Assembly (NCBI GenBank): GCA_003245715.1
Contig: QKCJ01000026.1
Coordinates: 1 to 64,000 of the forward strand
Direction of reading: 5' to 3'
Source of the DNA: a bacterium
GTDB lineage: Bacteria > Planctomycetota > SZUA-567
DNA length: 64,000 nt
Of this stretch, positions 1 through 64,000 are shown one piece after another. Numbering within the stretch: position 1 is the first letter of the stretch; each line of letters opens with the position of its first letter. Below the pieces are notes generated by a model. The model made no database searches, was not told the DNA's origin, and saw only the letters and a program-made list of their open reading frames with translations. Made by a program: the position numbers and the translations under genes.

Positions 1-396
1 GCAATCTTTGACCGCGCCCATCATGAACGCGGCATGAATAACGGCCTGGCTTATCATTTTGTTATTGATAACGGGCATGGCGCGAAAGACGGGCTGGTTG
101 AGGTCAGCCCCCGCTGGGTCAAGCAGCTTGACGGAGGGCATCTGCGCGGTGATGAAAGCAATTATGACTCAATTGGCATCTGTCTGGTTGGCGATTTCAC
201 AAAACTTCCGCCGACAAAAAAACAGGTCGCCAGCCTCAAAGCGCTGCTCCTGAAAATCATGCAGATTACCAACCTCAAAACCGCAGATATTAACTGCCAT
301 AAAAAAATGCCGGGACAAGCCACAGCCTGCCCCGGATTATTACCTGTTGAAGCTATCAGCAAGAACCTTAACCCGCAAACTCCTCAAGCTGAATAA
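1..396 (+). CDS. N-acetylmuramoyl-L-alanine amidase / PGRP-type domain, 5'-truncated by the window
   Basis: The reading frame is open from base 1, so the gene begins upstream; an internal ATG lies at 34 but the domain continues before it. About 131 residues are visible. The fold is Amidase_2/PGRP: AYHFVID supplies the first zinc-ligand histidine, SIGICLVGDF is the typical core strand, INCHKK the second histidine, and TACPG the terminal cysteine-proline-glycine motif. This family cleaves the lactyl-amide bond between N-acetylmuramate and L-alanine of peptidoglycan, or acts in wall recycling. The missing N-terminus prevents a decision on whether it is exported. Its last 29 bases overlap the 3' end of the convergent STAS gene. 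Confidence 0.85.
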   Translation, partial: AIFDRAHHERGMNNGLAYHFVIDNGHGAKDGLVEVSPRWVKQLDGGHLRGDESNYDSIGICLVGDFTKLPPTKKQVASLKALLLKIMQITNLKTADINCHKKMPGQATACPGLLPVEAISKNLNPQTPQAE

Positions 397-676
397 AGCC
401 CTCAAATCCCGCCGCCTTGAGAATGCTCAGAACCGAACCCTTGGCGATAACCTTCAGACTCTTGCCTGATGCCTGCGCCTGAAAATAGGTCGCGGCAATC
501 ATACCGATATAGGTGCTGTTAATATACGTTACACTACCAAGATTAATTATCAGGGTTTTACTATCACTCTCCAGAAGCTCATTACAGGCTTCATCAAAAG
601 AAAGGTCAAAATCCTGCCGCAGATCCTTTGTTACATTGAGGCAACCACCTGCGATTTCTAAACCGGTACCTAGCAT
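368..676 (-). CDS. STAS-domain protein (anti-sigma-factor antagonist-like)
   Basis: This 102-residue protein is a single STAS domain like SpoIIAA/RsbV, which bind anti-sigma kinases in partner-switching systems. The IINLGSVTYINSTYIGMI strand-helix segment matches the site where these proteins carry a phosphorylatable Ser/Thr; here Ser54-Thr55 sit at that place. No other domain is present. It is monocistronic as far as can be seen and converges on the amidase gene with a 29-bp overlap. Two more STAS genes lie in the chemotaxis operon at 37.5-38.6 kb, so it may feed the same regulatory system, but that is inference. Confidence 0.8.
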   Translation of the reverse strand: MLGTGLEIAGGCLNVTKDLRQDFDLSFDEACNELLESDSKTLIINLGSVTYINSTYIGMIAATYFQAQASGKSLKVIAKGSVLSILKAAGFEGFIQLEEFAG

Positions 677-853
677 GTTTGTTCCTTGATTAATAAGCTT
701 GCTGCTTTTCGGCGGCGGCAGCGATGTAAAATATTAACGCCGTCAGCGAAATAAAAAGTGTATTATAACAATACGTGTAAAGACCTCTATCCACAAATAT
801 ATTTTATTTGAAAAATATTTATTCGTCAAAGGTAAAAAACGCTCAGAAAATAT

Positions 854-1117
854 TTATTTTTCAGTTACCTGCGAATACCTTATTTTGAGATCGGCAATCG
901 CACTGCTGAGGTATTTATCTTCCTCATCGGTCAGATTACCGGCTGTTTTCTGCCGCAGAATCTCAAGTAAGTCTATAGAATACCTGGCGTTAGGAAGATC
1001 AACCGTACTGCTGCGGGTGATGGGGTTTTCCATCATTCCAAGGTGCATCAGGCACTGCGCCGACATCCCTGACAGAAACTGCATAAAACTCGGCTTGATC
1101 TCTTTTTTGCTAACCAT
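854..1117 (-). CDS. DUF1844 family protein
   Basis: The protein has 87 residues if started at 1117, where ATG follows a GGAGA Shine-Dalgarno. A longer in-frame version from 1189 adds a basic stretch without ribosome-binding support. It has the DUF1844 pattern: FMQFLSGMSAQCLMHLG near the start, then a dL..A...ID.L.iL segment and KTAGNLTDEE. The family is widespread in Planctomycetes, Lentisphaerae, Deltaproteobacteria and relatives. Its function is unknown. No membrane segment or signal peptide is seen. It lies 90 bp upstream of nothing obviously co-transcribed; the downstream STAS gene is 177 bp away. Confidence 0.75.
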   Translation of the reverse strand: MVSKKEIKPSFMQFLSGMSAQCLMHLGMMENPITRSSTVDLPNARYSIDLLEILRQKTAGNLTDEEDKYLSSAIADLKIRYSQVTEK

Positions 1118-1207
1118 TAACTTATATCTCCGAAATAATTTCTCTAGATGATATTTCCCGGCCGGTTTTGTGCAAGATGTTGCCTGCAAAAATCTACTCT
1201 CAGGCGA

Positions 1208-2470
1208 TTATTTCATCTCCCCCTCAAGTTTCTGCGCCAGCTTGTTTTTAGGATTTATTTTCATCGCGGTCTTGATGGCCTTGGAGGCTTCCTTTTTATC
1301 GCCGTCTTTATGGTAGCCAAGGGCGATCACATAATAAACGTCCGGGTGGTAGAAATCCGAACTGCTTAGCAGACCTTCAACAAGCTGCGCTGATTCCCGC
1401 GGATTCTTGCCCTCAATAATCGAGAGCCACGCTTCATAGAATTTCATCTCATTGCTCTTTGGAAATTCTTTTTTCATATCGGCAAGGAGCAGCTTGGCTT
1501 TTTCGTTTTCCCCGGCATTAAGCGTAGCCCTGATATTACGACCGAATTTCACGCAGGGCAGCAGCACTTCTGTTATATGCTCCTTGACCATCTCCGCAAT
1601 AGCTTCCTGATCTTTTTCGCTTATTGATCCTTTAGCCGCCTCAACGCCACCCTTGCGGGTAGAAGTCATGAACTTGCCGACAAACTTGCGCCCTTTTTTG
1701 GTGGTAAAAATAAAATTACACGAAGCCCAGGCGCTGCTGTAATTAGCCTGCGCCCCGGCATCATCAGCCTCATTCCAGCTTCTCAGGCTCATATTAAACA
1801 GACGGGTAAAGGGAACGAGTGTCCCCTTTTCAAGACATTGCACCGCCCCGTCAGCGCGGGTATTAAAGTACATCGCGTTATAAAGATTGGCCTTCATTGA
1901 AAGATTGGTATCATAGGTCTCAAGGTTTGTGGCAATGCCTTCATTAAACCAGACCGGAACCCGCTCATTGATATGGTAGAAAACCAGCTGATGGGTACAT
2001 TCGTGAAGCATGGTGGAAACCAGCTCAGCCTTTTCGCGGTAATTGTACCCCATCAGCGCTGCTTTTTTACCGTAAGGAATAAACATCCCCACCGACCAGC
2101 CAGCCGTCACCATTCCGTTGGTGAAACTCGAAAGGGCTTTCTCGTAGGAATCCTTATCACCCAGCACATAAACCTGCAGCTTGCCCTTGCGCACCGGAGT
2201 TTTAGGGAAAATCCCCTCATCAAGTGCCTCGTCGGTATAGGAATCAAGCAAGAGTCCCCACCAGTAAGAATCGACCGCACCAGTATCGCTGTAAATATTA
2301 TATCGTCCAACCTTGCAGACGTAGTAAGCCCCATCCTGCTTGGCTTTTTTCTTGGCCAGTTTCTCCTGGGCCGCCTTGTCCATTTCATTGAATTCTTTGA
2401 ACTTGTCTCCTGCAGCGTAGACCGGCAAAGCCAGCAAAACAAAGAGCAACCCTGCTATAATTTTTTTCAC
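1208..2470 (-). CDS. Exported gluzincin-type metallopeptidase (peptidase MA-like) with C-terminal TPR
   Basis: This 420-residue protein starts at a GTG preceded by AAAGGAGG. Residues 1-20 form a clear Sec signal peptide (MKKIIAGLLFVLLALPVYAA). HECTH at 156-160 gives the HExxH zinc site, and PVWFNEGIAT supplies the downstream glutamate (E177) of gluzincins such as the DUF1570/peptidase-MA group. A tail of helical repeats ends with a recognisable TPR-like unit (YYVIALGYHKDGDKKEASKA) near residue 385. It probably acts outside the cytoplasmic membrane; its substrate is unknown. It is divergent from dnaE and stands alone. Confidence 0.75.
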   Translation of the reverse strand: MKKIIAGLLFVLLALPVYAAGDKFKEFNEMDKAAQEKLAKKKAKQDGAYYVCKVGRYNIYSDTGAVDSYWWGLLLDSYTDEALDEGIFPKTPVRKGKLQVYVLGDKDSYEKALSSFTNGMVTAGWSVGMFIPYGKKAALMGYNYREKAELVSTMLHECTHQLVFYHINERVPVWFNEGIATNLETYDTNLSMKANLYNAMYFNTRADGAVQCLEKGTLVPFTRLFNMSLRSWNEADDAGAQANYSSAWASCNFIFTTKKGRKFVGKFMTSTRKGGVEAAKGSISEKDQEAIAEMVKEHITEVLLPCVKFGRNIRATLNAGENEKAKLLLADMKKEFPKSNEMKFYEAWLSIIEGKNPRESAQLVEGLLSSSDFYHPDVYYVIALGYHKDGDKKEASKAIKTAMKINPKNKLAQKLEGEMK

Positions 2471-2710
2471 ATCCCCTCCTTTGTATCCAATTATCCCAAC
2501 AATATCATTCTATTTTAAGCCTTTGCCGGTTAATCTCAAGTTAAATTTATCCATAAAGATTTCCTGTTGCCAAAGCGCCTGTTTCGGTTATCATTGATAC
2601 GGCTGAGATTGACGGGAAAACTCAGCGATACTCTGAATCATTCAACCAGTTACGCATACGCGACAATCAGAATTGCCAGACAAGCCAAGCTTGAGGGAGA
2701 TAACAGTATC

Positions 2711-5700
2711 ATGGATAACCGGGAATACGTCCACCTGCACCTGCATACGCACTACTCAGTCCTTGACGGTGTCTGTCAGGTTCCGCCGCTGATTGCCCGC
2801 GGCAAGGAGCTTGGTTACAAATCAATGGCCATCACCGACCACGGCTCGATGTATGGCTGTATCGACTTTTACAAAACGGCAGAAAAAGGCGGCATCAAGC
2901 CGATCATCGGATTTGAGGCTTACGTCGCCCCCGGTTCACGCTTTGACAAAAACGCCTCCGGCATCAAGGACGCCTCTTACCACCTTGTACTTCTGGCGAT
3001 GAACAAGACCGGTTACCTCAATCTCTCACAGCTCTGCACCGCCGGCTATCTTGAAGGTTTCTACTACCGTCCGCGTATTGACAAGGAAATTCTGCGCGAG
3101 CATAAAGAAGGCATTATTGCGCTCTCTGGCTGTCTCTCCGGCGAGGTCAGCCGCAATCTGCTGCTGGGCAAGAATGAAGAAGCGGAAGCAGCTGCGCTTG
3201 AGTACCTTGACATTTTCGGCCCCGACCATTTCTACCTTGAGATCCAGAACAACGGCCTTGAAGATCAGCGCAAGATTATCGCCCCCATGGCAGAGCTTTC
3301 AAAGAAGCTCGGTATCCCGATGGTTGCGACCTCGGATGTGCATTACATCCTGCCTGAGCACGCGAAAGTTCAGGAGGTGATGATCTGCATCAACACCGGC
3401 AAGAAGCTCGCTGACGAGAACCGTATGCAGATGGACAGCGACCAGTTCTACCTCAAAAGCCCTGAGGAGATGTATGAAACCTTCAAGGGTTACGAGGACG
3501 CCTGCGCGCGTACTGTCGAGATTGCCGAGCGCTGCAACTTTGATCTTGAAGAGATCCACCTTGATGATAAAGGCCACCGTCTCAAGTTCCACCTGCCGAC
3601 AATTGAATCGGAAGACGGGCGCGACACCAATGAGATCTTTGATGAACTGTGCTGGAAGGGTCTGAAGTTCCGCTACGGCGACCCGCTGCCGCAGGAAGTT
3701 ATCGACCGTTACGAGAAAGAGAAAAAGGTTATCCTGCAGATGGGATTCCCGGCGTACTTTCTGATGGTGGCGGAGATTGTGAACTTCGCCAAAGATAATG
3801 GCATCCCCGTAGGGCCTGGCCGTGGTTCGGCGGCAGGGTCAATCGTCGCCTACGCCATGCGCATCACCGACCTCGACCCGATCAAGTACGACCTGCTCTT
3901 TGAACGATTCCTCAATGAAGGCCGTAACGAGATGCCTGATATTGATATTGACTTTGACGTGGAGCGCCGCGGCGAGGTTGTGCAATTCATCAAGGACCGT
4001 TTCGGGCATGACCACTGCTCGCAGATTGTCACCTACGGTAAGATTTCAGCCAAGAGCGCGATTCGTGACGTTGGCCGTGTTATGGATATCCCGCTGCATG
4101 AAGTTGACACAATCGCCAAGATGATCCCTGACGGCGTCAAGGCCAAGAACGGCCTCACCTCTATCCAGATGGCGATGAAGGAAAATCCAGACCTTAAAGA
4201 AGTCTACGAGAAAGACCCGCAGATTCAGGAACTGCTTGATATGTCCGGCGAGCTTGACGGGGTGATCCGCCAGACCGGTATCCACGCTGCCGGTGTTTTG
4301 GTTGCCGACCGACCGCTGGCTGAGTTCTACGGCCCGCTAGCCAAGCGCGGCGAGGATATCACCTTCCAGTACGATATGAAAAAGGTTGAAGTCCTTGGAC
4401 TGTGTAAGGTCGACGTACTCGGTCTTGAAACACTGACCCTGATCCGTAAAGCCCTCGACATCGTCAAGCTCTCCACCGGCGACGAAGTTGATATCGCCAA
4501 CATCCCGATTGATGACAAGCCGACCTTTGACATGCTCTCACGCGGTGACGCGAAGGGGGTATTCCAGTTTGAGTCTGACGGCTTCCGCAGCCTGCTGATG
4601 AAGATGAAGCCTGACCGTTTTGAAGACCTTGTGGCGGGCGTGGCGATGTACCGACCGGGGCCGCTTGGCTGTGGCATGGTTGACCGCTACATCGACTGCA
4701 AACACAAAAGAGCCGAGCCTAATTACCTCCACCCGCTGCTTGAAAGCATTCTCGGCGAGACCCACGGCGAAGTTCTGTATCAGGAACAGGTGCAGGCGCT
4801 GGCGTTGCAGCTTGCACACTTCACGCTCTCTGAGGGTGACCTGATGCGTCGTGCGATGGGTAAGAAGATCAAAGAAATCATGGACGAATATAAAGAAAAA
4901 TTCGTCAAGCAGGCACACGATACCGTTGGTGAAAAAATCGCCGCGCAGATCTTTGATCAGGTCGAGCAGTTTGCCGCGTACGGTTTCAACAAGTCCCACT
5001 CTGCCTGTTACGCCTACGTCGCCTACCAGACAGCCTGGCTCAAGGCGCACTACCCGGTTGAGTACATGGCCGCGCTTCTGACTACCAACCGCGGCAACAG
5101 CGACAAGATCGTCCAGTACACAGAAGACGCAAAAAATATCGGCATCGAAGTCTTGCCGCCAGACATCAACCAGTCCGGCGCATACTTCACCGTTACCCCG
5201 GACAAGAATATCCGCTACGGTCTTTCCGCAATCAAGGGCGTCGGCGACAAAGCTGTTGAAGGCATGGAAGTTGAACGCGCCGAGAACGGCAAATTTTCCT
5301 CACTGCATGATTTCTGTGAACGCGTTGATCTGCGCCTTCTTAATAAAGGCTCGATTGAAGCGCTGATTAAAGCCGGCGCCTTTGACAGCCTCGGCGGGTT
5401 CCGTTCACAGTACTCCGCCGCGCTTGAGTCAGCAATCTCCGCCGGACAGGGCGCGCAGAAAGCCAAGAACTCCGGACAGATGAGCTTATTTGGTGGCGGC
5501 AGCGTTGAAGAGGAAATCGCTCCATCGTTGCCAAACATTCCCGAATGGGACGATCGCGTTAAGCTGCAACTTGAGAAAGACGTCCTTGGTTTGTACGTCT
5601 CAAGCCACCCGCTGGCAAGCTGCGAGAAACAATTGCGCGTCTACAGTAATAACCGCGTCTCTATGCTTAACGAAACGCCCGACGGCTCAATTGTCACCCT

Positions 5701-6187
5701 CGGCGGGATGCTCAACGGCGTGCGCGTCAAAACCGACCGCAAGGAACGCCGCTACGCCCAGGTCATGCTTACCGACCTCGACGGACAGGTGCGCGTGATG
5801 GTCTTCTCCAAGCAGTATGAAGAATACAAAGAGATGCTCACCGAGGACGCGATTGTGTTTTTGACCGGCAAACTCGACCGCAGCCGCGATGAACCGACGA
5901 TTATCTGTAACGAGATCATCACCCTTGAACAGGCCGTCGGCAAGCTTACCAACAAGGCCATCATCACCCTGCAGCCGCATGAGATGACCGAGGACTACAT
6001 CACCGGCCTGCGGGAGATCGTCCGCGCGCATAACGGCAACGTCCCGCTGATCTTCAGTGTCAGCACCGCCAGCCATCACAAAGTCACCATCAATGCCGGA
6101 CTGGAATTCAAAGTTGAACCGTCTGAGGAGTTCGCGGCTAAAGTACGCGGCTTGCTTGGCGAGGGACATCTGCATTACGCAAGCTGA
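2711..6187 (+). CDS. dnaE: DNA polymerase III subunit alpha
   Basis: This is the replicative polymerase catalytic subunit, 1158 residues from the ATG at 2711. I prefer that start because the PHP domain begins immediately (VHLHLHTHYSVLDG at 7-20), a GAGGGAG lies upstream, and the length then equals that of typical DnaE. The upstream in-frame ATG at 2567 would add 48 unconserved residues. GPGRGSAAGS and MPDIDIDFD mark the palm; D410 and D412 are the metal ligands and D568 in CKVDVLGL the third aspartate. The C-terminal part contains the helix-hairpin-helix region and an OB fold (VTLGGMLNGVRVKTDRKERR onward). It ends in a strong terminator. Confidence 0.97.
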   Translation: MDNREYVHLHLHTHYSVLDGVCQVPPLIARGKELGYKSMAITDHGSMYGCIDFYKTAEKGGIKPIIGFEAYVAPGSRFDKNASGIKDASYHLVLLAMNKTGYLNLSQLCTAGYLEGFYYRPRIDKEILREHKEGIIALSGCLSGEVSRNLLLGKNEEAEAAALEYLDIFGPDHFYLEIQNNGLEDQRKIIAPMAELSKKLGIPMVATSDVHYILPEHAKVQEVMICINTGKKLADENRMQMDSDQFYLKSPEEMYETFKGYEDACARTVEIAERCNFDLEEIHLDDKGHRLKFHLPTIESEDGRDTNEIFDELCWKGLKFRYGDPLPQEVIDRYEKEKKVILQMGFPAYFLMVAEIVNFAKDNGIPVGPGRGSAAGSIVAYAMRITDLDPIKYDLLFERFLNEGRNEMPDIDIDFDVERRGEVVQFIKDRFGHDHCSQIVTYGKISAKSAIRDVGRVMDIPLHEVDTIAKMIPDGVKAKNGLTSIQMAMKENPDLKEVYEKDPQIQELLDMSGELDGVIRQTGIHAAGVLVADRPLAEFYGPLAKRGEDITFQYDMKKVEVLGLCKVDVLGLETLTLIRKALDIVKLSTGDEVDIANIPIDDKPTFDMLSRGDAKGVFQFESDGFRSLLMKMKPDRFEDLVAGVAMYRPGPLGCGMVDRYIDCKHKRAEPNYLHPLLESILGETHGEVLYQEQVQALALQLAHFTLSEGDLMRRAMGKKIKEIMDEYKEKFVKQAHDTVGEKIAAQIFDQVEQFAAYGFNKSHSACYAYVAYQTAWLKAHYPVEYMAALLTTNRGNSDKIVQYTEDAKNIGIEVLPPDINQSGAYFTVTPDKNIRYGLSAIKGVGDKAVEGMEVERAENGKFSSLHDFCERVDLRLLNKGSIEALIKAGAFDSLGGFRSQYSAALESAISAGQGAQKAKNSGQMSLFGGGSVEEEIAPSLPNIPEWDDRVKLQLEKDVLGLYVSSHPLASCEKQLRVYSNNRVSMLNETPDGSIVTLGGMLNGVRVKTDRKERRYAQVMLTDLDGQVRVMVFSKQYEEYKEMLTEDAIVFLTGKLDRSRDEPTIICNEIITLEQAVGKLTNKAIITLQPHEMTEDYITGLREIVRAHNGNVPLIFSVSTASHHKVTINAGLEFKVEPSEEFAAKVRGLLGEGHLHYAS

Positions 6188-6230
6188 TTGTCTTTTCAAA
6201 AATATGCGCACGCCTGAACGATATCAAAAA

Positions 6231-6268
6231 AGCACTGCCGGTTAATTTTCGGCGGTGCTTTTTTATTT
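6231..6268 (+). terminator. Rho-independent terminator after dnaE (bidirectional)
   Basis: A 10-bp stem (AGCACTGCCG paired with CGGCGGTGCT, one G-U) with a 9-base loop is followed by TTTTTATTTT. An A-run precedes the stem, so it can also end the convergent LacI-regulator transcript. Confidence 0.85.
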
Positions 6269-6429
6269 TAAACTGCTTGGAGCTACCCGCCCCAAAACCC
6301 GGCAAACATAGCATGTTTAATCGTACTTTCGCGTATCATGTTCAAACTTGTTTCAAGCTTGAAGACCGCGGATTTTGAGTTTGCTAAATTTCTGGATAAG
6401 AATAAGAATTTACGGCTACGCCGAAATAC

Positions 6430-7515
6430 TCAACTTGTCTTTGCCTGTGCCGTAGAACTGCGCACAACCAGACTTGTCGCCAATATCTCGCGCGGCGGCT
6501 GCCACTGCGCCATATCCGTAAACGCTGAATGAATCGACTCAATAGCGATAAATCCCGCCTGCTCCAGCGGATGATTTACCGTTGTCAACGCCGGTTGCCA
6601 GTATTTGGTCTCGGCATAATTATCAAAACCAACCACCGAAATATCCTCAGGAATCCGCAGCCCGGCCTGATGAAGCGCCGACATCGCCCCGAGCGCCATC
6701 GAATCATCAACCGCCATAACCGCCGTAATATCAGGCCGCCGCGCCAGCAACTCCGTCATGGCCTTAAAACCGTTATCACCCCTTACAGAAAAATTCCTTG
6801 CCGCTCTCCCGCTTTCGGTTTTACCCCCCAGCAAGTTCGCCGCAGACTCCGCCGGCCCCGAACCAAGAGCCACCACCAGATCCTCACAAAAGGCCATACC
6901 TTCCGCCTGCAGGGCATTCTTATATCCCCGAAAACGCTGCAGCTGATTGAGTGACATATTTGAATAGGTAAGATAACCGATTTTTTTATGCCCCAAAGAC
7001 AGCAGATGCCTGGCCGCGTCATACGAACCCATACACGAATCATTGTCAACAAACCCCACCCGCGGATTACTCACCGGCGAATCAATCACCACTACCGGCA
7101 GGTCGGCATTGACCAGCTCCTCAAGCTCATTATGATAATGCTCTGAAAGCAGCGCCACAACCCCCGTACACTGCTGCTCACGGATAGCCGCCAGCAGTGA
7201 TTCTTTCTTGTTGAATCCGGCAATTATCGTGTTGACCACCAGCTCATTATCCATCGCGTAAGAATATATCCCGTCCATGACCTTGCGGAAATATTCCGTC
7301 AGATTTATCCAGGGATAAATCACCGCGATCTTGGTCGTGCGCATCATCGGGTACTTCGGCCTGAAACCATGACGCAGGAGAATATCGGTTATTTCTTTTC
7401 TGGTCTTCTCGCCAACGCCCGCCCGGCGGTTGATAACCCGCGAAACCGTCGACGGAGAAACCCCCGCCTCTCTGGCAATATCCGGAATATTTAATTTATC
7501 TCGCCTCTTTGCCAT
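6430..7515 (-). CDS. LacI-family transcriptional regulator
   Basis: This is a 361-residue repressor. Residues 8-33 form the LacI helix-turn-helix (IPDIAREAGVSPSTVSRVIN), followed by the hinge and a periplasmic-binding-protein-like sensor domain with SVVGFDNYAETKYWQPALTT typical of the sugar-binding core. An AAGGGAT ribosome-binding site precedes the ATG. It is divergent from the GH130-GH36 pair. A LacI-type operator lies directly in front of its own start and a near-identical one in front of the glycosidase genes, so I infer that it represses both. The inducer would be a manno- or galacto-oligosaccharide; this is inference from neighbours. Confidence 0.93.
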   Translation of the reverse strand: MAKRRDKLNIPDIAREAGVSPSTVSRVINRRAGVGEKTRKEITDILLRHGFRPKYPMMRTTKIAVIYPWINLTEYFRKVMDGIYSYAMDNELVVNTIIAGFNKKESLLAAIREQQCTGVVALLSEHYHNELEELVNADLPVVVIDSPVSNPRVGFVDNDSCMGSYDAARHLLSLGHKKIGYLTYSNMSLNQLQRFRGYKNALQAEGMAFCEDLVVALGSGPAESAANLLGGKTESGRAARNFSVRGDNGFKAMTELLARRPDITAVMAVDDSMALGAMSALHQAGLRIPEDISVVGFDNYAETKYWQPALTTVNHPLEQAGFIAIESIHSAFTDMAQWQPPREILATSLVVRSSTAQAKTS

Positions 7516-7530
7516 AACTATCCCTTCACA

Positions 7531-7544
7531 TCAAAGCGCTCTGA
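7531..7544. promoter_or_regulatory. LacI-type operator upstream of the lacI-like gene
   Basis: The minus-strand reading TCAGAGCGCTTTGA has the central AGCGCT typical of LacI/CcpA-class sites. It ends 16 bp before the regulator start codon. It matches the site at 7798-7811 in 12 of 14 positions, which suggests autorepression. Confidence 0.65.
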
Positions 7545-7797
7545 ATTAAGAGAAATACCAGCAAATCCTTGACTTAGCGCAAATGTGCCAACCGCCGAAT
7601 GACAGCGCAACCTGACCGCAGCACAGACCAATCAGACCACCCGGCATAATTAACCTTCAGCACGAAATAATAAGCCATATACTGACATTATATTGCATTA
7701 ACGGCAAATTGCCAGAACTTATACTTACCGCCGGTTAAAATATTTTCAAAAAAAATATATTTCCATTTTACTAACCGGCCGATTATAGTATTCTGTT

Positions 7798-7811
7798 TTA
7801 GAGCGCTTCGA
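7798..7811. promoter_or_regulatory. LacI-type operator in front of the GH130-GH36 operon
   Basis: TTAGAGCGCTTCGA is the partner of the site at 7531-7544. It lies 26 bp before the GH130 ATG and just downstream of a TATAGT hexamer at 7784-7789, so a bound repressor would cover the likely transcription start. The 322-bp divergent region also holds a GGCAA-A-TTGCC palindrome at 7703-7713; I see no other feature there. Confidence 0.65.
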
Positions 7812-7837
7812 TTTACTTAAATCAGAAAGAGAAAAAT

Positions 7838-8785
7838 ATGACCCGATACAACACCATATTAAAACGCAACCCCGCCAATCCGATTATCGGACCGGCCGAT
7901 TTTCCCTACGGTCCGGCTGACCAGGTGTTCAACCCCGGGCAGTGCATGTTTGAGGGCAAGACCCTGCTGCTGATTTCAGTCAAGATGGCCAATGAGAAAT
8001 ACTGCCGCGCGCATGTGGCGACGAGTACTGACGGGGTGAACTTTGAGATTGAGGAGAAACCGCTCTTTGAGGTCGATCATGACAAAGAATTCGGCAAGCT
8101 CGACAACCACCCGATTGATTTCCGCATTACTCAGATGGGGGACACTTATTATATCATGCGCCCCGGCAACTCCGAGTGGGGCTGTATTGCGTTTTTATAC
8201 AAGACCAAAGATTTCAAGACGGTCGAACCCGTTGAGATTATCGCGCTGCCGAATAACCGCGTCCCCTGTCTTTTCCCTGAAAAAATCAATGGCGAGTATG
8301 TCCGCCTTGACCGCCCTTACAGCGTTGGTGCGCCTTACGAAAAATCTTTCGCAAATATCTGGATCTCCTACTCCCCCGACCTCATCCACTGGGGCAGGCA
8401 CAGGCCGCTTTTAAAGCGTGATGAATTCCCGTGGGCCGGGCTGAAGATCGGGCCGACCACACCGATCAAAACCGAAAAAGGCTGGCTTGAGATTATTCAC
8501 GGCGTACAGAATTCCTTCTGGTCGGTGCGTTATTCACTGGGCGCAGTCCTGCTCGACCTTGAAGACCCCTCAAAGATAATCGGCAAGATGAACCGCTACC
8601 TGCTCACCCCGGAAACCGAGTACGAGCATATGGGAGTAGTGCCGGATGTTGTCTTCACAACGGGTGCGATTGCTGATCTTGACAAGCGCAGGCTGCGGGT
8701 TTATTACGGCGGGGCTGACACCTGCATCGGTCTTGCCGAGGGCGATCTTGATGAAATCATTGACGGCTGCCTCAAAGGGATATAG
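7838..8785 (+). CDS. GH130-family beta-mannoside phosphorylase/hydrolase
   Basis: This 315-residue five-bladed-propeller enzyme has hallmarks of GH130: FNPGQCMF near the start, TKDF, LFPEKINGEYVRLDRPY, SPDLIHWG, KIGPTTPIKTEKGWLEIIHG and the terminal YYGGADTCIGLAEG. GH130 enzymes phosphorolyse or hydrolyse beta-1,2- or beta-1,4-mannosides. I cannot tell phosphorylase from hydrolase, and the usual DPR motif reads IDFR here. No signal peptide is present, so it acts in the cytoplasm. It is the first gene of an operon with the alpha-galactosidase 6 bp downstream, which fits degradation of galactosylated manno-oligosaccharides. Control is probably by the divergent LacI protein. Confidence 0.85.
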   Translation: MTRYNTILKRNPANPIIGPADFPYGPADQVFNPGQCMFEGKTLLLISVKMANEKYCRAHVATSTDGVNFEIEEKPLFEVDHDKEFGKLDNHPIDFRITQMGDTYYIMRPGNSEWGCIAFLYKTKDFKTVEPVEIIALPNNRVPCLFPEKINGEYVRLDRPYSVGAPYEKSFANIWISYSPDLIHWGRHRPLLKRDEFPWAGLKIGPTTPIKTEKGWLEIIHGVQNSFWSVRYSLGAVLLDLEDPSKIIGKMNRYLLTPETEYEHMGVVPDVVFTTGAIADLDKRRLRVYYGGADTCIGLAEGDLDEIIDGCLKGI

Positions 8786-8791
8786 ATTAAA

Positions 8792-10951
8792 ATGCAAAAC
8801 ATTATTATCGACGAAGCAAACAAGCTCTTTCTGATTAACACCTCCGACTGGTCGTACGGGATGGGGGTCAACGAAAACGGGCATCTGTGCAACCTGCACT
8901 GGGGCGGCAGTATCAGAGACACCAGCGACCTCCCCTCTATTGAAAACTGTCTTTTCTACAAGCACCGCAAACCTGAGCGCAGCATACTCAAACGTCAGGA
9001 GTATCCCGGCTGGGGCGATGCGTTTTATGATGAACCGGCGCTGAAAGCTTCATTTGCAGACGGCACGCGCTGTTGTGTGCTTGTCTATAAAAGCTGCGAG
9101 AAGATCGCCGGGAAAAATGCCGAGACACTAAAGATCACCCTTGAAGATAAATTCTACCCACTGCAGGTTGATCTCTTTTACCGTGTCTTTACCGACTGCG
9201 CAATCCTTGAGCGCTGGAGCCAGATATCAAACAATGGCGTTCTTGAGATCGAGCTTGAAAGTGTAATGTCAGCCGCCTTCAACCTACCGCGCAACACTGA
9301 TGATTACCGACTCACGCACCTCTCAGGCCGCTGGGGCAAAGAAGCGACTATCAACCAGATACCTGTCACCCAGTCACGGACGATCCTCGAAAGCCGCACC
9401 GGTCTCTCCGGGCCGCACGCCGTGCCGTATTTTGCGCTTGACCGTTTTGACGCCGACGAGAAAAAGGGGCGCGTCTGGTTCGGCTCCGTAGAATGGAGCG
9501 GCAACTGGAAGATCGCTGTCTACCGCGACGCGTATGAAGAGGTCAGCGTCGTTGGCGGCGTCAATGATTTTGATTTCAGCTATCCGCTGGCACCGGAAAA
9601 TTCATTCACGACCCCGGTCTTCTGCTGCGGGCTGAGCAGCGAAGGCTTTGGCGGGGCAAGCCGGATGCTGCATGACTATCAGCGCCTGCACCTGCTGCCA
9701 CCGGCCGCGGCAAAACCACTGCCGCTGATCGTCAACACCTGGGCCAGCCTCCACGCTGATGTCGATGAGAAGTCAGTCATGGGCGTTATCGAAAAATCCG
9801 GCGAACTGGGAGCAGAGTTATTTGTAATTGATGACGGCTGGCAGAAAGCGCTTGGCGACTGGGTGACAGACCTTGAAAAATTTCCGCGCGGCCTTGAGCC
9901 GTTAATCAACCGCGCCAAAGAACTGGGCATGGACTTCGGGCTCTGGGTGGAGATCGAATCCATCGAAGAGCGCAGCGAGATCTTCAGACAGCACCCGGAA
10001 TGGGTCATGCAGTACAAGAACCGTCCACGGCACAGCAAATACCGTGAAGACGTTGACCGCACGACCTACCTGATTAATTTCGCGCACGAAGATGTCTGCG
10101 AATATTTCTACCGGCAGCTTCACAGACTGGTTGAAGAAACCGGAATTACCTATCTCAAGCTTGACATGAACTACTTCTTCACCGATCCCGGCTGGAACGA
10201 GATGCCGAAGAACCAGCGCCGCACAATCTGGTATCACTACGCCGCAAACATCCACAAACTTTTCAGGAAACTTTCTTCAGACTTCCCAACCCTGCGCATC
10301 GAGAACTGCGCCAGCGGCTGCAGCCGCAGCGACCTCGGCATGAGCCGTTACTTCTCACGCATCAACCGCAGCGACAATCAGGATCCGCTTGATATTTTAA
10401 AACTGCATGAAGGCTTTAGCAAAATCCACCTGCCCGGACTCGCCGGCGGCGCCTGCCATATCAGCGATGACATGCACCACATCAATGGCCGCCACATCCC
10501 GCTGACCTTTCAGGCAATTGCCGGAATGCTCGGCTCACTGGCTATCGGCAAAAACCTGCCAGAATGCCCGCAGGAGGAAATTGACGCGATCACTTACTGG
10601 GCCAAGCTCTACAAGAAATTCCGCGCGATTGTTTACTGCGGCGATTTTTACATTCTCTACTCGCACTACAATAACGCCTACGCCGCCTACCAGTATGTCA
10701 GTAAAGACAAAACAAAATCGCTGATCTTCACCTTCGCACAAGCCTGCCAGTTCAGCGTACGTCTGCCGGTGTTTGAATTACAGGGACTGACTGATGATGC
10801 GACATACACCATTGAGGCTTTTGGCAACGACTCGCCCTATCAACCCGATTACCACCAAAGAAGTGGCAGCAGCCTGATGGAGATCGGCCTGCAGTCTGAC
10901 CTGCTCGGCGATTATCAGGCAAGGCTTTTTTACCTTGAAAAGCAACAATAA
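8792..10951 (+). CDS. GH36 alpha-galactosidase
   Basis: The 719-residue protein has the GH36 layout: an N-terminal beta-sandwich, a (beta/alpha)8 barrel from about residue 310 and a C-terminal beta domain. VNTWASLHADVDEK and FVIDDGWQ start the barrel. YLKLDMNY gives the nucleophile D458, and RSDNQD the acid/base D528. NCASGCSRSD corresponds to the substrate-binding cysteine loop of the family. There is no signal peptide, so the substrate is an imported alpha-galactoside. The start lies 6 bp after the GH130 stop, consistent with translational coupling. Removal of alpha-1,6-galactose would precede GH130 action on the mannan backbone fragment; this is inference. Confidence 0.92.
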   Translation: MQNIIIDEANKLFLINTSDWSYGMGVNENGHLCNLHWGGSIRDTSDLPSIENCLFYKHRKPERSILKRQEYPGWGDAFYDEPALKASFADGTRCCVLVYKSCEKIAGKNAETLKITLEDKFYPLQVDLFYRVFTDCAILERWSQISNNGVLEIELESVMSAAFNLPRNTDDYRLTHLSGRWGKEATINQIPVTQSRTILESRTGLSGPHAVPYFALDRFDADEKKGRVWFGSVEWSGNWKIAVYRDAYEEVSVVGGVNDFDFSYPLAPENSFTTPVFCCGLSSEGFGGASRMLHDYQRLHLLPPAAAKPLPLIVNTWASLHADVDEKSVMGVIEKSGELGAELFVIDDGWQKALGDWVTDLEKFPRGLEPLINRAKELGMDFGLWVEIESIEERSEIFRQHPEWVMQYKNRPRHSKYREDVDRTTYLINFAHEDVCEYFYRQLHRLVEETGITYLKLDMNYFFTDPGWNEMPKNQRRTIWYHYAANIHKLFRKLSSDFPTLRIENCASGCSRSDLGMSRYFSRINRSDNQDPLDILKLHEGFSKIHLPGLAGGACHISDDMHHINGRHIPLTFQAIAGMLGSLAIGKNLPECPQEEIDAITYWAKLYKKFRAIVYCGDFYILYSHYNNAYAAYQYVSKDKTKSLIFTFAQACQFSVRLPVFELQGLTDDATYTIEAFGNDSPYQPDYHQRSGSSLMEIGLQSDLLGDYQARLFYLEKQQ

Positions 10952-10977
10952 TCTTACATTGCAATAAACACCGCCCG

Positions 10978-11012
10978 CACCTGCCGGAAATTTTCGGCAG
11001 GTGTTCTTTTAT
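10978..11012 (+). terminator. Rho-independent terminator of the GH130-GH36 operon
   Basis: A perfect 9-bp stem (CACCTGCCG/CGGCAGGTG) with an 8-base loop is followed by TTCTTTTATT. It separates the operon from the epimerase gene, which has its own promoter. Confidence 0.85.
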
Positions 11013-11036
11013 TGCATGATAAGCCACACACTTCTC

Positions 11037-11064
11037 TTGACGAGTGTGAAATTGGTACTATACT
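11037..11064 (+). promoter_or_regulatory. Sigma-70-type promoter for the aldose epimerase gene
   Basis: TTGACG at 11037-11042 and TATACT at 11059-11064 are separated by 16 bp; each matches the consensus in five of six positions. The start codon follows at 11120. Confidence 0.7.
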
Positions 11065-11119
11065 CTTTTTAAATGAGTTCAGAAACTCAAAATATTTTTC
11101 ATGAAAGCGCGCTATAACG

Positions 11120-12019
11120 ATGCACAAAATCGAAACTGAAAACTGGCTTGCCGAGATCGCAGTCAAAGAAGGCGGAAACCTCTGCCGGCTCAAACACAAA
11201 CCAAGCGGTTGCGAAGTTCTACGCGCCCCCGCTCAAATGTGTGACCTTGAAGAATCACCCGAGACTTACGGTATCCCGACGTTATTTCCGCCAAACCGCA
11301 TCGACGCCGCCCGATTTATTTTTCAGGGCAGGGAATACAACTTCCCCCTCAATGAACCTGACCGCAACAATCATCTGCACGGACTGCTTCTGGGCAAGCC
11401 CTGGCAGCTGACCGACGCAACAGATTCGCAGATAACCATTACTTTCGCTTACACCGCAAGCAAAGTATACCCGCATGATTTCACCCTGAGCCTTACCTAC
11501 AAATTTCACCCCGAGCATGTTCAGCAGCAGATACAGCTTATCAATAACAGCGAACTGACCATGCCCTTTGGTATCGGCTTTCACACCTGTTTTAATTGCG
11601 GCGACCATGACCCGGTCTTCTTTACCTCTGACGGCAGGTGGGATGTAAACCCGCCACGCTATCTGCCGACCGGCCAGTTTTTTCCTTACGAGAATATCCT
11701 GAACAGAATTGATAATTCCAGACTTGTCAGCCAGCACTGCCAGATGGCTACATATAAATCCGGTGAACTCACCCTGCGCGGCGCGACAATTGAACGTGAG
11801 CAATACAAGCTCAAAATCGTCTATGAAGCTGCCGATGATTTCAAGCACTGGTGCCTCTGGAACAATGAAGGCTGCAAAGGTTTTTTCTGCCCCGAACCGA
11901 TGACCTGGATGGTCAACGCCCCCAACATGGATCTGCCTGTTGAGAGAACCGGTCTGCTCGCTTTGGAACCGGGACAGAACTGGGAGAGCTGGACAAAAAT
12001 AACCGCCGCCAAACTCTAA
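11120..12019 (+). CDS. galM: Aldose 1-epimerase (mutarotase) family protein
   Basis: This 299-residue GalM-fold protein would interconvert alpha and beta anomers of galactose or related aldoses. PPNRIDAARFIFQGREY and NNHLHGLLLG contain the conserved NRI and HG motifs, GFHTCFN supplies the second catalytic histidine, and LALEPGQNWESW the catalytic glutamate of LEPGQ. It sits just after the alpha-galactosidase but behind a terminator and its own promoter, so it may be expressed independently. The product would help channel galactose released by GH36. Substrate specificity is not determinable; glucose-6-phosphate epimerase-like roles are possible. Confidence 0.85.
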   Translation: MHKIETENWLAEIAVKEGGNLCRLKHKPSGCEVLRAPAQMCDLEESPETYGIPTLFPPNRIDAARFIFQGREYNFPLNEPDRNNHLHGLLLGKPWQLTDATDSQITITFAYTASKVYPHDFTLSLTYKFHPEHVQQQIQLINNSELTMPFGIGFHTCFNCGDHDPVFFTSDGRWDVNPPRYLPTGQFFPYENILNRIDNSRLVSQHCQMATYKSGELTLRGATIEREQYKLKIVYEAADDFKHWCLWNNEGCKGFFCPEPMTWMVNAPNMDLPVERTGLLALEPGQNWESWTKITAAKL

Positions 12020-12024
12020 TAATA

Positions 12025-12066
12025 AAAGCGCCGAATGACCTCAACAATCATCCGGCGCTTTATTTT
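12025..12066. terminator. Bidirectional terminator between galM and the GH29 gene
   Basis: AAAGCGCCG pairs with CGGCGCTTT and an inner ATGA with TCAT around a 9-base loop. T-rich sequence follows on the plus side (TATTTTAATTTTTTC) and A-rich on the other, serving both convergent genes. Confidence 0.8.
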
Positions 12067-12092
12067 AATTTTTTCTCGCTGGCTTTACAAAA

Positions 12093-13829
12093 TCACTCAA
12101 CCGGCTCAAGCACTATCGAGATCAGGCCAAGTCCGCCCCAGGCTTTTTCCGGGATTTTTATGGCACGCAGAACCACATGAATATCACCCGGCTCTGTCAG
12201 TTTCACCGTACCGATCTCCGATTCATACTCCCCGCAATGACGCGCTTCAACATTAGTCCGCCGGCGGTCAAGCTTGAGCGTAGCCGACATTTTTTGGCTG
12301 CCAAACCCGATTTCAATTTCCTGTCCCGCCTTCGCCTCTGTCAGGTCAAGCTCAAGGTTAGGCCCTCTTGTCACAAGCCACACCTTATACTCGCCGGGTT
12401 CAAACAAACGGAAATCCCACTCCGCCCAACTCTCGGTATCTGTCCAGTCCTCAAAATAACCCGCCGAGTTGGTCTTGATCTTTTCGTTCTTCGCCGATTT
12501 ATGCAGCGTTCCCTCAATAGCAAAAAACTCAACCTTGCCACCGGGCTGCTGCATCGGGAAGTTGTCGACATCCGCCTCACCATCAAGCTCCAGAACCAGC
12601 ACCGGCACATACTTCTCATCACTCTTCTCTGGCAGAGACAGCTCAAGCATGTTATAACCGCGCGCCCCGTCATTCTCCTGCACGAACTCAATCTTCTTCT
12701 CAGGCTTGTCCAGATAGTACGCACCGAGGACTTTATTGCGCAGCCCCATCATCGGCAACTTCTGCGCCCACTCTGAAACAAAGAGATACAACTTATTACC
12801 TCTGGTCGTGATGCTGCCCCACGCCGGGTCAACCATAAACGGGCTTGATTTTGATTCATAAACCGCCTCGCCGTATTTCTCCATCCACGCGCCTATCTCC
12901 TGCAGAACCTTCACGCTCGCCTCAGGCACATCACCCTTGCCGTCGGGACCGATATTAAGAAGGTAATTCGCCCCCTTACCCATCAGCTTCGAGAGCAGAA
13001 AAATCAGCGAGTCCGCCTCCTTCCAGTTATTGTCATTCACCTTGAAGCCCCAGGTGTCATTGAGCGTCGCCGGAGTCTCCCAGTCGCCGGTAAGCACACA
13101 CTTGGGAATCTGGTTATCACCAAGGCTATTGTAATCACCCTTGCCGTTTCCGACCCGGCCACTGATCAGGCAGTCAGGCTGCAATTCATGCACAAGGTCA
13201 GCCAGCGACTGGCTCTGCTCGGCATTGATAACCACCGGCGTGTCAAACCAGATAATCGAGATCGGGCCATAATTTGTCAACAACTCTCGCAGTTGCGGCT
13301 CGACGATCTTCTTGAGATAAACCGCAAAAGCTTCCGGCGACACCTGAGGATCACCCCAATTGTGATAACCGTCTTCCTCCCAGTGACCCGCGCCGCCCTC
13401 GGCATACCAGTCCTGTGACTGCGAGTAATAAAGGCAGAATTTCAGACCATGCTTCGCGCACGCCGCAGCAAGCTCACCAATCACATCGCGGCCAAACGGA
13501 GTAGCATCAACCACATTATACTTATGACACGCCGTCTTAAATAAACAGAAGCCGTCATGGTGCTTTGCGGTGATGGCAAGGTACTTCATACCCGCCTGCT
13601 TGGCCAGCATCACCCAACCCTCAGGATCAAAGTTAACCGGATTGAATTCCTCCGCAAGCCTGGTGTATTCAGGAATCGGAATCTTGCCGTTACGCATTAT
13701 CCACTCACCATGCCCCGGAACTTCCTCCCCCCGCCAGAAACCCGCCGGTATCGAGTACAGCCCCCAGTGAATGAACATTCCAAACTTCGCATCACGCCAC
13801 CACTTCATCCGCGCATCTTTATTATCCAT
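12093..13829 (-). CDS. GH29 alpha-L-fucosidase
   Basis: This 578-residue protein has the GH29 barrel in its first 340 residues: WWRDAKFGMFIHWGLYSIP, AKHHDGFCLF, LYYSQSQDWY and SIIWFDTPVV, in which D196 is the nucleophile. GANYLLNIGPDGKGDVPE ends the barrel. Two C-terminal beta-sandwich regions follow, the last resembling a carbohydrate-binding module. There is no signal peptide, so it should act on imported fucosides. A GAAAGG ribosome-binding site precedes the ATG. It lies 133 bp downstream of the GntR-type regulator on the same strand and is probably its target. It differs in length and regulator from the second GH29 at 62 kb. Confidence 0.92.
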   Translation of the reverse strand: MDNKDARMKWWRDAKFGMFIHWGLYSIPAGFWRGEEVPGHGEWIMRNGKIPIPEYTRLAEEFNPVNFDPEGWVMLAKQAGMKYLAITAKHHDGFCLFKTACHKYNVVDATPFGRDVIGELAAACAKHGLKFCLYYSQSQDWYAEGGAGHWEEDGYHNWGDPQVSPEAFAVYLKKIVEPQLRELLTNYGPISIIWFDTPVVINAEQSQSLADLVHELQPDCLISGRVGNGKGDYNSLGDNQIPKCVLTGDWETPATLNDTWGFKVNDNNWKEADSLIFLLSKLMGKGANYLLNIGPDGKGDVPEASVKVLQEIGAWMEKYGEAVYESKSSPFMVDPAWGSITTRGNKLYLFVSEWAQKLPMMGLRNKVLGAYYLDKPEKKIEFVQENDGARGYNMLELSLPEKSDEKYVPVLVLELDGEADVDNFPMQQPGGKVEFFAIEGTLHKSAKNEKIKTNSAGYFEDWTDTESWAEWDFRLFEPGEYKVWLVTRGPNLELDLTEAKAGQEIEIGFGSQKMSATLKLDRRRTNVEARHCGEYESEIGTVKLTEPGDIHVVLRAIKIPEKAWGGLGLISIVLEPVE

Positions 13830-13962
13830 GATTACCTTTCTCTATCTTCTGCTTCAAAATTTACTTACAGCTTATATTTTTTTAGCCTTTAAAGTCAGCT
13901 ACCACATAACGGGAAAACCAATAACCGGCTTTTTCAGAATTTTTATAAGAGACTCCACATAC

Positions 13963-15075
13963 TCAGGCCGTCTGCCGGACCACCAGCTCCGAACTTATCC
14001 GCAGGCAACTTTTCTCACCCCTGTTTCTTTCATTGGCCGCGTCAACAATCAGATCCGCCAAGCGCCTGCCAATCCGCTCCAGTGCCGGCGCAACCGTCGT
14101 GAGATCATAATTCCGGAAATTTGGATCATTATCAAAGGAAACAAGCCCCGCATCATCCGGAAAAGTCAGACCCGCGTCCCTGCAGTCATCAATTATTCTC
14201 GCCGCCAGAATATCATTACAGGCAACCAACCCGATACGCGCAGAGCCACCATCATTTTTCAGTGCCGAGATAAGTTCCAGATTCGTTTCACCGTAGTTAT
14301 ATTCGTACTTACCAACCTCAACCTGACCGCCCGTATCGCGCAGCACCCCATAGTGCAGACCTCGCCAGCGCTCATTGAGCCAGTTTGATTTTTTCACATT
14401 CTCCGGCGCACAGAAATAAATCTTCTCATACCCCCTCTGCACCAGAAACTCGCCCGCCATCACCCCCTCGCCAAACACATCAATCGCCACCATCGAGTAC
14501 GGCCAGTTCTGCCACGGACAATTGCCCCGCTCAAAAACAAAGACATTATCATGAAATCGAAAGAGCAGCTCCGGATCGCTGAAATAATTCCCCTCATCCA
14601 GCCCCTCCCAGATCAGCAGAATCGCGTTCACCCCGTCAGTCACCAACTCTTCAAGCAGCCTCCTGCAACTGTCAATGTCATCCATCCCGCTGATATTGCG
14701 GTAAACCAGCTCAATTGCATTCTCCTTGAGCGCCCTCTCAAGCGGGTTAATAATCAGGTCATTCCAGTGAAGATGCCTAATCCCCTCGCGGCAATGATTC
14801 AACACACAAATGCGCCGACTGGCAGCCTGCTGCAATGTGCCAAGCTGATAAATCGAAGGAATACGCTGGACGGTCTTGCCCTTGCTGCGCCCAAACCCGC
14901 CCATCAAAATCCCGCACTTCTCCAGACTCTTGATGGCATGGTGCGCATTGAGACGGTTAGTATGAAATTTTTCGCCAAGTTCATTCTCGGTAGGAATACG
15001 CTCATTAAGCTGTATCCTCCCCGAATTGATCTCCTCAAGAAGATATGAATATATCTGTTTCTGGATCTCATTCAT
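13963..15075 (-). CDS. GntR/LacI-hybrid transcriptional regulator (AraR-type architecture)
   Basis: The 370-residue protein combines an N-terminal GntR winged helix (QIYSYLLEEINSGRI, then PTENELGEKFHTNRLNAHHAIKSLE) with a LacI-like sugar-sensing domain. The latter carries GLVACNDILAARIIDDC and DAGLVSFDNDPNFRNYDLTT. This architecture is known from AraR-type repressors of sugar operons. The downstream GH29 gene on the same strand is the likely target, so the ligand may be fucose or a fucoside (inference). No convincing operator palindrome was found upstream. Confidence 0.88.
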   Translation of the reverse strand: MNEIQKQIYSYLLEEINSGRIQLNERIPTENELGEKFHTNRLNAHHAIKSLEKCGILMGGFGRSKGKTVQRIPSIYQLGTLQQAASRRICVLNHCREGIRHLHWNDLIINPLERALKENAIELVYRNISGMDDIDSCRRLLEELVTDGVNAILLIWEGLDEGNYFSDPELLFRFHDNVFVFERGNCPWQNWPYSMVAIDVFGEGVMAGEFLVQRGYEKIYFCAPENVKKSNWLNERWRGLHYGVLRDTGGQVEVGKYEYNYGETNLELISALKNDGGSARIGLVACNDILAARIIDDCRDAGLTFPDDAGLVSFDNDPNFRNYDLTTVAPALERIGRRLADLIVDAANERNRGEKSCLRISSELVVRQTA

Positions 15076-15354
15076 GCTTTGTTCTCTTGTTTTACATATA
15101 AACGAACATAGCCATATATTAACACAGATTTATTCTTAAGCAATATTTTTTTTGGTGATCTAGAGGTTAAAAAACAGCCATCAAATTGCATAAAGTATTG
15201 TCAGATAAGCAATAACAATATAAGATAAAAATTACACCTGCATAATAAATCGAACGCAAACTGGTTTGATTTTTAATCTGCTGTTTGTTTGGGAGGGAAC
15301 TGAATGAGATCGAATAGTATAACAAAAAAAACAAACTTACTCTTAAAGCACAAA
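15076..15354. other. AT-rich intergenic region with one weak small ORF
   Basis: This is the region upstream of the GntR-type gene. The only notable item is a GGGAGGG at 15291-15297 followed by an ATG at 15304, opening a 21-codon frame that ends at 15369 inside the tRNA terminator hairpin. The peptide is lysine-rich and of low complexity (MRSNSITKKTN...). I do not claim it is expressed. Confidence 0.35.
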
Positions 15355-15397
15355 CAAAAAAGCCTGTAACTCTTGAGATATCAAGGATTACAGGCTT
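15355..15397 (-). terminator. Rho-independent terminator of the tRNA-Arg gene
   Basis: On the minus strand AGCCTGTAA pairs with TTACAGGCT, the loop contains a further partial self-complement, and a run of T follows directly. It lies 9 bp beyond the CCA end of the tRNA. Confidence 0.85.
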
Positions 15398-15405
15398 AAA
15401 TATAT

Positions 15406-15482
15406 TGGCGCGCCCGAGAGGATTCGAACCTCTGACCGCAGGATTAGAAATCCTGTGCTCTATCCAGCTGAGCTACGGGCGC
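15406..15482 (-). tRNA. trnR(ucu): tRNA-Arg (anticodon UCU)
   Basis: The 77-nt gene folds into a full cloverleaf: acceptor GCGCCCG/CGGGCGC, D stem GCTC/GAGC, anticodon stem CAGGA/TCCTG with loop TTTCTAA (anticodon TCT, reading AGA/AGG), T stem AGAGG/CCTCT with TTCGAAT loop, and an encoded CCA. It is flanked downstream by a strong terminator. No integrase gene lies beside it, so I see no sign of use as an attachment site. Confidence 0.97.
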
Positions 15483-15652
15483 TTGTGTCTTTTTTATATT
15501 GCCGGTTTATTATTTATTATCTGCCGCAGCCACGGAATTTATACTGCCGCGGCCGTCTTACGCGGTCTAATATAATACCTATTCCCCTTACCTCTGGCAA
15601 GAGACAATTGTCAGTATTTTAACGCGGCATGATATTGCAGATGAGTTTTAAT

Positions 15653-16006
15653 TCAGCGGTGACAGATCTCGGGAATGATTATAAGCTCATGCCCCTGCGA
15701 GCCTTTTACCACATTTATCGTCAGCGACACATCCATCCCGCCGATGACATAAACCCCGATACCACTTGAGGTACTTTTTTTCCAGAATTCAATCCCGCCG
15801 AGCTGCATGAAAAACTCGCAGATACGTTCGTCCACCCCGCGCGGCAGACGGTCAAAGCAGATCATGTCAAAACCGTTGAGGAAAAATATCGTCGCGCCTT
15901 CGCTGTCTCTGGCAACGTGGATTTTCTTGGCTTTCTGGGCAATGGCAGCAAGAATTATCACCCCAGCCGCGTCCTGCGCGCAGAGCTTATTCCAGTCGTT
16001 AGCCAT
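15653..16006 (-). CDS. Small protein resembling the N-terminal domain of PilT/GspE-type ATPases (no ATPase domain)
   Basis: The 117-residue protein starts at ATG 16006, with GGGGAG upstream; a TTG two codons... immediately before it is also in frame but less likely. The pattern ILAAIAQKAKKIHVARDSE, then FFLNGFDMICFDRLP, then IGVYVIGGMDVSLTINVVKG follows the order seen in the PAS-like N-domain of GspE/PilB/PilT: 'IL..AI...ASDIH', a hydrophobic ligand line, and 'i.i.GrdvdlRvst.pt..Ge'. The Walker motifs of those ATPases are absent. The resemblance is by eye and modest. A role as an independent adaptor domain would be inference; otherwise hypothetical. Confidence 0.5.
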   Translation of the reverse strand: MANDWNKLCAQDAAGVIILAAIAQKAKKIHVARDSEGATIFFLNGFDMICFDRLPRGVDERICEFFMQLGGIEFWKKSTSSGIGVYVIGGMDVSLTINVVKGSQGHELIIIPEICHR

Positions 16007-16065
16007 CAACCCTTCTCCCCGGTTTTATTTAACATCTACAATATTATTATACTTAAAAAGGCTTA

Positions 16066-16290
16066 TCAGTGACCGCAGCACATCCCCGAACCGCACGCGC
16101 CGCTGTTAAAACCGCCGCAGCCGCCCGCACACGGCGGAGCCTTCGCCCCGCCCTCATGCGCGGCAAAGGTGCTGAGGATTTTCTCGACATTCTTGCTGCC
16201 GCAATGCTCGCACTCAGGCTTAGTATCAGAGCGGACAATAATCTCCGAGACCTCCCCGCATTTCTTGCATTGATATTCATATATAGGCAT
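16066..16290 (-). CDS. FmdB-family zinc-ribbon protein
   Basis: This is a 74-residue protein with the FmdB/CxxC_CxxC_SSSS signature: MPIYEYQCKKCGEV at the start and CEHCGSKNVEK for the second cysteine pair, which together form a zinc ribbon. The C-terminus is rich in Gly, Cys and Ala (PCAGGCGGFNSGACGSGMC), as often seen in this family. FmdB proteins are small putative regulatory proteins of uncertain role. An AAGGAAAAA ribosome-binding site precedes the ATG. Short gaps to its minus-strand neighbours suggest possible co-transcription. Confidence 0.88.
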   Translation of the reverse strand: MPIYEYQCKKCGEVSEIIVRSDTKPECEHCGSKNVEKILSTFAAHEGGAKAPPCAGGCGGFNSGACGSGMCCGH

Positions 16291-16333
16291 GTTATTTTTC
16301 CTTATATTTAATGTTTATTTTTCGTTTTATTTT

Positions 16334-16795
16334 TTATTTTTTCACCAGCTCAGAAGACGTATTCTCAACCTTCTCCAGCACATAATATTTCGGCTTCATC
16401 TTAAAGTAGACATAATCACCGCTCTTCCACTCAAAGAACATGAATTTCCGGCCATTAATTTCTTTTATTGTATATCTGGCAGCGGTATGGTCATTTTTAT
16501 GTATCACAAAATCTTTTGTCCAACGCCACCACGAGCCTTCCATTTTACCATCTTCTTTAAATTCTAAAGACTCCAGATAGAGCCACACCTTGCCAGCTCG
16601 CTTATCCGGTTTAAAATCCTCCGGCTCATCGACAAAATCAACCGACCTCCAAGTTCCGATTACCGCCGGGTCATTGACAAACGGCAGATTTATATCATCA
16701 ACCCTGCGCGTAACATACAGAAACACCGCCGCAATAATCACCACCCAGGCAATAATGCCCGAGACCATGAAGAACTTCCCCATTATCTTCTTCAT
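16334..16795 (-). CDS. Membrane-anchored protein with BlaR1/M56-tail-like domain
   Basis: The protein has 153 residues from ATG 16795, chosen because of AAAAAGGGA upstream; the longer frame from 16981 overlaps uvrC and lacks support. Residues 5-30 form one transmembrane helix (FFMVSGIIAWVVIIAAVFLY). The rest (IGTWRSVDFVDEPEDFKPD, then FEWKSGDYVYFKMKPKYYVL) resembles a domain often found at the C-terminus of M56/BlaR1-type membrane proteins and as free lipoproteins in Firmicutes and PVC bacteria. No peptidase motif is present. It would face the periplasm. Function unknown. Confidence 0.6.
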   Translation of the reverse strand: MKKIMGKFFMVSGIIAWVVIIAAVFLYVTRRVDDINLPFVNDPAVIGTWRSVDFVDEPEDFKPDKRAGKVWLYLESLEFKEDGKMEGSWWRWTKDFVIHKNDHTAARYTIKEINGRKFMFFEWKSGDYVYFKMKPKYYVLEKVENTSSELVKK

Positions 16796-16907
16796 CAATA
16801 TGTCCCTTTTTATACGTTCCTGCTCACCCTTAAGGGTAATCCTATAACCTCTGATTGTCAATAACATTAGCCCCTGCAATCGGTAAAAACAATAACCGCT
16901 TACAGAT

Positions 16908-18218
16908 TCACTTCTCACCAAAGACCGCCTTTTTACGGAGGATATGGTGATAATGCTGGGCAAAGCGGTGCGCCTCGTCACGCACGTGCATCAACAGCCG
17001 CAGCCCTTCATTACGCCGCGACATTCTTATCGGCTCGCTGACGCCTTCCTTGAATACCAGTTCCTCTTTTTTCGCCAGCGAAATCAGAACCCCCGGGCGC
17101 GCGCCAATCTCATCAAGCGCCGCCGCCGCCGCCGAGAGCTGACCCTTACCGCCGTCAATCATGATAATATCCGGCATCTTCCCGCCTTCACGGACAATCC
17201 GCCCGTAACGCCTGCCGACCACCTCATTGATACAGGCAAAGTCGTCCTGACCATCTATTGTCTTGATGCGAAAGCGCCTGTAACCATCTTTAAACGGCAG
17301 CCCGTCGATAAAGTTCACCAGCGAGCCGACCGTCTCCTTGCCGGACAAATTCGCGATATCAATCCCTTCAATACTCTTAGGAGTAAAGTCCAGCCCCAGC
17401 GCCTCACGCAGCTTGGTCAACCCCTTGTCATAATCAATCACCGGCGCCATCGGAGCCAGCGATTCATCAAGAACCGGATTCTGGTTGATATTCTCAAGCG
17501 CCTGGATTATGTCACGCAGCGCCGCCGCTTCCTCAAACTGTAAATCACTGGCCGCCTTCTGCATATCGCCGCGCAACTCGTCAATGAGGTCTTTCTTCTG
17601 GCCAGACAAAAACCGGCACAGCCCCGAAATCCGCTTGCGGTACTGCTCCTTGCTGATCCCGCCACGGCAGCAACCCGCGCAGCGTTTGATATGATAATTC
17701 AGACAACCCCGCTGGTTACGCATCTTCTTGTCGCCGTCTTTGATCTCACGCTTGCAGGCACGAAAGAGAAATATCCGCTGCAGCTGATTGAGCGCCGCCT
17801 TGAGATCACCCGCCCCGACAAAGGGGCCGAAATACCGGCTCTTGGGGTTATCCTTGCGCCGGGTGATAAAGACCCGCGGAAAATCCTCCTGCACCGTGAC
17901 CTCGATAAACGGGTACATATCATTATGCTTGAGCATGATATTATATCGCGGCTGGAGGTCTTTTATCATCCGGCTCTCAAGGAGAAACGCTTCAAGCTCC
18001 GTCCCGGTGACGACATAATCAAAATCGTCAATATTCTCAACGAGCGCGATAGTTTTGATCGTATGATCAGATTTGCGAAAATATGAGCTTACCCGTTTTT
18101 TGAGACTCTTGGCCTTGCCAACATAAATCTCAAGACCGGTCGAGTCTTTCATTATATAAACCCCCGGCTCATCCGGCAGGGACCTGGCTTTCTCAAGTAG
18201 TTTAACGTTCTGACTCAT
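16908..18218 (-). CDS. uvrC: Excinuclease UvrC, short form without the C-terminal HhH domain
   Basis: UvrC makes the dual incisions of nucleotide excision repair. This one has 436 residues from ATG 18218; the frame extends further to 18362 but conservation begins here. The GIY-YIG nuclease is at the start (DEPGVYIMKD, IYVGKAKSLKKRVSSYF). Next come the four-cysteine region (CKREIKD...CLNYHIKRCAGCC) and a UVR motif (QFEEAAALRDIIQALENI). The RNase-H-like nuclease follows (EGIDIANLSGKE, MPDIIMIDGGKGQL, RDEAHRFAQ). The reading frame stops 14 residues after the HRFA motif. The (HhH)2 DNA-binding domain of the usual ~600-residue UvrC is absent, and the following sequence does not encode it in any frame I checked. 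Confidence 0.9.
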   Translation of the reverse strand: MSQNVKLLEKARSLPDEPGVYIMKDSTGLEIYVGKAKSLKKRVSSYFRKSDHTIKTIALVENIDDFDYVVTGTELEAFLLESRMIKDLQPRYNIMLKHNDMYPFIEVTVQEDFPRVFITRRKDNPKSRYFGPFVGAGDLKAALNQLQRIFLFRACKREIKDGDKKMRNQRGCLNYHIKRCAGCCRGGISKEQYRKRISGLCRFLSGQKKDLIDELRGDMQKAASDLQFEEAAALRDIIQALENINQNPVLDESLAPMAPVIDYDKGLTKLREALGLDFTPKSIEGIDIANLSGKETVGSLVNFIDGLPFKDGYRRFRIKTIDGQDDFACINEVVGRRYGRIVREGGKMPDIIMIDGGKGQLSAAAAALDEIGARPGVLISLAKKEELVFKEGVSEPIRMSRRNEGLRLLMHVRDEAHRFAQHYHHILRKKAVFGEK

Positions 18219-18667
18219 TCTCGTGTCCGCTAACCGATCGCTCGGGAAAAAAACTCCGGCAAAATTTAAACCCATAAGACATAACCATCGTATATAATAT
18301 ATTATATGGGCGAAAACCGAATATGATAAGCTAAATATGTATAAATATCTGCTTTCTTGCATTACAATAAGATCGCCGGGTTATATTTTGTGAATTTTTT
18401 GTTAATTTTCGGTGCATAAACCGTGTCAAAAGCCCAAAAAAAGCGGACATATGTAATTATTGTCTTTACTTTTGGTTATTATCGAAGTTTAACCACTTGC
18501 AAATAAACAGAAATGTAGTAAAATCTTTTCCCTCTTGAGATTTGCTATATTTTTTTATCCTCAGAATATAAAACAGTACATTGCCGAAAAATGCAATTGC
18601 ACATAAAAGGTAATTTTTTTTTATCACTCTTTTTGGATGTGTTTTAAACACCCGGGATTCAGAGAAA
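18219..18667. other. Divergent intergenic region between uvrC and purQ
   Basis: This 449-bp AT-rich region must hold the promoters of both divergent transcripts. I see no RNA gene or riboswitch I can support. A perfect palindrome GTGTTT-T-AAACAC at 18639-18651 lies 16 bp before the purQ ATG and could be an operator or small hairpin. A 120-codon frame on the minus strand crossing into purQ looks like a shadow. Confidence 0.4.
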
Positions 18668-19465
18668 ATGCAGTCACCAAAAGCTATTGTTATCCGTACC
18701 GCCGGTACTAACTGTGATGAAGAAACCAAGTTTGCCCTTGAGCATGCCGGAGCCAAGGCGGAGTTGATCCACATCAACCATCTGGCTAAAGAGAGCAACC
18801 CCTTTGGTGACACAAAAATAATTGCCATCCCCGGTGGCTTTACCTACGGCGACGATGTCGCTTCAGGCAAGGTTCTGGCGGTTGAGCTGGCGCACGTTAT
18901 CGGTGACAAACTCAATGAATTTGTCGCTAAAGGCGGGCTGATTATCGGTATCTGCAACGGCTTTCAGGTGCTGGTAAAGACCGGTCTTCTGCCTGATGCG
19001 CGTTTTTCTGCGGCATTGGAGCGCAAGACCACATTGACCTTTAATGACTCACACAAATTCGAGTGCCGCTGGGTACGCCTCAAGGCTGACTCAGACACAG
19101 TCTGCGTCTTTGCAGAAGGCGGTGAGGAATTTGATATGCCGGTAGCGCACGGCGAAGGAAAATTCGTCTGCCGTGACCAGTCGGTTCTTGATGAACTCAA
19201 GGCCAACGGACAGATTGTATATCGTTATGTCGGGGCTGACGGGAGTGCCGATATTGATTATCCTGAAGATCCTAACGGCTCGGTTGAGCATATTGCGGGA
19301 ATCTGTGACAAGAGCGGCCGGATATTCGGCATGATGCCGCATCCGGAGCGTCACATTTTCGCACATCAGCACCCACGGGCACGTCGGGACGAAAACGCAG
19401 GAAAGGTTGAGGGCGAGGGGATTCGCCTCTTCAAGAGGGCAGTGAGGTACTGCAAGGAGAGTTAA
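18668..19465 (+). CDS. purQ: Phosphoribosylformylglycinamidine synthase subunit PurQ
   Basis: PurQ is the glutaminase subunit that supplies ammonia to PurL in step four of purine synthesis. The 265-residue class-I amidotransferase begins with AIVIRTAGTNCDEET. It has FTYGDDVASGK, the nucleophile elbow GICNGFQ (C96) and the MMPHPERH His-Glu of the triad. No purL or purS lies in the window, so this is a stand-alone pur gene, which fits a three-component PurLQS enzyme (inference). The Ser/Thr kinase gene begins 4 bp after its stop, so the two are co-transcribed. Confidence 0.93.
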   Translation: MQSPKAIVIRTAGTNCDEETKFALEHAGAKAELIHINHLAKESNPFGDTKIIAIPGGFTYGDDVASGKVLAVELAHVIGDKLNEFVAKGGLIIGICNGFQVLVKTGLLPDARFSAALERKTTLTFNDSHKFECRWVRLKADSDTVCVFAEGGEEFDMPVAHGEGKFVCRDQSVLDELKANGQIVYRYVGADGSADIDYPEDPNGSVEHIAGICDKSGRIFGMMPHPERHIFAHQHPRARRDENAGKVEGEGIRLFKRAVRYCKES

Positions 19466-19469
19466 AACA

Positions 19470-20336
19470 ATGGCAGTTGCATCGGTTGAGGACCTGACAG
19501 GCAAGCAGCTAGGGAAGTACAGGCTTGTTTCGAGGGTGGCCCAGGGCGGGGCCGGGATGGTTTATAAAGCAAGAACAGCAGCACTGAAATTTCCGCTGGC
19601 AGTGAAAATCCTGCACGCTGAGTTGGCAAACGAGAAAAAAAATATTATTTCAATGGAGAAAGAGTTCGCGCTCTGCAAGACTTTGCGCAATACTCGCCTG
19701 CTGAAATACTTCGATCTGGGCAAACACGAAAACCGCCCCTATATCGTCATGGAGTATTTTGACAGTTTCCCACTCTCCAAGGTTATCCGCGACAGGGAAA
19801 AAGCCCGCCAGCTTCAGGCGCGCGCGCACACAATCGTCCAGCACATGGCAGAAGCGGTAATTTATATGCACCTGCAGGGGGTTATCCACCGTGATATCAA
19901 GGCGGACAATTTCCTGTATAATGAAGAAACCAACGATATCAAACTTATTGACTTCTCAACAGCAGTCAACGCCAAACGCGGTATAATCTCGCTTCTTGAC
20001 TTCCGCAAACCGTCTGTTGTAGGAACACCAAGCTACATGGCTCCAGAGCAGATCAAGTGTCGCCGTCCGGCCATCACCTCTGATATATACTCTTTCGGAG
20101 CAATGCTTTTTGAGATTTTCGCAGGGCGTCCGCCTTTTGTCGGCGAGAGCCAGAATGAGGTTATGACCAAAATCCTCAAATCTGTGCCGCCAAAACTCAG
20201 CAAGTTCAACCCTGACGTATCACCGGCGTTTGAGGGTTTGGTCAAGAACATGCTTGCCAAAAACCCCGAGCAGCGTCCACACAGCATGGAGCATTTTTTA
20301 AGCTCCTTCTCACGCATGCCGATTTTCAAAGGCTGA
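19470..20336 (+). CDS. Soluble Ser/Thr protein kinase (Hanks type) with DFS in place of DFG
   Basis: This 288-residue protein is essentially one kinase domain. It has the glycine loop VAQGGAGMVYKA (23-34), K46 in LAVKIL, E65 in the C-helix, HRDIKADN with D142, the DFG position read as DFS (161-163), GTPSYMAPEQ for the P+1/APE segment, and SDIYSFGAMLFE. There is no transmembrane segment, PASTA or other sensor domain, unlike most bacterial PknB relatives. The catalytic residues are otherwise intact, so it is probably active. AAGGAGAG precedes the ATG and the gene follows purQ by 4 bp. Its substrates are unknown. Confidence 0.9.
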   Translation: MAVASVEDLTGKQLGKYRLVSRVAQGGAGMVYKARTAALKFPLAVKILHAELANEKKNIISMEKEFALCKTLRNTRLLKYFDLGKHENRPYIVMEYFDSFPLSKVIRDREKARQLQARAHTIVQHMAEAVIYMHLQGVIHRDIKADNFLYNEETNDIKLIDFSTAVNAKRGIISLLDFRKPSVVGTPSYMAPEQIKCRRPAITSDIYSFGAMLFEIFAGRPPFVGESQNEVMTKILKSVPPKLSKFNPDVSPAFEGLVKNMLAKNPEQRPHSMEHFLSSFSRMPIFKG

Positions 20337-20394
20337 AAAAGGGGTTGATTTTCAACCGGTTTTCCGCATTATTACAGAGTATATCGGTTGGCTA

Positions 20395-20420
20395 TGCAGG
20401 AGATAGAAATATCTCCTGCA
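20395..20420 (+). promoter_or_regulatory. Perfect hairpin with GAAA tetraloop in the accA leader
   Basis: TGCAGGAGATA pairs perfectly with TATCTCCTGCA over 11 bp around a GAAA loop, 21 bases before the accA start codon. No T-run follows, so it is not a standard terminator. The stem sequesters an AGGAG. It may be a translational or stability element; nothing further can be read from the sequence. Confidence 0.55.
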
Positions 20421-20441
20421 ACAATATAGGGTAATCTTTCA

Positions 20442-21479
20442 ATGCAAGACAACAGCACCTTACCATTTGAGCGTCCGCTCTTCGAGCTGCGGGCAAGAAT
20501 TGAAGATATGCTGAGCAATTCCGAGCAGACGGAAGGGCTTGAGAATCAGGTGCGGGTCATGCGCCAGCAGGCTGATTCCATGGAGAAGGAACTTTACGAA
20601 AACCTCTCACCGTGGAACACCGTGCAGATTGCACGGCACCAGTCACGCCCGACCACCCGCGATTATATAGAACACTCACTCGACCGCTTTGAAGAACTCC
20701 ACGGCGACCGGGCTTTCCGTGATGACATGGCGATTGTCACGGGTCTGGCCAGCATCGAAGATGAACGCTTCATGCTCATCGGTCAGCACCGCGGCCGTAA
20801 TGTTGAAGAACGCCACCAGAGCCATGCCGGCTGTTCACACCCCGAAGGTTACCGCAAGGCACTCCTTAAAATGAAACTCGCTGAGCGTTTTAATATTCCG
20901 ATCGTCTGCCTGATTGACACCAAAGGCGCCTACCCCGGTATCGGTGCGGAAGAGCGTGGTCAGGGTATTGCGCTGGCTGAGAATATCCGCGACATGAGCC
21001 TGCTCAATGTCCCGGTTATCTGCTGCATTATCGGCGAAGGCGGCTCAGGCGGAGCGCTGGCCCTTGGTATCGGCAACAAAATCCTCATGCTGCAGCACGC
21101 TTATTATTCTGTTATCACACCTGAAGGTTGCGCGTCAATTCTCTGGCGTGATGGCGAGCTGAAGGCTGAAGCGGCGGAAGTGCTGAAGCTTACCAGTAAA
21201 GACCTCAAGGAACGCGGCTTTATTGATGACATCGTTCCAGAACCTCTTGGCGGGGCGCACCGTAACAGTGCATCAGCGGCGAAATTCCTCCGGGAGAGTA
21301 TTCTTGCAGCGATCAAGGAAGTCAAGCAGATCCCGCAGGAAGAACTGGCTCAGCACCGTTATGACAAATACCGCAAGTTTGGCGAATTTCTGAGCAATCA
21401 GACACTGCCTGACTTTGATGAAGAAGAAAAGTCTGCCGAAGAAGCGCTCGAAGCAGAGAGCGGCGCAGCGCAGGAATAA
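20442..21479 (+). CDS. accA: Acetyl-CoA carboxylase carboxyltransferase subunit alpha
   Basis: AccA pairs with AccD to transfer the carboxyl group from biotin to acetyl-CoA, the first committed step of fatty acid synthesis. The 345-residue sequence contains LSPWNTVQIARHQSRPTTRD, DRFEELHGDRAF, IGQHRGR, LIDTKGAYPGIGAEERGQ and IGEGGSGGALALG, all typical of AccA. It is slightly longer than the usual ~320 because of an acidic alanine-rich tail. A GGG-containing site precedes the ATG, after the leader hairpin. accD is not in the window. Confidence 0.96.
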   Translation: MQDNSTLPFERPLFELRARIEDMLSNSEQTEGLENQVRVMRQQADSMEKELYENLSPWNTVQIARHQSRPTTRDYIEHSLDRFEELHGDRAFRDDMAIVTGLASIEDERFMLIGQHRGRNVEERHQSHAGCSHPEGYRKALLKMKLAERFNIPIVCLIDTKGAYPGIGAEERGQGIALAENIRDMSLLNVPVICCIIGEGGSGGALALGIGNKILMLQHAYYSVITPEGCASILWRDGELKAEAAEVLKLTSKDLKERGFIDDIVPEPLGGAHRNSASAAKFLRESILAAIKEVKQIPQEELAQHRYDKYRKFGEFLSNQTLPDFDEEEKSAEEALEAESGAAQE

Positions 21480-21530
21480 CACCTCCGGCTGGCGGTGCTT
21501 GCCTTGCTGCAGCGAATATTAATAATCAAC

Positions 21531-21563
21531 AACCGCAAAGTTTTCGCGCTTTGCGGTTTTTTT
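21531..21563 (+). terminator. Rho-independent terminator after accA
   Basis: A 10-bp perfect stem (AACCGCAAAG/CTTTGCGGTT) with an 8-base loop is followed by a T-run. Confidence 0.9.
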
Positions 21564-21640
21564 ATTTTCACGCAGCCCTATAACTGTATACTTAGCAAAA
21601 AGACTTTCTAAATCAATAGTTATCAATTAAGGATATTTAC

Positions 21641-22558
21641 ATGGATAATTTTGGCGACAGGCTCAGCGCAGCTATCGAAGAGAAAAAAAGTGTAGCCGTT
21701 ATCGGTATTGACCCGACTCTGGACAGACTCCCCCCCGCCCTGCAGGAAATGGTGGACGACCCCGTAAACAAACAGGACGCCCTTGAAATTTTCGGCAAAG
21801 GTATTATCGACGCAGTCAAAGACATTGTCCCGGCCGTAAAGCCAAACATCGCTTTCTTTGAAGCACATGGCATCGCCGGACTTATGGCCTACATCACCGT
21901 CTGCGCCCATGCCCACAGCAATGGCCTGATCGTTGTCGGCGACGTCAAACGAGGAGATATCGGCAGCACCGCCGCCGCTTACGCCGCCGGACTGATGCGC
22001 GCACCCGCCAAGGCCGGAAAGCTCGCCAACCCCTTCCAGATCGGCCCGCACGACTGCGTAACTCTCAATCCATATTTGGGTTATGACAGCATCGGCCCCT
22101 TTATCGACGAAGCCCAGGAGAACGGCCAGGGCATGTACATACTCGTCAAGACTTCCAACCCCAGTAGTGAAGAGCTGCAGGATCTCAAACTTGAAAACGG
22201 GCAGACTGTCGCACAATCTACCGCAAGGCTGGTCAATATCTGGGGCAAGGCAATGAAGGGCAAATCCGGCCTTTCTTCAGTCGGCGCGGTTGTCGGCGCG
22301 ACACATCCGGAAGAGCTTGCCATGTACCGCGAACTGATGCCGGATACTCCTTTCCTGATACCGGGTTACGGTGCGCAGGGCGGAACTGCCGAGGGCATTA
22401 AAGGCGCGTACCGCAAGGACGGAACCGGCGTTCTGGTCAATGCCAGCCGCTCGGTTATCTTCGCCTGGCAGAAGGAAAACAGCCCGCAGGACTGGCAGGG
22501 CGCCGCACGCCGCGCGGCTGAAGTTATGAATCAGGACCTCAACTCGGCTCGTCCGTAA
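21641..22558 (+). CDS. pyrF: Orotidine 5'-phosphate decarboxylase, type 2 (PyrF)
   Basis: This 305-residue enzyme performs the last step of UMP synthesis. VIGIDPTLDRLP and VKPNIAFFEAHG bind the substrate, and VVGDVKRGDIGST is the catalytic Asp-Lys-Asp signature of the longer (type 2) OMP decarboxylases found in actinobacteria, myxobacteria and PVC bacteria. PGYGAQGGT closes the phosphate-binding site. AAGGA precedes the ATG. It is bounded by terminators on both sides and appears monocistronic. Confidence 0.95.
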   Translation: MDNFGDRLSAAIEEKKSVAVIGIDPTLDRLPPALQEMVDDPVNKQDALEIFGKGIIDAVKDIVPAVKPNIAFFEAHGIAGLMAYITVCAHAHSNGLIVVGDVKRGDIGSTAAAYAAGLMRAPAKAGKLANPFQIGPHDCVTLNPYLGYDSIGPFIDEAQENGQGMYILVKTSNPSSEELQDLKLENGQTVAQSTARLVNIWGKAMKGKSGLSSVGAVVGATHPEELAMYRELMPDTPFLIPGYGAQGGTAEGIKGAYRKDGTGVLVNASRSVIFAWQKENSPQDWQGAARRAAEVMNQDLNSARP

Positions 22559-22617
22559 TTTCTCCGCATCCACCACACCGCCAAGAGAACAAAATGCGGG
22601 TGACTCCAAAGTATTTT

Positions 22618-22650
22618 AACTGCGCAGGCATATTGCTTGCGCAGTTTTGT
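22618..22650 (+). terminator. Rho-independent terminator after pyrF
   Basis: AACTGCGCA pairs perfectly with TGCGCAGTT around an 11-base loop, followed by a short T-rich tail. Confidence 0.75.
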
Positions 22651-22710
22651 ATAATCAAATATGATTATTAAATAATCAATTTTGATTACTTTCCCCCTGA
22701 GGTATTAATT

Positions 22711-23508
22711 ATGGATGAGAAATATAGCCAGTTGCGGAAATTTCTTGGCCGTTACAAAAAAATCGCCATCGCCTTCTCCGGCGGGGTGGACAGTTCATTG
22801 CTTTTGTATGCGGCAGCAAAACTTGACGGTCTTGAGGTCGTGGCGGTGACGGCGGTCTCAGAGCTTGTGCCGGAGTGGGAGATCAGGGCGGCGAAAAATC
22901 TGGCGGCGCAGTTAAATGTCACCCATATTCTGGTCGAACCTGATCCGCTTGCCGAGAACCTGGTCAGGTCAAACCCGCCTGAACGCTGCTATTACTGCAA
23001 AAAGATCATTATCGCCGCTATCAATCAAGCTCTCCTGAATGAAAACGTTGACGCAATTATCGAAGGTTCAAACCTTGATGACGGCAGCGATTACCGCCCC
23101 GGTTCAAAGGCCGTCAAGGAAGCGGGACTGGTCTCACCGTTTATTGAATGCGGCTTCAGTAAAGACGATATCCGCCGGGTCTCTGAGGAGCTGGGAGTAA
23201 CCGGCTGGGAGCGGCCATCGTGCGCGTGCCTTGCCAGCCGGATACCTTACGGTACGGAGCTTGACGCGCATTTACTAAAGAAAATCGAGAAAGCCGAGGA
23301 AGCGCTGGCGGCGGTTGGTTACGCCGGGGCGCGGCTGCGCGCGCATGGTGACATCGGCAGGCTGGAAGTCGCGCCGCAGATGATCGAGCAGGCCGCGCAG
23401 GACCATTACAGCCTGTCAGCCATCATCAAGGCCGCGGGCTTCAAGTATGCCGCGCTTGATCTGCAGGGATACCGCACCGGCAGTCTCAATGAAGCCCTGA
23501 ATAAATAA
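22711..23508 (+). CDS. larE: LarE-family ATP-dependent sacrificial sulfur transferase
   Basis: LarE adenylates and thiolates the pyridinium dicarboxylate precursor of the nickel-pincer cofactor of lactate racemase and its relatives. The 265-residue protein has the PP-loop FSGGVDSSLL (22-31), then ERCYYCKK (C93, C96), EGSNLDD and RPSCACLASRIPYG (C171, C173). LarE proteins either sacrifice one cysteine or carry a 4Fe-4S cluster on three; the CxxC plus later cysteines here fit the latter but do not prove it. No larA, larB or larC lies in the window. Confidence 0.87.
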   Translation: MDEKYSQLRKFLGRYKKIAIAFSGGVDSSLLLYAAAKLDGLEVVAVTAVSELVPEWEIRAAKNLAAQLNVTHILVEPDPLAENLVRSNPPERCYYCKKIIIAAINQALLNENVDAIIEGSNLDDGSDYRPGSKAVKEAGLVSPFIECGFSKDDIRRVSEELGVTGWERPSCACLASRIPYGTELDAHLLKKIEKAEEALAAVGYAGARLRAHGDIGRLEVAPQMIEQAAQDHYSLSAIIKAAGFKYAALDLQGYRTGSLNEALNK

Positions 23509-23575
23509 AAGCACTGAATACGATAAACATTTATCAGGAAGAAAAAATCCGAATCCACTAAAACGGGGAGAGACA

Positions 23576-24529
23576 ATGTTGAAAGTCGTAATCACGGAAC
23601 TTGAGTATGAAAAAGCGCTGGATATTTTTTCCCGCAGTGCTGGGTTTGAATTTATCCCGACAGCGGCTGATGAAGATTCAGTTGCACAGGCGCTGAAAAA
23701 ATCGGGCGCAGCGGCGGTGATCCTCGGGGTGCGAAAATATACTGATAAACTTTATGAGGCACTGCCTGAGGGTGGACTGATTGCACGCTTTGGCGTTGGG
23801 CATGACGGTGTGGACAAAGCAAAAGCGCAGGCTAAAAACATTTACTGCATCAACACGCCGGGGGCGCTTGACGACTCGGTTGCCGAGTGCGCGGTCGGTT
23901 TGATGCTGGCGGTGGTGCGCAAACTTGTCACCCACGGCGCGGACCTGAAAAATGGCCACTGGCATAACTGCGGCGGGGCCGAGCTTTCAGGTAAAACGCT
24001 GGCGATTATCGGTTGCGGACATATCGGCCTCCGGGTTGCGAAAATATGCCGGGACGGTTTTGGCATGAAAGTAATCGGCAATGACCTCAACAAACCCGCG
24101 CAGATTGATTATTACGATTCCTTCTGCGAGTCATTTGCGCAGGCGGTAGAGAATGCCGATTTTGTCTCGCTGCATATCCCGCACATCAAGGAAACGGAGA
24201 ATTTCATCAACGCAGAGCGCCTTGCAATGATGAACAGAAAAGCAGCACTGATTAACACTTCACGCGGCGCGGTTCTTGATGAGGACGCGCTTTATGACGC
24301 GCTCAGCAGCGGTGTGATCGCGGCGGCGGGGCTTGATGTTTTCAAGTTTGAGCCATATGACCCGCAGTCACCGGAGCGTGATCTGAGAAAACTCCGCCAG
24401 GTTGTTCTAACCCCTCATATCGGCAGCAGCACTGCAGATGCGTGCCGGCGCATGGCTGAATCCTTAATCACTGATCTTCGCCTCTACACAAATGGCCAAT
24501 ACGGGAAAATGCACCTGCTTCAATCTTGA
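23576..24529 (+). CDS. D-2-hydroxyacid dehydrogenase (phosphoglycerate-dehydrogenase-like)
   Basis: This 317-residue NAD-dependent oxidoreductase has the two-domain D-isomer dehydrogenase layout. FGVGHDGVDKAKA and NTPGALDDSVAE lie in the substrate domain, LAIIGCGHIGLRVAKI is the Rossmann dinucleotide loop, NTSRGAVLDE carries the catalytic arginine, LDVFKFEP the glutamate and LTPHIGSST the histidine. The ACT domain of full SerA is absent. GGGGAGAGACA precedes the ATG. The substrate cannot be named; the downstream Gfo/Idh/MocA gene suggests sugar-acid metabolism (inference). Confidence 0.9.
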   Translation: MLKVVITELEYEKALDIFSRSAGFEFIPTAADEDSVAQALKKSGAAAVILGVRKYTDKLYEALPEGGLIARFGVGHDGVDKAKAQAKNIYCINTPGALDDSVAECAVGLMLAVVRKLVTHGADLKNGHWHNCGGAELSGKTLAIIGCGHIGLRVAKICRDGFGMKVIGNDLNKPAQIDYYDSFCESFAQAVENADFVSLHIPHIKETENFINAERLAMMNRKAALINTSRGAVLDEDALYDALSSGVIAAAGLDVFKFEPYDPQSPERDLRKLRQVVLTPHIGSSTADACRRMAESLITDLRLYTNGQYGKMHLLQS

Positions 24530-24652
24530 GTTACCGGTTAAAATTCTACCTTTTGAAATTTTTTCGCCAGAATATCTCTGCGCGCTCTGTATTTTCATTC
24601 CATAATGTATAAAATCTATAACACAAATTCAATTGCTTACAGGGAGCTTGTA

Positions 24653-25873
24653 ATGAGTGAAGATAAAGTTTCGGTGTTGCTTGTGGGTATCAACGGCTAT
24701 GCCGCAGGTTACCTTAACCATATGCTTGACAATGGCGCAGAACATGGGGCGTACATCGTTGGCATCGCTGACCCTACAGCCAAAATCAGCCCGCGTTATG
24801 ATGAAGTTGTTACTGCCGGTATTCCGGTTTACGCGACGATGGATGAGTTCTACGCAGAACATAGCGCTGATCTGGCAATCATCTCAACACCAATCCAGCT
24901 CCACTGCCCGCACCTGCAGACCGCACTCAAAAACAACTCCAACGTTTTGTGTGAAAAACCGCTCTGTGCTACGGTTGACGAGATCAGCCTGATGCTTGAC
25001 GCAGCTAAAAACGCGCCCGGCAAGTTTGTCGCTATCGGCTTTAACTGGTCATTCAGCACAACCATCCAGCAGATCAAGAAAGATATCCTTTCCGGCCTGT
25101 ACGGCGCACCGGTACGCATGAAGTCGGTGGTCTTCTGGCCACGCAACCATGCCTACTACAACCGTAACAACTGGGCCGGAAAACAGAAGAATGCCAACGG
25201 CGACTGGATTCTTGACAGCCCGCTGAGCAATGCGACCTCACATTTCCTGCATAACATGCTCTATCTCTGCGGCAAGGATGTGGCGTCTGCGGATATGCCC
25301 GCGAGTGTCTGCGCCGAGCTTTACCGCGCTAATGACATTGATAATTTTGACACTGCGGCTGTGCGGCTTAAAACCGTCTCAGGCGTTGAAATAAATTATT
25401 ATACCACCCACGCAGTGGAAGCGCACATCAACCCGGTCGGCTATTATGAATTTGAGAAAGGCTCTATCGCCAACTGCGGTTCCGTAAGCGGCTTTACCGG
25501 CATGCTTAATGACGGCACGACCAAGAGCTATGAGCTTGACCCCTGCATCAACAGCCACGAGAATAAACTCTGGCAATGTATCGAACACTGCCGCGGCAAA
25601 GGCTCACCGGTCTGCACACTTGAAACAGCTACAGCCCTGACCAAGGTCGTAAACGCGGCGCAGCTTTCAAGGCCACAGATTGTTGAATTCCCCAAGAACA
25701 TGGTCAGGCTTTCAGAGAACGGCGAGAATAAACTGACCTGGGTTGACGGACTGGCGGAAGCGTTCCTTGGCTGCTATGACCGCGCCCTGCTGCCAGCGGA
25801 GACTGGTCTCTTCAGCTGGGCAAAGCCGGGTAACGCAATCAACGCGACCACACTTGAGACTTTCAGCCTGTAA
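24653..25873 (+). CDS. Gfo/Idh/MocA-family oxidoreductase
   Basis: The protein has 406 residues from ATG 24653, which follows AGGGAGC; an upstream in-frame ATG at 24605 adds 16 unconserved residues. The N-terminal Rossmann domain has LLVGINGYAAGYL and ISTPIQLHCPH. VLCEKPLCATVDE holds the EKP lysine of the family. The C-terminal alpha/beta domain includes GFNWSFSTTIQQIKKDI. These NAD(P)-dependent enzymes act on sugars, inositols or sugar acids. The gene ends at a strong terminator. Its substrate is unknown; carbohydrate use is likely given the setting. Confidence 0.88.
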   Translation: MSEDKVSVLLVGINGYAAGYLNHMLDNGAEHGAYIVGIADPTAKISPRYDEVVTAGIPVYATMDEFYAEHSADLAIISTPIQLHCPHLQTALKNNSNVLCEKPLCATVDEISLMLDAAKNAPGKFVAIGFNWSFSTTIQQIKKDILSGLYGAPVRMKSVVFWPRNHAYYNRNNWAGKQKNANGDWILDSPLSNATSHFLHNMLYLCGKDVASADMPASVCAELYRANDIDNFDTAAVRLKTVSGVEINYYTTHAVEAHINPVGYYEFEKGSIANCGSVSGFTGMLNDGTTKSYELDPCINSHENKLWQCIEHCRGKGSPVCTLETATALTKVVNAAQLSRPQIVEFPKNMVRLSENGENKLTWVDGLAEAFLGCYDRALLPAETGLFSWAKPGNAINATTLETFSL

Positions 25874-25895
25874 ATCCCGAAACAACTATTCATTT

Positions 25896-25932
25896 AAAAA
25901 CGCCGCCCCCCTAAAAAGGTCGGCGTTTTTTG
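25896..25932. terminator. Bidirectional terminator between the oxidoreductase and esterase genes
   Basis: AAAAACGCCG pairs with CGGCGTTTTT over 10 bp. T-run on the plus side and A-run on the other side serve both convergent transcripts. Confidence 0.85.
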
Positions 25933-25951
25933 TATTCATCTCAAAGCTGTT

Positions 25952-26692
25952 TCAGTTGCTGTGTTTCAGAACAAAGTCTCTGATCGGTGAGGCGTCTTCA
26001 AGGCAGTGCGGATGGTGTTTGCCGCCGGGCTTGCAGATAAGTTCGATCTCACCGCCCAGTTCTTTATAGCGCTCGGCGATAATCAAAGTATTCTCGTAAT
26101 AAGGAACCGTTTCATCGGCGTCGCCATAAACGTGCAGAAGCGGAATACCGGCTTTAGCTATCGGGGCAAGGTTGTCAATCGGATTGAGCTTGTACGCTTT
26201 AGCTTCCTCTTCAGTCATACCGTAAGCCTTGAGGCATTTCTCCCAATTCTCGGGACTGCCCGGTCCGTCGCCAAACCCTCCCGGCCAGCTCTTGAAATCA
26301 CAGACCGGATTGTCGGCGTAGATGCAGAAAACCTTCTCGGTATTTCTCGCACCCCAGTTATAAATCGGCAAACCTCCACGGCTGTAACCTTCAAGGACGG
26401 TCTTTTTATTGAGACCGAGATTTTCCGTCATGTAACTGTAAAGCAGGTCAAACCGGCGCAGCGCTTCAGGACCGCCAAAGAGGTCGGCCACGTTGATATG
26501 CGCCAGCACCCAACCCGCTTCAAGCATCGCCAGATCCGCATTCGGGAAGGCATTAAAAAAACGCGCCCGCCAGAACCAGCGCTTCTTCTCATCAAAAGTT
26601 TTGGGCAGAACGATAATCGCGCCAATACCCTCAATTTCAAAATCATTACGCTCAAAACCGTTCCAGTCACTCTTCTCTCCGGGAATCTTCAT
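25952..26692 (-). CDS. Alpha/beta-hydrolase (putative esterase)
   Basis: The 246-residue protein has an alpha/beta-hydrolase fold. GYSRGG is the nucleophile elbow (S104), LLHVYGDADETVP carries the acid, and PGGKHHPHCLED the histidine. There is no signal peptide. CAGGAGAGAG precedes the ATG. It is the second gene of a minus-strand pair 42 bp after the PocR-AraC regulator and so is probably controlled by it. Similar small esterases in this phylum accompany glycan-degradation genes, which suggests deacetylation or a feruloyl/acyl esterase role, but the substrate is not visible. Confidence 0.8.
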   Translation of the reverse strand: MKIPGEKSDWNGFERNDFEIEGIGAIIVLPKTFDEKKRWFWRARFFNAFPNADLAMLEAGWVLAHINVADLFGGPEALRRFDLLYSYMTENLGLNKKTVLEGYSRGGLPIYNWGARNTEKVFCIYADNPVCDFKSWPGGFGDGPGSPENWEKCLKAYGMTEEEAKAYKLNPIDNLAPIAKAGIPLLHVYGDADETVPYYENTLIIAERYKELGGEIELICKPGGKHHPHCLEDASPIRDFVLKHSN

Positions 26693-26734
26693 ACTCTCTC
26701 CTGTTGTAATTATGGCAATTTATACTTTTAACCA

Positions 26735-27565
26735 TTAAGGTTTATTCTCATCGGCAATTTTCCGGAACTGCCCCGGCGGCAATCCGGTAATCTTTTTAAA
26801 TATCCGGCTGAAATGATACTCGTCACCGAAGCCGACTTTAGCGGCAATTATCGCGACTGTATCATCACCGCCAATCAGCAACGCTTTGGCGCGGTTAATC
26901 CGGACTTCATTGAGCATTGACTGAAAGTTTTTGCCGAAGTATTTTTTCAGCAGATAACTTATCCGCGAACGGGAAAGCCCAAGACTCTCGCACAGGTCAC
27001 TCATCATTACAGGCTTTAGCGCACTCTTCTGGAAAAATTTCCTGATCTGGCCAACCCGTGAATCTTCCGGCAGGCTTAAGGCACATGAGTCGTGAAGTTC
27101 ATCAACCAGACCTCGGGCAAAGACCCGGATTACACTCTTTATTGCATCAATCTCGGCCTGATTATAAAGCGGCAGCTTTCTGAACTCAGCTTTGAATTTG
27201 CGGCTCAGCTCTTTTAACGGCTTGACCTCGGGCTTACGCCAGGCTCCGGCGTAAAGCATGCCAAGATGCACCCCGCCACTGTTCAGCGGCGCGACAATTT
27301 CCGTTATCCCCTTCCAGCAGGTCTCGATAAAGACTTCAGGATTTGCCTCCGCGCGCGCGTTCATCGCATGACGGCAGTGCTGAATACATTTGTCACAGAA
27401 ATCAGCCTTGCAGGCCAGACTTTTGCGGTGGGACTTGCGTGAAAGACTGAAGATTAACCGGCCGGCCGGCGACATGAAAGCCCCCTGATTGTCAACAATT
27501 GTAATGCTGACACCCAGATATTTTTCAAGTGCGCTGATTGATTCCTCTACCGCCTGCAAAAACAT
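26735..27565 (-). CDS. AraC-family regulator with PocR-type cysteine-rich sensor domain
   Basis: The protein has 276 residues from ATG 27565; a TTG at 27571 is an alternative. The N-terminal PocR-like domain has a cysteine cluster (ACKADFCDKCIQHCRHAM, C52, C57, C60, C64) and FIETCWKGITEIVAPL, as in sensors that bind a small ligand or metal. The C-terminal part is an AraC double helix-turn-helix (MSDLCESLGLSRSRISYLLK, then VAIIAAKVGFGDEYHFSRIF). It is divergent from the toroid enzyme gene at 27705 and upstream of the esterase, so it may control both. Ligand unknown. Confidence 0.87.
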   Translation of the reverse strand: MFLQAVEESISALEKYLGVSITIVDNQGAFMSPAGRLIFSLSRKSHRKSLACKADFCDKCIQHCRHAMNARAEANPEVFIETCWKGITEIVAPLNSGGVHLGMLYAGAWRKPEVKPLKELSRKFKAEFRKLPLYNQAEIDAIKSVIRVFARGLVDELHDSCALSLPEDSRVGQIRKFFQKSALKPVMMSDLCESLGLSRSRISYLLKKYFGKNFQSMLNEVRINRAKALLIGGDDTVAIIAAKVGFGDEYHFSRIFKKITGLPPGQFRKIADENKP

Positions 27566-27704
27566 TTTCAATGCCAGTCCATAAAAGTGAAAGCCAGACA
27601 GGACAATTATACAAGATTACTAGACTTTTATCCATTTTTCCGGCAACTTTTCAAGTGTATACTAAAATATATCACATATAGTTGAAAAATATCCGGAGAA
27701 GAAC

Positions 27705-29918
27705 ATGACCATCCAATCCTGCGACTATCTTGCACCCCTGCAGCAATGGCTCAAACCGGCGCTGAAATCAGTCTTTGCGCCTGCAGACAACCCCGATCTT
27801 GCCTGTTACGGCCCGGGCAATCACGGTCACTGGGCGCAGCAATCCAATACCACCGCGTTCACCGCTTTTGCCGTAATGGCCGCAGACCCTGATTATGCTG
27901 AAACAGAAGGCGGAATCAGCCGTGCGGCTCTGCTCAAGCTGGCGCTTAAAATGTTGCGCTTTACTCTACGCAGCCACAAGGCCGGTGGCGGCGTGACCTT
28001 TGACGGCAAACCGTGGGGGCGCTCATGGATCAGCCCGCTCTGCCTTGAGCGTATGATGGCCGGCGTGGACGCAATTGACAAACACCTCACAACCGCCGAC
28101 TGGAAGACCATGCAGGACGTCTTTGAATCCGAGTGCGATTATCTGATTGATGAGTATGAGGTCGTTGCCGATATTGATGCAAACACGGGCAGGAATCATC
28201 CTGAGTCCAACATCTGGAACGGCGCCATCCTGCAGCGTACGGTGCTGCTGTTTCCGGAGACCAGACGCGCCAGCGAGTATCAGGAGTGGGCAACGCGTTA
28301 TCTGCTTAACGGGATTTCAATTCCGGCAGACAAGAACAGTGCTAGGCTATATGCCGGCAAGCCCCTTTCACACTGGCATGAAGGAGCGAACTTTACTGAA
28401 AACTTTGGCCTGCACCACCACGGCTATCTCAATGTCGGCTACATGGTCATCTGTCTTTCGAATATCGCGATGCTGCATTTTTCCTACAGGAGGAAAAACC
28501 TGCGCGCGCCGGAGGAACTTTATCATCACGCGCGTGAACTGTGGAAGCTGATAAAAATGTTCACCTTCTCTGACGGGCGGCTCTGGCGTATCGGCGGTGA
28601 CAGCCGGGTGCGTTACTGCTACTGTCAGGATTATGCGATACCAATGTGGCTTCTGGCGCTTGATGAGTTTGGCGATTCAGATGCGGAGCTTTTCGAGAAC
28701 GGGTGGCTTGATATTGTACAAACGGAGCAGGCGAATAATGGTGACGGAAGCTTTATGAGTGAGCGCCTTGCTGAGCTTGAAGAGGTTTCACCGCTCTATT
28801 TTGCCCGCCTAGAAGGGGACAAGGCCGCGACACTGGCGATGGGTGCGTACTGGCGCAGGATCTGCAATGAATTTAACAATTGCCGGCATGAAAATATTTC
28901 AGCGCCTTCTGACTGGTCGGATAAATTTCATGGTGCGCTGGCGGTTAAAAGTGAAAAGCGGCTGGCGTCGTTTTCCTGGCAGGCTTCGCAGCGGCCGATG
29001 GCAATGTGCGTGCCGGCTAATGACTCGAGTCTGGCGGAGTGGCGCTGGAATATGGTCGGAGAAATCCGCGGAACGTCTGCCTATGTCTGGACCAATCCTC
29101 TCTCCCACCATGACACCAAATTCACGGGTGGCTTTAATACCTGCGGAAAATTTGAATGGTGGGCGGGACATCATGTAGCGGAAGGACAGGCCGATGAATT
29201 GACGGCACTGGAACACATCGCCTTTGCGGCGCTGCCTGACGATGCGACAGTTATTGTCCTCCAGCAGGCGGCGACTGCTGAGAGAGTGTATCTTAAAGAG
29301 GTAAAGGGACTGCTGCTGAATGTACCGAATGATATTTTTAACGGCAAAACCCGGACGTACACATCCGGCAGTAATATAAATATTATTGAAGGATGCAGCA
29401 GCAGGCAGGAGGTGCTGACCTTCCCGAAAAATACTGTCCTTGTTGATGACAGATTAAAAATTGAACTGGTTAATCCTGAGGAAAAGCTCTCTCTGCACCG
29501 CCCCGGCAGAAGACAGGCCGAACTTTACAACGCAGACCGCCATACGCAGGGACGCTCCGGCGGTAATCTCTACAGTGATGAAATCTGTTCGCCGTGCCTG
29601 ATAACCCGCAACGTTTATCCGGCGAATACATTGTTATTTGATACGGCTGCGGTTATCACTGTCGAGACCCAACTGAACACGCAGGCAAAATTAATTGATA
29701 CCGGCAGTAGGTCTCTGAAGGCTTTGGCACTTACCGGTGCTGACGGGCGGGAATATCTTTTTATCGCCAACTTTGCCGAGGCAAAAAAAATCAAAATAAC
29801 CAATCCCTTCGATAAAGAGCTGAGATGCCCCGGCAATAATGCTAAAACAAGCGGCACGCAGAAAACACTTGAGATGACACTTGATGCGTGCGAATCTGTT
29901 CTGTTAGTCGCGGAGTAA
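27705..29918 (+). CDS. Large unclassified enzyme, predicted (alpha/alpha)-toroid plus beta-sandwich
   Basis: I do not recognise this 737-residue protein as a named family. The first ~400 residues are helix-rich with aromatic, His- and Asn-containing loops (NHPESNIWNGAILQR, HEGANFTENFGLHHHGYLN) spaced as in (alpha/alpha)6 toroids of polysaccharide lyases and unsaturated glycosidases. The rest is beta-strand-rich with a HHDTKFTGGFNTCGKFEWW segment like the sandwich of such lyases. No signal peptide is present. It is divergent from the PocR-AraC regulator, with a TATACT box at 27658-27663. A glycan lyase or glycoside hydrolase is inferred from predicted fold and neighbours only. Its 3' end overlaps the AraC gene by 15 bp. 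Confidence 0.6.
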   Translation: MTIQSCDYLAPLQQWLKPALKSVFAPADNPDLACYGPGNHGHWAQQSNTTAFTAFAVMAADPDYAETEGGISRAALLKLALKMLRFTLRSHKAGGGVTFDGKPWGRSWISPLCLERMMAGVDAIDKHLTTADWKTMQDVFESECDYLIDEYEVVADIDANTGRNHPESNIWNGAILQRTVLLFPETRRASEYQEWATRYLLNGISIPADKNSARLYAGKPLSHWHEGANFTENFGLHHHGYLNVGYMVICLSNIAMLHFSYRRKNLRAPEELYHHARELWKLIKMFTFSDGRLWRIGGDSRVRYCYCQDYAIPMWLLALDEFGDSDAELFENGWLDIVQTEQANNGDGSFMSERLAELEEVSPLYFARLEGDKAATLAMGAYWRRICNEFNNCRHENISAPSDWSDKFHGALAVKSEKRLASFSWQASQRPMAMCVPANDSSLAEWRWNMVGEIRGTSAYVWTNPLSHHDTKFTGGFNTCGKFEWWAGHHVAEGQADELTALEHIAFAALPDDATVIVLQQAATAERVYLKEVKGLLLNVPNDIFNGKTRTYTSGSNINIIEGCSSRQEVLTFPKNTVLVDDRLKIELVNPEEKLSLHRPGRRQAELYNADRHTQGRSGGNLYSDEICSPCLITRNVYPANTLLFDTAAVITVETQLNTQAKLIDTGSRSLKALALTGADGREYLFIANFAEAKKIKITNPFDKELRCPGNNAKTSGTQKTLEMTLDACESVLLVAE

Positions 29919-30779
29919 ATGGTTTTTTTGCTCGCGAAAAACCGAGGGGCTGAGGCCGGTATGCTTTTTAAAGATCCGCGAAAAATGACTGGTATCATAA
30001 AAGCCGCACTCGGTTGCGATTTCATTGATCGTACTGACGCTGTGACAAAGCATCTGCGAAGCCTTCTCAACCCGCAGCTTCAAAAGATGCTCGCCCGGGC
30101 TTGAATTAAGAAGCTTTCTGAAAAACCGGTTGAGCGTACTCTCAGACACGCACCCGATCTCTGCAAGAGTGGCTACCTGTATGGCACTTGCGAGATTTGC
30201 TTCCATGTACTCCAGTATCAGCGACAGACTGTTCAATTTACTTTCCGCAACACTCTGCCGCTCAAGACATGAACGGGCGACAATTGACATGATCTGCATC
30301 AGATAACCGGCGGCGGTAAAAATATAACCCGGCGTCCTGTTATCAAGCTCCTCTTCAATGCGCCGCGTGAGATAATCGACATTTTTCAACGATTCCCAAC
30401 CAATACCCGGCGTACCGCCGAAATAACGCACATCACCCGAGCGCGGGTCATAAGTGTTGAGCGCGTGATACCCCGGAACAACGCCAAGATCAAGCTGCGG
30501 GAGATTCAATTTCTCTGAGTCATAGAGAATGTTAATCAGCTCAACGTCTCTGGTCCGTGCATAACCATGCCCGACATTTTCCGGCACGATAAACACATCG
30601 CCCTTGCTTATTTCAGTGCTGCCAAAAACCGTTGTATGCTGGCACTTTCCCGACAGCACAACCACCAGCTCCTTGAACTGGCCATGCGTATGCAGCTTCA
30701 TCGAATGCTGGCTCTTCATCCGCATTACGCCAATATAGGCTATCTTGCCGACAAATTCATCTACAGGAATTTCACTCAT
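29904..30779 (-). CDS. AraC-family regulator (cupin-type sensor)
   Basis: The protein has 291 residues if started at ATG 30779, where GAGGGAAAA is a good ribosome-binding site; a GTG at 30827 would give 307 residues without one. The N-terminal cupin half contains MKLHTHGQFKELVVVLSGKCQ and VPENVGHGYAR. The C-terminal HTH pair has VATLAEIGCVSESTLNRFF and INEIATECGFYDTSHFSRIF. It is a paralogue of the adjacent upstream AraC gene, equal in length and layout to RhaR/RhaS. The rhamnose genes start on the other side of that pair. It may be the second rhamnose regulator or may serve the toroid enzyme gene it converges on. Confidence 0.9.
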   Translation of the reverse strand: MSEIPVDEFVGKIAYIGVMRMKSQHSMKLHTHGQFKELVVVLSGKCQHTTVFGSTEISKGDVFIVPENVGHGYARTRDVELINILYDSEKLNLPQLDLGVVPGYHALNTYDPRSGDVRYFGGTPGIGWESLKNVDYLTRRIEEELDNRTPGYIFTAAGYLMQIMSIVARSCLERQSVAESKLNSLSLILEYMEANLASAIQVATLAEIGCVSESTLNRFFRKLLNSSPGEHLLKLRVEKASQMLCHSVSTINEIATECGFYDTSHFSRIFKKHTGLSPSVFREQKNHLLRD

Positions 30780-30827
30780 TTTTCCCTCACATGCCATGCC
30801 TGAATCCGGCAAGTTAAAATTAATCAC

Positions 30828-31703
30828 CTAGGGCCTGCCCTCGCTCCCCTGTTCGCGGAATGCCTTGGGACTTAAGCCCGTCACTTTCCGAAACTGCCGC
30901 GTAAAATAATTACTGTCAGAAAAACCGCAACGCACCGCGATCTCAGAAATATTATAATCAGTGGTAAGCAGGAGATTACGTCCGTGGTTTATGCGCAAAT
31001 CCAACTGGTAGGCTATCGGGCTGGTATTGAAAATCTTACTAAAGGCCCTGAGAAATGAATTCTGCGACATGTGCGCAAGTGCGGCGAGTTCATCAAGGGT
31101 TATTTTATCGGTGAAATTCTCCTCAATATGGGAAATCGCCTCAGCTATCTGCAGAAGCGGGCGGGCGTTTTTGTCGGAATAATTGCCATAGCAACGCGAA
31201 ACAAACCCCAGTAGCTGCATGAAATAGGCCGTGGCCATGAAAACATAACCGGCCTCTTTTCCTTTCGCTTCATTCTCAATCATCAAGGCAAGCGCAAGCG
31301 CCTGCTGCATCTGCTCCTGCTCAAGGCGCAGGCGGCTGGAGAAATTATGCTGCTGGCGATACAGCGGCTCAAGCTTCAGAAGCGCGTGGTATCCTGCTAC
31401 TGAGCGCAGGCGCGTGTCATTGAAACCAAGCCGGTTCTGGTCGTAAAGCAAGTTCACCAGCCGGAGATTATTGAGTTTGCGGTAGCCGTGAATCAGCCCT
31501 GGCGTAACGATAAAAACATCCCCCGCCCCAACTTCATACGAACCTTCTGCGGTATAATGCTCACCCTTTCCGCCGTAGATAATCACCAGTTCGGTAAAAT
31601 CATGGCCGTGCAGCGGATAGGGAACCTGCGGATCACGGCGCAACACCGAAAAAGGCAGATCGGCATCAGCAAAGGTGCTCTCTCGCGAAATATGCAGTGA
31701 CAT
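30828..31703 (-). CDS. AraC-family regulator, RhaS/RhaR-like
   Basis: This 291-residue protein has a cupin sensor (YPLHGHDFTELVIIYGGKGEH, VTPGLIHGYRKL) and an AraC DNA-binding domain (LDELAALAHMSQNSFLRAFS, ISEIAVRCGFSDSNYFTRQF). The layout and length match the E. coli RhaS/RhaR activators. It is divergent from the aldolase-rhamnose isomerase operon, which supports a role as the L-rhamnose regulator. GAGGATTAATA precedes the ATG. The second AraC gene follows it on the same strand with 48 bp between the preferred start and the stop. Confidence 0.9.
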   Translation of the reverse strand: MSLHISRESTFADADLPFSVLRRDPQVPYPLHGHDFTELVIIYGGKGEHYTAEGSYEVGAGDVFIVTPGLIHGYRKLNNLRLVNLLYDQNRLGFNDTRLRSVAGYHALLKLEPLYRQQHNFSSRLRLEQEQMQQALALALMIENEAKGKEAGYVFMATAYFMQLLGFVSRCYGNYSDKNARPLLQIAEAISHIEENFTDKITLDELAALAHMSQNSFLRAFSKIFNTSPIAYQLDLRINHGRNLLLTTDYNISEIAVRCGFSDSNYFTRQFRKVTGLSPKAFREQGSEGRP

Positions 31704-31763
31704 TATTAATCCTCAAAAGAAAGTATGGTGATATTGTGCTAACTTTTGGGGTTATTGTCAAGG

Positions 31764-31812
31764 CATTAACCATAAGTTGAGAGTAAACTGGTTAATGTTG
31801 GCGCTTAATGTT
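31764..31812. promoter_or_regulatory. Candidate AraC/RhaS-type operator region before the rhamnose genes
   Basis: CATTAACC at 31764-31771 and GGTTAATG at 31790-31797 form a perfect inverted repeat. TTAATGTT at 31792-31799 recurs at 31805-31812 as a direct repeat of period 13. Such half-site arrays suit dimeric AraC-type activators. The block ends 15 bp before the aldolase ATG. Confidence 0.5.
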
Positions 31813-31827
31813 AAAGGAAGAAAAAAA

Positions 31828-32880
31828 ATGGAATTACTGCAACGAATTGTCAAACTCTCACATGAATTCGGTTCTGAAGTCTACGTCAAGGGCGGTGGCG
31901 GAAACACTTCAGTTAAAAACGATCAGACCCTCTGGATCAAGCCGTCAGGGACAACCCTCAAGACTCTGACTGAGGAATCTTTTGTCCCGATGAAGCGCGC
32001 CACCCTCTCTGGTGTGCGCGAGCAGAACCTCTCAACTGAAGTGGCTGAGCGTGAGTCTCAGGTCAAGGATATTCTGATGTCGGCTGTTGAACCGGGCGCG
32101 ACAGGGCGTCCGTCTGTCGAGACGATGCTGCACAATGCTTTTTCGGCGCAGTTTGTTGTGCATACCCACCCGGCGCTGGTTAACGGCCTTACCTGTGCGG
32201 TTAATGGCGAGAAAAAGTCTGCTGAATTATTTCCTGAAAGTATCTGGATTGAGTATACTGACCCTGGTTATGTGCTTTTTCTCAAGGTCGATGACGAGAT
32301 AAAGAAATACAAAAAAGTTAACGGCAAAGAGCCGCAGGTGATCTTCCTTGAGAATCACGGGGTCTTTGTTGCCGGTGACACGGAAGAGGAAATCCGCGAA
32401 ATTTATTCTTCTATCCTCAAGAAGCTGGGCGAGGAATACAGCAAAGCCGGCATTGATTTTGATATCAAGGTTAATGCAAAAAGCAAAAACGCCCCGGCAA
32501 ATGCGCAGAAACTCGCCAATCTGCTTGCGACGACGGTCTCTACCAGCGGTAACTTTGAGGTTGTCAATGGCCCGCTTACCCCGGACCACATAGTCTACGC
32601 AAAGAGTTTTCCGTTTATCGGCGAATTTGACCGTGAGAAGCTTGATTCATTCAAGGCGACGCGTGGTTATTATCCGATCATCTGTGTCTGCGGCGGTGAT
32701 GTTTTTGCCTGCGGCGCGAGTGAGAACAGGGCGGAACTGGCGATGGAGCTGGCCATGGACGGCGCACAGGTCGCGCAGCTCTGCAAGGCTTTTGGCGGGG
32801 TCCGTTTTATGTCTGATGCGGCGCGCGAATTTATTGAAAACTGGGAAGCCGAGTCTTACCGTTCGGCAATGATGAAATAG
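31828..32880 (+). CDS. Class II aldolase (probable rhamnulose-1-phosphate aldolase-type)
   Basis: The protein has 350 residues from ATG 31828, behind AAAGGAAG; the ATG at 31777 lies inside the operator repeats. It has the class II aldolase/adducin fold: VYVKGGGGNTSVK, LWIKPSGTTLK, VVHTHPALVN with two zinc histidines, and LENHGVFVAGD with the third. The size and partner match the aldolase half of the bifunctional rhamnulose-1-phosphate aldolase/lactaldehyde dehydrogenase (RhaE-type), but the dehydrogenase half is not here. It is followed 12 bp later by rhamnose isomerase. It would cleave L-rhamnulose-1-phosphate to dihydroxyacetone phosphate and L-lactaldehyde; this is inference from context. 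Confidence 0.8.
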   Translation: MELLQRIVKLSHEFGSEVYVKGGGGNTSVKNDQTLWIKPSGTTLKTLTEESFVPMKRATLSGVREQNLSTEVAERESQVKDILMSAVEPGATGRPSVETMLHNAFSAQFVVHTHPALVNGLTCAVNGEKKSAELFPESIWIEYTDPGYVLFLKVDDEIKKYKKVNGKEPQVIFLENHGVFVAGDTEEEIREIYSSILKKLGEEYSKAGIDFDIKVNAKSKNAPANAQKLANLLATTVSTSGNFEVVNGPLTPDHIVYAKSFPFIGEFDREKLDSFKATRGYYPIICVCGGDVFACGASENRAELAMELAMDGAQVAQLCKAFGGVRFMSDAAREFIENWEAESYRSAMMK

Positions 32881-32892
32881 AAAGGTAGTATA

Positions 32893-34143
32893 ATGGGATA
32901 TGACATAAAAGCGGCTTTTGAGCTGTCTAAAGAACGTTACGCTGAACTTGGAGTTGATGCCGAGAAGGCTCTCTCAACGCTTGACAAGATTCCCGTCAGC
33001 CTGCACTGCTGGCAGGGTGATGATGTCGGCGGCTTTGAGCTGACTGAAGCCGGCGGCACCGGCGGCGGCATCCAGGCGACCGGTAACCATCCGGGCAAGG
33101 CACGTACAATTGCTGAACTGCGCCAGGACCTTGAGGAGACCATGAAGTATATCCCCGGCCCTCTCAAGGTAAATCTCCATGCGATTTATCTTGAATGCGA
33201 CAAGCCTGTTGGCCGCGACGAAATCAAGCCTGAGCATTTTGCCGGCTGGGTTGACTGGGCAAAGCAGAACTCCCTCGGGCTGGACTTTAACGGTTCATTT
33301 TTCGCGCACCCGAAATCTGACCTGACTCTCTCAAGCCCTGATGAGAACATACGCAAGTTCTGGATTGATCATGCTATTGCCAGCCGTAATATCGCAGAAT
33401 ACTTCGGCAAGGAACTGGGCAAGCGCTGTGCGATTAACCTCTGGATTCCTGACGGCAGCAAGGACGTTCCGGCAGACCTGCTCGCTCCGCGCCAGCGCCT
33501 GCTTGAATCACTCGACACAATTTTTGCGAAGAAGCTGGATGAGAGCAAAGTCTTTGAAGCGATGGAATGCAAGCTCTTTGGTATCGGCTCCGAGAGCTAT
33601 GTTGTCGGCTCACACGAATTCTACATGGGCTACGCCGTGAAGAACAATAAGGGACTCTGTCTCGACACCGGCCACTTCCACCCGACCGAATCAGTCGCTG
33701 ACAAGATCAGCTCATGTTTGCTCTTCGTTGATGAAATCCTCCTACACCTGAGCCGTGGCGTACGCTGGGACAGCGACCACGTTCTGACCCTGACTGAAGA
33801 AGTAATGGCTATCGGCAGAGAGATCGCCCTGCATCACGAACGCATGCACGTCGGCCTTGACTTCTTTGACGCAAGTATCAACCGACCGACCGCCTGGGCT
33901 GTTGGCGCACGCAACGCCAGAAAGGCGATCCTATATGGCCTGCTGATGCCAAAGGAAAAACTTGCCGCGGCAGAAAACAGCGGCAACTTCGGCGCACGTC
34001 TGGCTCTGCTTGAAGAGTCAAAGACACTGCCCCTTGGCGCAATCTGGGACTACTACTGCCTCAAAAACAACATCCCGGCAAGCAACGAGTGGCTTGACAA
34101 GGCAATGAAATATGAGCAGGATGTACTCTTCAAAAGAAGCTAG
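32893..34143 (+). CDS. rhaA: L-rhamnose isomerase
   Basis: This 416-residue protein has the RhaA signature over its length: VSLHCWQGDDVGGFE at the start, GLDFNGSFFAHPKS, INLWIPDGSKDVPADLLAPR, KLFGIGSESYVVGSHEFYMGY, LDTGHFHPTESVADKISS and HVGLDFFDASINRPTAWAVG. It converts L-rhamnose to L-rhamnulose in a metal-dependent TIM barrel. AAAGGTAG precedes the ATG. It shares an operon with the class II aldolase. The kinase (rhaB), mutarotase and transporter expected for a complete pathway are not in the window. Confidence 0.96.
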   Translation: MGYDIKAAFELSKERYAELGVDAEKALSTLDKIPVSLHCWQGDDVGGFELTEAGGTGGGIQATGNHPGKARTIAELRQDLEETMKYIPGPLKVNLHAIYLECDKPVGRDEIKPEHFAGWVDWAKQNSLGLDFNGSFFAHPKSDLTLSSPDENIRKFWIDHAIASRNIAEYFGKELGKRCAINLWIPDGSKDVPADLLAPRQRLLESLDTIFAKKLDESKVFEAMECKLFGIGSESYVVGSHEFYMGYAVKNNKGLCLDTGHFHPTESVADKISSCLLFVDEILLHLSRGVRWDSDHVLTLTEEVMAIGREIALHHERMHVGLDFFDASINRPTAWAVGARNARKAILYGLLMPKEKLAAAENSGNFGARLALLEESKTLPLGAIWDYYCLKNNIPASNEWLDKAMKYEQDVLFKRS

Positions 34144-34170
34144 TACCACACATCAAAAAACGAGCCGCAA

Positions 34171-35037
34171 TTATTTATTATCATCAGGCAGATCCGGTAA
34201 AACCGGGTCTGCTTTTTTATTCTCACTAGCACTAAGCAGCGGATACAAAACTCTGCGAGAGAGAGAACGACTTAATTTTTCCATCCCGCCAAAGCCCAGA
34301 CCTTTTGGCGGATATTGCGGCGTATCAGGAAAATATGCCGTTGCAAAAATCCAGTCCCACAATGAAAAGACAACCGCGAAGTTGCAGCCGCATTTATAAC
34401 GCTTCTGATAATCGTGATGCCAGATGTGCATCCGCGGCGAATTAAAAACATAACGCAATTTTCCCCACGACAAATCAAGGTTGGAGTGGTTCAGGTGACC
34501 GACCAGAGTCGAGAAGACTGCTATGGCAAGATAAACCCGGTAATCAGCCTGCAGGAATAAAAGCGGCAACCATTTGGCAGCGTCATAAATTATAATCTCC
34601 ATCCAGTGAAAACGAAAATTACCGATCCAGTCCATTATCGTGATGCTGTGATGCACGCGGTGAAAACGCCATAGATACTTACGGTAATGAAGCTGATAAT
34701 GCACCAGATACTCGAAAAAATCTTTTATTATCAGGATGATCACAAACTGCGCCCAGAACGGCAGGCCACCGACAAGGTTCGGCAGAAAAGCGAAATTGTC
34801 GCGGCTGGTCAGGCGACAGAAAGGCTCAAAGACAAAGCAGACAACACCATAAAAGATGGCAGAAAAAAACAGCCCGTTAAAAATCAGAAAGAAGATGTCC
34901 TGAAAAAATTCGCGGCGCAATGCAGGCTGCTGTGCACGCCAGGGAATGATCCGTTCAAGTATCAGGCAAAATGCCGAGACTATTAGCAGCCAGAAAAAAT
35001 AACTGCTGAGGCTAAACTGATTTGTCAGAAAGTACAT
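34171..35037 (-). CDS. Sterol desaturase / fatty acid hydroxylase family membrane protein
   Basis: The 288-residue protein has several membrane helices (for example residues 12-30 and 52-72) and the eight-histidine di-iron motifs of the family: HYQLH, HRVHH, HLNHS and HIWHHD. Members hydroxylate or desaturate lipids such as sterols, hopanoids, carotenoids or fatty acids at the membrane. The last ~20 residues are encoded by the terminator hairpin of the opposite rhamnose operon, so this tail is probably not conserved. It stands alone between convergent and same-strand neighbours. Lipid substrate unknown. Confidence 0.88.
   Translation of the reverse strand: MYFLTNQFSLSSYFFWLLIVSAFCLILERIIPWRAQQPALRREFFQDIFFLIFNGLFFSAIFYGVVCFVFEPFCRLTSRDNFAFLPNLVGGLPFWAQFVIILIIKDFFEYLVHYQLHYRKYLWRFHRVHHSITIMDWIGNFRFHWMEIIIYDAAKWLPLLFLQADYRVYLAIAVFSTLVGHLNHSNLDLSWGKLRYVFNSPRMHIWHHDYQKRYKCGCNFAVVFSLWDWIFATAYFPDTPQYPPKGLGFGGMEKLSRSLSRRVLYPLLSASENKKADPVLPDLPDDNK
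34188..34220 (+). terminator. Rho-independent terminator of the rhamnose operon
   Basis: GCAGATCCGG pairs with CCGGGTCTGC (one G-U) around TAAAA, followed by TTTTTTAT. It lies entirely inside the 3' coding end of the convergent hydroxylase gene. Confidence 0.85.
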
Positions 35038-35129
35038 TGGCGTTATCCGGTCATCAACTGATTAATTTTATTCTACCCGAAATGATAATATCATATCTTC
35101 GGATTTTCACAAAGCATAATCAAATAAGA

Positions 35130-35170
35130 AAGCGCCTGAACACCGCTACCTGCACGGCCTTCAGACGCTT
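35130..35170 (-). terminator. Rho-independent terminator after the toroid membrane protein gene
   Basis: AAGCGCCTGAA pairs with TTCAGACGCTT (one mismatch) around a 19-base loop, with a T-rich tail on the minus strand. Some T follows on the plus strand as well. Confidence 0.65.
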
Positions 35171-35215
35171 TTTGGGCATATTATATTTTCGCAAAACACG
35201 GCGCAAAGATAACGC

Positions 35216-37366
35216 TTAATTGTAGTTGTAATACACCTCTAGCATCATGCAGCAGAAAGCCGTCGCCCCTGCCTGCCCCATATCCTCAAACGGCCCGCAA
35301 CCATTAGCCAGAAAAACCCCCGGCCATGACCCGTCAATGTCACCCGTCTCAAGCCTTGCGGCGATCTTGTTGTCAACAGTAAGCAGTGAAGGCCACTTGC
35401 CGTTTTTCGCCTGAGTGTAAATCAGATATGGTTTGAAATTATTGTTCCAGCCCTGCCAGTAAGGGGTGTCGCGGCCAAGACGCGAGAAGGAGTTGCCCTG
35501 CCAGAACCAGTAGGTCGCGGAATACCAGTTAAATCTGGTCTTGAGGCCCGCACCTGAAACCAGTTGGTCAAAGCTCTCCATATACTCGGGCTTGCCCCAC
35601 TTTCCGGTTGGGAAACCTTTTATCGAACGCATGAAATAACTCTGATACTTGCCGCCGTCATTTTTCTTCTCGGCGTCATCGGCTTCAAAAAATTCAGGAA
35701 GAAACTTGACCTTGCCCTTATAGGTAAGACCGAGATTACCCCCCGGCCAGTCCCAGACACCGTTACGGTTGGTGCCGGCAAGAACCATCAGCTCACACAT
35801 CGCTCTGATCTTCTCATCCTCAAGCCCCACGCCCTTGATTGAGTTCATCAGGTAAACCGCCATACTAGAGACCATCTTGGAAATCGGTGCGCCTTCCGCG
35901 CGCGGATAACCCGGCTTTCCCTGAATGTTGGCATAACGGTTGCTCTCGCCCTCAAAGGTTACACACTCCATTATGCTGGCCAGCCCCTTGTCAAAAACCC
36001 TGTCCGGCACGTTGAGTCCGGCGATACGGGCCGACTTCAGCGCGCAGAGCCACCAGGTGGTATTATGCCAGCTTCCCTGCTTGTCATTGGCAACGTTCTC
36101 AGGCCAGCCGCCATTCTTGAGCTGATACTTTACCCCCATGTCAATAAGCCTCTGAACCTTTACTTTGATCTTCGGGTCTGCGTCCATGCCGTAAAGTTCC
36201 GAGAGCGCCATAATCATAATCGGGGCTTCATAAGCAATAGGCGCGGGGAGGGCGGTGCCGAATTCTTCATAGGTGACATTCAGCAGGAAGTGCTGGGCCT
36301 TTCTGACATAATTTTTATAACGGCCAATCTTCGCGGTATTGCCGGCACCAAGAAATGCCAGCGTGCAAAGGGCGGTAAGCCCGGCTTCAGTCCTGAAATA
36401 CGGAGCGCGGCGCATCGGTACCGGTGCGGGGAATTTGGCGTCATGATAACGGCCGATACACCAGATCTTGCCGACACTCGAGCTTGTAACCTTAACGCGG
36501 AATTTATCACCCTTCTTTACTTCAAATGTGCCCTTCCAGCTCTGGTTTTCACCGGAATTGCTATTTGGATAGGGGCCGTGTTTCCTGCCATTGATAAAAA
36601 CACTGGCGTAATCATCAACGTGGTCAAGCTCCAGCGCAAGGGTCATGTCATAAGGCACAGTGACAGAACTCATACACCATTCATTGCGCTTGCCGCTTGA
36701 GTCATTTTGTTCCTTAAGATGCGGTTCCTTGATAAAACCAAAACGACCGCTGAAGTATTTGGGATTGTAAAAGAGCTTCCATGAGCCATCCGTATCCTGA
36801 TGCCGGGCCAACCAGCGGAGTCCTCTTTCAAGCGCAGCCTCGGAACTTTTATCCCCGCCATACTGCTTGAGCATTTTCTTTTTTTCGCGCCGGTTACGGC
36901 TGCTGAAACCGCCGAAATCTCCCTTGTTTTTCATCTCCATAATGGATGATACGGGAATCGCGTCAGCCCCCTTGCCAAAGTCCGTGGCAAAATCCGAATT
37001 ATCCTGCCGGGGCTCGTTGGTCGGCTCATCCTGAATGTCAAAAGCAAGATTCTGTGAAATGACCGGAGCGTCCATGGTAAAATTACCAAGATTATTCAGA
37101 CTAAGGTTCTCGGTGTCATCGGTATCCATGCCCGTTTTGATATTAACCGGCTGCTCAATGGGATCTTCAAATTCCTGTGGCCCGATAAGTTCGGTTGTAA
37201 CGTAAATACTACTGCTATTAATCGGCTTCGGCAGAGGCGTCAAAATCAGGAAAAGTATAAAGACCACCCCGTGAAACAGCACCGAACCGACATAGGAAGG
37301 AGCGTTGTTCCACTGCCGCTTAAGTGCATCAGCCAACCCATCGTCATTAAGATTATCATGCGACAT
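35216..37366 (-). CDS. Membrane-anchored prenyltransferase/squalene-cyclase-like toroid protein with beta-sandwich insert
   Basis: The 716-residue protein begins with a short cytoplasmic arm and one transmembrane helix (residues 24-44, SYVGSVLFHGVVFILFLILT), then a linker low in structure. From about residue 180 come alpha/alpha-toroid repeats (ERGLRWLARHQDTDGSW, FRTEAGLTALCTLAFLGAG, KNGGWPEN, SYFMRSIKGFP) of the squalene-oxidase/prenyltransferase type common in Planctomycetes and Lentisphaerae. Between the first and second repeat, residues ~215-320, lies a beta-rich insert (YASVFINGRKHGPYPN, FEVKKGDKFRVKV) like a carbohydrate-binding or PA14-type sandwich. The catalytic acid motif of squalene cyclases is not evident, so it is likely a binding or structural protein facing the periplasm. 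Confidence 0.75.
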   Translation of the reverse strand: MSHDNLNDDGLADALKRQWNNAPSYVGSVLFHGVVFILFLILTPLPKPINSSSIYVTTELIGPQEFEDPIEQPVNIKTGMDTDDTENLSLNNLGNFTMDAPVISQNLAFDIQDEPTNEPRQDNSDFATDFGKGADAIPVSSIMEMKNKGDFGGFSSRNRREKKKMLKQYGGDKSSEAALERGLRWLARHQDTDGSWKLFYNPKYFSGRFGFIKEPHLKEQNDSSGKRNEWCMSSVTVPYDMTLALELDHVDDYASVFINGRKHGPYPNSNSGENQSWKGTFEVKKGDKFRVKVTSSSVGKIWCIGRYHDAKFPAPVPMRRAPYFRTEAGLTALCTLAFLGAGNTAKIGRYKNYVRKAQHFLLNVTYEEFGTALPAPIAYEAPIMIMALSELYGMDADPKIKVKVQRLIDMGVKYQLKNGGWPENVANDKQGSWHNTTWWLCALKSARIAGLNVPDRVFDKGLASIMECVTFEGESNRYANIQGKPGYPRAEGAPISKMVSSMAVYLMNSIKGVGLEDEKIRAMCELMVLAGTNRNGVWDWPGGNLGLTYKGKVKFLPEFFEADDAEKKNDGGKYQSYFMRSIKGFPTGKWGKPEYMESFDQLVSGAGLKTRFNWYSATYWFWQGNSFSRLGRDTPYWQGWNNNFKPYLIYTQAKNGKWPSLLTVDNKIAARLETGDIDGSWPGVFLANGCGPFEDMGQAGATAFCCMMLEVYYNYN

Positions 37367-37490
37367 ATTTTCTACCGTAAAAAACCGTGATTAAAAAAGC
37401 TCTACAGGTTAAAACGGTATTCAGGCTCAAAGGTTCACTCTTAATGCGATAAAAAAAACAACCCGACACCTATCAGAGTTATTTCACACA

Positions 37491-37838
37491 TTACTGGTAT
37501 TGATAAGAACTTATCGCATCATCTTTATTTTCAAAGATATTAATCTGCTCGGTTACATGTATCCTATCCATTACTTTTTTTACCAACGGGTTGATATTGG
37601 TGAAACATAATCGCCCGCCTTTGCGCATGGAATCCCGGGTCAGGCTGCAGAACACGCCGTAGGCTATACTTGGCGGATTAGTCAGAGCGCCGCAATCAAT
37701 TATTATATTAAATATGTTTTTATTAAAATAGTTACTCTCAAAGTATGAACGCATATCAAGGAAATCATTCTGGGACATCTCGCCGGGAAAAGAGATAATC
37801 ACGGCATTTGTAGTTTCGTTTTCCAATAATTGGAGCAT
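37491..37838 (-). CDS. STAS-domain protein, last gene of the chemosensory operon
   Basis: This 115-residue protein starts at ATG 37838, which follows GGAGGAC; a longer frame from 37910 has no such site. It is a lone STAS domain (NAVIISFPGEMSQNDFLDMR, IFNIIIDCGALTNPPSIAYG), with S57 at the place where SpoIIAA-type proteins are phosphorylated. It begins 1 bp after the cheY stop. With the PP2C-HATPase fusion at the head of the operon it probably forms a partner-switching pair. The alternative is a structural adaptor of the array. Confidence 0.8.
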   Translation of the reverse strand: MLQLLENETTNAVIISFPGEMSQNDFLDMRSYFESNYFNKNIFNIIIDCGALTNPPSIAYGVFCSLTRDSMRKGGRLCFTNINPLVKKVMDRIHVTEQINIFENKDDAISSYQYQ

Positions 37839-37839
37839 C

Positions 37840-38226
37840 TTATTGTCCTCCGCTGTTTTCTGGAAGATCACCCAGTGACTTTTCAACCGCCGAGACAATC
37901 CTGTCTTCATTGAATGGCTTTACGACAAAATCTGAGACCCCAAGACGCATGGCCTCCAGCATCGAATCACGCTGATCAATAGCGGTAATCATTATCACCT
38001 TCACATCCTTTGATTCCCGCCGGATTTCACTGAGCGCCTCAAGGCCGGTTTTCTCAGGCATGACAATATCCATTGTCATCAGATCAGGCCGGAACTCGTT
38101 GAACATGTCAACAGCCTCAAACCCGTTGGCAGCCTCGCCGACAATATCAAACCCCAGCGGCTCAAGCGCGGTCCGTATCATCTTGCGCATAAAAAGAGCG
38201 TCATCAACAATCAATACTTTACTCAT
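37840..38226 (-). CDS. cheY: CheY-type single-domain response regulator
   Basis: The 128-residue receiver domain starts at ATG 38226, after AAGGGG. It has the acidic pair D8-D9 (VLIVDDA), phosphoacceptor D53 (MTMDIVMP), a threonine in VIMITAID and a lysine in VVKPFN. No output domain is present. It is the natural phosphate acceptor for the CheA of the same operon, with CheC as the likely phosphatase. Its start overlaps the upstream STAS gene by 8 bp. Confidence 0.92.
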   Translation of the reverse strand: MSKVLIVDDALFMRKMIRTALEPLGFDIVGEAANGFEAVDMFNEFRPDLMTMDIVMPEKTGLEALSEIRRESKDVKVIMITAIDQRDSMLEAMRLGVSDFVVKPFNEDRIVSAVEKSLGDLPENSGGQ

Positions 38227-38587
38227 AATGTACCCCTTGTGAATTATCAGATCCGACCTCAGCCGTCTCGTGTAGTATATTATTCTCAGCACCTTCCTCC
38301 CGCGCCACAACATAATCATGGAGGTTGGCAATACGCATCAGGGAGTTAAGCTTCCCCGTAGGCGTATGTAACTCAAGCCCGCCACCATTTTTTTTAAGGT
38401 GCTTTGCTGTTGTCAGCAAAAAACCCAGAAACTCCGCCGAGGTTATGGTGTAGCTCCCGTCCCAGTATATCTGGACATTGCTTATACCATTGCGGATCGC
38501 CGCCCGGATGCGGGTAGTCAGACCCTCGGCGTAATTACGGTCAACCTCACCTTTTATGTGCAGTACAAGAATATTTTTGCTGCTCAT
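38219..38587 (-). CDS. STAS-domain protein in the chemosensory operon
   Basis: The 122-residue protein is a STAS domain (ILVLHIKGEVDRNYAEGL, VQIYWDGSYTITSAEFLGFL) with S50 at the phosphorylation position. A polar tail of ~25 residues follows. AGGAGAAAAA precedes the ATG. It lies between cheD and cheY, overlapping cheY by 8 bp. Together with the 37491 STAS gene it gives the operon two potential substrates for the PP2C and HATPase domains encoded at the operon head. Confidence 0.8.
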   Translation of the reverse strand: MSSKNILVLHIKGEVDRNYAEGLTTRIRAAIRNGISNVQIYWDGSYTITSAEFLGFLLTTAKHLKKNGGGLELHTPTGKLNSLMRIANLHDYVVAREEGAENNILHETAEVGSDNSQGVHYE

Positions 38588-38623
38588 TTTTTCTCCTGCG
38601 TCTCCGACTGCGGAGCACTCCCC

Positions 38624-39133
38624 TCAGATAACCTGTCGCCTCTCAGCGAAATCTTCAACAACGTACTGCATATTTTCAATTGCAAAGCAAACCCGCCTGC
38701 CGACCGAGCCGCCGGTATCAGAGGAGACCACCGGAATATTATACTCACGCAACAGCGTCTGAACGGCGTTGATATTATTACTGCCGATATCACGCTGGAA
38801 CGGATTTTTCATATCAGAAAACATCTTCGCCCCGCCAGCGTACTTTGCCTTGAGCCTTTTTTCATTACCGCCATGCTTGACCAGCGCCCTCTTCAGACAC
38901 AGCACCGCATGGTCGGCATACTTGCCGGGAAGGTCTCCAGCACTTTTACCGCTTGAATCAGGAAGCAATATATGAGCCATCCCCGCCAGTGATATTACCG
39001 GGTCATAAATAACCAGACCGATACAACTGCCAAGCACAGACTCCAGCAGATTGGGCGTTCTGGTAATGCAAACCTGACCGATAAGCACCTTGACACTCTT
39101 GGCATTTTTTACCGCTTCTTTAATCGAGTCCAT
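38624..39133 (-). CDS. cheD: Chemoreceptor glutamine deamidase CheD
   Basis: CheD deamidates receptor glutamines and in Bacillus-type systems is bound by CheC. The 169-residue protein has LGSCIGLVIYD (catalytic cysteine), GMAHILLPDS (catalytic histidine), KYADHAVLCL, AKYAGGAKMF and IGSNNINAVQ. Its start overlaps the end of cheC by 14 bp, and TTGGAG lies inside cheC, so translation is probably coupled. The pairing supports regulation through CheC-CheD binding. Confidence 0.93.
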   Translation of the reverse strand: MDSIKEAVKNAKSVKVLIGQVCITRTPNLLESVLGSCIGLVIYDPVISLAGMAHILLPDSSGKSAGDLPGKYADHAVLCLKRALVKHGGNEKRLKAKYAGGAKMFSDMKNPFQRDIGSNNINAVQTLLREYNIPVVSSDTGGSVGRRVCFAIENMQYVVEDFAERRQVI

Positions 39134-39716
39134 GTTCTACCGCTCCAATTGCTACCGGGCTGGGAAGGAAGAGCAGTGACATGTTCATCTGCTTGCCTTC
39201 ACAGAAAAATTGAGATGAGAAAACAATCGCCTTATCCGAGTATTCAGCAGACTCCGTCAGAATCATCGACATGATCGAGCCGGTATAATCAAGCAGGAAT
39301 ATCGGCGCGCAAGGGACACTCTTCTTGCCGAGGTGCATGGTAAGGCTGTTCATAAACGAAGAGATTGTAATGTTAGCCGTCTCCTCAAGCATCGAACGCT
39401 CCATCTCGCCAAAGTCAAGAATACTTTCAGGTGACGAATCGCCGCTTAAAATCGAGACCAGCTTCTTAGCGTCATCATTATGAAAAAACAGTGCGGCATT
39501 ACCCGAGATCTCACCCTCAATCCGGCAGACAAGCGCCGCCGCCATCTCATCCTCGCCGCCCATACTCGCACTCACCTGATCAATTGGCATAAGGTCTACA
39601 CCGTTAATTTTAATATTAACCTTACTCGAGATAAAAACAGAAATCGCCTCGCTCGCATTCTCCGCACCACGGTGCGCAACAATCTCAAGCTCCGAGAGCA
39701 TTGTATTATCAATCAT
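39120..39716 (-). CDS. cheC: CheC-family chemotaxis phosphatase
   Basis: The 198-residue protein has the CheC/CheX/FliY pattern of two pseudo-symmetric helices: LEIVAHRGAENASEAISVF near the start and MLEETANITISSFMNSL in the second half, each with an E...N arrangement as in CheC active sites, although the first lacks the usual asparagine neighbour. The family dephosphorylates CheY-P and binds CheD. AAGGAGAAAG precedes the ATG. It lies 12 bp after cheA and overlaps cheD. A CheX assignment is a possible alternative. Confidence 0.8.
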   Translation of the reverse strand: MIDNTMLSELEIVAHRGAENASEAISVFISSKVNIKINGVDLMPIDQVSASMGGEDEMAAALVCRIEGEISGNAALFFHNDDAKKLVSILSGDSSPESILDFGEMERSMLEETANITISSFMNSLTMHLGKKSVPCAPIFLLDYTGSIMSMILTESAEYSDKAIVFSSQFFCEGKQMNMSLLFLPSPVAIGAVEHGLD

Positions 39717-39728
39717 CTGACTTTCTCC

Positions 39729-42700
39729 TTAGTTATTATCAAGAGCGTAAAATTTGTTATCAGGAACTTCCTTTGCCTTTTCACAGATCGACGGTACATC
39801 CAGTATCAGCGCAATGCGGCCATCCCCAAGAACAGAAGCACCCGAAACACCAACCACTCCCGCAAACTCCTCAGAAAGAGCCTTGACCACCACATCCTCC
39901 TCACCAATCACATAATCAACCACTACCGCCAATGTCTCACCGGTACCCTTGGTCACAACCGCACGCCTGGTGACACCGCGGGCTGATAATTTTTCCGCAT
40001 CAATCACATTCTCAAGTTCAACCAGCGCAATCACCTTGTCACGCAGCTTTATCACCTTGCCCTGATCCTTGATGGTGTGGATATCCTCAACCCTAACATC
40101 AACAATCTCCCGCACAGACTCAAGCGGGAAAGCGTAACAGGTCTCACCGATCGACACCAGCAGCGCTTCGATCATGGCCAGCGTAAGCGGCAGGCGGATA
40201 GTAAACGCGCACCCCTTGCCCTCTTCCGACTCAATATCAATCTTGCCCTTAAGCTCGGTGATCTTGCTCTTGACAATATCCATACCAACTCCGCGCCCTG
40301 AAATATTTGTCACCTGCGCCGCAGTGGAAAAGCCCGGACTGAAGATCAGGTTAAACGCTTCTTCATTACTCATGCCTGCGGCAATCTGCTCGGTTATAAT
40401 TCCGTTCTTGATTCCCTTGGCCTTGATCTTCTCAACCGCCAGACCGCGGCCATCGTCAGAGACCCGGATACAGATATGCCCACCCTCATGAAACGCGTCA
40501 AGATAAACCGTACCTGACTCATCCTTGCCGCCAAGCACCCGCTCCTCTGGCAACTCAAGACCATGGTCAACACTGTTTCTGATAAGATGTGTCAGCGGGT
40601 CGGAGAGTTCATCAATGAGTTTTTTGTCAAGCTCAGTCGTCTCACCACTGAGGACAAGTCTGGCCTTGCGACCATTACTCTTACTGACATCACGCACCAG
40701 CCTGTGGAAACGCTGGAAGAGCGGCCCCACCGGAACCATCCGCGCCTGCATTACACTGTTCTGCAGATTACTGGTGTGGCGATGCAATTCAAGCGAGGTC
40801 TCACGCAGCTTGCCGACAGTGTCCTGGGCTTTCTGCAACTCGGCGACCATGGCATGAAAACGTTTAATCTTGTCAGGGGTCATCCCCATCGGCCGCTTCT
40901 GGTCTGAGCTGCTGATGTGCAGTTCCGTCTGCGTGATAAATGCGTCCAGCCCGCGCACGTCAATACTCGCCAGAAGATGCGAGATATCCTCAGACAACTG
41001 ATTTACTCTGGCCTTGGTGATAACCAGCTCGCCGGTAACATTCATCATCTGGTCAAGGCGGGCAGTATCAACCCGGACAGTATCAGCCGCAGGCGATGAC
41101 GCGCCGACACTAGCAGATACCGCCGGGCCTGAAGCTTTCACGCCATTTTCAGCTTTGCGCTCCTGAGCTTTAAGCTGCTCGACCTTTACGCTTTCAACCT
41201 GATCCACCTGAATAATTTTTTTCACCGCATCAGCACCAATTGAGCAACCAAGCAGCAGTTGTAAAGGCGGCGGAGATTCAATGCCTTCATCAAGCTCGGT
41301 AATCGTCGGCACCGAGCAAATAATCTCGCCATGGTTTTCAATATTGCGCAAAATCATCGCATAACGCAAATCTGCAAGTGGCACATCATCCTGCAGGGCA
41401 ATCTTTATTTTAAAGACATTTCCGCCTGACGCCAGCACCTCATCAGCCCGGGCATCACCCTGAATATCAAGAGTCCATTCCGCCTTATTTTCTGCGGGCG
41501 CTACCGACGTCTGCGAAATCAGCGCCTTCAGTTCCTCATCAAGTTCCTCAGTAACCGGCGACGCAGTATCATTATTACTTACCCGCTTGAGACATTCATT
41601 AAGGACGTCCTTCGCCTTAAAAAGAACTCTGAACACACTCTCGTCTGGTACATCACCAGACTGGCGGTAACGGTCAAGCAGTGATTCACAGTTATGCGAA
41701 ATCCGCGCCATCTCGGAAAGGCCCATACTCGCAGCCGAACTCTTAAGGCGGTGCATCATCCGAAACATCTCGCCGATGTGCTTTGAACCCTGCTGGGGGT
41801 CCTGCTCAAACTCAAGAAGTGCCCGGTCAAGCTGATCAAGCTCTTCTGAAGTTTCCGAGAGCCATAACGGAAGATGTTTGAACATTTCTTCACGCACGGA
41901 AAGGATCACTACCGGCTCACCCGTATCCATAACCTGCGTCGGCAGAATCTCCACCGCTTCCTTTTCCTCTTTGGAATCAGCAAGCTTCCATAATTTCATT
42001 TCAGGCAGAAAATCATCCGACAACTTTTCCGCAAGGCTCTGGTCGCCCCAGCCAAAAATCCCTACATCATAATCATAATTAGACAGTGGCTGCCAGATGG
42101 ATTCAGTTAGCTCCAGCGGAATAACCGTCTGGATGTTAAGCTTCTGCTCAAATGTATGGAAGGTCTCAACCGGATCGATACCGATAGCAAAAATATCCGA
42201 AAAGGAAAACCGCAGCGCATAAACTTCCTGCCCGGTATTTCTGGCAATAAGCGCCTCCATCACATCATCAATTCCCAATCGCCCGCGTAACCACTCCGGA
42301 ACCCAGCCAAGCTCAAGCTCAGGGTTGGCCGCCGGGTCATTCTTCTCCGGCACCACCGCAGAAACATCCTCAAGCTCCTTGACAACTTCAGTGATATCAA
42401 CTTCCTGACTGTCGCCAGTGGTAAGCTGGGCAAGCAGCGCGCTTACCGTATCAAAAGCCAGAAACAACGCACCGATCACATCTTCATTAAATGCAAGAAT
42501 TTCTTTCCTGACCTGATCGAGTACGGTCTCAAGACTGTGGGTGACTTTCTGGATACTATTGAGTTTGAGAAAACCCGCCGACCCTTTCATTGAATGCGCC
42601 GCGCGAAACATTTCATCAATAAGCTCATGCGTACAATCACCTGATTCAGCCATCAGAAGTTTACTGTTAAGCGTTGCCAGACTCTGCCCGGCTTCATCAA

Positions 42701-42743
42701 TAAAATTGGCAAGGACATCAATGTCAGGGACATCATTACTCAT
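39729..42743 (-). CDS. cheA: CheA histidine kinase with duplicated N-terminal Hpt modules
   Basis: This 1004-residue kinase is longer than the usual 650-750. Hpt1 holds H50 (RAAHSMKGSAGFL) and Hpt2 H331 (RMMHRLKSSAASM). After each lies a ferredoxin-like, P2-type region (~170-250 and ~440-520). Then come the dimerisation helices (~560-690), the HATPase domain with N box HLIRNSVDHG (719-728), SDDGRGL (762-768) and GRGVGMD (817-823), and a CheW-like domain (860-990). The CheW-like domain shows it joins a receptor array with the MCP and CheW of this operon. It overlaps cheR by 8 bp. The two Hpt domains may serve different acceptors, for example CheY and the REC domains of the 48-kb fusion; this is inference. 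Confidence 0.95.
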   Translation of the reverse strand: MSNDVPDIDVLANFIDEAGQSLATLNSKLLMAESGDCTHELIDEMFRAAHSMKGSAGFLKLNSIQKVTHSLETVLDQVRKEILAFNEDVIGALFLAFDTVSALLAQLTTGDSQEVDITEVVKELEDVSAVVPEKNDPAANPELELGWVPEWLRGRLGIDDVMEALIARNTGQEVYALRFSFSDIFAIGIDPVETFHTFEQKLNIQTVIPLELTESIWQPLSNYDYDVGIFGWGDQSLAEKLSDDFLPEMKLWKLADSKEEKEAVEILPTQVMDTGEPVVILSVREEMFKHLPLWLSETSEELDQLDRALLEFEQDPQQGSKHIGEMFRMMHRLKSSAASMGLSEMARISHNCESLLDRYRQSGDVPDESVFRVLFKAKDVLNECLKRVSNNDTASPVTEELDEELKALISQTSVAPAENKAEWTLDIQGDARADEVLASGGNVFKIKIALQDDVPLADLRYAMILRNIENHGEIICSVPTITELDEGIESPPPLQLLLGCSIGADAVKKIIQVDQVESVKVEQLKAQERKAENGVKASGPAVSASVGASSPAADTVRVDTARLDQMMNVTGELVITKARVNQLSEDISHLLASIDVRGLDAFITQTELHISSSDQKRPMGMTPDKIKRFHAMVAELQKAQDTVGKLRETSLELHRHTSNLQNSVMQARMVPVGPLFQRFHRLVRDVSKSNGRKARLVLSGETTELDKKLIDELSDPLTHLIRNSVDHGLELPEERVLGGKDESGTVYLDAFHEGGHICIRVSDDGRGLAVEKIKAKGIKNGIITEQIAAGMSNEEAFNLIFSPGFSTAAQVTNISGRGVGMDIVKSKITELKGKIDIESEEGKGCAFTIRLPLTLAMIEALLVSIGETCYAFPLESVREIVDVRVEDIHTIKDQGKVIKLRDKVIALVELENVIDAEKLSARGVTRRAVVTKGTGETLAVVVDYVIGEEDVVVKALSEEFAGVVGVSGASVLGDGRIALILDVPSICEKAKEVPDNKFYALDNN

Positions 42744-43572
42744 GACTTGTCTTCCTATAAATAGTCGGCCTTACATAAGAATATTGATTATGCAAGCTGG
42801 AAATAGTCTCCGCGCCGCCAAGAAACAGATACCCGCCAGGCTTGAGAACTCTGGTGATATTCTCCATCACCTTGTGCTTGCTCTTCTCATCAAAATAAAT
42901 CATCACATTGCGCAGAAAAACAATGTCAAACTGTGAATTACTCAGCGGCTGCTGCAGGTTATGAATTTTAAAATCCACGATATGGCGTATCTTGTCAATT
43001 ACCCGGAAACTGCCGGGCGTTGCCGAAGCCGCGAAATATTTCTTCAGACATAACTTGGTCAGCTTCTGTAGAGAATACTCGCCATACTCCCCGCGCTTGG
43101 CCTGAGCGATAACATCATGGTTGATATCCGTAGCCAGCACCTCGACTTTCTTTCCCGCGCTGTCACCGGCAATAAGATCATACAGTAGAATACCCAGCGA
43201 GTACGGTTCTTCACCCGTCGACGAAGCCGCACTCCAGGCGCGGAAGATCTGTCCCGGACGGTAATCCCTCTTCCATTCCGGAACAATTGTCTCGGCAAGA
43301 TAATCCCAGTGGTTTTTATGGCGAAAGAAGAAGGTCTCGTTTGTTGTCAGGGCGTTAATGCAATTCTGAAATTCATCCTTATTGCGTTTATCATTGATAA
43401 ATTCGTAATACTCGCCGTAACTGTTAAGTTTAAGCGTCTGCAGCCTCTTGCGCAGACGATTCTGCACCAGCGAATGCTTCTTCTCACTCAGGCGGATACC
43501 TGCGTGACTGTACATCAGATCCTGAAACAATTTGAATTCCCGCATTCGCAGTGTTGTGTCTGTTGCTGTCAT
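42736..43572 (-). CDS. cheR: CheR chemoreceptor methyltransferase
   Basis: The protein has 278 residues from ATG 43572, which follows TGGAGTT; the frame extends upstream to 43671 without a site. The N-terminal helical domain contains MYSHAGIRLSEKKHSLVQNR. The SAM-binding domain has IFRAWSAASSTGEEPYSLGI, ATDINHDVIAQAKRGEY, FKIHNLQQPL, FDIVFLRNVMIYFD and LKPGGYLFLG. It methylates receptor glutamates. No CheB methylesterase is encoded anywhere in the window, so the partner reaction may be elsewhere or absent. Confidence 0.95.
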   Translation of the reverse strand: MTATDTTLRMREFKLFQDLMYSHAGIRLSEKKHSLVQNRLRKRLQTLKLNSYGEYYEFINDKRNKDEFQNCINALTTNETFFFRHKNHWDYLAETIVPEWKRDYRPGQIFRAWSAASSTGEEPYSLGILLYDLIAGDSAGKKVEVLATDINHDVIAQAKRGEYGEYSLQKLTKLCLKKYFAASATPGSFRVIDKIRHIVDFKIHNLQQPLSNSQFDIVFLRNVMIYFDEKSKHKVMENITRVLKPGGYLFLGGAETISSLHNQYSYVRPTIYRKTSHE

Positions 43573-43633
43573 ATTAACTCCATTTGCGGGGCTGCCGACC
43601 TGACCAAACAACCCCGCCGGATATGAAGATAAA

Positions 43634-45664
43634 TTACTCGTGATAAAGCGCGCCGTCAGCGATATCATCATCAGGCAGTTTTATATCCGCTTTTGAACTT
43701 GCCGGCGCATAAGCCTTTGCCTTAGCACTCTTTTTTGCCGGTGCGGTATTGCTTGTTGCGGAAGTATGAGAACGCAGCCTGAAGCGATCCACCAGGTTCT
43801 GCATCTTCTGTGCCTGCGCCGACAACTCCTCTGCACTCGCGGCCATTTCTTCTGCGCTTGATGAATTCTCCTCGGTAATTGCGCTGATACTGTCTATCGC
43901 CTTACTTACCTGGTTTGCCGTCTCTGACTGCTCTTCTGTTGCTGAAGCTATCTCGGTCATGCCAGTAGCAGTCTTGGTTATGCCTGCAAGAATATCTTGC
44001 AATGACTTTCCGACCTCTTCAGAGAGATGCGAACCCTGTTCAACGCGCTTGCTAGATTCTTCAATCAGTTGGGTGATTTCTTCAGCGGCCTGCGATGATC
44101 GTTCAGCCAGCTTCCGAACCTCATCAGCGACGACCGCAAATCCCAGACCATGCTCACCGGCACTCGCCGCTTCAATCGCCGCATTAAGGGCAAGCAGGTT
44201 TGTCTGGTTGGCAATCTGGCTGATTACGCTGATGATCTTGCTGATCTGGGTTGACGATTCATTAATAAGGCCCATGCCTTCAACCGACTGCTTGACAGTC
44301 TCAGAACCGTCTTCAGCGGTCTTGCTGGTTTTGAGTGACACTTCATTAGCCTGACTGGCGTTTTCCGCAGCCTGCTGGATCATCGCCGTAAGCTCTTCCA
44401 TGCTGGCGCTTATTTCCTCAACGCTTGAAGCCTGATTCTGCGCACCACTTGAAATATTCTGGGCAGACGCAGAAAGCTCCTCACCACTGGCGGCAGTCTG
44501 ATCGGCCGCTTCCCGTATCTCTGAAATAACACTGTTAAGTTGATCGGTCATCTGATTAAGCGCAGTAGCCATCTGACCAAACTCGTCTTTTGAATCAAGT
44601 TTGGCAGTGACCCGCAGATCGCCATCAGCAATAGCCTCAAGCGGCTCGATAATGCTGCGCGCACCGCGGCTGACATTCATCGCTAGGAAAATACTTACAA
44701 TAACCGCACACAAGACCGCGATAATCGACATAGTTATAATCAGCGTATTGAGGAATTTCAGGTTTTCTTCTGACTTTTTCTTCACCTGATCAATATACTC
44801 ATACACACCGTCACGCACCTTGCGGCACTGTTCCATCGCAGCGTTGGCAGCTACGCGCTGCTGCTCCTGTATATCACGCTGCTTAATCTGCAGTTTCCTG
44901 AAAATCATAACCTGGTTTGTGTATGCTTCCAGATTTTTCTCAATATTGTCAAGCTCCTCAAGTACCTCTTTGGCGGTAAAAAGCGACTTGCAGCTTTCAA
45001 CCTGCTTGTGACACTTGGCAATCTCCGCCATCCATTCTTCAGCAATACTATTCTGAGCTTCTTCACTTATGGCAAGCTGATATTTCTGCGCCCATATACG
45101 TACTCGGTTATAGGAATTTCTTACTTCCTGCGCAGTCTCAAGATTTACCACTTTTTGATGGTCGACTTTACCTTCAACAATGCTGTCAGCTATAAATTTC
45201 TGTTCATGTACTATCATTGCCTTGATTGAAGCAAGCACCTTTGCTGAAGCCTGGGTACGTAACTTGCCGGCGGCATTTTTTTCTTTCTCGACATTCCACC
45301 AACTAGTTGACTCAGCCTGATACTTTCCAATCGCCTCGTCAATACCGGCTGCTTTTTCCTTGTTCTCTTTTGACTGCATCAAAGTCTGCGCCTTCTTTGC
45401 GCTGTTTTTGACATTATTGACTTCTTCTGCAATTCCGGCGTTATATTTTTCATCCTCATACAGCATCAAACGCAAAGTATTTGCCTGCACGTCTCCGGTA
45501 TCAACCAGTGAACTGTTCACTGTCTCTGTAATTTCCATCTGATTTAAAATAGCATCCATGTCGCCTTTTGATTCGCCCATCCCGACATAACCTGAAACAC
45601 CGACAGCTATCAAAAGCAAAATGACAATACCAAACCCCAAAGACAGTTTCATACCAATCTTCAT
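43634..45664 (-). CDS. Methyl-accepting chemotaxis protein with long helical sensor domain
   Basis: The 676-residue receptor has TM1 at about 7-27, a ~270-residue all-helical periplasmic sensor resembling the helical bimodular (HBM) or long four-helix type, TM2 at ~300-325, a HAMP domain to ~378 and the signalling domain to ~640. The hairpin tip reads [20 protein letters not shown] near 490-510, where most MCPs have EAARAGEQGRGF. The C-terminal tail is low-complexity Ala/Lys/Ser and lacks an NWETF-type tether. AAAGGAATT precedes the ATG. It is the only receptor in the operon and so probably its dedicated sensor. Ligand unknown. Confidence 0.93.
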
Positions 45665-45692
45665 GATAATTCCTTTATATTAAGTATATTAA

Positions 45693-46199
45693 TTATTTTA
45701 CGATAGTCTGTTCCACTTCCTGCTTTTCCTCACGGCTGAGAATCTTCTCAATATCAAGCATCATAATCATGCGTTCCTCAATTTTCCCGATACCGGTAAG
45801 GTACTCTCCGGCAATTGAGGCGATGGTATCCGGTGGCGGCTGGATATCAGTATTAGGCAACTTCATAACCTGCGAGACTGAATCAACAATCAGTCCGACA
45901 ATCCTCTTGTCCATTCGCGAAACAACAATACGTGTTTCCTCAACAAGCTCAGCGTTCTTGAGGCCAAAGCGTTTACGCAGGTCAATAACCGGCACCACCT
46001 CGCCACGCAGATTAATAATACCCTCGATATATTCAGGCATCTGCGGCACACGGGTAATCCCCTCGACAAGAATGATCTCCTTTACCCTGGTAATCTCAAT
46101 TGCATACTCTTCATCAGCGAGCTTGAAACTGACCACCTGGGTGAAGTCCTTCATCTTCAACTGCATACGCTTTTCTTCCTGTAGCGTCTCCTCCGGCAT
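45693..46199 (-). CDS. cheW: CheW adaptor protein
   Basis: CheW couples receptors to CheA. The 168-residue protein has the two SH3-like lobes: VVSFKLADEEYAIEITRVKE, RVPQMPEYIEGIINLRGEVV and VIDLRKRFGL in the first, VGLIVDSVSQVMKLP in the second. GGAAGGAGC precedes the ATG. It has a 17-residue charged N-terminal extension and lies 28 bp before the MCP gene. Confidence 0.95.
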   Translation of the reverse strand: MPEETLQEEKRMQLKMKDFTQVVSFKLADEEYAIEITRVKEIILVEGITRVPQMPEYIEGIINLRGEVVPVIDLRKRFGLKNAELVEETRIVVSRMDKRIVGLIVDSVSQVMKLPNTDIQPPPDTIASIAGEYLTGIGKIEERMIMMLDIEKILSREEKQEVEQTIVK

Positions 46200-46221
46200 A
46201 ATATGCTCCTTCCCTTTACGA

Positions 46222-46725
46222 CTAACCCTTATTTTTTATGCTTATAACCAGCACTTCCCCGCACATCTCACTATCGATTAATATTTGTGTCTCAACCTCA
46301 CCGCCGGCAACCGACCGGTCAAGACAGACTTGCACCGCTGATTGCGGCTTGCCCGTCCTGATTGTTTCAACTATCACTTTGCGCAGTTCACAGTCATCAC
46401 AGAATGCCGACTTACCGCACCCACCCGCCTCAAAGGCATGACAACAGCCAACCGCATCGCCCGGAAGTTTGTTGAGCAAGTCTTTCTGATTCTTGTCAAG
46501 CAGACTACAGGCCTTGGCATTAGCGGCAACCACAAGCCCGTCATTATCCAGAACCACCAGCGGTTGATTGAAACCCTCCAGAATCAGCCCCAATCCTTCC
46601 TGACCCTGATTGAGCAATTCATTCCGGCACAAATGACATATCCCGTGCGTTATCGGATAAGTTTTATCAGAGACCTCATTACAATCATCAATTATGACTT
46701 TGCACCATGCGCAATGAATATTCAT
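46222..46725 (-). CDS. Cysteine-rich PAS-domain protein
   Basis: The protein has 167 residues from ATG 46725, after GAAGGGCG. An N-terminal zinc-ribbon-like part (CAWCKVIIDDC, then CHLCRNEL) precedes a PAS domain (QPLVVLDNDGLVVAANAKAC). The PAS domain contains an inserted cysteine cluster (AVGCCHAFEAGGCGKSAFCD, ending CELRK). This GC-H...GCG...C..C cluster recurs in PAS domains of signalling proteins of anaerobes and may bind zinc, iron or heme; that is inference. No output domain is present. Placed between the PP2C fusion and cheW, it could be a soluble redox or metal sensor for the array. Confidence 0.7.
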   Translation of the reverse strand: MNIHCAWCKVIIDDCNEVSDKTYPITHGICHLCRNELLNQGQEGLGLILEGFNQPLVVLDNDGLVVAANAKACSLLDKNQKDLLNKLPGDAVGCCHAFEAGGCGKSAFCDDCELRKVIVETIRTGKPQSAVQVCLDRSVAGGEVETQILIDSEMCGEVLVISIKNKG

Positions 46726-46775
46726 AAATCGCCCTTCAACAGCAGATCTGACCAAATTCCAGTTTAACTCTTAAA

Positions 46776-48794
46776 CTAAACCACCTCCTGCTTGTTGAAA
46801 TATTTTGTCAACACCGCAGAGTTGCCGCGTTCATTGTAAGCAATATGGTCGACCATACTCCTGACAATAGGCAATCCAAAACCGCCATCACGCTTGCCCA
46901 ACCTCTGGCGCTCCATCTGCGAGGAAGCAACGTCCTCATTCTCTTCAAAAACCTGCCTTGCGTTGAACCCACCACCCTCATCCTGTATCCGCACCAATGC
47001 CCGGTCTTCAAGAAGCACGGTACTGATCCTGACTTTAAGACCGGGGTTATGATGATTACCCCATTCAATTGCATTGCCGGCAATTTCACGGATACAATAA
47101 ATAAGATCATTAAGAATGTCTGCAGGTATCGGCTGCTTGTTTAAAATCATCAGGTAATTGGTCAGCATCTGCAGGCACTGCGGCGATGATGAGATAATGC
47201 AATCCAGCCAGTCACGGGAAATTGTATCAATCTGGATATCATCGCGCTGGGGCTTGTAATCAAGGGCGGCCTGCACCGTCTCCCTGAAAGCCTGCAATGA
47301 AAATGGTTTTGCCAGTAACCCGGCAGCTTTTTTACTTACCGCAACCGTGACATGTTCCTGCGGTTCCTGCCCGGTCATCAGCAACACCGGCAGCGACGGA
47401 TAACGCGAATGAATAACACTCATGGCATCAAGCCCACTCACCCCGGGCATATAAATATCCATGATTACCATATCCGGCTTGAATTCATCCACTACCTCTA
47501 GAATGCTCGCCCCGTCAGCAAGACACTTCACCATCGCCCCATCCTGCTGCAGAAGATCCGTAACCAGATTAAGGATTGATTTATTGTCATCAACCACCAG
47601 CACCCGTTTGCCGCTTAGCCTTGACGCAGGTTTATTTACCGCCGTCATTTTCTGCGCTATCAGAAGTACCGCAATATCATCAGCAAACGCCCTGGCCGGA
47701 TTCATCTGCGCAGCTTCATCAAAGATAAAAGTCAGCAGGTCTTCATTACTATGGGAATTTTTCCTGACCGTCTTCCACTGTGAATACTCTTTGCTTATCT
47801 GCATGGCCAGGTCTTCAGGCTGTTCGGTGAGGCCGTCGGTATAAATAAGCAGATAATCCCCGGACTCGAATTTGTATTGCCTGATCTCAAAGTCTTTTGG
47901 TATGTCAAGGCCCAGAGCCGGACCGTTGGCGTAAAGACATTCGCAGTTACCGCTGTTCTGGATAATCACCGGTTCAAGATGTCCCGCCAGCGAATAGGTC
48001 AGCACCTTGCTGCTCTCATTATAGATCCCGCAGAATGCTGTGACCAGATACTCCTCAGGCAAGACCTCACGCACGATATGATCCGCGCTTTTGAGAATCT
48101 CTGATGGGTCTTTTAGCGGCGCGATTGAATTAAACCAGATTTTGAATGCCGAAGCCGAGAAAGCTGCCGGCAGGCCGGAACCACTGACATCGGCAAGAAA
48201 TATCAGCAGGTTTTCATCATCAAGGTAACGCAGGTCGATAAAATCCCCACCGATACCTGACATTGGAAGATAACGGATACAGACATCGGTGTGCTTGATC
48301 CAGTCAAAGTTTCGCGGAATCAGCCTGCCGTGCATCTTGCGCAGATACTGGCGGTCACGGATATTTGTCGACTCTTTTGCCTTGCCGTTCTGCAGGTCTT
48401 CGGAGATACTCTCAAGACGTCCCCGCGTTTTATGTTTATCTTCAAGCTGACTTACAACCAGCTCCAACTCCTGCAGACTTACAGGCTTGCGCTGCACAGA
48501 AACCGCCCCCAGTTCAATTGCCTGCCTGATACTCAGATCGTTGCCGTAACCACTGAGCAGAATGATATCAATATCAGGATAATCCTTTTTGATCGTCTCA
48601 ATCAGATTTCTGCTCCCCTGCTGGCACAGGCGCAGATCGGCAATCACCGCGTCAATACCATTGCTGTTCTTATCGATAAGCTGCAAGGTCTCTGCCGCAT
48701 TATGAGCCGAATAAACCTGATGCCCACATTTGCGGAAAAAATCCGAAAGGGTGCTTGCGATTAACGATTCATTATCCGCAACTAAAATCCGCAT
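46776..48794 (-). CDS. REC-PP2C(SpoIIE)-REC-HATPase fusion protein
   Basis: The 672-residue protein heads the chemosensory operon. REC1 spans 1-120 (D7, phosphoacceptor D53, K103). A SpoIIE/RsbU-type PP2C phosphatase spans ~165-382 with intact metal aspartates in IGGDFIDL (D184), ADVSGSG (D202), LLIYTDGLTE (D320) and FADDIAVL (D372). REC2 spans 396-515 (VLVVDDN, phosphoacceptor D446, AKPFS). An RsbW/SpoIIAB-type HATPase follows to ~665 (REIAGNAIEWGN, QDEGGGFN, GGFGLPIVRSM). One chain thus holds the phosphatase and the kinase-like half of a partner switch under two receivers. The STAS proteins of the same operon are the likely substrates, and CheA the likely phosphodonor. Confidence 0.93.
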   Translation of the reverse strand: MRILVADNESLIASTLSDFFRKCGHQVYSAHNAAETLQLIDKNSNGIDAVIADLRLCQQGSRNLIETIKKDYPDIDIILLSGYGNDLSIRQAIELGAVSVQRKPVSLQELELVVSQLEDKHKTRGRLESISEDLQNGKAKESTNIRDRQYLRKMHGRLIPRNFDWIKHTDVCIRYLPMSGIGGDFIDLRYLDDENLLIFLADVSGSGLPAAFSASAFKIWFNSIAPLKDPSEILKSADHIVREVLPEEYLVTAFCGIYNESSKVLTYSLAGHLEPVIIQNSGNCECLYANGPALGLDIPKDFEIRQYKFESGDYLLIYTDGLTEQPEDLAMQISKEYSQWKTVRKNSHSNEDLLTFIFDEAAQMNPARAFADDIAVLLIAQKMTAVNKPASRLSGKRVLVVDDNKSILNLVTDLLQQDGAMVKCLADGASILEVVDEFKPDMVIMDIYMPGVSGLDAMSVIHSRYPSLPVLLMTGQEPQEHVTVAVSKKAAGLLAKPFSLQAFRETVQAALDYKPQRDDIQIDTISRDWLDCIISSSPQCLQMLTNYLMILNKQPIPADILNDLIYCIREIAGNAIEWGNHHNPGLKVRISTVLLEDRALVRIQDEGGGFNARQVFEENEDVASSQMERQRLGKRDGGFGLPIVRSMVDHIAYNERGNSAVLTKYFNKQEVV

Positions 48795-48903
48795 GAATAA
48801 TATCCTTTATCCAACAGACACAGTATGAAGCAAACCCCGTTCCACCAGTAAACATCCCGATTAGCCCCATTTCTCCCATTTTTTCATACCATAACTTGGG
48901 ATT

Positions 48904-48942
48904 ACACCAATTTTATGGCACGCCAAACCATTTGTTTGGTGT
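48904..48942. promoter_or_regulatory. Nested inverted repeats between divergent signalling operons
   Basis: ACACCAA (48904-48910) and TTGGTGT (48936-48942) form a perfect outer repeat; CCAAAC (48923-48928) and GTTTGG (48934-48939) a perfect inner one. The 252-bp region separates the che operon (start 48794) from the kinase operon (start 49047), so a regulator bound here could control both. Confidence 0.5.
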
Positions 48943-49046
48943 ATCAAAATGGCTAAAAAGAGTTTCAGAGCGTATGAAATATTTCTTGACGGTAATTTTT
49001 TCATGCGTTAACATTTGCTTGTTCATTTCAGGGTATTGGCAGATAT

Positions 49047-50654
49047 ATGTATAGAGCAGAAAATAAATTTCATATTCTGGTTGTGGATGATATTCAGGCA
49101 AGCCGGGATGTACTGGTTAAAGTATTGCGTACTGCCGGCTATATCGTCAGTTGTGCGGAATCCGGTAATTCGGCCTTTGCCCTGATCCGTAACCACGTGC
49201 CGGACCTGATCCTACTTGATGTAATCATGCCGGATATGGACGGGTATGAGGTCTGCCAAAATATTAAAAACAACCAGCGCACTGCCGGGATACCGATAAT
49301 TTTCTTAAGCGCACATGATGACCCGGAGAATAAAAGGGAAGCTTTTGAGCAGGGAGGGGTCGATTTTATCGCAAAACCCTTTAATAATTCGGAGGTTATC
49401 AGCCGGGTAAAGACCCATCTCAGCCTCAACCTATTACAGCGCGAGCTTGAGTATATGAACCATGAACTTGAAGAACGGGTGACGGCGCGCACGGATGAGC
49501 TTATCAAGGTGCAGCAGCAACTGGCCCAGAGCCAGAAACTTGAAGCTATCGGGCATATTACCGCAGGTATCGCCCACGACTTCAAAAACCTCATCGGCAT
49601 AATAATGAGCGGCGCTGAGTATATGCAGATAAACGGCCTATGCCCGGAAAACGCAAAACCTTATATGGAATCCATCCTTGATGCTGCCCACAAGGCAAAA
49701 GAGCTTACCGGCAACCTTCTTGCTTTCAGCCGCCAGCAGCAGCAGCAACAGAAAACGCTTGTCGATATCCATGAACTGGTTAATAATATTGTCAACCTTA
49801 TCAAGCACAGCTTTGACCGCAAGATCGAGATCTCCATAACCTCTGAAGCCATAAGCGCTTTTGTCCAGGGAAACCCGGCCAGTATCCAGACGGCTCTGCT
49901 TAACCTTGCCCTCAACGCCCGCGATGCCATGCCTGAGGGAGGTCGGCTGAGTATCAAGACTGAGTTATGCGGCACTTTGCCCGAGCGGCTTTTGTTTACT
50001 CCGGAAAAAAATTCACCAAGCTGGCTGCTTCTGGAAATCAGTGACAACGGCTGCGGGATTTCACCAAAGGATATCTGCAGGGTCTTTGAGCCATATTTTA
50101 CGACCAAGGACCGCGGCTGCGGGACAGGGCTTGGTTTGTCTACAGTTTACGCGATGCTGCGCGACCATAACGCCGCACTTAGCGTCAGCAGTTCTGAAGG
50201 GGAAGGCACAGCCTTCAGGCTGTATTTTCCGCACGCTGAAAGTTATAAGCCCAAAAAAATAGCCCGGCCTGAAATCTCGGTACGCGCCGGCACTGAAACC
50301 ATCCTGATTGTCGATGACGAGCTATGGATACGCCGCAATTTCAAGGATCTTCTGAGCGGCCTTGGTTATAAGGTGTACACCGCAGAAAACGGCAAGAAAG
50401 CCCTTGAGCTATATATGAGTACTCCGGGTATAGACCTGGTTATTGTTGACATGATAATGCCTGTGATGAACGGCCTTGATACGGTTATCGCGCTGATGGA
50501 ATACGACCCACAGGCAAAAATTATTATTTCAACCGGTTTCTCAGAGCGCCAGGCAATTTCTGACGCCAAGGATGCCGGAGCAAAGGGGGTTGTCTATAAA
50601 CCGACCAGTGTCGGGGAACTTACGCAAAATATTGATCTGGCTTTGAGGAATTAG
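49047..50654 (+). CDS. Hybrid histidine kinase REC-HisKA-HATPase-REC
   Basis: The 535-residue soluble protein starts with a receiver (ILVVDDIQASRDVLVK, LILLDVIMPDMDGYEV, IAKPFN). A coiled-coil (LEERVTARTDELIKVQQQL) leads to the phosphotransfer histidine in TAGIAHDFKNLIGII. The HATPase has LLNLALNARDAMPEGG, EISDNGCGIS and GCGTGLGLSTV. A second receiver ends the chain (TILIVDDELW, LVIVDMIMPVMNGLD). No sensor or membrane segment is present, so input probably comes by phosphotransfer to REC1. It is the first gene of a three-gene operon with 2-bp gaps. Confidence 0.93.
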   Translation: MYRAENKFHILVVDDIQASRDVLVKVLRTAGYIVSCAESGNSAFALIRNHVPDLILLDVIMPDMDGYEVCQNIKNNQRTAGIPIIFLSAHDDPENKREAFEQGGVDFIAKPFNNSEVISRVKTHLSLNLLQRELEYMNHELEERVTARTDELIKVQQQLAQSQKLEAIGHITAGIAHDFKNLIGIIMSGAEYMQINGLCPENAKPYMESILDAAHKAKELTGNLLAFSRQQQQQQKTLVDIHELVNNIVNLIKHSFDRKIEISITSEAISAFVQGNPASIQTALLNLALNARDAMPEGGRLSIKTELCGTLPERLLFTPEKNSPSWLLLEISDNGCGISPKDICRVFEPYFTTKDRGCGTGLGLSTVYAMLRDHNAALSVSSSEGEGTAFRLYFPHAESYKPKKIARPEISVRAGTETILIVDDELWIRRNFKDLLSGLGYKVYTAENGKKALELYMSTPGIDLVIVDMIMPVMNGLDTVIALMEYDPQAKIIISTGFSERQAISDAKDAGAKGVVYKPTSVGELTQNIDLALRN

Positions 50655-50656
50655 TT

Positions 50657-51805
50657 ATGTCTGCATTAAAATTAGAGGCCGAAAATTTCTACGGCAACAT
50701 TATCAATAATTGCGCAAGTGTGATTATGATAATCAATTCTTGCTTGCGCATCGAATACATCAACGATTTCGGCGTTAAGATTTTTGGCTACGGCAAGAAC
50801 GAACTGATCGGCCAGCCGCTGCAGCCTTCGATTATACCCCATCAGGATTCCGAGGGCAATCTAATCGACATGGATAAAATTTTCAGTGAAAATTGTTCTG
50901 AAGCTTATCAGGAATGTGAGCACCAGACCAAACAGGGAACGCGGTTGTGGCTCTGCTGGAACTGCGGGCTATATAATAATCAGAGCAATAATGCCAAACA
51001 GATTATCTGTACCGGCATCAATATTACCGGCCACCATCTGCTGCACCAGACCATGCGCAAACAGCAACTTCTGGCTGTAAAGGCCGACCGCCTGCGTTCT
51101 CTTGGTGAAATGGCCAGCGGTATGGCGCATGAGTTCAACCAGCCCCTGACCATTATCCGCGGAGCAGCGGAGAACCTGCTGATTGGTGAGCAGCGCGGCT
51201 GGGATATCAGCTCTGAAGAAAGAATTGAACGCCTTGAAGTAGTTATCGACCAGACGGCAAGGCTTACTGAACTTATCGACCACGTACGCTCTCTCTCAAA
51301 CAGCAACAGTAATTCCGAAAAAGTTCCGGTGGACTGCCGCGAACTTCTGGAGAGCGCCCTTGGCATGGTCAAGGCCCAGATCTACTCACGCGGCATCGAG
51401 ATCGAGACTGATATCGCTTATCAGGGCCTGAAGGTCATCGCCAACCCCTTCTCGCTTGAGGAATCAATTTTGGCGCTTCTCTATAACGCCCGTGACGCGG
51501 TACAGGAAAGTCTGGCCAAACATGAAGGGAAAGAAGCGAAAATATATCTGAAGTTATCCCGACTCAATAACGGGCGCGAGATATGTATTGAACTGCGTGA
51601 CACCGGAACGGGAATTGACGAGAGTATACGCGATCGGATTTTTGAGCCGTTCTTCACCAGTAAAGCACCCGACCGCGGCACCGGCCTTGGCCTGTCCTCG
51701 GCTAAAAATTCCATTGAAGAAATTGGCGGCAAACTTGAACTTGAGTCAAAGCTTGCAGAAGGCACCACCATCCGCGTAACCCTGCCGGCAATCGGAGAAA
51801 ACTGA
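50657..51805 (+). CDS. PAS-domain sensor histidine kinase (NtrB-like)
   Basis: The 382-residue soluble kinase has a PAS domain (VIMIINSCLRIEYINDFGVK, FGYGKNELIGQPL), the phosphoacceptor histidine in GMAHEFNQPLTIIRGAAENL, and a HATPase (ESILALLYNARDAVQES, LRDTGTGIDESI, GTGLGLSSAKNSIEEIG). The AHEFNQPL form is typical of kinases paired with sigma-54 activators. Cysteines in LWLCWNCGLY near the end of the PAS domain are unusual. It lies 2 bp after the hybrid kinase and 2 bp before its probable partner regulator. Confidence 0.93.
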   Translation: MSALKLEAENFYGNIINNCASVIMIINSCLRIEYINDFGVKIFGYGKNELIGQPLQPSIIPHQDSEGNLIDMDKIFSENCSEAYQECEHQTKQGTRLWLCWNCGLYNNQSNNAKQIICTGINITGHHLLHQTMRKQQLLAVKADRLRSLGEMASGMAHEFNQPLTIIRGAAENLLIGEQRGWDISSEERIERLEVVIDQTARLTELIDHVRSLSNSNSNSEKVPVDCRELLESALGMVKAQIYSRGIEIETDIAYQGLKVIANPFSLEESILALLYNARDAVQESLAKHEGKEAKIYLKLSRLNNGREICIELRDTGTGIDESIRDRIFEPFFTSKAPDRGTGLGLSSAKNSIEEIGGKLELESKLAEGTTIRVTLPAIGEN

Positions 51806-51807
51806 AT

Positions 51808-53232
51808 ATGCCTGAAGAAATTCTGATAATTGATGATGAGGAGCAGATCCGCAAACAGTTTTCCGATTTTCTCAGAAGGCTGGGCTATACTGTAACCTGT
51901 CTGAGTAACGCACAGGAAGGCATCAGCCATATTCAGATGAATAACCCGGCCGTTGTTATTGTCGACATACTACTCCCGGGCATGAGCGGCCTTGACATGC
52001 TCAAGGAAATCTCCCAGCACAGCGTGCTGCCGGAGGTAATTGTCATCAGCGGACATGGCACACTTGATGCCGCGATTTCCGCGCTCCGTTACGGTGCGGC
52101 GGACTTTATAAAAAAACCGGTAAACCTCAATCAGCTTGAAGGAGCCGTCGCTAGATGTATCCGCAAATCTTCCTCACGCAACAACCACAATGTCATCAGC
52201 CAGAATAACAGAAATATTTTCAGGGAAGTTGAATGTATCGGCAACAGCGCACAGATAATGCAATGCCGCAGAATGACTGAAGTCGCCGCGCAATCACCCT
52301 GCCACAGCATTCTGATAACCGGCGAGACCGGTACCGGCAAAGAAGTAATGGCGCGTCTTTTCCATCAGATCCGTTACGGCAACAAACGCCCCTTTATCGC
52401 TGAAAACTGCCCGGCCATCGCTGAGAGCCTGATTGAGAGCGAACTCTTCGGGCACGTTAAAGGCGCCTTTACCGGCGCACAGAGCGACCGGTCTGGCGCG
52501 TTTGAACAGGCCCACGGCGGGACGCTATTTCTTGATGAGATCGGCGACCTGAGTCTCAACGCTCAGGCCAAACTTTTGCGTGTTCTTGAGAACAGGACTG
52601 TGCGCCGGGTTGGCTCTTCTGAGGAGAAGCATATCGACGTTACCGTTGTCGCGGCAACCAACTGCAATCTCGCCAAGCAGGCATCACTGGGCAAGTTCCG
52701 GCAGGATTTATTCTTCCGCCTCAATTGCTTCGCGCTCCACCTGCCGCCGCTGCGCGACCGGATTGACGACATCATCCCCCTGGCCTCATTTTTTGCCGAC
52801 AGGTTCATGCCGTCTTCCTCAATCGGCGGCAGAAAAATCACCTTCTCGGACAAAGCCAAGGCTGCGATGCTTGAATACAAGTATCCGGGCAATGCCAGAG
52901 AACTGCGTAATATTATCGAGCGCGCCTGCATAATTTCTCCCTCCAGCGAAATCGGCATCAATGACCTTGAATTCGCCTATCCGGAGTATATCAAACTTCC
53001 TGAAGTTGACGAGTATACACAGGAAGATGAAACAGCGGCGGCAATTCTGACTGGTGATGATTGCGCAATGGGAGAATACCTGCAGGATGAAATTGATGCG
53101 GTTTATCAGGCGCTACAGAAATCCGGCTGGAATAAAAGCAAAGCTGCACGCTTGCTTGGCATCAGTTATGATGCACTGCGCTGGCGGGTGAAAAAATACC
53201 AGCTTAAAGAACCGCAGAGCTTTATTCATTAA
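51808..53232 (+). CDS. Sigma-54-dependent response regulator (NtrC family)
   Basis: The 474-residue activator has a receiver ([37 protein letters not shown]) and an AAA+ domain. The AAA+ domain carries the Walker A motif [14 protein letters not shown], an intact GAFTGA loop for contact with sigma-54, and Walker [13 protein letters not shown] Fis-type helix-turn-helix ([20 protein letters not shown]) ends the chain. The GAFTGA motif indicates true sigma-54 activation. It closes the three-gene relay operon and is followed at once by a terminator. I found no convincing -24/-12 promoter in the window, so its targets may lie elsewhere. Confidence 0.96.
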
Positions 53233-53266
53233 AAAAGCCGCAGAGAACTCTCCCGGCGGCTTTTGC
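53233..53266. terminator. Bidirectional terminator between the NtrC-type and CheA-like genes
   Basis: AAAAGCCGC pairs with GCGGCTTTT over 9 bp, starting directly after the stop codon, with further pairing of GAGA and TCTC in the loop. It serves both convergent transcripts. Confidence 0.8.
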
Positions 53267-53295
53267 AGTCAAACTTTTACATCTTATCAATTACC

Positions 53296-55434
53296 TCAAT
53301 TAGGAATCTTCAGAACAAACGCCGTTCCAAGTCCCAACCTCGAGTCAATATCAACCTCGCCGCCAAGCTCCTGACGTATGGTATTCTGCACCGCGTCAAG
53401 CCCGACACCCCGTCCGCTGATATCACTTACTGTCTCGGCAGTTGAAAATCCTGGACGGAAAACCAGTTTCAGCTTTTCTTTCTCATCAAGACTGACGGCT
53501 TCCGAATCAGAGATGATCTGCTTTCTCAATGCGCTCGCCAGAAGCTTCGCTGAATCCATCCCCCGCCCGTCATCGCGGATTGTAATATTAAGCCCCGCGT
53601 CGTTATTTTCAACAGACAGGGTAACTGTCGCTTTCTCAGGCTTACCGGCATTCTGGCGCTCCTCTGCCGAATCCACACCATGGTCGCAGGCGTTACGCAA
53701 AAGATGCACAAGCGGCCCGTTGAGCGCGTGACCTGTCTCATAATCAATCAGCACATCACGCCCCTGGAAGACGAAATCAATCTCTTTATTAAGGCGCTTA
53801 ATCAGATCAGGAATTATTTTAGTCGATCGCGTCAGTGCGCGGTGTGCCGGGATTGACTGCAGATCTTTTAATTTCTTCTGCAGCGCGCCAAGACCCTGAC
53901 TGTCAGCAGCCATCGCTGAAAGCTCACGCAAAACCGTGAGCGGCAGACGCACAGACGGCCCGTCGGAACTTAGCTCCTCACCAATTATCGGCGCCGCAAT
54001 TTCACAGGCTTTAGTTATGGTCTCGTCCAGCCTTTCAAGCGCCTCGCTTATGCCCTGAACAAATTCCTTCTCAAGAACCGTCGCATTACGCGCCTTGCTG
54101 AGATCATTTTCAAGCTCTGCCGATACCGCAGCAAGATCCTGCAAGCCGAAACTTCCGGCAGCACCTTTAATGGTATGCACACCCCGGAACATGTTATGAA
54201 TAAGCTCAAGCCAGTTTTCAGCTTTCTCAAGACTTTCAAGACTGACATGAAGCTCTTTCTGAATCTTCATGGTCTCGCCTAAAAATTCCCTGAAGGTGTC
54301 CGGGTCTTCAGCTATCGCCTTGAGCTGCATATTCTCCTTCTGGCTTGCCGCAACCTCAGACTCAAGACGCTTGGCCTCGGTAACGTCCTCAAGTTCAACC
54401 AGAATATCGCCACTCGGCTCGCCGTTACGCTCTACCGGATAATAGCGCAGGCGCAACCAGCAGGACTTGTCACCTTCTTTAAGCTCAATCTCCGGAAAAG
54501 GATTCAGCGGCTCCAGATCATCAGAGGAGAGCAGCCCCATCCTGACAATCTCAAAGAAATCCTCCGCCTGTTTGCGCTCATCCTCATGCCGCCTCGTCAA
54601 ACCGACAAGATCAAGAAAATCACGCCCGCGGATAACCTCCTGATTTAAGATACTTGTCGCGGACAAACTATGCTCAGGCTTGACCCGACCGTCTTTATCA
54701 ATTGACAAAAGGCCAACCGGAACCGTGTTCATAATCTGCTTGATCTCTTCAGTACGTGCGGCAACCAGAGCGTCAAGATCGGTCATGGCTTTGTTGATGG
54801 TGTTAAGCATCAGATTAAAGGCCGTCGCCAGCTTGCCAAGCTGCTCATCATCATGCACCGGCATCTCAGTGGCATAATTGCCCTCGGTAACCGACTGGAT
54901 GGTATTAACCACCTCGTCAATAAGCGTCCCCCTAAAGACATCCTGCTCACGCAAAGCTTCAAGCTCACTGCGCTCCTGCTCACTCAGCAAATCACCACAC
55001 AGGGCAACCTCTTCAGATTTTTCCCCTGTGACCACCGGAGCCTTATCTTTGGCAAGCTCAGTCGCCTTGTCAATCAGAGAAGCAAGCGTCTTCATGCCAT
55101 CAAATGACGAACCAAGGTCAACACCAGTACGGGCCGCAATAAGAATACGCCGCGCCTGGTTGACAAAGCAGGCATCATCATGCGCCTCCTCACACTTGCC
55201 GCAAAGTCCGTCCACCGCCACCAGCGCCTTGTCAAGAGACTCCTGCTCGTAATCAGCTTTCTCCGGCGGGAGGTCTACCGGCGCTGCATCATTGTTGATC
55301 TGCCGCTGGTTCTTGACAAAGTCCAACAGGATATCCGCGGCCAGTTTAGCCAGCACGCCGTTGGGCTGTTTCTTGATTAGCTTTTTTACAAGCTGATGGG
55401 CTTTGAATGTATCCTTATGACTGCCGACAGGCAT
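53296..55434 (-). CDS. Soluble CheA-like kinase HAMP-PAS-Hpt-HATPase without CheW domain
   Basis: The 712-residue protein has no membrane segment. The N-terminal ~165 residues are helical with a CGKCEEAHDDAC cluster at 79-89. A HAMP-like segment and coiled-coil lie at ~170-232 (TIQSVTEGNYATEM, LGKLATAFNLML). A PAS domain (VPVGLLSIDKDGRV) spans ~235-355. An Hpt domain carries H420 (FRGVHTIKGAAGSFG). A CheA-type HATPase ends the chain (LVHLLRNACDHGVDS, IRDDGRGMDSAK, ISGRGVGLDAV). It stops exactly where CheA's CheW-like domain would begin, so it cannot dock to a receptor array in the usual way. AGGAGAAG precedes the ATG. Together with the downstream-facing relay it may feed the hybrid kinase (inference). 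Confidence 0.9.
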   Translation of the reverse strand: MPVGSHKDTFKAHQLVKKLIKKQPNGVLAKLAADILLDFVKNQRQINNDAAPVDLPPEKADYEQESLDKALVAVDGLCGKCEEAHDDACFVNQARRILIAARTGVDLGSSFDGMKTLASLIDKATELAKDKAPVVTGEKSEEVALCGDLLSEQERSELEALREQDVFRGTLIDEVVNTIQSVTEGNYATEMPVHDDEQLGKLATAFNLMLNTINKAMTDLDALVAARTEEIKQIMNTVPVGLLSIDKDGRVKPEHSLSATSILNQEVIRGRDFLDLVGLTRRHEDERKQAEDFFEIVRMGLLSSDDLEPLNPFPEIELKEGDKSCWLRLRYYPVERNGEPSGDILVELEDVTEAKRLESEVAASQKENMQLKAIAEDPDTFREFLGETMKIQKELHVSLESLEKAENWLELIHNMFRGVHTIKGAAGSFGLQDLAAVSAELENDLSKARNATVLEKEFVQGISEALERLDETITKACEIAAPIIGEELSSDGPSVRLPLTVLRELSAMAADSQGLGALQKKLKDLQSIPAHRALTRSTKIIPDLIKRLNKEIDFVFQGRDVLIDYETGHALNGPLVHLLRNACDHGVDSAEERQNAGKPEKATVTLSVENNDAGLNITIRDDGRGMDSAKLLASALRKQIISDSEAVSLDEKEKLKLVFRPGFSTAETVSDISGRGVGLDAVQNTIRQELGGEVDIDSRLGLGTAFVLKIPN

Positions 55435-55532
55435 TGTTCTTCTCCTATTTTTTTATTCCCCGTGCTGCAACTATAACGCCTCTCAAACTAAAGGTTCTGA
55501 AAGTTTTTTAAGCACGCTTGATAACTTTTATT

Positions 55533-56606
55533 TTAAAACTGCAACTCCGCCCGCATTTTCCTGACGCCGGCAAGACGTGTCAGCTGCTCGCGCATTCGTG
55601 CAACCTCATCAATACCGTCATCCACCGAAGCAAACGCAACCTCAAGTCCTCCAAGGTCAGCCTCCGGCATATCGCTGCCAATACGGCGCAGCATCTTGTG
55701 CAGACGCTCACCCGGCTCGGCGTTACCTGTATACCAGTCAACAACTTTCTCAATCGCGTCAGTCGCCCTGTCCTGCGGTATGCCCTCAGCAAGCTTGATC
55801 GCACGAAACGGCACCTGCGAACCGCGCCCGCCAATAACAATCGAATAGGTACCCTTATCAGCAATCAGGCCGATATCCGCGCAGTAACTCTCAGAGCAGT
55901 TGCGCATACAGTCACTGACTGCGATCTTGACATCAAAATTTGTACCCCGTCCATAGAGCCGGTCATCAATCGACTGCGAAAGCGAGATCGCATCCGTCCC
56001 CTGACAGAAACGGCAAAGCGAGCCGCAACAGGCGCGGACATTGCGAATACCGTGATGCAATACACCAACGCGAAGACCGACCGACTTCAGCTCCTCAGAA
56101 GCCTCATCAAGCTGATCGGCGTTTAAAAGCAGAACCACCCGCTGGGCATGGGTAAGCTTGACCAGCCCCGCACCCTTCTCTGCAATCTCACTTATCTTGG
56201 CAAGTTGCACCGCCGTCAGCACACCACCAGGGCTGTTAGCAAGAACGGCGTAAGTGTTATTCTGCTGCTTGAGACCAAGCGCCCACATCGGACCACCCTC
56301 GCCTGCAGTATCCTCAAACTTGCCGCTTAAGGCATCGGCAGCCGCCTTGAGCAAGGCCTCATCAGCCTGAATGGCCAGAACCGTAATCCTGTACTCATCA
56401 TCACCAGCTTCTTCCACAGACCTGACCGTAGCCTTGATCTCCGCGATATCCCCGGTCGCTGTCGGCAGACCGAAATAAATCTCTTCGCCCTCCTGCGGCT
56501 CTTCATCAGAAATAATAACCGCTTCAATCGCTTCCGGTAAATCAGCAAAACTCTCCGCCAGATCCATCGCCTCAGTATCGAACATCACATCTTCAAATGT
56601 CTGCAT
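55533..56606 (-). CDS. PilZ-like domain fused to a nitrite/sulfite-reductase-type Fe-S domain
   Basis: The 357-residue protein has a small beta-rich N-terminal region (~35-80, EEIYFGLPTATGDIAEIKAT) resembling a divergent PilZ domain. The rest is NIR/SIR-like: the ferredoxin-like half (VKLTHAQRVVLLL) and the Fe-S half with cysteines C193, C194, C198, C201 (RACCGSLCRFCQG) and C233, C237, C242 (DCMRNCSESYCADIG). The second C-x3-C fits the family; the first cluster spacing is unusual, and only one half-repeat is present, as in small siroheme reductases. It lies 98 bp upstream of the CheA-like gene on the same strand. A redox or nitrite sensor rather than a catabolic enzyme is suggested by context only. 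Confidence 0.75.
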   Translation of the reverse strand: MQTFEDVMFDTEAMDLAESFADLPEAIEAVIISDEEPQEGEEIYFGLPTATGDIAEIKATVRSVEEAGDDEYRITVLAIQADEALLKAAADALSGKFEDTAGEGGPMWALGLKQQNNTYAVLANSPGGVLTAVQLAKISEIAEKGAGLVKLTHAQRVVLLLNADQLDEASEELKSVGLRVGVLHHGIRNVRACCGSLCRFCQGTDAISLSQSIDDRLYGRGTNFDVKIAVSDCMRNCSESYCADIGLIADKGTYSIVIGGRGSQVPFRAIKLAEGIPQDRATDAIEKVVDWYTGNAEPGERLHKMLRRIGSDMPEADLGGLEVAFASVDDGIDEVARMREQLTRLAGVRKMRAELQF

Positions 56607-57005
56607 ATTTTCAGGCCCCCTGTCTTTAGAAAAAACAATTGATACTAATTAAGTCTTAAATACGAATGTCCGTATTATAATATAGTATTTTATCTTTACA
56701 AGTTAATATTTTATATTGAAGATTTATGTAGCAATAAATTTTTGTTTTAATCATAAGATGATAATTGGCCTATTTATCATCATAAAGTGTAAATAAATAG
56801 TGCATAGCTTATAATTTAGTAAAATTAATTTGCAAATATAGCCGTTTTTAACATATATCAATATATTAGTCACATTCCTCGAACCGCCCAAAAATTATCA
56901 CGAAACAGTAGAAATTTTTTACGTTTCGAGCAATATTGACTTGGAGTGTTATCCACACAAACGAGACATATGGCATCAAGATACAACGATAATTTTGCCC
57001 GTCAA
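56607..57005. other. AT-rich intergenic region between tex and the NIR/SIR gene
   Basis: About 400 bp of strongly AT-rich sequence with no supportable ORF or RNA gene. Besides the candidate sites at 56639-56676 it holds one perfect DnaA-box 9-mer, TTATCCACA at 56949-56957. One box is expected by chance about every 130 kb on both strands, so no origin is claimed. Confidence 0.4.
56639..56676. promoter_or_regulatory. FNR-like site and adjacent inverted repeat before the NIR/SIR gene
   Basis: TTGATACTAATTAA at 56639-56652 matches the FNR/CRP-type TTGAT-N4-ATCAA in nine of ten fixed positions. Next to it AATACG (56659-56664) and CGTATT (56671-56676) form a 6-bp inverted repeat. Both lie 33-70 bp before the start codon. 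Either could be an operator; chance occurrence in AT-rich DNA is a real possibility. Confidence 0.35.
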
Positions 57006-57010
57006 ATACG

Positions 57011-57041
57011 AAAACTCCCCACAGCCGGAAGCTGAAGGGAG
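57011..57041 (-). terminator. Rho-independent terminator after tex
   Basis: On the minus strand CTCCC pairs with GGGAG and an inner AGC with GCT, followed by TTTTCGT. It lies 18 bp beyond the tex stop codon. Confidence 0.65.
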
Positions 57042-57058
57042 CAAATAAAGTACACGTA

Positions 57059-59347
57059 TTATTTTTTCAGCGCATTAAGTAGCCAGTTATTCCCTGACGG
57101 TTTTGCGCCGCCGAGGTTTGGCTTGGTGTGTTGCTGGTTAGTGTTTCTAACGTTCTGGTTTCTTGCCGGGGCTGGCCGGTCTGCTTCATTTTTATTAACC
57201 GCCTTGCCTGCGTCACTCTTCATCGACAGAGAAATCCGGTTTCTTTTTTCATCGACCTCGATAACTGTAACATGAACCTTCTGCTGAACCTTCACGACAG
57301 TATTGGGATCACTGACATAATTATCCGAAAGCTGGCTGATATGAACAAGTCCGTCCTGATGCACGCCGATATCAACAAACGCACCAAAGGCTGTGACGTT
57401 TGTGACAATGCCCGGCAGCTTCATCCCCTCACGCAAATCGCTGACCTGGTTGACACCTTCTGCGAAATTAAAGGCCTCGAATTTTTCACGCGGGTCGCGC
57501 CCGGGTTTGGCAAGCTCTGCAATAATATCTTTAAGCGTTGGCAGGCCGATTCTATCGTTTACGTAATTCTCAAGTTTGATCGAGTCGCGCAGCTGCGGAT
57601 TCTGCATCAGTTCTTTAACGCTGCAACCGCAGTCTTCGGCCATCTTCTTGACAACATCATAAGACTCGGGATGAACTGCGCTTGAATCAAGCGGATTAGC
57701 CGCGTCTTTAATCCGCAGAAATCCCGCGCACTGCTCAAAGGCTTTAGGCCCGAGACGCGGAACTTTCTTGATTGCCGCCCTGCTCTTGAACGCGCCGTTT
57801 TCATTACGGTAAGCGATGATATTACCCGCCAGAGTCGCCCCCAAACCGGAGACATAACCAAGCAGCTCTTTACTGGCGGTATTAACCTCAACCCCCACAG
57901 AGTTCACGCAGCTGAGTACCGTATCATCAAGCGTCCCCTTAAGCAGCGTCTGGTCAACATCATGCTGATACTGGCCAACGCCGATTGATTTTGGATCAAT
58001 CTTGACCAGTTCCGCCAACGGGTCCATCAGCCGCCTGCCGATAGAGACCGCGCCGCGAACGGTCAAATCCTTATCCGGGAATTCATCACGCGCAACTTGT
58101 GAAGCCGAATAAACCGAAGCCCCGCTCTCATTGACACTGACGATGGTAATACTTGCGGGCAGACCAAGCGAACGGACAAAGCTCTCCGTCTCACGACCGT
58201 ATGTACCGTTACCGATAGCAACCGCATCAATTTTATATTTTTCACAGAGCATCAGTACCGTCGCTTTTGACTCTTCAGCCTTGCGATCTGGGTAGATCAC
58301 CGTGTCATGCAAGAGCGCTCCCTGCGCGTCGAGGACGACAACCTTGCAGCCGGTTCTGATACCCGGGTCAATACCAAGCGTACGCGCCTGCCCAAGCGGT
58401 GCCGCCATCAGAAGCTCACGTAAATTATCGGCAAAAATTTTGACCGCTTCCTGATCTGCCCGGGTCTTGAGCATTGCCCGCGTTTCATTCTCCATTGACG
58501 GAGCAAGCAGACGGTTATAGCAATCTTCAGCCGCGCCATTAATAACCGTGCGTGACGGTGACTGCCCCTCAAGGAAATTATCCCGCAGAAGCGCCAGAGC
58601 CGAATCATCTTCGGGACGGATCTTTAATTTTATCACGCCCTCATTCTCACCGCGCAGAAGCGCAAGTGTCCGGTGTGATGGCAACTCCTTCACCCCTGAT
58701 GAGAACTCGAAATAATCGCGGAACTTCTCCCCTTCCTGCTCCTTGCCCTTCACCAGAGCCGAGGTTATCAGGCCGCTTGAGGAGAACAACTCACGCATCT
58801 CCTGCCGCGTTTGCGCGTCTTCGTTAATGATTTCCGCGATAATGTCTGACGCACCGGCGAGCGCCTCCTCGACACTGCCAACCTGCTTATCGACATCAAT
58901 ATAATTCTGCGCTTCCTTCTGCGGCTCAAAACCGGCAGACTGTTTAAGTATCGCAAGCGCCAACGGCTCGAGCCCTTTTTCCTTGGCAATGGTCGCACGG
59001 GTGCGCCGTTTGGGACGGTAGGGCAGATAGATATCCTCAAGCTCGTTAAGCTCTGCGGCATTATTAATGGCAAGGGCAAGCTCGTCAGTCAGAAGTTCGC
59101 GCTCCGTCAGAGACTTTATAATACTCTCACGACGCTTGTCAAGCTCAGCCAACTGCTGCAAGCGGTCACGGATCTGTCCCACAGCGACCTCGTCAAGCGA
59201 ACCCGTAGCCTCCTTGCGGTAACGGGCAATAAACGGAATAGTCGCGTCCTCAGCCAGCAGCGCGGCAACCGCTTTCACCTGCTCCGGCCTGATCTTCAAC
59301 TCCCCGGCGATAACCTGATTGTAGCCATTATTTACATCTGCACTCAT
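57059..59347 (-). CDS. tex: Tex-family S1 RNA-binding transcription accessory protein
   Basis: The 762-residue protein has the full Tex layout: a helical N-terminus (VKAVAALLAEDATIPFIARY, ATGSLDE), YLPYRPKRRTRATIAKEKGL, a YqgF-type RNase-H-like domain (LGIDPGIRTGCKVVVLD), helix-hairpin-helix repeats (VGVEVNTASKELLGYVSGLG) and a C-terminal S1 domain (PGIVTNVTAFGAFVDIGVHQ). A low-complexity basic tail follows. Tex binds nucleic acid and influences transcription in many bacteria. It is monocistronic with its own terminator. Confidence 0.97.
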   Translation of the reverse strand: MSADVNNGYNQVIAGELKIRPEQVKAVAALLAEDATIPFIARYRKEATGSLDEVAVGQIRDRLQQLAELDKRRESIIKSLTERELLTDELALAINNAAELNELEDIYLPYRPKRRTRATIAKEKGLEPLALAILKQSAGFEPQKEAQNYIDVDKQVGSVEEALAGASDIIAEIINEDAQTRQEMRELFSSSGLITSALVKGKEQEGEKFRDYFEFSSGVKELPSHRTLALLRGENEGVIKLKIRPEDDSALALLRDNFLEGQSPSRTVINGAAEDCYNRLLAPSMENETRAMLKTRADQEAVKIFADNLRELLMAAPLGQARTLGIDPGIRTGCKVVVLDAQGALLHDTVIYPDRKAEESKATVLMLCEKYKIDAVAIGNGTYGRETESFVRSLGLPASITIVSVNESGASVYSASQVARDEFPDKDLTVRGAVSIGRRLMDPLAELVKIDPKSIGVGQYQHDVDQTLLKGTLDDTVLSCVNSVGVEVNTASKELLGYVSGLGATLAGNIIAYRNENGAFKSRAAIKKVPRLGPKAFEQCAGFLRIKDAANPLDSSAVHPESYDVVKKMAEDCGCSVKELMQNPQLRDSIKLENYVNDRIGLPTLKDIIAELAKPGRDPREKFEAFNFAEGVNQVSDLREGMKLPGIVTNVTAFGAFVDIGVHQDGLVHISQLSDNYVSDPNTVVKVQQKVHVTVIEVDEKRNRISLSMKSDAGKAVNKNEADRPAPARNQNVRNTNQQHTKPNLGGAKPSGNNWLLNALKK

Positions 59348-59436
59348 AATTCCAACCTTATCTGTTTACTAAAATAATAACCGGAATTATACAGATTTCA
59401 CCCTCAGTATAAAATGTTATAGTTCAAGTAAAATAT

Positions 59437-59469
59437 AACCGGCCCTGCCGGATAATGGCAAGGCCGGTT
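59437..59469 (-). terminator. Hairpin terminator after the small leader-peptide gene
   Basis: AACCGGCC pairs with GGCCGGTT and an inner CTGCC with GGCAA-side bases around a short loop. The tail on the minus strand is only moderately T-rich (ATATTTTA). The same CCGGCC stem recurs in the terminator at 60635-60670. Confidence 0.6.
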
Positions 59470-59495
59470 GGATTAACCTTGAATTATTGCCCGCG

Positions 59496-59756
59496 TTACT
59501 CGGGTTTTTCCGGCTGATTTGACGGGCCGTACTCTTTATCATCATTTATCTTGTCAATAAAGCTCTGCATCTGTTTACAGGTCTTACCGGCCATACACTG
59601 AAGCTGCGTTATGCCGATCTTTCCCTTAATTTCTCCCTGCTGATAATAAATATAATCACTGTCTGCTTTATAGTAGCGGACACCACTCTTTGTGACACAT
59701 ACTCCGCCTGCGATATATTCAAGATCATCCAGATCAAGCCTGCTTCCCTCTTTCAT
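59496..59756 (-). CDS. Small protein with double-glycine-type leader
   Basis: The protein has 86 residues from ATG 59756, which follows a strong GGGAGG; a longer frame from 59831 has no site. The first 18 residues, MKEGSRLDLDDLEYIAGG, follow the pattern of double-glycine leaders (L-x-x-x-x-L-x-x-I/V-x-G-G) cut by C39 peptidase-containing transporters. The 68-residue remainder has three cysteines and many Tyr, Lys and Gln residues and ends PSNQPEKPE. No modification or transport gene is nearby. It may be an exported peptide or bacteriocin-like product; the function is not recognised. Confidence 0.6.
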   Translation of the reverse strand: MKEGSRLDLDDLEYIAGGVCVTKSGVRYYKADSDYIYYQQGEIKGKIGITQLQCMAGKTCKQMQSFIDKINDDKEYGPSNQPEKPE

Positions 59757-60006
59757 TATTATTCCTCCCCATAAAAAAGTTATTTTATCAAATGTCACAT
59801 CAACTGTACTTCTATTGACGCATTCAGGCAACGCTTGTTTCTGATTATCTGATTTTTTTTTACCCGTCAGAGGTAATTTTGCCGGATCACCTTTTTTTTA
59901 TACCTCAGCACTGTTGCTTAACTCGTTATTTGCGGTACAATCTGACTATTCTAATATGCTTTAGTACTCTATATCTATTTTACCCCAGAAACGGAAAGTA
60001 CTCAAA

Positions 60007-60612
60007 ATGAAAATAACCGACATCAGAGAAGATATTGAATGGATTGGTATCCGCTGGCACGATCAGAAGGAAAGCGAAGGACTCCCCCGCGTGCTGCTTA
60101 TTGGCGATTCGATTACCGCCGGACACGGCACCCAGCTTCGTGACGCGCTACGCGGCAAGTTCGGCGTGGATTATTTCGCCACCAGCAAGATTGTCAGCGA
60201 TGTGGACTTTATGCCGGAACTGGAGTTCATGCTCGCCAAATATAAAAAGTATGACATGATTATCTTCAATAACGGGCTCCACGGCAGGGAAATTGAAGAC
60301 GATGTTTATGCTGAGGCGCTTGAAGACGTTATGCTGAAGCTCAAGGAATGCACCCCGCATCTGGTCTGGCGCACCAGCACCCCCTGCTACACCTACCCAG
60401 ACGGCCGGGAAAACCCCTGGATCGAGCGCGTGGTTATCCGTAATAAACTCGCCGCTGAGGTCACAGCCAGGCACAATATCCCAACTCTTAACCTCTACGC
60501 AAAACTTGAGGGAAAACCCGAACTTGTTTCCGATGGCATCCACTTCAAGCCTGAAGGTTATCAGATCATTGTCGACAGCGAAGTCGAATACATCAACAAA
60601 CACCTCGGCTGA
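60007..60612 (+). CDS. SGNH/GDSL-family hydrolase
   Basis: The 201-residue protein has the SGNH blocks: LLIGDSITAGHGT with nucleophile S35, a glycine in the FATSK region, NNGLHGRE as the asparagine block, and SDGIHFKPEGY carrying the catalytic Asp and His. There is no signal peptide. Such enzymes are esterases or acetyl-xylan-type deacetylases. It lies near a fucosidase locus, but a shared terminator separates them, so a joint role is speculative. Confidence 0.88.
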   Translation: MKITDIREDIEWIGIRWHDQKESEGLPRVLLIGDSITAGHGTQLRDALRGKFGVDYFATSKIVSDVDFMPELEFMLAKYKKYDMIIFNNGLHGREIEDDVYAEALEDVMLKLKECTPHLVWRTSTPCYTYPDGRENPWIERVVIRNKLAAEVTARHNIPTLNLYAKLEGKPELVSDGIHFKPEGYQIIVDSEVEYINKHLG

Positions 60613-60634
60613 AAACATCGCCAGATCTGCTTTA

Positions 60635-60670
60635 AAAAACCGGCCCTGCATCTTCGCAAGGCCGGTTTTT
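60635..60670. terminator. Bidirectional terminator between the SGNH hydrolase and LacI genes
   Basis: AAAAACCGGCC pairs perfectly with GGCCGGTTTTT over 11 bp around a 14-base loop, with T-runs on both strands. Confidence 0.9.
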
Positions 60671-60703
60671 ATGTTGTCTGTTTTTATCTATAATAACGTG
60701 AAA

Positions 60704-61759
60704 TTACTTGGCAGATGCCTGCGCGGTAGACTCTCTGGCCACCAGCCGCACCGGGAGTTTAAGCAATTTTCCGGGGGTATATTTTGTGCCCTCACTGATT
60801 GTCTCATCAAGGCAACGAAAAGCGGTCCGGCCAATCTCCTTAAAATCCTGAGCAATTGTAGTCAGCGACGGCGTACTGTAAGACGCAATCAGCATATCAC
60901 TAAAACCAACCACCGAGATATCCTCGGGAACTCGTTTGCCGATAGCTTTGAGCGAACGCATCGCCAGAATCGCCAGCGCATCCGAGGAGCAGGCGATAGC
61001 GGTAGGCGCTGGTGCTTTTCCCTCAAAAAATGTCGACAAAACCCGGGTATAATCCGGAACCGTACCGTCGGCAACAATCTCACCAAGCTGGATATAATTA
61101 GCGCAAACCGGCAATTTCGCCTCACTCATCGCCGACTTGTAACCGGCAAGACGCCTGACCAGATAAGGGTTGTCCCCGGCAAAGGAAAGATAACCGATCC
61201 GTTCATGCCCAAATTCACGCAGATGACTCACCGCCAGCGCGCACCCCTGCTCGTCATCAGAGCTGATAGTAATCGACCAATCCATAAACCGCGCGCTACT
61301 GTCAAGGTTGACCACCGGAATCGGATTCTTTTTAACCGCCCTGGCAAGAATCTCAAGCATCTGGTCATTAATGCCATGCAGAAATATCCCCGCGCAACGG
61401 TATTCAAGACTGCTGGTCAGAGCCTCCGAAAAACCGTCCGGGTCAGAGCCGTCAAAGAGAAATATCTTAGTGAAATAATCCGCCTTGTGCGACTCCTGAA
61501 CACAACCCTCAAGAATCTTGGCGGTATACTCATTACTGACCTCAGGCGTGATAAACGCGATAACCTTGGACTTCCCGGTTATCATCGCCCGGGCAATGGC
61601 ATTGCGGTAATACCCCATCTTCTTGGCAACAGCCCTGATCTTCTCCTCGGCTTCCGTGGATATGTGATATTTCTCAGCACGGCCATTTAAGACCATACTG
61701 ACAGTAGTTGGGCTGAAGCCAGATTCTCTGGCGATGTCCTGCATTGTTATTTTTGCCAT
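60704..61759 (-). CDS. LacI-family transcriptional regulator
   Basis: The protein has 351 residues from ATG 61759, after GGGAGAAAAC; the frame extends to 61801 without support. The helix-turn-helix is ITMQDIARESGFSPTTVSMV, and the sensor domain has VIAFITPEVSNEYTAKILEG and ISVVGFSDMLIASYSTPSLT. It is divergent from the GH29 gene at 61988 and is its probable repressor. A TAACGTTA palindrome lies in front of that gene. It is only moderately similar by eye to the LacI protein at 6.4 kb, whose operators differ. Confidence 0.92.
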   Translation of the reverse strand: MAKITMQDIARESGFSPTTVSMVLNGRAEKYHISTEAEEKIRAVAKKMGYYRNAIARAMITGKSKVIAFITPEVSNEYTAKILEGCVQESHKADYFTKIFLFDGSDPDGFSEALTSSLEYRCAGIFLHGINDQMLEILARAVKKNPIPVVNLDSSARFMDWSITISSDDEQGCALAVSHLREFGHERIGYLSFAGDNPYLVRRLAGYKSAMSEAKLPVCANYIQLGEIVADGTVPDYTRVLSTFFEGKAPAPTAIACSSDALAILAMRSLKAIGKRVPEDISVVGFSDMLIASYSTPSLTTIAQDFKEIGRTAFRCLDETISEGTKYTPGKLLKLPVRLVARESTAQASAK

Positions 61760-61969
61760 GTTTTCTCCCAAATGCGCTATTAGAGTATGACACAAATGCA
61801 CATAAGGCTGAATTTATTTTACAAAAAAGCTTGCGTAAAGCAATTACTAAAGTATATTAGCATTATAGTTCGGGTATTACCTGAAGTGTTCGGTTTCCAT
61901 GAATCCGGTGTTGTTTTTGCTTTTTTCACCGCAGGCATGACCAGAACGGAAATCAATTTATTAGATTTA

Positions 61970-61977
61970 TAACGTTA
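61970..61977. promoter_or_regulatory. Possible LacI operator core before the second GH29 gene
   Basis: TAACGTTA is a perfect 8-bp palindrome with the central CG common in LacI sites. It lies 10 bp before the fucosidase ATG. It is short and not clearly repeated near the regulator start, so it is weak. Confidence 0.3.
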
Positions 61978-61987
61978 AAGGCGAAAA

Positions 61988-63292
61988 ATGCTTACAGCAG
62001 AAAACAAAACATACCGCAGACATTTCAATGACGAGCGGGACTGGTTTTTCACCAGACGTTTTGGCCTGTTTATTCATTGGGGGCTGTATGCGATCAATGC
62101 CTGGCATGAACAGGAGTTGTGGCGCAGACGTCTCACGCGCGAGCAGTATGTACCGCTGGCCGGAAAATTTAATCCGAAAAAATTCAACCCTGAAGAGTGG
62201 CTTGATATTGCCGAAGATGCCGGTATGAAGTATCTGGTTTTCACCACCAAGCACCATGACGGCTTTGCCCTGTATGACACGGCTTACTCTGATTTCAAGG
62301 TGACAAATTCTCCTTATAGACATGATATCCTCGCGCAATTAGCCGAAGCCTGCCATAAGAGAAATTTCCCCCTCGGGCTTTATTACTCGGTTGTAGACTG
62401 GATGCACCCCAACTACCCGAATCTGGGCCGACATCACGAACTGCCGCCTCAGTCCTCAGATACGCCAGACGATAAACTTTATCTGGAGTTTCTCAAGAAT
62501 CAGGTTCGTGAGCTTTGTACAAATTACGGAAAAATCCACGCCTTCTGGTGGGACATGAATGTCGCAAAGTGGCATGATACCAGTATTAATAATCTGATCC
62601 GAGAATTGCAACCTGCGTGTGTTATCAATAACCGTGGAATGGATGAGGGAGATTTCGGCACGCCTGAGCGCGACTGGAATACGCATGCTGCGGGCGAAGG
62701 CACACCGTTTGAAGCGTGTCAGTCGGTGGGGATTGAGAGCTGGGGACACCGCACCAACGAGAATTATTATTCAGACCGTTATCTTATGCGCAGTGTTGAC
62801 AAGTATCTTACTGCCGGGGGAAATTACCTGCTCAATGTCGGACCGGATAAAGAGGGAGTAATCCCTGAACAAAGCGCAGGAATCATTAAACGTCTTGGAA
62901 AATGGTATAAGGCCGTTGAAGAATCCTTTGACGGGGCAAAGCCATTTACGGATATGCCCGCAGTCAGTGGTATCAACGGCAGCAGCATAACCTGCTGCGG
63001 CAACAATCTGTACATCCATCTGGCAGAGGATTTCAGCGGGCATGAGATTTATCTCAAACCAATAACGCAACTTCCGCTGCGGGCGGTGCTGCTTAATAAT
63101 GGTCAGGAATTACTCTGCCGCAATGATATGACGCCGTCATTGCATGTCGAGCAGAAGGGATATCTGCGTGTTTGCGGTGTGCCGGTAAATGACCTCGCCA
63201 ATACCTGCGCGGTGATTAAACTGGAATTTGCTCAACTGCCGGATGCAACAAATGGTTGTGAAGGCAGGAACGATAATATCAACATCCAATAA
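61988..63292 (+). CDS. GH29 alpha-L-fucosidase (short form)
   Basis: The 434-residue protein has a GH29 barrel: FFTRRFGLFIHWGLYAINAW, TTKHHDGFALYDT, LGLYYSVVDWMHP and AFWWDMNVAK, in which D189 is the nucleophile, and GGNYLLNVGPDKEG at the barrel end. Only one short C-terminal beta domain follows, unlike the 578-residue GH29 at 12-13.8 kb. There is no signal peptide. AAAGGCG precedes the ATG. It is divergent from a LacI regulator, so the two fucosidases answer to different control proteins. Substrate linkage is not determinable. Confidence 0.92.
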   Translation: MLTAENKTYRRHFNDERDWFFTRRFGLFIHWGLYAINAWHEQELWRRRLTREQYVPLAGKFNPKKFNPEEWLDIAEDAGMKYLVFTTKHHDGFALYDTAYSDFKVTNSPYRHDILAQLAEACHKRNFPLGLYYSVVDWMHPNYPNLGRHHELPPQSSDTPDDKLYLEFLKNQVRELCTNYGKIHAFWWDMNVAKWHDTSINNLIRELQPACVINNRGMDEGDFGTPERDWNTHAAGEGTPFEACQSVGIESWGHRTNENYYSDRYLMRSVDKYLTAGGNYLLNVGPDKEGVIPEQSAGIIKRLGKWYKAVEESFDGAKPFTDMPAVSGINGSSITCCGNNLYIHLAEDFSGHEIYLKPITQLPLRAVLLNNGQELLCRNDMTPSLHVEQKGYLRVCGVPVNDLANTCAVIKLEFAQLPDATNGCEGRNDNINIQ

Positions 63293-63464
63293 ATGGCACT
63301 GCCACTTACATCCCATTACCCAATCTGATGAATGACCTGATTATCAAACCAGTGCTGCATAAACACGCCTGCACAATATACTTGAATATCTCTTCTGAGG
63401 AAATATAATTATTTCAGCATCCGGCATGGTGCGAATCCGCTTATCCTTAGAAAGATTCAAGTTT

Positions 63465-64000
63465 ATGAGCCAGACTATTATTTTCATCCACCCTTATTTT
63501 CAGGGAGGAGGCGTTGAAAAATCAATCATCCGTCTCTCAAGGATATTTCGCAAGTACAATTACAAATGTGAAATACTGACTTTTTGTGCCAATGATTCAT
63601 ACCGGCAGGAGCTTGAAGAACTTGAGATAAAAGTTATAAATCTGCCATGCAAAAGAATGCTCTTCTCTATACCCCATATTGCAAAATATATTAATAACAA
63701 ACTCAAAGAAAACGATAAAATATTTCTGGTCAGCAACCAGAGTTATGTAAATGTCATCGCGGTTATCAGCAGATTTTTTATCTCAAAAAAGGTGCGCCTG
63801 ATTTTGTGCGAACGCCTGCACTACGCAGAATACGCGCTGAAATCCCCCATCAAAAGAGTCCTCATACCATTGATGATGCGAATAACCTACCCCTTTGCCG
63901 ACGCACGAGTCGCCATCTCAACCGAACTGGCCGCAGACACGCAAAAACTTACCAATAGCAAATTTGAATGTATCTTCAATCCGGCTCTTGATGATGATAT
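63465..64000 (+). CDS. Glycosyltransferase, family 4-type N-terminal domain, cut by window end
   Basis: An ATG at 63465 opens a frame that runs off the window; 178 residues are visible. The start IIFIHPYFQGGGVEKSIIRL has the GGGVE loop of GT-B glycosyltransferases of family 4. It continues with CEILTFCANDSY, IFLVSNQSYVNVIAVI and ARVAISTELAADTQKL, where the last segment is the usual end of the N-terminal Rossmann-like domain. The nucleotide-sugar-binding half lies beyond the window. It probably acts in polysaccharide or LPS assembly. The ribosome-binding site is weak (AGAAAG). The 172 bp before it show no feature I can support. Confidence 0.8.
   Translation, partial: MSQTIIFIHPYFQGGGVEKSIIRLSRIFRKYNYKCEILTFCANDSYRQELEELEIKVINLPCKRMLFSIPHIAKYINNKLKENDKIFLVSNQSYVNVIAVISRFFISKKVRLILCERLHYAEYALKSPIKRVLIPLMMRITYPFADARVAISTELAADTQKLTNSKFECIFNPALDDD

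Follow-up and report, generated by a model that had tools for sequence, protein, structure and literature searches.

A planctomycete REC-PP2C-REC-HATPase protein in a conserved chemosensory operon: a predicted receiver-controlled partner-switch enzyme

Known one-chain partner switches and the planctomycete protein

Several partner-switching systems carry opposing activities in one protein. In HsbR of Pseudomonas and CrsR of Shewanella, the receiver, PP2C and kinase/anti-sigma domains lie in a single chain, and both proteins bind RpoS (PMC6482189). HsbR is fed from hybrid kinases through HptB (PMC6482189), and its phosphorylation raises phosphatase activity while repressing kinase activity. Control of PP2C by a receiver and linker has been proposed for RssB, from P. 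aeruginosa structures, and for RsbU, and there is genetic proof for HsbR. CrsR and its STAS partner CrsA are encoded within the Shewanella che1 chemosensory locus, and Che1 has been proposed as the controller of RpoS via CrsR/CrsA (PMC9855816). Ancestral F7 clusters contain CheA, two anti-sigma factor antagonists (STAS) and a serine phosphatase (PMC7184735). Rv1364c has PP2C, anti-sigma (kinase) and STAS domains in one chain (PDB 3ke6), and a REC-PP2C-kinase protein of Campylobacterota is proposed to influence a chemoreceptor via STAS. HsbD represents a further type of target of STAS switches. SypA is likewise a STAS protein, and SypE has the domain order kinase-REC-PP2C. In Vibrio fischeri, the response regulator SypE exerts its control over SypA by way of phosphorylation (PMC12369376). 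Given the precedents of HsbR, CrsR, che1, F7 and the Campylobacterota, both the one-chain switch and the chemosensory control of such a switch are already known. The initial annotation of the locus described here, which held that phosphatase and kinase normally reside in separate proteins, was too strong on this point, as HsbR, CrsR and Rv1364c join both.

We analysed a 64,000-nucleotide stretch (the window; contig QKCJ01000026.1) from a member of SZUA-567, which GTDB lists as a putative class of Planctomycetota (PMC12159837). It encodes P0001, a 672-residue protein which, like HsbR and CrsR, has an N-terminal receiver, a PP2C domain and an RsbW-like HATPase, but which has in addition a second receiver (398-507). 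As in those systems, STAS proteins with a phosphorylatable serine are encoded nearby (Ser50 of STAS1 and Ser57 of STAS2). A close counterpart is CrsR-CrsA of S. oneidensis, where a REC-PP2C-kinase protein and a STAS protein are also found in a cluster with CheA, CheY, CheW, CheR, CheD, CheB and MCPs (PMC9855816; PMC6482189). However, CrsR contains a single receiver and works with a single STAS protein, whereas in P0001 an extra receiver separates PP2C from the kinase and the operon encodes two STAS proteins, and CrsR targets RpoS whereas the P0001 operon has no known linked sigma target. HsbR-HsbA of the P. aeruginosa HptB pathway shares the receiver-controlled chain with PP2C and kinase domains and the STAS partner, and for HsbR the opposing activities are known; it differs in having one receiver and HptB with hybrid kinases as its phosphate source, while P0001 shares an operon with CheA. 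Rv1364c of M. tuberculosis resembles P0001 in joining PP2C to an RsbW-type anti-sigma domain, but it has a PAS input and its STAS domain in the same chain, where P0001 has receivers and separate STAS proteins. SypE-SypA is similar in its control by phosphorylation, but SypE has one receiver and another domain order and belongs to an exopolysaccharide locus. The gamma-proteobacterial F7 stage-1 clusters match the P0001 operon in CheA, two STAS proteins and a serine phosphatase, with no fused kinase named (PMC7184735). A limited literature search found no description of the four-domain REC-PP2C-REC-HATPase form. The novelty lies in the additional receiver that separates phosphatase from kinase, together with the conserved planctomycete operon.

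Domains, key residues and operon of P0001

The REC-PP2C-REC-HATPase architecture proposed in the initial annotation, where the strand was not given, was borne out by Pfam, with all three families above their curated cut-offs: Response_reg (2.8e-40, in two stretches), SpoIIE (6.7e-36, residues 192-379) and HATPase_c_2 (1.2e-12, residues 551-664). Among proteins of known structure, the HATPase matches RsbW (6m36, E 8e-6) and weakly SpoIIAB (1til, E 0.04), the PP2C domain matches Rv1364c (3ke6), and the REC-PP2C part matches P. aeruginosa RssB (3eq2) across residues 3-339. An AlphaFold2 model built from an alignment of two rows was poor (mean pLDDT 56, pTM 0.29).

Residue positions were taken from an alignment of five complete proteins, namely P0001 and four relatives. 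The PP2C metal aspartates (D184, D187, D202, D320 and D372/D373) are present in P0001 and intact in four of the five proteins. The receiver phosphoacceptors D53 (REC1) and D446 (REC2), accompanied by K103 and K496, and the HATPase N-box (E570/N574), G1 (D605) and GGxGL (G637-L641) residues are all present, the phosphoacceptor aspartates and the HATPase residues being invariant in all five. The HATPase is the best-conserved domain, at 42-51% as against 30-39% for REC1, PP2C and REC2. REC2 of P0001 is complete (acidic pair, Asp, Thr/Ser, Lys). The key residues that the initial annotation saw in PP2C, receivers and HATPase are thus there. The acidic pair of REC1 is D7-N8 in P0001 and D-D at the same site in the four complete relatives. 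With Asp-Asn in place of Asp-Asp the Mg site is altered, and Mg binding by REC1 may be weakened. In the homologue of genome G037 (L086:7266-9227, plus strand), GEN replaces the ADD/GDD motif so that the last PP2C aspartates are gone, and REC2 has EN; its phosphatase may be inactive, and the activity is therefore perhaps not kept in every cluster.

P0001 is the first gene of a closely packed minus-strand series, with intergenic gaps of at most about 37 bp, which follows the order of Table 1 down to STAS2. The two STAS genes that had been placed in the same operon are confirmed there; the open reading frame called for STAS2 extends up to 37910 and overruns CheY, the gene itself being as tabulated. 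Both STAS proteins keep a serine at the phosphorylation position and are without the classical D-[ST]-S context of SpoIIAA. CheA has the histidine in both Hpt domains (AAHSMKGS and MMHRLKSS). A role as redox or metal sensor of the operon is conceivable for the Cys-rich PAS protein that separates P0001 from CheW; no counterpart was found among the homologous clusters. Elsewhere in the window, a weak STAS match (3e-4) lies at 386-598 on the minus strand.

Table 1. P0001, its operon and the adjacent genes in the window
Feature	Coordinates	Strand	Basis and remarks
P0001: REC1 (1-115)-coil-PP2C (about 171-382)-REC2 (396-512)-HATPase_c_2 (513-668)	46776..48794	-	Reads 48794 to 46776; Pfam, residues, homologues
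Small Cys-rich (CxxC) PAS protein	46222..46755	-	PAS fold 7e-7; Met start probably 46725
CheW	45693..46199	-	Pfam
Methyl-accepting chemotaxis protein, 4HB-HAMP-MCPsignal	43634..45664	-	Pfam
CheR	42736..43671	-	Pfam
CheA: two Hpt, P2, dimerisation, HATPase and CheW domains; candidate phosphodonor	39729..42743	-	Pfam
CheC/CheX-like phosphatase	39120..39716	-	S-x3-E-x2-N motif conserved; weak Pfam CheC/CheX, below cut-offs
CheD	38624..39133	-	Pfam
STAS1, candidate substrate, Ser50	38219..38587	-	Pfam STAS 2.6e-6; Ser conserved
CheY	37840..38226	-	Met start read at 38226; sequence, homologues
STAS2, candidate substrate, Ser57	37491..37838	-	Pfam STAS 1.7e-10
HK1, hybrid REC-histidine kinase-REC; alternative phosphodonor	49047..50654	+	Conserved neighbour
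HK2, histidine kinase; alternative phosphodonor	50657..51805	+	Conserved neighbour
NtrC-type sigma-54 response regulator	51808..53232	+	Conserved neighbour

Conserved clusters and predicted function

Five complete proteins, and a further one truncated by its contig, share this architecture; they come from two families of one phylum. The homologue in G015 is full length, 40% identical and from the same family as the window, and 392 genomes sampled from the phylum yielded four further homologues, all from a single other family; three of these are complete and that of G264 is cut by a contig end. A profile search at E <= 1e-60 returned the same six proteins and no others. Full-length homologues at 34-40% identity rule out P0001 as an annotation error or a chance reading. 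A tblastn search of plasmids for P0001 gave none, and a contig scan with poor peptide patterns, which says nothing of other phyla, gave only the SZUA-567 homologue already counted (QKHZ01000152.1, evidently the contig of G015) and partial receiver/PP2C matches.

The order P0001, MCP, CheR, CheA, CheX-like, CheD (or its stretch), STAS1, CheY, STAS2 is shared by all five clusters, of which that of G288 is split across two contigs and that of G037 has the CheD stretch without a separate gene call. CheW was matched in four of the five and not found in G121. Relatives of the CheX-like protein occur in 42 of the 392 genomes, inside che clusters in the examined cases, and the protein is a marker of a broader family of such clusters. 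STAS2 is present in all five clusters with P0001 and in none of 12 comparison che clusters without it (L112 and L114-L124), a small sample in which related genomes are not independent; this pattern agrees with P0001 and STAS2 being functionally linked. STAS1 is also present in all five, and in one cluster without P0001 (G002, same family).

Judging from domains and residues, we think that P0001 is probably a bifunctional, phosphorelay-gated partner-switch enzyme, acting as both STAS kinase and STAS phosphatase. Its RsbW/SpoIIAB-type domain would phosphorylate Ser50 of STAS1 and/or Ser57 of STAS2, its PP2C domain would strip the phosphate from these serines, and the phosphorylation state of the STAS proteins would decide their binding partner. 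Phosphorylated REC1 would act on PP2C via the coiled linker and REC2 would most likely gate the kinase, so that the two activities would be under opposite control, with phosphate supplied by the operon's CheA through its two Hpt domains and/or by the adjacent HK1 and HK2. STAS1 and STAS2 need not be the sole substrates: the G002 cluster keeps STAS1 without P0001, and STAS domains are matched at 19 places in the genome, so that other STAS proteins could serve as well.

The initial annotation also proposed that phosphate flow from CheA sets the state of the two STAS proteins. The association with the operon's CheA and STAS genes recurs in five genomes belonging to two families and CheA input to P0001 is plausible, but it is not exclusive, because two histidine kinases and an NtrC-type regulator stand beside P0001 in most clusters and are equally good candidates as phosphodonors. 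They adjoin it in four of the five (window, G288, G121 and G037), with an NtrC fragment upstream in G015, and they are co-directional with P0001 and immediately upstream of it in G037, and nearby in G288 and G121. It is conceivable, if doubtful, that HK1 and HK2 (with NtrC) feed the receivers in place of CheA and that the chemosensory operon is no more than a neighbour, downstream or parallel, much as HsbR is supplied by hybrid kinases via HptB (PMC6482189). Against this, P0001 heads the tightly packed che operon whose CheA carries two Hpt domains, the kinase genes and NtrC are divergently upstream of it in the window, and the ten genes listed for che1 include CrsR and no HK1/HK2-like kinases (PMC9855816). 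Both sources might also act together, REC1 and REC2 being fed by different donors (CheA and HK1/HK2) and separately gating phosphatase and kinase, so that one molecule would compute the ratio of two inputs and write it as serine phosphorylation on two STAS outputs; we regard this as quite unlikely. Next to the NtrC gene lies a CheA-like protein (53296-55434, minus strand) with Hpt and HATPase domains and a weak HAMP match, in which a CheW domain was not found.

The binding of RpoS by CrsR and HsbR (PMC6482189) raises the question of whether the C-terminal domain of P0001 is mainly an anti-sigma factor, sequestering an alternative sigma factor, as CrsR does RpoS, until the STAS proteins set it free. 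Besides a 558-residue RpoD-like sigma factor, the genome encodes two shorter ones with region 3, but no sigma factor was seen in the operon or the conserved neighbourhood and STAS switches have other targets, such as HsbD; we consider such a main role unlikely, though it would be compatible with the bifunctional enzyme and the two are not exclusive. A still less probable reading is that one enzymatic half is vestigial and P0001 is essentially a one-way enzyme or a scaffold. The GEN and EN changes in G037 and the Asp-Asn pair in REC1 of the window protein point in this direction, but every key PP2C and HATPase residue is present in P0001, and the PP2C aspartates are kept in all complete proteins except that of G037. 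If the bifunctional reading is true, chemosensory-controlled partner switching, known until now chiefly from gamma-proteobacteria, would extend to the Planctomycetota. P0001 would be a compact system with one receiver ahead of each of two opposing predicted enzymes, suited to a direct test of separate receiver control over phosphatase and kinase.

Origin of the four-domain form

In the HATPase tree, the sister group of the P0001 domain consists of two-domain REC-HATPase proteins from the phylum (joint support 0.96), and in G002 and G015 such REC-HATPase genes adjoin a REC-PP2C gene. The simplest account, which the sequences suggest, is that P0001 arose when a REC-HATPase gene and a REC-PP2C gene fused; support for the origin of its PP2C domain in the PP2C tree is only 0.36. 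An HsbR-type protein with an inserted receiver is disfavoured, since the P0001 HATPase groups with the stand-alone REC-HATPase proteins and the HATPase of this genome's HsbR-type protein fell short of the 1e-5 threshold in the domain search, which together make fusion likelier than insertion.

Adjacent REC-HATPase and REC-PP2C genes of this kind lie at L051:7253-9448 and L052:48-2401 in the same phylum, their REC-HATPase proteins belonging to the sister group just named. Unlike in P0001, these are two genes, in opposite order and outside a che operon, and the N-terminal receiver of the PP2C partner looks degenerate, apparently without the phosphoacceptor Asp. A second REC-PP2C-HATPase protein, of HsbR type and 565 residues long, is encoded at G000:C41 (L054:4373-6070, plus strand). 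Its gene adjoins those for a sugar transferase and an apparent glycosyltransferase, and a STAS protein is encoded some 5 kb upstream; the locus resembles SypE/SypA.

Follow-up and report, generated by a model that had tools for sequence, protein, structure and literature searches.

What does a protein made of a PilZ-like domain and a sulfite/nitrite reductase (NIR/SIR) module do when its gene stands directly before that of a CheA-like kinase? The question is raised by a locus in the window, the whole 64,000-nucleotide stretch of bacterial DNA that we analysed, for which an inspection of the letters alone (the sequence-only reading) had suggested redox, NO or nitrite sensing linked to second-messenger control. 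A redox, NO or nitrite role of the NIR/SIR protein is possible. As the best explanation of the whole, we lean towards the view that the two genes work as a single signalling unit, with the NIR/SIR protein as the cofactor-bearing sensor of a soluble kinase.

The NIR/SIR protein and its kinase partner

The NIR/SIR gene is divided as follows.

55533..56606, minus strand: gene for the PilZ-like plus NIR/SIR protein, 357 aa, ATG start, first of the two-gene pair
56271..56606, minus strand: PilZ-like beta domain at the N-terminus (residues 1-112), lacking both RxxxR and [DN]xSxxG (model, Foldseek, profiles)
56082..56267, minus strand: NIR_SIR_ferr half domain, residues 114-175 (Pfam E 1.2e-9; 10/10 members)
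55674..56051, minus strand: NIR_SIR 4Fe-4S domain, residues 186-311 (Pfam E 9.7e-14; 10/10 members)

Pfam matches to NIR_SIR_ferr and NIR_SIR agreed with the single NIR/SIR unit of the sequence-only reading, and all ten family members carried both of these siroheme sulfite/nitrite reductase domains. A structure model of the window protein (mean pLDDT 76.8) confirmed the predicted reductase fold, the closest solved structure being MjFsr (7np8_A; Z 21.4, 2.7 A, 215 residues). NirB, the large subunit of the assimilatory NADH-nitrite reductase, of which we compared the C-terminal siroheme module, gave the best family match in every one of the ten (TIGR02374, with E values as low as 4e-33). The NIR/SIR family and NirB formed adjacent groups in the module tree, and both have a T-x-x-Q-R motif and C-x-R-x-C in the second cysteine pair. 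However, the NIR/SIR protein scored 102 bits, far below the NirB cut-off of 578 bits; the family lacks NirB's FAD/NADH and [2Fe-2S] parts and, unlike NirB, has CX4C, Asp in place of Lys, and the PilZ-like N-terminus. Group I Fsr, an F420-dependent sulfite reductase, also has a single siroheme module and is a homodimer, but the NIR/SIR family has neither its F420 oxidase nor its ferredoxin parts, and lacks its CX5C and two of its four sulfite-binding residues. Elsewhere in the window's genome, we observed two ordinary single-module NIR/SIR paralogues with canonical CX5C (L002:1342-2145 and L003:1300-2115).

The CheA-like kinase gene lies 98 bp past the NIR/SIR gene, as the sequence-only reading had it.

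55435..55532, no strand assigned: 98-bp spacer of the pair, in which no terminator-like site was found
53296..55434, minus strand: soluble CheA-like kinase, 712 aa, second of the pair (Pfam, Foldseek)
55168..55203, minus strand: kinase N-terminal CxxC-x3-H-x3-C motif, C78, C81, H85 and C89 (invariant in 10/10)
54793..54921, minus strand: kinase HAMP domain (Pfam; 10/10 members)
54379..54723, minus strand: kinase PAS-like region, residues 238-352 (secondary structure of the model; one member matches PAS_9)
54022..54288, minus strand: kinase Hpt domain with the likely phospho-acceptor His420 (9/10 members)
53302..53712, minus strand: kinase CheA P4-like HATPase (9/10 members)

The kinase resembles CheA in its Hpt domain and P4-type HATPase, with Foldseek matches to T. 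maritima CheA P3P4 and P4, and His420 and the ATP-binding residues that we checked were intact in 9/10 kinases. It differs from CheA in its Cys/His motif, HAMP domain and PAS-like region, and in that no P5 was found: the Pfam matches of the window kinase included no CheW-like domain, and the sequence stops right past the HATPase. The NIR/SIR protein and the kinase both appear soluble; no transmembrane segment was predicted in the window kinase. For the kinase N-terminal region, whose structure model was of low confidence, we found no solved structure or named family, and no Pfam family covered it. Two stand-alone proteins of 252 aa (L037:1411-2169 and L038:1489-2247) carry the same kinase N-terminal region with CGxC-x3-H-x3-C (E 2.8e-14 and 4e-6, respectively); the L037 gene is located after an MCP-like gene.

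Full-length NIR/SIR homologues, with 37-53% identity, occurred in three phylum-level groups. A one-genome-per-species scan yielded two of them, L021 (a deltaproteobacterial bin, 43%) and L022 (45%), each with a kinase homologue directly after the NIR/SIR gene. Searches that used kinase residues 1-114 as the query added copies in G063, from the window's phylum, and G471, from that of L021, and gave seven copies among 40 genomes of L022's phylum, L022's own genome included. Wherever both genes were intact (ten loci, the window included), the NIR/SIR gene came first and the kinase gene next on the same strand, with spacers of at most 159 bp in the other intact carriers and overlapping genes in three. 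The pair is a conserved two-gene unit, because its flanking genes mostly differed and were alike only among close relatives. At an eleventh locus (G811, L052:3541-6034), residues 42-215 are missing from the NIR/SIR gene and about 205-298 from the kinase; both genes are decayed. The G063 kinase (L030:2049-3416) has HisKA instead of Hpt and no HATPase, and the next gene lies on the opposite strand, 227 bp on; we read it as an unusual or truncated variant.

Co-occurrence with the kinase at 53296, which the sequence-only reading had put forward as a check, held in every testable carrier. When the N-terminal domain of each gene was used as the query against two phyla (392 and 395 genomes), all NIR-type matches but one were accompanied by the kinase, and every strong kinase-domain match had the NIR gene. 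The sole match without a kinase came from a further genome, on a contig that ends inside the NIR gene. The pair was rare, being present in 2/392 genomes of the window's phylum. Pairwise distances of the NIR/SIR protein and the kinase correlated (r = 0.94), as they should for genes that are inherited together. The window and G063 copies, although from one phylum, did not group in the module tree, which hints that the pair may have been transferred horizontally. Among viral contigs, we found no relatives of the NIR/SIR protein; on plasmids, relatives were confined to the reductase portion of NirB-like proteins and none covered >80% of the NIR/SIR query, and the kinase gave a similar outcome.

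The sequence-only reading had recognised no sulfur-assimilation or electron-transfer gene nearby, and we recognised none, with Tex upstream and two-component genes downstream. The latter (46776-53232) encode a SpoIIE protein with receiver domains, a hybrid kinase, a PAS kinase and an NtrC-type regulator, in a cluster that converges on the pair. We rejected them as members of the system since they do not stand beside the pair in other carriers. No response regulator was found among the partly annotated flanking genes of the other carriers. The linkage of putative sensor and kinase expected of a two-component sensor pair was conserved. That the genes are paired shows that they function together; it does not identify the NIR/SIR protein as the sensor.

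The cofactor site and the substrate pocket

Three features of the NIR/SIR protein describe the cofactor site and the pocket.

56013..56030, minus strand: first cysteine pair C193-X4-C198, where the canonical form is CX5C (invariant in 10/10)
55881..55910, minus strand: C233-x-R-N-C237-X4-C242 (alignment with Fsr, family alignment)
55932..55934, minus strand: Asp225, aligned with Lys460 of MjFsr, which binds sulfite (Asp in every family member)

The seven cysteines had been described as two clusters, and we located them at residues 193, 194, 198, 201, 233, 237 and 242. The non-standard spacing noted for the first cluster is no chance of one protein: C193-X4-C198 is present in 10/10 full-length family members. 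C194 and C201 are weakened as ligands, both being variable across the family. Catalytic siroheme sulfite/nitrite reductases have the cluster motif CX5C-Xn-CX3C (PMC10229431). The window protein has CX4C-X34-CX3C instead, and both CX4C and CX3C hold throughout the family. C237 aligned with Fsr Cys472, the cysteine that bridges the cluster to the siroheme iron, and is kept. The invariant changes of the family include CX4C for CX5C, SDC for SGC, and a fifth invariant cysteine, C242. We rejected C242 as unique to the family, since one compared NirB also has Cys there.

Sulfite and nitrite reductases use siroheme as their cofactor, and siroheme is also an intermediate on the way to heme d1 and in the alternative heme route; SUMT, a siroheme-pathway enzyme that also serves B12 synthesis, is needed for siroheme. 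We found SUMT in 9/11 carriers. In the phylum of G393, all six intact carriers (6/6) had SUMT vs 17/34 other genomes (hypergeometric p = 0.026, relatedness ignored), a link that rests on few, related genomes. SUMT was not found in G811, the carrier of the decayed pair, or in G471, an intact carrier in which an AhbC-like fragment lies on the edge of a contig. In the related genomes G393, G824 and G825, the gene directly after the kinase is AhbC-like; the two complete copies scored 616-621 bits, below the curated cut-off of 650, and the G393 copy is partial, cut by contig ends. This neighbour is confined to one clade. By its family name and a published account (PMC3942049), AhbC works on a derivative of siroheme along that alternative route to heme. 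Beyond the AhbC-like gene of G825, an ORF (L047:1-1443) carries the sequence CSFLCPMG, which by eye resembles a polyferredoxin Cys motif.

Because of the SUMT distribution and the AhbC-like neighbour, siroheme binding by the NIR/SIR protein is likely but not certain. An unlikely but serious alternative is that siroheme has been lost and that C193, C198, C233, C237 and perhaps C242 hold a [4Fe-4S] cluster only, so that the pair would simply sense redox state or oxygen/NO through Fe-S. Such a loss would fit the cluster spacing, the SGC-to-SDC change and the pocket residues, all altered in every member, as well as the intact carrier in which SUMT was not detectable; furthermore, IspG, a Foldseek match, shares the fold, and there the same fold holds a cluster without siroheme. 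By contrast, the presence of SUMT in most carriers and its absence from the decayed one, the AhbC-like neighbour in one clade and the retained siroheme-bridging cysteine argue that siroheme has been kept.

The pocket bears on catalysis. Four anion-binding residues (MjFsr Arg355, Arg423, Lys460 and Lys462) are reported to be perfectly conserved across sulfite reductases (PMC10229431). Their equivalents in the window protein are Leu122, Arg188, Asp225 and Lys227 (aligned chain numbering), and 10/10 members have Leu/Ile, Arg, Asp and Lys at these positions, so that two of the four are kept. The position of Asp225 is Lys in NirB, Fsr, both ordinary paralogues and the first modules of nearly all two-module enzymes. 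NirB also lacks Arg at exactly 355, its Arg lying two residues on, where the NIR/SIR family has Asn; the Lys-to-Asp change is therefore the stronger point. Asp at the 225 position does occur in the second modules of two-module enzymes; second modules of two-module sulfite reductases do not build a substrate site. Judged from these residues, the pocket of the family would no longer suit a doubly charged anion, and ordinary sulfite reduction would therefore be unlikely. The invariant substrate-site changes argue against ordinary sulfite/nitrite reduction. Sensing of a neutral ligand or of redox state is possible.

Altered reductase activity is also possible, as Arg188 and Lys227 remain. We regard as improbable, and more so than the loss of siroheme, that the protein is an active, altered reductase (acting, for example, on NO, nitrite, hydroxylamine or an organic sulfur compound) whose co-expressed kinase regulates the pathway or vice versa. 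The two retained pocket charges agree with such an enzyme, and there is a precedent in Group II Fsr, in which the arginines are changed and which is thought to use another substrate (PMC10229431). However, the equivalents of Lys460 and Arg355 are Asp and a hydrophobic residue in 10/10 members, no constant electron-donor gene stands beside the pair in the partly annotated flanks, and the constant partner is a kinase and not a donor.

The PilZ-like N-terminus

The N-terminus is beta-rich, as had been noted, with predicted strands at residues 20-33, 42-48, 54-68 and 71-82 and a helix at 83-94. Its likeness to PilZ stood up in both profile comparison and Foldseek. Against nine bona fide PilZ domains from carriers, profile comparison gave 68% probability (E 4.7e-5, 61 columns), with controls (30 column-shuffled and one reversed) reaching at most 0.4%. 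In the Foldseek/VIA list, which was dominated by the reductase part and tested the N-terminus lightly, chains of the PilZ protein MrkH came next after sulfite reductases and IspG (58 columns, 2.2 A, E 0.038). The similarity to PilZ was partial, with plain Pfam matches at E 0.08-0.12 in at most two members.

Second-messenger control, the other half of the role first suggested, found no support. RxxxR was present in 0/10 family N-termini, and [DN]xSxxG gave a single match in the ten, out of place at position 100 of one member. The family thus resembles true PilZ domains by profile and by the local match to MrkH, but lacks their c-di-GMP motifs, and by the usual motif rules c-di-GMP binding by the N-terminus is not expected. 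That the protein is a c-di-GMP effector by virtue of its PilZ-like domain, with redox control by the cluster, as the sequence-only reading suggested, is very improbable given the missing motifs, even though the domain is PilZ-like and carriers have true PilZ proteins, and hence probably c-di-GMP signalling.

A proposed signalling unit

Two of the four substrate-binding charges are replaced, and the pairing with a kinase is conserved in unrelated bacteria; for these reasons, the NIR/SIR protein is probably no working reductase but an old enzyme turned into a sensor. We infer that it serves in the cytosol as the sensor partner of an orphan kinase and carries Fe-S, probably with siroheme. In the signalling unit that we favour, the protein would derive from a NirB-like single-module sulfite/nitrite reductase and act in the cytosol. 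The four cluster cysteines that it keeps would hold a probable [4Fe-4S] cluster coupled to siroheme, and its remodelled anion pocket would preclude ordinary six-electron reductase function. The state of this cofactor would reflect redox conditions, a small ligand (NO or another) or the supply of siroheme. The signal would pass to the kinase, probably by direct contact involving the PilZ-like N-terminal domain, and the CxxC/His/Cys-HAMP-PAS-Hpt-HATPase kinase would then phosphorylate a response regulator encoded elsewhere.

In the literature that we searched, we found no siroheme-based sensor and no combination of PilZ with siroheme; a paper on D. vulgaris CheA mentions siroheme merely as a fluorescence marker. 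A precedent is NnaR, an orphan regulator with a fused HemD domain that controls nitrate/nitrite assimilation in actinomycetes (PMC11162112). NnaR is similar in that signalling has there taken over an inactive domain of a tetrapyrrole enzyme, in a context linked to siroheme (PMC11162112). It differs in that its domain is HemD and its output is DNA binding, and the two proteins are not homologous.

Tentatively, and with clearly less confidence than we place in the signalling unit, we suggest that the NIR/SIR protein is the siroheme-[4Fe-4S] detector of a sparse, widespread two-gene system and the first sensor known to use a siroheme cofactor. It would descend from an assimilatory reductase whose substrate pocket came to serve sensing instead of catalysis. 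If this is true, it would be a new sensor type for two-component signalling and a new class of metal-cofactor sensor, and cellular sensing of siroheme, NO, nitrite or sulfite status via siroheme would become testable.
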